This document shows positions 1-12,957 of a stretch of 12,957 nt of DNA, piece after piece (within the stretch, counting starts at the first letter, position 1; every line of letters starts with the position of its first letter). This stretch comes from Desulfobacteraceae bacterium. Its GTDB lineage: Bacteria > Desulfobacterota > DSM-4660 > Desulfatiglandales > Desulfatiglandaceae. The stretch spans positions 2,572,108 through 2,585,064 of the forward strand of contig CP070700.1 in NCBI GenBank assembly GCA_020349865.1, read 5' to 3'. The position numbers and the translations under genes were made by a program. Under the pieces are notes generated by a model. The model did not search any database and was not told the DNA's origin. It was given only the letters and a program-made list of their open reading frames with translations.

Positions 1-1
1 C

Positions 2-538
2 CTGGAGGTGGGTACTCAGGTGGTCAATGCGCTCCAGCGCATTGTAAGCCGGCATATGAACCCGCTCGATCCGACGGTCGTCACCATCGGCAGTTTTCAT
101 TCCGGTACGGCCTTCAATGTGATCCCGGAAGTGACCGAGATGTCGGGGACCACAAGGACCTTTGATATGGAGATCTGGCGTACCTGGGAGGCGCGTATTG
201 AAAAAGTTGTTCGCGGGATCTGTGAATCCATGAGTGCCGAGTACGAGTTGAACTTCCAATTTGATTACCCGCCGACAATCAATGATGAATCTGTCTCACA
301 AACGGTTCGGGTGTGTGCAGAAAAGGTCGTGGGCAAAGACCGGGTAGTGGAACCCGAACCGACGATGGGCGGAGAGGATATGGCCTATTATCTGCAGGAA
401 ACAAAAGGCTGTTTCTTTGCCCTCGGGGTGGGCCGAGAGGGGAGTATCAATATTCATAATCCGAAATTTGACTTCAACGAGGATGTCTTGATGCTGGGCA
501 CAGAAACCTATTGCCAAATAGCCCTGGACTTGTTGTAG
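2..538 (+). CDS. M20-family amidohydrolase / metallopeptidase, C-terminal part (5' truncated by window edge)
   Basis: The reading frame is open from the first bases and ends with TAG at 536-538, so only the last 179 or so codons are present; the GTG at 8-10 is an internal codon, not a convincing start. M20D-type amidohydrolases are cytoplasmic, use two metal ions and cleave N-acyl amino acids or similar amides. The visible part covers the end of the dimerisation (lid) domain, with the segment IGSFHSGTAFNVIPEVTEMS followed by GTTRTFD, and then the return to the catalytic domain. There the family block appears as GGEDMAYYL, and NIHNPKFDFNEDVL matches the C-terminal HxPxFDFdE block. Its His, encoded at 455-457, is expected to be a metal ligand. 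The remaining metal ligands lie outside the window. The gene converges on the MutY-like gene. Family is secure; substrate is unknown. Confidence 0.85.
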   Translation: MEVGTQVVNALQRIVSRHMNPLDPTVVTIGSFHSGTAFNVIPEVTEMSGTTRTFDMEIWRTWEARIEKVVRGICESMSAEYELNFQFDYPPTINDESVSQTVRVCAEKVVGKDRVVEPEPTMGGEDMAYYLQETKGCFFALGVGREGSINIHNPKFDFNEDVLMLGTETYCQIALDLL

Positions 539-564
539 TGAAGTGCCTGAAATAGCTGTTTTCT

Positions 565-650
565 CGCCGAGCCGTAGGGTCTACGAGCCGGAGGCCTGGC
601 CTTGCGAATCCCGGAACCCGCCCCAAAGGGGTGGGACTGAGCGCAGGTTT
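565..650. other. GC-rich stem-loop element between convergent genes
   Basis: The spacer 539-690 holds three nested or adjacent stems. CGTAG/CTACG (573-577/581-585) has a GGT loop. CCCGCCCC/GGGGTGGG (617-624/628-635) is 8 bp with one G-U pair and an AAA loop. CCTTGCG/CGCAGG (600-606/642-647) has a bulged T and encloses the second hairpin. No U-tract follows on either strand, so this is not a textbook intrinsic terminator. It may be a shared 3' structure, an intergenic repeat or a small structured RNA. Confidence 0.4.
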
Positions 651-690
651 GTTGCCTAAGTAAACTATCTCCTCTCTGGATGGATATGAG

Positions 691-1683
691 TTAGCCGTGC
701 GCTATGGCAAATCGTGTGCCTGTCTTCTTGACGAACCCTTCTTTCTGCAGAATGGTGAGTAACCCGTTTACCCGTTCTGGATCCACACTGAGGCTCTCCG
801 TGAGTTCCCGTTCGGAACAGTGCGGCTTTGCCAGAAGCACTCTGAGGATCATGCCGCGGATCTCCCTGTTCGAACCTTTGAAAGGGCCTTGTTTCTTATA
901 GTGTGCGCTTTTCCTGCTTGGATTCTGATGCTTCTTTTTCAGCATCACACCGTAGTCCATAAGAGCATAGTACCACTTTCTTGGGTTGGTGGTATCCAGT
1001 GTTCTGGCTACCAGTGGAATAATTTCGCTATCTTTAACCGGACCGGAATGGCGAAAAAAGAAGTGAATAAACACTGTCCTGATATTCGTTTCAACAAATA
1101 CCGTCGGCTCCTGAAATGCAAAAGCGGCGATAGCAGAGGCAGTAGTCCTGCCAACTCCTGGAAGGGTCATTAATTCCTCGGGAGAAGAGGGGAGCTGACC
1201 ATGGAACTGTTCCATAACGAGTTCGGCGCTTTTTTTCAACGCCTGTGCCCGTCGGTTGTACCCCATACCCTGCCATACCTTCAGTATTTCTCGAAGCGTC
1301 GCATGAGCAAGTGAAAAAAAACAGGGAAAAGCCGCCACAAACTGCTCGTATTTTGCCATCACCCTTTCTACCTGAGTCTGCTGCAACATAATTTCTGAAA
1401 CGAAAATATGATAGGGATCGTCGGTCGCACGCCAGGGAAGGGCCCTGCCGTGTTCGTGATAGTACTCATAGATTATTTTTTGCAACCGTGTAACGGCAGA
1501 GGTGGTCAGACACGGTACGGTCAGGCGAGCGAGACGCGCATTCTCAATGCCGGAGGAAGCTGATATCATATTCTCTTCAGGATCTGTAGAATTAGCCTTA
1601 CACCCGTACCGGTTCAGTTTTTTGCGATGTGGTGGTGTTCCTTTTCCAGTCATGAGACGCTGACAATGTCGAGGTGAAGCCAC
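691..1683 (-). CDS. MutY-like HhH-GPD DNA glycosylase lacking the Fe-S cluster
   Basis: Predicted adenine-DNA glycosylase of the MutY branch, which removes A mispaired with 8-oxoG in base-excision repair. With the GTG start at 1683 (GAGGAG about 5 nt upstream) it has 330 residues. An internal ATG at 1569, preceded by GAAGAG, would remove 38 poorly conserved residues and is a real alternative. Visible blocks are LPWR (82-85), SEIMLQQTQV with the MutY glutamate E97 (96-105), WQGMGYNRRA (137-146) and the helix-hairpin-helix LPGVGRTTA (174-182). At the catalytic Asp position (E. coli D138, in DGNVKR) the protein has E198 (VETNIRTVF). After YALMDYG the four Fe-S cysteines of MutY are absent, replaced by a Lys/His-rich stretch. 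No NUDIX-like 8-oxoG domain follows; the last 65 or so residues look like a winged helix. MutY variants without the cluster are known. The mismatch specificity is therefore uncertain. Confidence 0.82.
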   Translation of the reverse strand: MASPRHCQRLMTGKGTPPHRKKLNRYGCKANSTDPEENMISASSGIENARLARLTVPCLTTSAVTRLQKIIYEYYHEHGRALPWRATDDPYHIFVSEIMLQQTQVERVMAKYEQFVAAFPCFFSLAHATLREILKVWQGMGYNRRAQALKKSAELVMEQFHGQLPSSPEELMTLPGVGRTTASAIAAFAFQEPTVFVETNIRTVFIHFFFRHSGPVKDSEIIPLVARTLDTTNPRKWYYALMDYGVMLKKKHQNPSRKSAHYKKQGPFKGSNREIRGMILRVLLAKPHCSERELTESLSVDPERVNGLLTILQKEGFVKKTGTRFAIAHG

Positions 1684-1703
1684 GGATTCTCCTCAAAAAA
1701 TTT

Positions 1704-1738
1704 CTCAAAAAAGGGGTAAAAAGAAGGCCCTTTTTGAG
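1704..1738 (-). promoter_or_regulatory. Hairpin in the 5' leader of the MutY-like gene
   Basis: CTCAAAAAAGGG (1704-1715) can pair with CCCTTTTTGAG (1728-1738) with one bulged base. It lies 20-55 nt upstream of the GTG start and downstream of a possible promoter near 1790. Read on the minus strand no T-run follows the stem. It could affect translation or stability; function is not shown. Confidence 0.3.
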
Positions 1739-1789
1739 TATCGAAGAGTAGCGTTTATTACCTTGAGTGTAAATGGGAAAGATGCCTCA

Positions 1790-1795
1790 ATTATA
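1790..1795 (-). promoter_or_regulatory. Possible -10 box upstream of the MutY-like gene
   Basis: The minus strand reads TATAAT, a perfect sigma-70 -10 hexamer, about 105 nt upstream of the GTG start. The -35 region at 17 nt spacing (AACGTA) is poor; TTGAAA lies too far upstream (21 nt). The transcript would carry a leader of about 100 nt including the 1704-1738 hairpin. Confidence 0.28.
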
Positions 1796-1893
1796 GATCG
1801 GTCTACCTGAACTACGTTTCAATCTAAAATAACCAGACTGAATAGGCGTAGCATTATGGCCGGTGTGTAAGTAAAGGGGAAATGATTCAGATC

Positions 1894-1923
1894 TTGACAA
1901 AAATTTGTTGACATCAAAATAAG
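1894..1923 (+). promoter_or_regulatory. Possible sigma-70 promoter for the aldolase-like gene
   Basis: A perfect TTGACA (1894-1899) is followed after 18 nt by AATAAG (1918-1923, 4/6 to TATAAT). A second perfect TTGACA at 1908-1913 could work with AT-rich sequence near 1928-1934. The transcript would have a leader of about 160 nt. The duplicated -35 box is clear; which -10 is used is not. Confidence 0.3.
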
Positions 1924-2092
1924 CTGGATAAATGGTTGGTTGAGATATATGATGCCGAAGAATTAGGGAAGTGTCAAAGAAAGTATTTCTGGTTCTTGAA
2001 CTGGAAAGCTGCATGCAATAAGGCTGGATTTTTAAAGATCAGTAATTTAACCTCAGACGTCACATTCAGCGTTGATAACAAAGGAGAGTGAT

Positions 2093-2992
2093 ATGGTGAA
2101 GGAGATTTCTTTGAAAGGATGTTTTCCGCCGATTCCCACACCCTTTGACGATCGCGGTAAGGTGGATCACGATCGTTTGGCTCTTAATCTTGAAAAGTGG
2201 CAGGAGACCCCACTATCGGGGTTTGTTGTTCTGGGATCCAACGGTGAAGTCGTTTTCCTCAAGGAAGAGGAAAAAATTGAGACCTGGAAGACGGCAGGGG
2301 CTACTATCAAGCCAGATCGTCTTTTTATTGCCGGTACAGGTTGCGAATCCAGCATTGAAACCATCGAACTCACAGAAAAGGCTGCAAATGTAGGAGCACA
2401 TGCGGCCATGGTGGTGACACCGCATTACTACAGGGCGCGGATGGATCATCGCTCCCTCGTGACTCATTATACAATGATCGCTGATCGCTCACCTATCCCA
2501 ATTATCCTTTATAATGTTCCCGGTTTCACGGGAATCGACCTGAGCGTAGAAACCGTCAATGAGCTTGCCCAGCATCCCAATATTATCGGCCTTAAGGAAA
2601 GCTCCGGGAACCTCGTGAAGATCGGACAGTTGGTTCAAAGCGCAGGGGATGCCTTTCAGGTATTGGCCGGTTCCGGGAGCTTTCTGCTTCCCGCCCTGGC
2701 CGTGGGTGCAGTCGGTGGAGTCATGGCCCTGGCATGCGTGGCTCCGCACGCTTTGGCAGAGCTTATTCAGAGTTTTGACAAAGGAGACCTGAAAAGGGCG
2801 CGGGACCTTCAACTTCGACTTATCCGTGCCAATGCTGCGGTAACTACGAAGTTCGGAATTCCGGGACTTAAGGCCGCAATGGATCTTACTGGTATGTATG
2901 GAGGCCCGGTTCGACCGCCCTTGCTTCCCCTGGAGCAACAAGAGAAGGGTGAGGTTAAAAGCATTTTAAGAAAAGCAGGTATCCTGGCTTAG
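2093..2992 (+). CDS. DapA/NAL-superfamily aldolase, 4-hydroxy-2-oxoglutarate-aldolase-like
   Basis: Class I (Schiff-base) aldolase of the dihydrodipicolinate synthase / N-acetylneuraminate lyase superfamily, cytoplasmic TIM barrel, 299 residues, the normal family length. The ATG at 2093 is chosen because AAGGAGAG (2081-2088) precedes it at good spacing; the in-frame TTG at 2072 has none. Visible motifs are PPIPTPFDDRG (12-22), the carboxylate-binding loop as GSNGE (48-52) rather than the GTTGE of true DapA, the catalytic Tyr in LYNVPGFTG (Y140), and the Schiff-base Lys in GLKESSGN (K168). The GSNGE loop and FQVLAGSGSFLLPALAVGAVGGV resemble eukaryotic 4-hydroxy-2-oxoglutarate aldolase (HOGA1) more than lysine-pathway DapA. 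A catabolic retro-aldolase releasing pyruvate or glyoxylate is therefore more likely than lysine synthesis. It is transcribed toward the oxidoreductase/transporter cluster. Superfamily is certain; exact substrate is inferred. Confidence 0.88.
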   Translation: MVKEISLKGCFPPIPTPFDDRGKVDHDRLALNLEKWQETPLSGFVVLGSNGEVVFLKEEEKIETWKTAGATIKPDRLFIAGTGCESSIETIELTEKAANVGAHAAMVVTPHYYRARMDHRSLVTHYTMIADRSPIPIILYNVPGFTGIDLSVETVNELAQHPNIIGLKESSGNLVKIGQLVQSAGDAFQVLAGSGSFLLPALAVGAVGGVMALACVAPHALAELIQSFDKGDLKRARDLQLRLIRANAAVTTKFGIPGLKAAMDLTGMYGGPVRPPLLPLEQQEKGEVKSILRKAGILA

Positions 2993-3001
2993 AGCAGATT
3001 G

Positions 3002-3030
3002 ATCGGGGACCGGCCCCATATTTCTCCTTT
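3002..3030 (+). terminator. Weak hairpin after the aldolase-like gene
   Basis: GGGG (3005-3008) and CCCC (3014-3017) flank a 5-nt loop just after the stop codon, followed by a T-rich but interrupted tract (ATATTTCTCCTTTT). The stem is short, so termination here is only plausible. Confidence 0.3.
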
Positions 3031-3092
3031 TGACAGATGCAGAGAAACCATGATTGGGCCTCGAAAGGTTGTTGCCCTAATTGAGACATGAC

Positions 3093-4061
3093 TTAGTTTT
3101 TCTTGAGAACAATAGCGGTTGTATTCGTCAGATAAACTCCGGAAATCACAAATATTGCCCCAACCAATAAGGAAAGCGTAATTGGTTCGCTAAGTATGAA
3201 AAAGGCAAGCAAAACAGCACTTATGGGAACGAAATTGATAAATTGACTTGCCTTCATAGGACCAATGGTTTTTATGCCTTGATAATACCATACAAATCCC
3301 AGCACTGTTCCGAAGAACCCTAAATAAAAGATACCGAACCAATCTGCTGAGGAGTAATTAACTAAATCCTGTATCATTCCCTCAAAATAGGCCGGAATAA
3401 ATAATGCAACCGCACCAACGATAGCGGAGTAAGATACGGACACAAGAGGAGATAAATTAGTCATGATTGCCTTGCCTATAAGAGTGTAAGCCACCCAGGT
3501 CAGCACACAGCAAAAGATATAAAATTCTCCCCACCCTACGTTCCCATTCAAGATTTCAATTAGGTTTCCTCTTGATATCACAATGATTGCCCCAATGACC
3601 GAAATGATAATTCCGGTAACCTTTAGGGGATTCAGCTTTTCTTTAAAGAAGAAGGAGGCAAAAAGCGTAATAAAGATGGGGTTATTTGCAATAATGAGTG
3701 ATGCTCGACCTGCTTCGATAATTTTGAGCCCCTTGAAGAAAAATACATTGTAGGCAAACACACCTGTCATACCGAGAAGGATAACCGGAATTATTTGGCC
3801 TCTCTTTACGAGGGGGAGTTTCCCTTCGATTCTTAAGGTAATAAAAAGAAGAAAAATGGATGCTATGGCAAATCTTAGAAAGGCAGCTGAAAAGGGCCCG
3901 GCATCCTTTGCAACGATTCTTCCCGCGATAAAGGTTCCTCCCCAGAAAACAGCCGTTAGAAAAAGTTTTGTATAAATAAATGGTAAGGAATCTTTACGAA
4001 TTTTCTTCTGAACAAGACTTTGGGGGCTTGGGGTTACCGCCCCATTTTGACCTTTTTGCAT
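3093..4061 (-). CDS. EamA/DMT-superfamily permease
   Basis: Integral inner-membrane protein of the drug/metabolite transporter superfamily, 322 residues, with two EamA repeats. About ten hydrophobic segments are visible, from residue 32 (FLTAVFWGGTFIAGRIV) to about 315. Repeat 1 contains the usual AFLRFAIA and ASLIIANNPIF blocks. Repeat 2 ends with FINFVPISAVLLAFFIL, the family's PV..vl.a block. The N-terminal 25 or so residues are polar and presumably cytoplasmic. The ATG at 4061-4059 shares its A with the TAA stop of the oxidoreductase beta-gamma gene (TAATG), so it is probably translationally coupled to it. Linkage suggests that it moves the substrate or product of the oxidoreductase pathway, such as a 2-oxo or 2-hydroxy acid or an amino acid. 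DMT substrates cannot be read from sequence. The gene is the last of the cluster and faces the aldolase gene tail to tail. Confidence 0.9.
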   Translation of the reverse strand: MQKGQNGAVTPSPQSLVQKKIRKDSLPFIYTKLFLTAVFWGGTFIAGRIVAKDAGPFSAAFLRFAIASIFLLFITLRIEGKLPLVKRGQIIPVILLGMTGVFAYNVFFFKGLKIIEAGRASLIIANNPIFITLFASFFFKEKLNPLKVTGIIISVIGAIIVISRGNLIEILNGNVGWGEFYIFCCVLTWVAYTLIGKAIMTNLSPLVSVSYSAIVGAVALFIPAYFEGMIQDLVNYSSADWFGIFYLGFFGTVLGFVWYYQGIKTIGPMKASQFINFVPISAVLLAFFILSEPITLSLLVGAIFVISGVYLTNTTAIVLKKN

Positions 4062-5362
4062 TACTGTTGCCCAACCTCAACCCGCTCAACCAGATCAAGG
4101 GTGGATGCGAGAACCGAGTCCTTGAATCTTGCCTCCAGGGCAGACCGGAGCATTTCAAGATTGATTACTTTGTTGAGTTTGGCCAGGACAGACAAAGATG
4201 CAAGGGCCCAGTCATGTGCCTTAACCCCTTGCCCTTTAAAGTCAACCAGATTCACTTTGGCGTTACTGGGTGGGACCTCGACCCCGTGTGCCTGAATGAT
4301 TAAGGTATCTTTATTAAGGTGGCCAAAAATATACGCTCGGCGGTCCACCCCTTCCTGGCCTATGGCCATGATGGCGGCAGGCCTTTCAATGCCGGTAAAG
4401 CCAATTTCCTCAGGAGAGAGGATTATCTCACTGATGGAAGGGCCTCTGAGTACCGTAATGTTGTACTCATTTTTTTGTGTTACCTTCAGCCCGGCAGTAA
4501 GTCCGGCAAGGCACAATATATCACCAGCTGTTATAATCCTCTGACCGGCATCACCAAGGATGATTACCTCCTGCCTGCCCGCTTCAGGGGGATCAAATCT
4601 GGCGTCAATCTTGGCTGGTGGTGAAACGGTTCTTTGGCTTTTTGCCACTTCTCTGTAATGTCTGCCATACTCCTTTCGAGTGTTATTCTCTACAATGCCT
4701 TTTCTGGGGGGAAACTTGGCGAGAGTGTCATCAATTACTTTAGGGGTTAGTTTGTTCTGTTTTAAATACCGTCCTGTGCAGACCCCCCATATGTCGATTA
4801 CGGAAAAACCTTTATGGCGAATAGCTCGGCCTATCTCCTCTGCAAGGTCTTTTTTGTAAGCTGAACACCGTGTGGCATAGGTTGCTCCTGCTGAACAAGC
4901 CACCTCACACACATCCAGGGGCCGCTCGATTCGGTTAAGAAAAGAGGATCCTACCTGGGCGTCGGGAGGGGTGGTCGCAGAAAACTGGCCGCCTGTCATC
5001 CCAAAGTTGAAGTTATTGAGAACCAGTAATGTCAGATCAAGGTTGCGGCGGCAGGCACTGAGGATGTGAGCCCCGCCTATACCCATACCACCGTCTCCCA
5101 TGGTAACCACAACGTTTAGGTCAGGCCGGGCGAGTTTGAGACCGGTTGCATAGGTCATGGCACGCCCATGGAGACCGTGCAGGGCGTGGGTATTAAAGAA
5201 TGTGTCAAAGAGCCCGGAGCACCCGATATCACTCACCATCACTATCTGATTGCCTTTAAGGCCCATGTTCTGGAAGGTCTTATCAAGGATGCGGGCAATT
5301 CGTTCGTGGGAGCAACCAGGACAAAAGACCAAGGGCCTGCTTTTATTCAATAAACTATACAT
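4061..5362 (-). CDS. 2-oxoacid:ferredoxin oxidoreductase, fused beta (TPP) and gamma subunits
   Basis: Oxidatively decarboxylates a 2-oxoacid to its acyl-CoA, passing electrons to ferredoxin, as partner of the alpha subunit encoded just upstream. The ATG at 5362 is chosen: AAGGAGG lies 9 nt upstream, while the TTG at 5368 sits too close to it. Its 433 residues comprise two parts. Residues 1-260 or so are the beta subunit with FCPGC (C14, C17), DIGCSG (C48) and GVCTGRY (C195), the four expected [4Fe-4S] ligands, plus the TPP-Mg motif GDGG (89-92) and NNFNFGMTGGQ (116-126). Residues 265-433 match the gamma domain, but its glycine motif is altered (GDAGQR for GxGGQG) and ITAGDIL follows. Gamma is usually separate or fused to alpha; fusion after beta is unusual. 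The gene overlaps the alpha gene by 8 nt (ATGTATAG) and the permease gene by 1 nt. Indolepyruvate, oxoglutarate or another branched or aromatic oxoacid are possible substrates. Confidence 0.88.
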   Translation of the reverse strand: MYSLLNKSRPLVFCPGCSHERIARILDKTFQNMGLKGNQIVMVSDIGCSGLFDTFFNTHALHGLHGRAMTYATGLKLARPDLNVVVTMGDGGMGIGGAHILSACRRNLDLTLLVLNNFNFGMTGGQFSATTPPDAQVGSSFLNRIERPLDVCEVACSAGATYATRCSAYKKDLAEEIGRAIRHKGFSVIDIWGVCTGRYLKQNKLTPKVIDDTLAKFPPRKGIVENNTRKEYGRHYREVAKSQRTVSPPAKIDARFDPPEAGRQEVIILGDAGQRIITAGDILCLAGLTAGLKVTQKNEYNITVLRGPSISEIILSPEEIGFTGIERPAAIMAIGQEGVDRRAYIFGHLNKDTLIIQAHGVEVPPSNAKVNLVDFKGQGVKAHDWALASLSVLAKLNKVINLEMLRSALEARFKDSVLASTLDLVERVEVGQQ

Positions 5363-6476
5363 TGGCAATAACCTCCTTGATCTGTCGTGGGGTTATCAGC
5401 CTCCCATTCATTTGACCAAAGAAGTGAACCTCCTTATCAGGAAGGACGCGCTCTATTTCTCTCACATACTGGCCAAGGTTCATCTCCACCACAACCACAT
5501 GTTTCACATTCTTGGCCTTTTCCTTGATTAGCTGTTCTGGTACCGGCCAGATGGTCTTGAGTACAAGGAGGGAAACAGGCTTTCCTTTACTTTTTTTCTC
5601 GACAAAAGCATCTTGTGCCGCACGAGCAGTAACACCATAGGTGATAACCAGTATGTCGGCATCATCCTCCATATACGCTTCGTAAAAGGAAAAACGGTCC
5701 ACGGCTGAAACGAGCTTTTTTTTAAGCCTTTCCTGGTTTTCACTGATTTTGTCAAAATCGGTGGTAATGTAGCCATCAGGACCGTGGGTAGAGGAGGTCT
5801 GCCGGACAAGGACCTTGTCTCCAATGGGAAGAAATTGAGGCACTGCATGGTCAGAAGTGACCTTAAAGGGTAAAAAGGGCCTTCCAGAGGGAGGGACTGC
5901 ACGCTCCTTTAGGTTCGGCCTCACAATGGCATCCATATCGATGCTTTCCTTGGTCATTGCAATCTCCTTATTTGATGCAATAAACACAGGACATCTGAAC
6001 TCTTCAGCGAGATTAAAGGCATGCATTGTCAGAGAAAGGCAGTCTTTAATGTCCACTGGCGCCAGCGCGATTACCGGTAGGCCCCCGCTGTTACCCCAAC
6101 GCATAAATTGTATGTCCCCGTCCGCACCGCGGGTGGCTGACCCGGTAGATGGGCCCAGTCTTTGCACAACCACAATCACGATCGGAATCTCGCTTCCAAT
6201 CGCAAAGGAAATATGTTCGCTGTAGAGGCTCAGGCCAGGCCCTGATGTGGCTGTCATTACCTTGAGTCCCGCCATAGACGCTCCCAAGCAAGAACCAATG
6301 GAAGCAATTTCATCCTCACCTTGTAGGCATATACCTCCCAAAGGGGGCAAAAGCCTGAGCATGGTATTAAATATTGTAGTTGCCGGAGTAATCGGGTATC
6401 CGGCAAAAAACCGGCATCCGGAATTTATTGCGCCCCAGGCAATCGCTTCATTGCTCTCCATGAGAGATAAGGACAT
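5355..6476 (-). CDS. 2-oxoacid:ferredoxin oxidoreductase, alpha subunit (KorA/VorB type)
   Basis: Alpha subunit of a 2-oxoacid:ferredoxin oxidoreductase, 373 residues, starting with ATG at 6476 behind AGGGAGG. Domain I (pyrimidine-binding) begins at once with MESNEAIAWGAINSG and the family block GYPITPAT (26-33), followed by GEDEIAS (54-60), whose Glu is expected to activate TPP. Next come ATSGPGLSLYSE and STGSATRGADGDIQ, the substrate/CoA-side loop of this family. Domain II, from about residue 270, contains ADILVITYGVTARAAQDA and the typical LKTIWPVPEQL ending. No N-terminal gamma domain is present, in agreement with gamma being fused to beta downstream. No ferredoxin-type delta subunit is found in the window. 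The gene lies 63 nt after the LarA-like gene and overlaps the beta-gamma gene, so the two subunits are surely co-translated. Family very secure; oxoacid specificity open. Confidence 0.92.
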   Translation of the reverse strand: MSLSLMESNEAIAWGAINSGCRFFAGYPITPATTIFNTMLRLLPPLGGICLQGEDEIASIGSCLGASMAGLKVMTATSGPGLSLYSEHISFAIGSEIPIVIVVVQRLGPSTGSATRGADGDIQFMRWGNSGGLPVIALAPVDIKDCLSLTMHAFNLAEEFRCPVFIASNKEIAMTKESIDMDAIVRPNLKERAVPPSGRPFLPFKVTSDHAVPQFLPIGDKVLVRQTSSTHGPDGYITTDFDKISENQERLKKKLVSAVDRFSFYEAYMEDDADILVITYGVTARAAQDAFVEKKSKGKPVSLLVLKTIWPVPEQLIKEKAKNVKHVVVVEMNLGQYVREIERVLPDKEVHFFGQMNGRLITPRQIKEVIANV

Positions 6477-6539
6477 TGTGGTACCTCCCTCATTAATCAG
6501 TTAGAAAAGAATTGAAAAAGGTTTCTTTTAAAAGAAGTT

Positions 6540-7805
6540 TTAAAAAGGTGAAATAAGGTTCCCTTCCTTGTCAAAAGGCATCGGCAACCATGAGGATATC
6601 TGTTCTATTGTTGAGCTTCGTTCAATTTCAGGTAAAAATGCCTCTGATACAAACATCCGATCAAGGTTTCGTGTGTTCTGGATATTAACCACACGCATCT
6701 CATTTATGTCTTTTATTCCAACCGTCTCTAAGGCTGCGCCGATGGCTTCTTTGTCGTTGGGAAAGGCAATAGGGATGGCGGCCTTCTCAGGAGAAAGCCC
6801 TGTCAGACAATTAATGACTGTTTTGTCTCTATCAATCCTTTTGGCTAATCGATGGGTTATGAAATCAGCCAATCCGACCCCGGTGGCATTTCCATCGGAC
6901 AAATCCGTCAGGTCCCGAACGAATATCCGCTTGGGATGGGGGTGGATCCAGAAATCGCCAATAAGATCCCTGTGCCGTCCAATGACCTTTGAATCCATTC
7001 CCGTCCCGCTTATGTTCTTTCCCATCTCATCTACAATTAGTAGATCAATGTGGTCGAATGGTATTTTTGCCATGACTTTCTTAGATAAGGCAAGGAGCCT
7101 TTTTTCTTCTTCCATCATTTGCCCGGGAAGAACGGCTTTGAGCTCGGTAACCCGACCGAGCCCATTTTCCACAACACCGAGTCCAAAAAGCACGGGGCAG
7201 CGTTTAAGAATCATCAAGCCAGCATCTATAATAATCGCTTCCATGCCGTGATCAACTGCGGCCCGGTGATAAACACTCGCACCCTGATGTTTCCCCATGC
7301 CGATGGCCATCATTTTAAAAAGACCGCTCTCGATATCACCCTCAAACTTCGTGTGGGTTTTGATCCGGTTAATTACAACCAGGGCATCGGCATCAGCAGC
7401 ATATCCGTCTAAATAGACCGGGACATTCCTATGTGTAACACCAACCTCTATCACTTCCATGGAAGAACGCACAGGAACTCCCATACTTTCTTCAGTAATG
7501 CCGAGGTGGGCGAGCAAGGTTTTTTGCCCATCTGCTGTCGCGCCCCCATGGCTCCCCATTGCAGGAAATATGAAAGGTTTGGCGCCCACCCCTTTAAGGA
7601 CATCCACACAACTTCTTGTCACTTCATCAATTCGATCTATCCCGCGACTCCCAGCGCTAACAGCGATTGTTTGTCCAGGCCTTATTGTTTTATCACGGGA
7701 TAAAGAGGCTATAGTTGTCGAAACTTCTTTGGAAACATTCTCAAGTTCCTTATCATAAAGACTCAGACCCACGAGAGCCATTTTTGGAAAATCAACTCCA
7801 GTCAT
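6540..7805 (-). CDS. LarA-like protein (DUF2088), possible nickel-pincer 2-hydroxyacid racemase/epimerase
   Basis: Homologue of lactate racemase LarA, whose superfamily interconverts 2-hydroxyacid stereoisomers using a nickel-pincer nucleotide. I choose ATG 7805 (AAGG 5 nt upstream, 421 residues, usual size). The frame is open to an ATG at 8003, but that one has no SD and would overlap the seleno-TusA gene in another frame. Conserved blocks are PAMGSHGGATADGQ (81-94, H86), RSSMEVIEVG (113-122), NRIKTHTKFEGDIESG (146-161, H151), LFKMMAIGMGKHQGA (162-176, K164, K172) and YHRAAVDHG (179-187, H180). By spacing, K164 and H180 could correspond to LarA K184 (cofactor-linked lysine) and H200 (nickel ligand), and H86 to H108; this alignment is by eye. 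The cofactor-making genes larB, larC and larE are not in the window. Position between a TusA-like gene and an oxoacid oxidoreductase suggests hydroxyacid metabolism. Some DUF2088 proteins may not be racemases. Confidence 0.8.
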   Translation of the reverse strand: MTGVDFPKMALVGLSLYDKELENVSKEVSTTIASLSRDKTIRPGQTIAVSAGSRGIDRIDEVTRSCVDVLKGVGAKPFIFPAMGSHGGATADGQKTLLAHLGITEESMGVPVRSSMEVIEVGVTHRNVPVYLDGYAADADALVVINRIKTHTKFEGDIESGLFKMMAIGMGKHQGASVYHRAAVDHGMEAIIIDAGLMILKRCPVLFGLGVVENGLGRVTELKAVLPGQMMEEEKRLLALSKKVMAKIPFDHIDLLIVDEMGKNISGTGMDSKVIGRHRDLIGDFWIHPHPKRIFVRDLTDLSDGNATGVGLADFITHRLAKRIDRDKTVINCLTGLSPEKAAIPIAFPNDKEAIGAALETVGIKDINEMRVVNIQNTRNLDRMFVSEAFLPEIERSSTIEQISSWLPMPFDKEGNLISPF

Positions 7806-7923
7806 ATTTGCCTTGCCCCCCTTCGCTGTCTCCAAATCGGTTTTGAGTAATGTCTCACCAGGATTGAGGATGTTCAACCAATCACTTCTCTGATCCGGAG
7901 GATATCTAACTCTATAATGACGT

Positions 7924-8151
7924 TTATTCGGGTTGGGAAACCTTCTTAACTCTAAGACGTACGTCGTTTTCGAAAAAAGTTTCCAAGACCACTTCACCAC
8001 CATTGTGGGAGATCACTTTTTTGATCTTTTCGAGCTTATCCTTTTCGAGGATAAACTCGAAACCTTCACCTGGGGGTAAGATCCTGAGACATAAACCTAC
8101 GTCTAAATAGGCCTTTCAGCAATCACCCCTGTAATCGATTAATTCCTCCAT
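7924..8151 (-). CDS. TusA/SirA-like selenoprotein with Cys-Sec motif (UGA read as selenocysteine)
   Basis: The gene is seen only when the UGA at 8118-8116 is read as Sec. ATG 8151 starts 2 nt after the LysR stop, with AAAGGA 5 nt upstream, and the frame runs 75 residues to TAA at 7926-7924. The protein begins MEELIDYRGDC-U, Sec being residue 12. LIDYRG matches the TusA start (lDxrG), PPGEGFEFIL (26-35) its central PGE strand, then IKKVISHNGGEVV (43-55) and a C-terminal strand NDVRLRVKKV (62-71). This is the whole TusA fold (about 75-80 residues). Counting back from PGE, C11 aligns with the catalytic Cys of CPxP and Sec with the following Pro; a second Cys is C21. TusA proteins relay persulfide sulfur; YedF-type relatives accompany selenium metabolism. 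The residues after UGA keep the fold, so UGA is not a true stop. Role here (sulfur/selenium donor or redox protein for neighbours) is inference. A decayed gene with a real stop is the alternative. Confidence 0.82.
8078..8118 (-). promoter_or_regulatory. Bacterial SECIS stem-loop directly after the UGA codon
   Basis: The minus-strand RNA starting at the base after UGA folds on itself. Upper stem AGACGU (8104-8099) pairs with AUGUCU (8092-8087), 6 bp with one G-U, capped by the loop AGGUUU (8098-8093). Below an AUUU/C internal loop, AAGGCCU (8115-8109) pairs with AGG-A-UCUU (8085-8078), 7 bp with one bulged A and one G-U. There are 17 nt between UGA and the apical loop, and G is the second loop base. 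These values fit the general bacterial SECIS pattern (loop 16-37 nt from UGA, short loop with G among the first two bases). It would recruit SelB with Sec-tRNA. Confidence 0.75.
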
Positions 8152-8153
8152 AA

Positions 8154-9104
8154 CTATCCTTTAACCTTTTCCTCGGAAGTTGCCAGCAGAAAATCAAGCA
8201 TGGCCTGGCATAATGGAGAAGCGATTCTTCTTCGATCTCTGATTAAATAGAAATTTCTAAACATGGAAAGGCCCTTGACTTTAAGTGCCTTAATAATACC
8301 GGTTTTCAGTTCCGTATCCAGGGCCCTTGAAGAGAGGATTGAAATACCGAGCCCGGCCTTTATGCCCTCTTTAACTGCCGTTGATGTGCCAAAGCGAGCC
8401 ACCACATGAAGGGAATCGATGGGATTTGAACCTGATGCCTTAAGGTAATCCTCCGTGATTTTCAAGGTTCCGGATCCCACCTCTCTCAAAATAAAAGGCT
8501 CCTTGGAAAGCTCTTCGATGGAAACTACCTTCTTTTTCGCCAACTGGTGATGGGCAGGAACCGCAAGGACCAGTTCATCTTTCCATAACTCGTTATGAAT
8601 GAGGTTTCTGTGCGAAGGTTTGGACCCAACTACACCCAGCTCAAGACGGCCATTCAAAATACGGTCTTCGATGTCACTTGTGTTGGAAACACTCAACGTG
8701 ACGGATAATAAAGGATATTTTTCTTGGAAATCTCCTATGACCTTTGGAAGTATATATTCACCCGGAATCGTGCTTCCCCCAATATAAATCGCCCCTTGTT
8801 TAATACCGAGAAAATCTTGTATTTCAAGGCACGCCGTCCTTTTCATGTCCAGGAGAAGAACCGCATGTTTGTAAAGGATCTCTCCCGCCTTTGTTGGCAC
8901 AATCTGCCTGCCCAGACGGTCAAGAATTCTCGTCCCGACCATGGTCTCAAGTGTGGCTATCCTCTCGCTGACAGATGCCTGTGCCAGGAAAACCGCTTCG
9001 GCAGCCTTTGAAAAACTGCCCAGCTCAACAACCTTTCGGAAGATTTCCAGTTGCCGCAGGTCAAAGTCAATGGATGGTATTTTGTGGGAAACGGCTTTTT
9101 TCAT
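8154..9104 (-). CDS. LysR-family regulator, selenium-metabolism-associated type
   Basis: LysR-type transcription factor, 316 residues from ATG 9104; a GTG at 9119 would add five residues, and neither has a good SD. The N-terminal winged helix-turn-helix is complete: DLRQLEIFRKVVELGSFSKA, then AEAVFLAQASVSERIATLE and RLGRQIVPTKAGEILY. The linker helix is followed by the periplasmic-binding-protein-like effector domain beginning GAIYIGGSTIPGEYILPKVI and GRLELGVVG. The STIPGEYILPK segment and overall sequence recall, from memory, LysR proteins annotated as selenium metabolism-associated, found in Sec-using anaerobes. That fits its position 2 nt ahead of the seleno-TusA gene, at the head of a cluster of the same orientation. 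It may sense a cluster metabolite and autoregulate. Family certain; selenium link and ligand are inferred. Confidence 0.9.
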   Translation of the reverse strand: MKKAVSHKIPSIDFDLRQLEIFRKVVELGSFSKAAEAVFLAQASVSERIATLETMVGTRILDRLGRQIVPTKAGEILYKHAVLLLDMKRTACLEIQDFLGIKQGAIYIGGSTIPGEYILPKVIGDFQEKYPLLSVTLSVSNTSDIEDRILNGRLELGVVGSKPSHRNLIHNELWKDELVLAVPAHHQLAKKKVVSIEELSKEPFILREVGSGTLKITEDYLKASGSNPIDSLHVVARFGTSTAVKEGIKAGLGISILSSRALDTELKTGIIKALKVKGLSMFRNFYLIRDRRRIASPLCQAMLDFLLATSEEKVKG

Positions 9105-9146
9105 GGGATTATTTCGCACTTCGTGAATCCAGTTGCTCTTTTTAGG

Positions 9147-9174
9147 ATAGTAAAAGGCACAAGACTCAAGGCAA
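9147..9174 (-). promoter_or_regulatory. Possible promoter of the LysR/seleno-TusA/LarA cluster
   Basis: On the minus strand TTGCCT (9174-9169) and TACTAT (9152-9147) are 16 nt apart, each 4/6 to consensus, 25-45 nt before the LysR starts. The -35 lies inside the heptad array, so the repeat arrangement could influence promoter strength. Weak match. Confidence 0.25.
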
Positions 9175-9200
9175 AAGGCTTAAGGCGCAAGGCGTAAGGG
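9152..9200. repeat. Seven-copy heptad tandem array (consensus NNAAGGC)
   Basis: Seven consecutive 7-bp units can be read on the plus strand: AAAAGGC, ACAAGAC, TCAAGGC, AAAAGGC, TTAAGGC, GCAAGGC, GTAAGGG. Five keep AAGGC exactly at positions 3-7, while the first two bases vary. The region is noncoding, between the MBL hydrolase stop and the LysR start. Confidence 0.75.
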
Positions 9201-9247
9201 AAAAAAATCAAAACCCTGTCGGCCTCATGTCCAGTGCCTTGCGCCTT
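9182..9247 (-). terminator. Inverted repeat downstream of the MBL hydrolase gene
   Basis: AAGGCGCAAGG (9182-9192) is the exact reverse complement of CCTTGCGCCTT (9237-9247), which starts right after the TGA of the MBL gene. The 11-bp stem encloses 44 nt that include a T-run (minus strand GATTTTTTTCCC). The long loop makes it an atypical terminator, but a 3'-end structure is plausible. One arm is part of the heptad array. Confidence 0.4.
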
Positions 9248-9248
9248 C

Positions 9249-9908
9249 TCACAAATACGGAAACCACATCCTTTCGATGCCTTCAAAATTGTTTTTAACC
9301 GCTTCACTGCCCGACAAAATATCACCATGGCCCGAAAGCAGGTATTCCGCATCACGCAGGGAGATCCTTTTAATGCTTTCTTTCAGTTCTTGCCCGTCGC
9401 CTCCAGGCAAATCAGTTCTCCCGATACCCTGATTAAAGACCACATCACCGGTGAAAAGCACTTTTTTTTCCGGCCAAAAGAGGCAAATGGAACCGGGTGA
9501 ATGGCCAGGGGTATGGATAACCTGGAACTCAATCTCTCCCACATTCAAATCACCTTCTTGAAGCAAAAAATCAGGCTCGAAATCCGATATGCCGAGGGCG
9601 TCTCCATAGTGCGGGGCAACTGTCTTGATGAAATCCATTTCTATGGAGCTTACCGCGATCAGAGTAGAGGTATTTGCAAATACCTTTACGGCTTCCATGT
9701 GGTCGGGATGACCGTGTGTGATAATGACCAGATCAATATCCTGGGGGGACAGTGAAAGGCCGGAAAGTCCATCCTGAACATGGCTAAAAAGGTGATAATG
9801 GCCCGGATCTACAAGGATCTTTTTGTCTGCATTTATGAGATAGGTATTGCAGTTATTTGCCGATGGGCTGAGCCACAAAAAAGCGTGTAGGTTGTCAAGT
9901 ATTTTCAT
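9249..9908 (-). CDS. MBL-fold metallo-hydrolase, glyoxalase II-like
   Basis: Metallo-beta-lactamase-fold hydrolase, 219 residues from ATG 9908; an upstream in-frame TTG at 9917 has no better signal. The dinuclear metal motif is complete: THGHPDH (HxHxDH at 65-70), then HTPGHSPGSICLF, TGDVVF with the bridging Asp, and a final SGHGD. NTYLI and ILVDPG near the N-terminus are the usual beta-strand blocks, and GRTDLPGGD is the loop typical of glyoxalase-II-like and related small MBL proteins. It is cytoplasmic, with no signal peptide. Glyoxalase II, persulfide dioxygenase or another thioester/lactone hydrolase are all possible; the motifs do not separate them. It has its own promoter candidate at 10044-10072 and lies 144 nt ahead of the LysR gene on the same strand, separated by the repeat array. 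Confidence 0.88.
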   Translation of the reverse strand: MKILDNLHAFLWLSPSANNCNTYLINADKKILVDPGHYHLFSHVQDGLSGLSLSPQDIDLVIITHGHPDHMEAVKVFANTSTLIAVSSIEMDFIKTVAPHYGDALGISDFEPDFLLQEGDLNVGEIEFQVIHTPGHSPGSICLFWPEKKVLFTGDVVFNQGIGRTDLPGGDGQELKESIKRISLRDAEYLLSGHGDILSGSEAVKNNFEGIERMWFPYL

Positions 9909-10043
9909 GGGGATCAAGTCCGTTGATTATTGTTGGTTGTTGGCTGAATACAGCTTTCGTCTTGGTAATCTGCGTTTCATGCTCCCAAACCGGTATTGAT
10001 GGTGGGGACAGTTACGCAGTTGATTGCAAGTATTTGGTTTTGG

Positions 10044-10072
10044 ATACTAAAAAGGCATAGTTAGGTTGTCAA
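10044..10072 (-). promoter_or_regulatory. Sigma-70-like promoter for the MBL hydrolase gene
   Basis: On the minus strand a perfect TTGACA (10072-10067) is followed after exactly 17 nt by TAGTAT (10049-10044, 4/6). It would give a leader of about 130 nt. It lies in the spacer between divergent genes. Confidence 0.45.
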
Positions 10073-10107
10073 GCCCTAAGAATCAGAGCGTTCCGTCAGC
10101 AGTTTAA

Positions 10108-10128
10108 ATCCCATTATTTTTATGGGAT
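10108..10128. repeat. Small hairpin in the divergent spacer
   Basis: ATCCCAT (10108-10114) and ATGGGAT (10122-10128) form a perfect 7-bp inverted repeat around a T-rich 7-nt centre, about 55 nt upstream of the coiled-coil gene. It could be an operator for a dimeric regulator or an RNA hairpin. Confidence 0.35.
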
Positions 10129-10183
10129 ATTTCTTTGTTATTTCGAAGGAAATGACTATATTATCTCGTAGGAGGTGCGTGTT

Positions 10184-10483
10184 ATGGATGTAAGGGAAGT
10201 ATCTCAGAATGAAGCTTTAGCAAATTGTCAGGGGAAGTTAGAGGTGCCCACAGAGAAGGAGAGAGAGGCTCTTGGGGCAATGAAATCCATTAAAGAGCGC
10301 GTCAGGGCGCTGAAAAAACGTCTGACCACATTAAAGGCTTCTGGCCGTGATGCAACTAACGGAGAGATACAGGGGTTGGAAAAAGAACTGGGACACCTAA
10401 AAGTGAAATGGGACGAGTGGGAACAAAAAAGGCAAAAGGCTGCAAAAGAAAGGATGATCTTATTGGGGCACGAAAAATATTGA
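10184..10483 (+). CDS. Small charged coiled-coil protein of unknown function
   Basis: 99 residues, start ATG 10184 with GGAGG (10171-10175) 8 nt upstream; a GTG at 10175 overlaps the SD itself and is rejected. I do not recognise the family. Residues 25-60 and 68-93 are Lys/Glu-rich with heptad-like hydrophobic spacing (AMKSIKERVRALKKRLTTLK, then IQGLEKELGHLKVKWDEWEQ), so two antiparallel helices forming a coiled coil are likely. A flexible ASGRDATNG linker joins them. There is no signal peptide, no membrane segment and only one Cys. It is transcribed divergently from the MBL gene and ends 48 nt before the convergent HtrA gene. It could be a small structural or adaptor protein; no function can be assigned. 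Confidence 0.7.
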   Translation: MDVREVSQNEALANCQGKLEVPTEKEREALGAMKSIKERVRALKKRLTTLKASGRDATNGEIQGLEKELGHLKVKWDEWEQKRQKAAKERMILLGHEKY

Positions 10484-10531
10484 CGATTGACAATTTGAAG
10501 AAGAAGGTTTTGATTCCAAAATCCAAAATCG

Positions 10532-11683
10532 CTATGGTCTTTCCGTTAATAGAACCTTCAGTCTTAGATCCTTTCCATTCCTTGATATTCTCACGGGTAC
10601 CGTCATTCCGACCTTCAACTTATCCAATAGCCGACCCAGTTCATTCATGTCTGAAATTTCATGTCCATCAATGGCCGTGATAATATCTCCACCCAGGAGG
10701 AGCCGCAGGCTGCCAACAATGATCTCTCTGTTGCCCCCCCGCAAGCCAGCGTTGGCTGCCGGGCCGCCTCGTACTACTTGCACAACCAGCACACCTTGCT
10801 TAACGGCAAGGCTAAGCCCTTCTGAGAGTCCCGGTGTGACCGAGATACCGGTAATCCCGAGCCAGGGTCTTGCTACTCTGCCGAGAGTGATGAGCTGTGT
10901 TGCGACGTACTTGGCCCGATTGATAGGTATGGCAAAGCCAATGCCCTGGTACCCTCCTGAAAGGCTGAAAATAGCCGTATTAATGCCGATAACCTCTCCA
11001 TTGGAATTGAGAAGGGGGCCACCTGAATTGCCTGGATTAATGGCAGCATCGGTTTGTATCAGGTCCTCCATGTGTGTATCGTCCTGGGTTTTAATGCCCC
11101 TGTTAAGCGCACTAATTATGCCTGTGGTAAGAGTGTGGGAAAGGCCAAAGGGATTTCCTATGGCGATGGCCCTTTGGCCGACACGAATCTTGTCCGAATT
11201 TCCCAGAGGAGCCACCACATCGATGTACTTGGAAGGGATTTTGATGACAGCCAGGTCCGAAGGAGGGTCCCGTCCTGTGAGAGTGGCGGGAATTTTTCTG
11301 CCATCAGCCATAGTTACTGTAATTTTCTGGGCTTTGGCCACTACATGGTTGTTCGTTAGAACGTAGCCTTTCTTATCTATGATAAAACCCGATCCCTGTC
11401 CTTCCCTCGGAATGACCTCAAGCCAAAAATTCATGCTAAGGGTTGTGGTTGCTATGTTCACAACAGCCGGATGAACCTTCTCAAAGACGCGGATGTTGAT
11501 CTTTTCATCTGTTGATAAGACTGTGCCTTTGATTTCAGATTCCTTTGAAGCGCGATTAAAATCGAGAGTGTCAGATTCCGGTCTTTGTTGAAAGAAGCCA
11601 AAAACATCATTCTGGTTGAACCACAGGAAAATTGAAAGGAGAACGAGCACCGGCAAAAGATATTTTGGTTTATTATAGGACAT
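10532..11683 (-). CDS. HtrA/Deg-type serine protease with one PDZ domain, membrane-anchored
   Basis: Envelope-quality-control protease of the DegS/DegQ group, 383 residues, ATG 11683 preceded by AAAGG. Residues 8-22 form an uncleaved-looking hydrophobic anchor (YLLPVLVLLSIFLWF) after a short positive N-terminus, placing the rest in the periplasm. The trypsin-like domain has its whole triad: H113 (LTNNHVV), D143 (SDLAVI) and S220 (NPGNSGGPL). AIGNPFGL is the oxyanion-side loop. A single PDZ domain occupies about 277-380, with GGDIITAIDGHEISDMNEL. One PDZ domain and an N-terminal anchor resemble DegS more than DegP. GLRGGNREIIVGSLRLLLGG is a longer PDZ insert than usual. It reads away from the tolC-like gene across a 600-bp spacer. 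Confidence 0.92.
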   Translation of the reverse strand: MSYNKPKYLLPVLVLLSIFLWFNQNDVFGFFQQRPESDTLDFNRASKESEIKGTVLSTDEKINIRVFEKVHPAVVNIATTTLSMNFWLEVIPREGQGSGFIIDKKGYVLTNNHVVAKAQKITVTMADGRKIPATLTGRDPPSDLAVIKIPSKYIDVVAPLGNSDKIRVGQRAIAIGNPFGLSHTLTTGIISALNRGIKTQDDTHMEDLIQTDAAINPGNSGGPLLNSNGEVIGINTAIFSLSGGYQGIGFAIPINRAKYVATQLITLGRVARPWLGITGISVTPGLSEGLSLAVKQGVLVVQVVRGGPAANAGLRGGNREIIVGSLRLLLGGDIITAIDGHEISDMNELGRLLDKLKVGMTVPVRISRNGKDLRLKVLLTERP

Positions 11684-11753
11684 ACTAAGCCTTTAGTACC
11701 TTAGTGATAAAATTCAGCTCAAAACGTGCAGAAAATTGCAAAATTGAAAAAGT

Positions 11754-11876
11754 GTGAAGTGTCTAAAGTGATCTAAAGTGCCTAAAGTGGTGGAATTCTT
11801 TTTTTTATAAAAACAGGTAGAGCGAAGCGACTCATTAACTTTAGTTCACTTCAAACTTTAGCTCACTTGTAACTTT
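11754..11876. repeat. CTAAAGTG direct and inverted repeat cluster
   Basis: CTAAAGTG occurs three times in tandem (11763-11770, 11773-11780, 11782-11789), with related GTGAAGTGTCT just before. After a T8 run, its near inverse AACTTTAG occurs twice (11837-11844 and 11854-11861), each followed by T/C-TCACTT. The two halves can pair into a long imperfect stem of about 120 nt. Confidence 0.65.
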
Positions 11877-12019
11877 TCCGGTTTATTTGGGTTATGAAGT
11901 ACTACAATTTATTGAAATCAAAGCAAGCCACTCAGCTTCTTAATTACCATACTTCTCAACATAAAGAAATTACATGTGTTTTAATTTAGTCAGTTGTAAC
12001 CGATGTGTCAAGCAAGTGA

Positions 12020-12100
12020 CGCGGGCTCAAGCATGAGATCGCATTATTAGCAATCGCAGCAGTCCTGATGGGATGTTCCCAAGTTTGCATTGACATCTAA
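12020..12100 (+). pseudogene. Possible remnant of a lipoprotein signal peptide
   Basis: One frame, open from after TGA (12017-12019) to TAA (12098-12100), reads KHEIALLAIAAVLMGCSQ and then VCIDI. It has the form of a lipoprotein signal: charged start, hydrophobic core and LMGC lipobox. It lacks a start codon and stops six residues after the lipobox Cys. It may be a decayed gene fragment or a coincidence. Confidence 0.3.
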
Positions 12101-12156
12101 TTAGGCCTGTTTTAATTAATACCGATAGAGGCAATTTCAAAACATCCCCTTTTGCC

Positions 12157-12174
12157 TCCCGCCCTTTGGCGGGA
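12157..12174. repeat. GC-rich hairpin upstream of the TolC-family gene
   Basis: TCCCGCC (12157-12163) and GGCGGGA (12168-12174) form a perfect 7-bp stem with a CTTT loop, and the flanking GCCT/AGGC can extend it with an internal loop. No T-tract follows directly. Confidence 0.4.
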
Positions 12175-12256
12175 CGTCAGGCTCAAATTTTAATCCTCGA
12201 AATACTCAATGTATTCCTGTGGTTAAAATTATCGTCTTCCTTGATCTTGAGCAAAA

Positions 12257-12284
12257 TTGAACGTTTTGGAACTGCCTCGATAAT
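12257..12284 (+). promoter_or_regulatory. Sigma-70-like promoter for the TolC-family gene
   Basis: TTGAAC (12257-12262, 4/6) and GATAAT (12279-12284, 5/6) are 16 nt apart. The predicted start near 12291 gives a leader of about 20 nt that still includes the GCGAGG ribosome-binding site. Confidence 0.45.
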
Positions 12285-12309
12285 TTGAAGAAAGAGCGAG
12301 GTTTAAAAA

Positions 12310-12957
12310 ATGAGGTACAGAACTTCACTGCTTTTCGTAGCCTTATTCCTTTTTTGCTCCTTGATACTCTCGCCATATCCAGTCTTTTCACAGGAAAAGG
12401 GACGTGTTTATACACTCCAAGAAAGTATTGAAGAGGCGCTGGCCAATAACTGGTCTTTCAAGGCCAAGCAGGAACAGGTGGACCAGGCCATGTATGTAAA
12501 AAAGCAGGCCAGGGCTGAATTTTTGCCCAAGTTGAGCACGACTTATAGCTATACTCGATTTGATGAAGAAAGAACATTCAGATCAACTCTGATGGGGGGT
12601 GGGGAGGTAGCAATAAGTTCCCTGGACAATTATGAATGGAGGGGTACCGTGACGCAGCCCCTTTTTACTGGCTTTGCCCTCACCAGTTCATTCGAGTTGG
12701 CAAAGTTAGGCATAGATCAATCGGAGACGGACGTTGAACTGGTAAAGCTCGATCTTGCCCTTAACGTAAAGGAGGCATATTTTGATATTCTCATAGCGGA
12801 TAAGGCCGTGGAAGTGGCTAAGGACGCAGTGGAATCGCTGGAATCTCATGTCAAGGTGGCCCGCAGCTTTTACAAAGTCGGGATGATCCCGGTAAATGAT
12901 GTGTTAAAGGCTGAGGTGGAGTTAGCCAATGCAAAGCAGAATCTGGTAAAGGCAAAC
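12310..12957 (+). CDS. TolC-family outer-membrane efflux protein, N-terminal part (runs off the window)
   Basis: 216 codons are present, from ATG 12310 (GAGG 8 nt upstream) to the window end with no stop. The N-terminus is a Sec signal peptide: MRYRTSLLFVALFLFCSLIL, then a cleavage-like VFSQ. Next comes the first outer-membrane-efflux repeat, YTLQESIEEALANNWSFKAK, the standard start of mature TolC proteins. Later blocks are ARAEFLPKLSTTYSYTRF, the beta-barrel-entering QPLFTGFA, and the long helix LDLALNVKEAYFDILIADKAVEVA ending in VNDVLKAEVELANAKQ. It is therefore a trimeric periplasm-spanning channel subunit used by RND or ABC exporters or type I secretion. Its partners, usually a membrane-fusion protein and an RND pump, would be expected downstream. 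Family certain; cargo unknown. Confidence 0.92.
   Translation, partial: MRYRTSLLFVALFLFCSLILSPYPVFSQEKGRVYTLQESIEEALANNWSFKAKQEQVDQAMYVKKQARAEFLPKLSTTYSYTRFDEERTFRSTLMGGGEVAISSLDNYEWRGTVTQPLFTGFALTSSFELAKLGIDQSETDVELVKLDLALNVKEAYFDILIADKAVEVAKDAVESLESHVKVARSFYKVGMIPVNDVLKAEVELANAKQNLVKAN

Follow-up and report, generated by a model that had tools for sequence, protein, structure and literature searches.

The closest described systems belong to the TusA/SirA family (PF01206), represented by E. coli TusA (1dcj, 3lvj) and by YeeD/TsuB (8j4c, 8k1r). A SirA-like protein, later called YedF, has been linked to SelD in passages that do not call it a selenoprotein (PMC2432076), and LysR_Se, YedE, YedF and DUF3343 have been proposed as selenium genes (PMC5322559). 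In an archaeon, TusAD transcripts have been reported to rise upon selenium depletion (PMC11097638), and the route by which selenium reaches SelD in cells has been described as incompletely elucidated (PMC13188914). An earlier note on the DNA discussed here mentioned SirA-like selenoproteins as already reported in Sec-rich deltaproteobacteria. A report of a SirA/TusA-like selenoprotein was not found in the open-licence PubMed Central literature, and none is among the entries in Table 1 of either the 2022 prokaryotic selenoprotein catalogue (PMC9312934) or the May 2026 catalogue of 119 families (PMC13188914), nor do the words SirA and TusA occur in the text of the latter. An excerpt of a further study names a 'sulfurtransferase' selenoprotein, there without detail (PMC8318568). 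The locus described below looks like a member of a real selenoprotein family that is so far unannotated, a fitting NCBIfam family not having been found. Taken as a whole, a TusA-fold selenoprotein family with an inferred selenium/sulfur carrier role is the best explanation and a reasonably likely one.

A UGA-containing frame between the LysR and LarA-like genes

The window, which is the whole 12,957-nucleotide stretch of DNA analysed, carries on its minus strand a frame of 75 codons followed by TAA (7924..8151). When the minus strand is read, its sole internal UGA is codon 12 (8116..8118), directly after Cys11, so that codons 10-12 (8116..8124) specify a predicted Asp-Cys-Sec motif. The ATG start (8151-8149) lies 2 nt beyond the TAG stop of the LysR gene (8156-8154), and a Shine-Dalgarno-like AAAGGA (8157..8162, minus strand) ends 5 nt before it. 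These features agree with the earlier note, which had given no strand, as does the way in which the gene escapes standard calling: it is absent from the table-11 list of window ORFs of at least 60 aa, where the LarA-like frame is instead extended upstream to 8003, overrunning the selenoprotein gene. A scan for promoters and terminators around the gene gave matches no more than expected by chance.

All three neighbouring genes lie on the minus strand. The LysR regulator (8154..9119) is of the selenium metabolism-associated type (NF040786, 272.7 bits, cut-off 250) and is preceded by a metallo-beta-lactamase (MBL)-fold hydrolase gene ending in TGA (9249..9917), with which it forms part of a recurring MBL - LysR - selenoprotein order. 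Downstream, a LarA-like nickel-pincer-cofactor isomerase of group 22 (NF052515, 497 bits) occupies 6540..7805, the ATG at 7805 being the analysts' choice. Farther along, positions 4061-5368 of the window hold a single 435-aa gene for a 2-oxoacid:acceptor oxidoreductase that combines the beta (TPP) and gamma domains.

Family distribution and decoding of the UGA codon

A search with the read-through protein recovered 28 relatives among about 5.8 billion predicted proteins, and a profile search of predicted proteins raised this to at least 107. Among the matches listed, 37 span the codon, all with Trp, while 70 lack the codon-12 part, nearly all of them starting downstream of the codon. A third search, with distant members included, added 25 proteins, of which two span the codon, again with Trp. 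Altogether, among the matches listed, Trp stands at this position in 39/39 spanning database proteins, whose underlying codons were not seen, and Cys in none. Such a pattern is consistent with some callers having translated UGA as Trp on short contigs and others having placed the start too late. Genomes were searched one by one across the phylum of locus L003, with matches in 32 of 85 genomes of its class and 31 of 395 genomes of the phylum. The earlier note had proposed looking for homologues with Cys or Sec at residue 12; the matched frame contains TGA in 63/63 of these genome matches (a few also have TAA or TAG), and a Cys form is likewise absent among the matches covering the codon in the class (n=85) and the phylum (n=395). 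With a wider profile, 35/395 phylum genomes match, 31 with TGA and four weakly without it, the latter being by eye two YedF-like proteins, one TusA-like and one cysteine synthase-like. As all four are weak and one is a cysteine synthase, the three TusA-like ones give only soft support for kinship.

The class, phylum and wider-profile searches combined place TGA-bearing relatives in 55 distinct genomes of one phylum, and a narrow peptide-pattern scan of genome contigs returned 13 loci, all titled Deltaproteobacteria or Desulfobacteraceae. Viral contigs gave 23 pattern matches and no relative, a scan that rested on one of its patterns since another demanded a Trp codon at the UGA; in plasmid records near-identical DNA was not found. 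For comparison, 54 genes were aligned (the window, L001-L013 and L070-L109), with carriers G046 and G184 lying outside this set. In the 48-nt alignment used for RNA structure, L010 duplicates the row of another locus, leaving 53 distinct rows, in all of which codon 12 is TGA. One copy, at L085:8154-8426, decays in sequence soon after the UGA; it was kept in the 53- and 54-gene sets and excluded from a 32-gene set of the window's subgroup.

A Cys codon stands directly before the UGA in all 54 aligned genes. Three subgroups share the tip, with sequences of the DYRGDCU-KAY-DVGLCLR (window), DYRxDCU-GF-DVSLRLR and DSRKDCUK-VGVGLRFR types. The CUxxY motif named in the earlier note holds in part: CU is present throughout, and its Tyr is mostly conserved, as Tyr or Phe, in the window's subgroup but not in the two distant ones. 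Selection was compared among 14 genes, taken as 91 pairs. Mean pN was 0.015 and mean pS 0.888 over the six codons that precede the UGA; for the hairpin region (codons +4 to +11) the values were 0.062 and 0.41, and for codons +12 to +58 they were 0.155 and 0.753. These comparisons indicate that purifying selection acts both before and after the UGA, and the protein-level conservation downstream of the codon that the earlier note had asked for is thus borne out. Third bases are invariant at a few codons of the window's subgroup (32 genes), namely Asp+5 (GAC, 32/32), Val+6 (GTA, 29/29), Leu+8 (xTA, 32/32) and Cys+9 (TGT, 32/32), while the remaining conserved codons vary, Val+34 for example occurring with four codons.

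A 7-bp stem beginning 11 nt after the UGA (8087..8104, minus strand) joins columns 15-21 to columns 26-32, counted from the U of UGA as column 1. It pairs in 98.1% of 371 cells across the 53 rows, with both-side changes at four stem pairs (13 cells), and slid versions of it pair in 23.5 to 64.4% of cells. None of 500 shuffles matched its pairing percentage, double-change counts or covariation score, while 15/500 reached its number of pair types. The loop, which may resemble that of E. coli fdhF, has 4 nt, lies 18 nt after the UGA and carries G in its first two positions in 53/53 rows. This agrees with the bacterial SECIS model, which asks for a stem of 4-16 bp, a loop of 3-9 nt with G in its first two positions, a spacing of 16-37 nt and an MFE of -7.5 or lower, as outlined in the relevant part of PMC13188914. 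The 48-nt MFE is -7.5 or lower in 51/53 rows, the lowest-energy fold differs from the hairpin in 12/53 (brackets read by eye), and the folding energy for the window itself (-9.6 kcal/mol, z -0.27) is unremarkable. A search of the window against Rfam gave no SECIS-type match and a single weak match elsewhere. The near-complete pairing, together with the compensatory changes, identifies the hairpin, on comparative grounds, as a bacterial SECIS. The relatives recovered, the selection on both flanks of the UGA and this hairpin at its constant spacing put the frame far outside what chance would produce.

Were the UGA a true stop, the frame would encode a short leader peptide or represent a gene in decay, a reading with which the stop made there by standard ORF calling and the one decayed copy among 54 agree. 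It is rendered highly improbable by the low pN relative to pS past the UGA, the conservation of length and predicted fold and the covariation of the hairpin. That UGA is read as Trp genome-wide (code 4), seemingly the assumption of metagenome callers, would account for the 39 Trp-bearing database proteins, their codons unseen as noted. Against this, all ten further genes inspected in the window encode Trp by TGG, and one of them, the MBL gene, terminates at a TGA that gives it the same length as its relatives; since the ORFs of the window were called with TGA counted as a stop, both observations favour, but do not prove, termination at UGA elsewhere. The first later stop in the 54 family genes is TGA in 23, TAA in 18 and TAG in 13, those ending in TGA being similar in length to the others, and SelB and tRNA-Sec are found in most relatives. 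A Trp reading is on these grounds scarcely conceivable. Both possibilities were rejected on the covarying hairpin, the selection after the UGA and the stop usage.

The earlier note had also called for a check of the Sec machinery, which is present in most of the relatives' genomes. SelB exceeds its cut-off in 11 of 13 relatives' genomes, in 28/32 carriers against 38/53 non-carriers of the class of L003, and in 31/31 carriers against 353/395 genomes overall in the phylum draw; since SelB is near universal in the phylum, its co-occurrence with the selenoprotein gene tells little. A tRNA-Sec match of at least 69 bits occurs in 21/24 relatives' genomes, and one of the three others, G005, has a 55.8-bit match called tRNA-Sec by ARAGORN; borderline matches near 47 bits, seen in control genomes as well, were excluded from the counts. 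The retained UGA, the covarying SECIS and the SelB and tRNA-Sec of most relatives' genomes point to decoding as selenocysteine. The gene at 7924-8151 almost certainly encodes a selenoprotein, with Sec predicted at codon 12, and the hidden selenoprotein with a Cys-Sec pair that the earlier note had proposed is supported.

Further observations concern the machinery itself. In L141, L142 and L143, and at L005:3589-5665, where the pair follows the selenoprotein gene at a distance of about 2 kb, a SelB gene adjoins a divergent tRNA-Sec whose UCA anticodon is at position 32, compared with position 36 in the L145 example. Another SelB is encoded elsewhere in G005 and G013, and the SelB with the divergent tRNA-Sec is possibly a second Sec-insertion system. 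At L007:10420-11472 the SelD frame seems by eye to run on upstream over an in-frame UGA, and this SelD is probably a selenoprotein truncated by standard calling.

Predicted fold and gene neighbourhood

The predicted structure of the selenoprotein (pLDDT 92.5) has a beta-alpha-beta-alpha-beta-beta order, that of the TusA fold, and its six best structural matches are TusA/SirA/YeeD chains. The TusA-like fold that had been proposed is supported by this model, and the protein very probably adopts it, with the Asp-Cys-Sec tip predicted at the start of helix 1. By sequence models, the selenoprotein does not fall within TusA. Among 48 members scanned, taken from outside the third subgroup, PF01206 gave weak matches in 10, and it gave none for the window protein, the best E value of 0.01 being by inference below the curated cut-off of 28.6 bits. 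Ten models of the June 2026 NCBIfam release match any of the 48 members, none convincingly, and TIGR03527 (YedF) gave no match, the protein being a single 75-aa domain that lacks the TusA plus DsrE-like pair of YedF. A PDB sequence search with the family profile returned two chance-level matches and no TusA. The CPxP motif is absent at helix 1, CU being followed in the 54 genes by K (36), R (7), A (5), S (4), G (1) or W (1).

Profile-profile alignment against TusA of the same genomes was collinear but weak (E 0.004-0.011, probability under 4). In the hhalign register, Sec is paired with the catalytic Cys of TusA, while counting back from a shared Gly-Glu pairs Cys11 with the TusA Cys and Sec with Pro. 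The first residue of helix 1 is 11 in the selenoprotein; in a less confident TusA model (pLDDT 77) it is 13, the position following the Cys. Of the earlier claim that the UGA directly follows a Cys aligned with the TusA catalytic Cys, the adjacency stands, and the register against the catalytic Cys is ambiguous by one residue. TusA may be a remote Cys relative of the family.

The LysR cluster occurs in 25/54 loci, directly upstream of the selenoprotein gene in 23, and the LysR of the window, L013 and L077 passes the NF040786 cut-off. An MBL-fold hydrolase is found in 21/54 loci, upstream in 20 of those. The LarA-like gene lies downstream in only 3/54, so that the LarA operon was rejected as the defining context and the LarA/oxoacid-oxidoreductase operon proposed in the earlier note is a local arrangement. 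Selenium genes stand within nine genes of the selenoprotein gene in at least 7/54 loci: YedE, TusA, SelD and YedF in L003; these four and a Se/S carrier in L007; YedE, TusA and a Se/S carrier in L070; YedE and a Se/S carrier in L071; SelD and YedF in L077; YedF in L013; and tRNA-Sec and SelB in L005. One representative of each selenium neighbour was identified by TIGR00476, TIGR03527, TIGR04112, TIGR00475, PF11823 and PF01206, and the others were assigned by BLAST clustering. Many contigs are short, so that further loci may have such neighbours. Among the clusters shared by the two distant subgroups, a selenium neighbour was not seen.

The most distant subgroup (L087, L102, L104-L109) often lies, by eye, near agmatinase-like and AdoMet-decarboxylase-like genes, with a Dus-like gene on the opposite side. 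Directly after the selenoprotein gene, a gene similar in its first residues by eye is seen at L002:8855-9604, L003:5861-7495 and L005:1637-3265, the L005 copy having HAMP and adenylate/guanylate cyclase domains.

Proposed role and comparison with known systems

That the selenoprotein works in selenium supply as a TusA-like carrier of selenium or sulfur, one that obligately contains Sec, is an evenly balanced proposition. On this proposal, decoding of UGA codon 12 as Sec would create the Asp-Cys-Sec tip at the start of helix 1, selenium or sulfur would be bound on the vicinal Cys-Sec pair in the form of a perselenide, persulfide or selenenylsulfide, and the pair would pass it on, as TusA does with sulfur. 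The carrier would stand between uptake by a YedE-type transporter and the selenophosphate synthetase SelD, and its gene might be controlled by the adjacent selenium LysR. The protein would be made only with charged tRNA-Sec, so its level could report selenium status; a doubtful extension is that it acts as its own selenium gauge, loading selenium towards SelD and signalling to that LysR.

The main rival to the carrier is a redox protein whose Cys-Sec cycles between selenenylsulfide and reduced forms, reducing a disulfide or a selenium or sulfur compound, much as the C-terminal Cys-Sec of mammalian thioredoxin reductase cycles between these two forms. The universal Cys before Sec (54/54) agrees with such a role, as does the view, found in parts of both catalogues, that most uncharacterised selenoproteins are likely redox proteins (PMC9312934; PMC13188914), but the protein is predicted to have the fold of a carrier family and some loci have TusA, YedF and Se_S_carrier as neighbours, which leaves it rather unlikely. 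A binder of metals or metalloids, in which Cys and Sec together would act as soft ligands for mercury, arsenic or nickel, perhaps serving the LarA-like enzyme, is improbable: the table of the 2026 catalogue (PMC13188914) assigns CU motifs to SaoL, HgcA, SaoC and MbdU and a LarA-like gene lies downstream in the window, yet that neighbour recurs in so few loci (3/54), and a metal-resistance gene was not seen among representative neighbour sequences, most of them judged by eye.

A Sec-bearing TusA-like protein near selenium genes is a direct and testable candidate for selenium delivery to SelD. In the passages concerned, the deep-Sep study states that Cys homologues now seem to exist for every known selenoprotein and that one without them may be filtered out (PMC12013277); Cys homologues are there and in PMC9312934 a rule of thumb and not a defining feature. 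Homology-based finders seek Cys/UGA pairs, and the family appears to be a counter-example to universal Cys homologues, its want of a Cys version helping to explain why gene finders missed it and suggesting that other selenoproteins are hidden in the same blind spot.

When compared to KCU-star (NF033934), SaoL, SaoC, HgcA and MbdU, the family shares a vicinal Cys-Sec, given in the motif column of the 2026 catalogue (PMC13188914), but a sequence relation was not seen, the NCBIfam models of these proteins not being among the ten that match the 48 members. The adjacent LysR in the window, L013 and L077 fits the LysR_Se/HrsM regulator (NF040786), as that regulator is presented in part of PMC5322559, a likeness that belongs to the neighbouring gene and not to the selenoprotein. 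In contrast to TusA/SirA proteins, which carry CPxP, the family has DCU-K or similar at that place; Sec is present in every member and a Cys form was not found, with weak PF01206 matches in just 10/48 members. As with YedF (TIGR03527), the selenium-linked TusA-DsrE protein, a TusA-like domain is encoded in a selenium gene cluster, and the YedF and selenoprotein genes share a stretch in L003, L007, L013 and L077. Nonetheless, YedF has a second domain and, in the one representative examined, a CPxP Cys without UGA, whereas the selenoprotein is a single domain with a predicted Sec.
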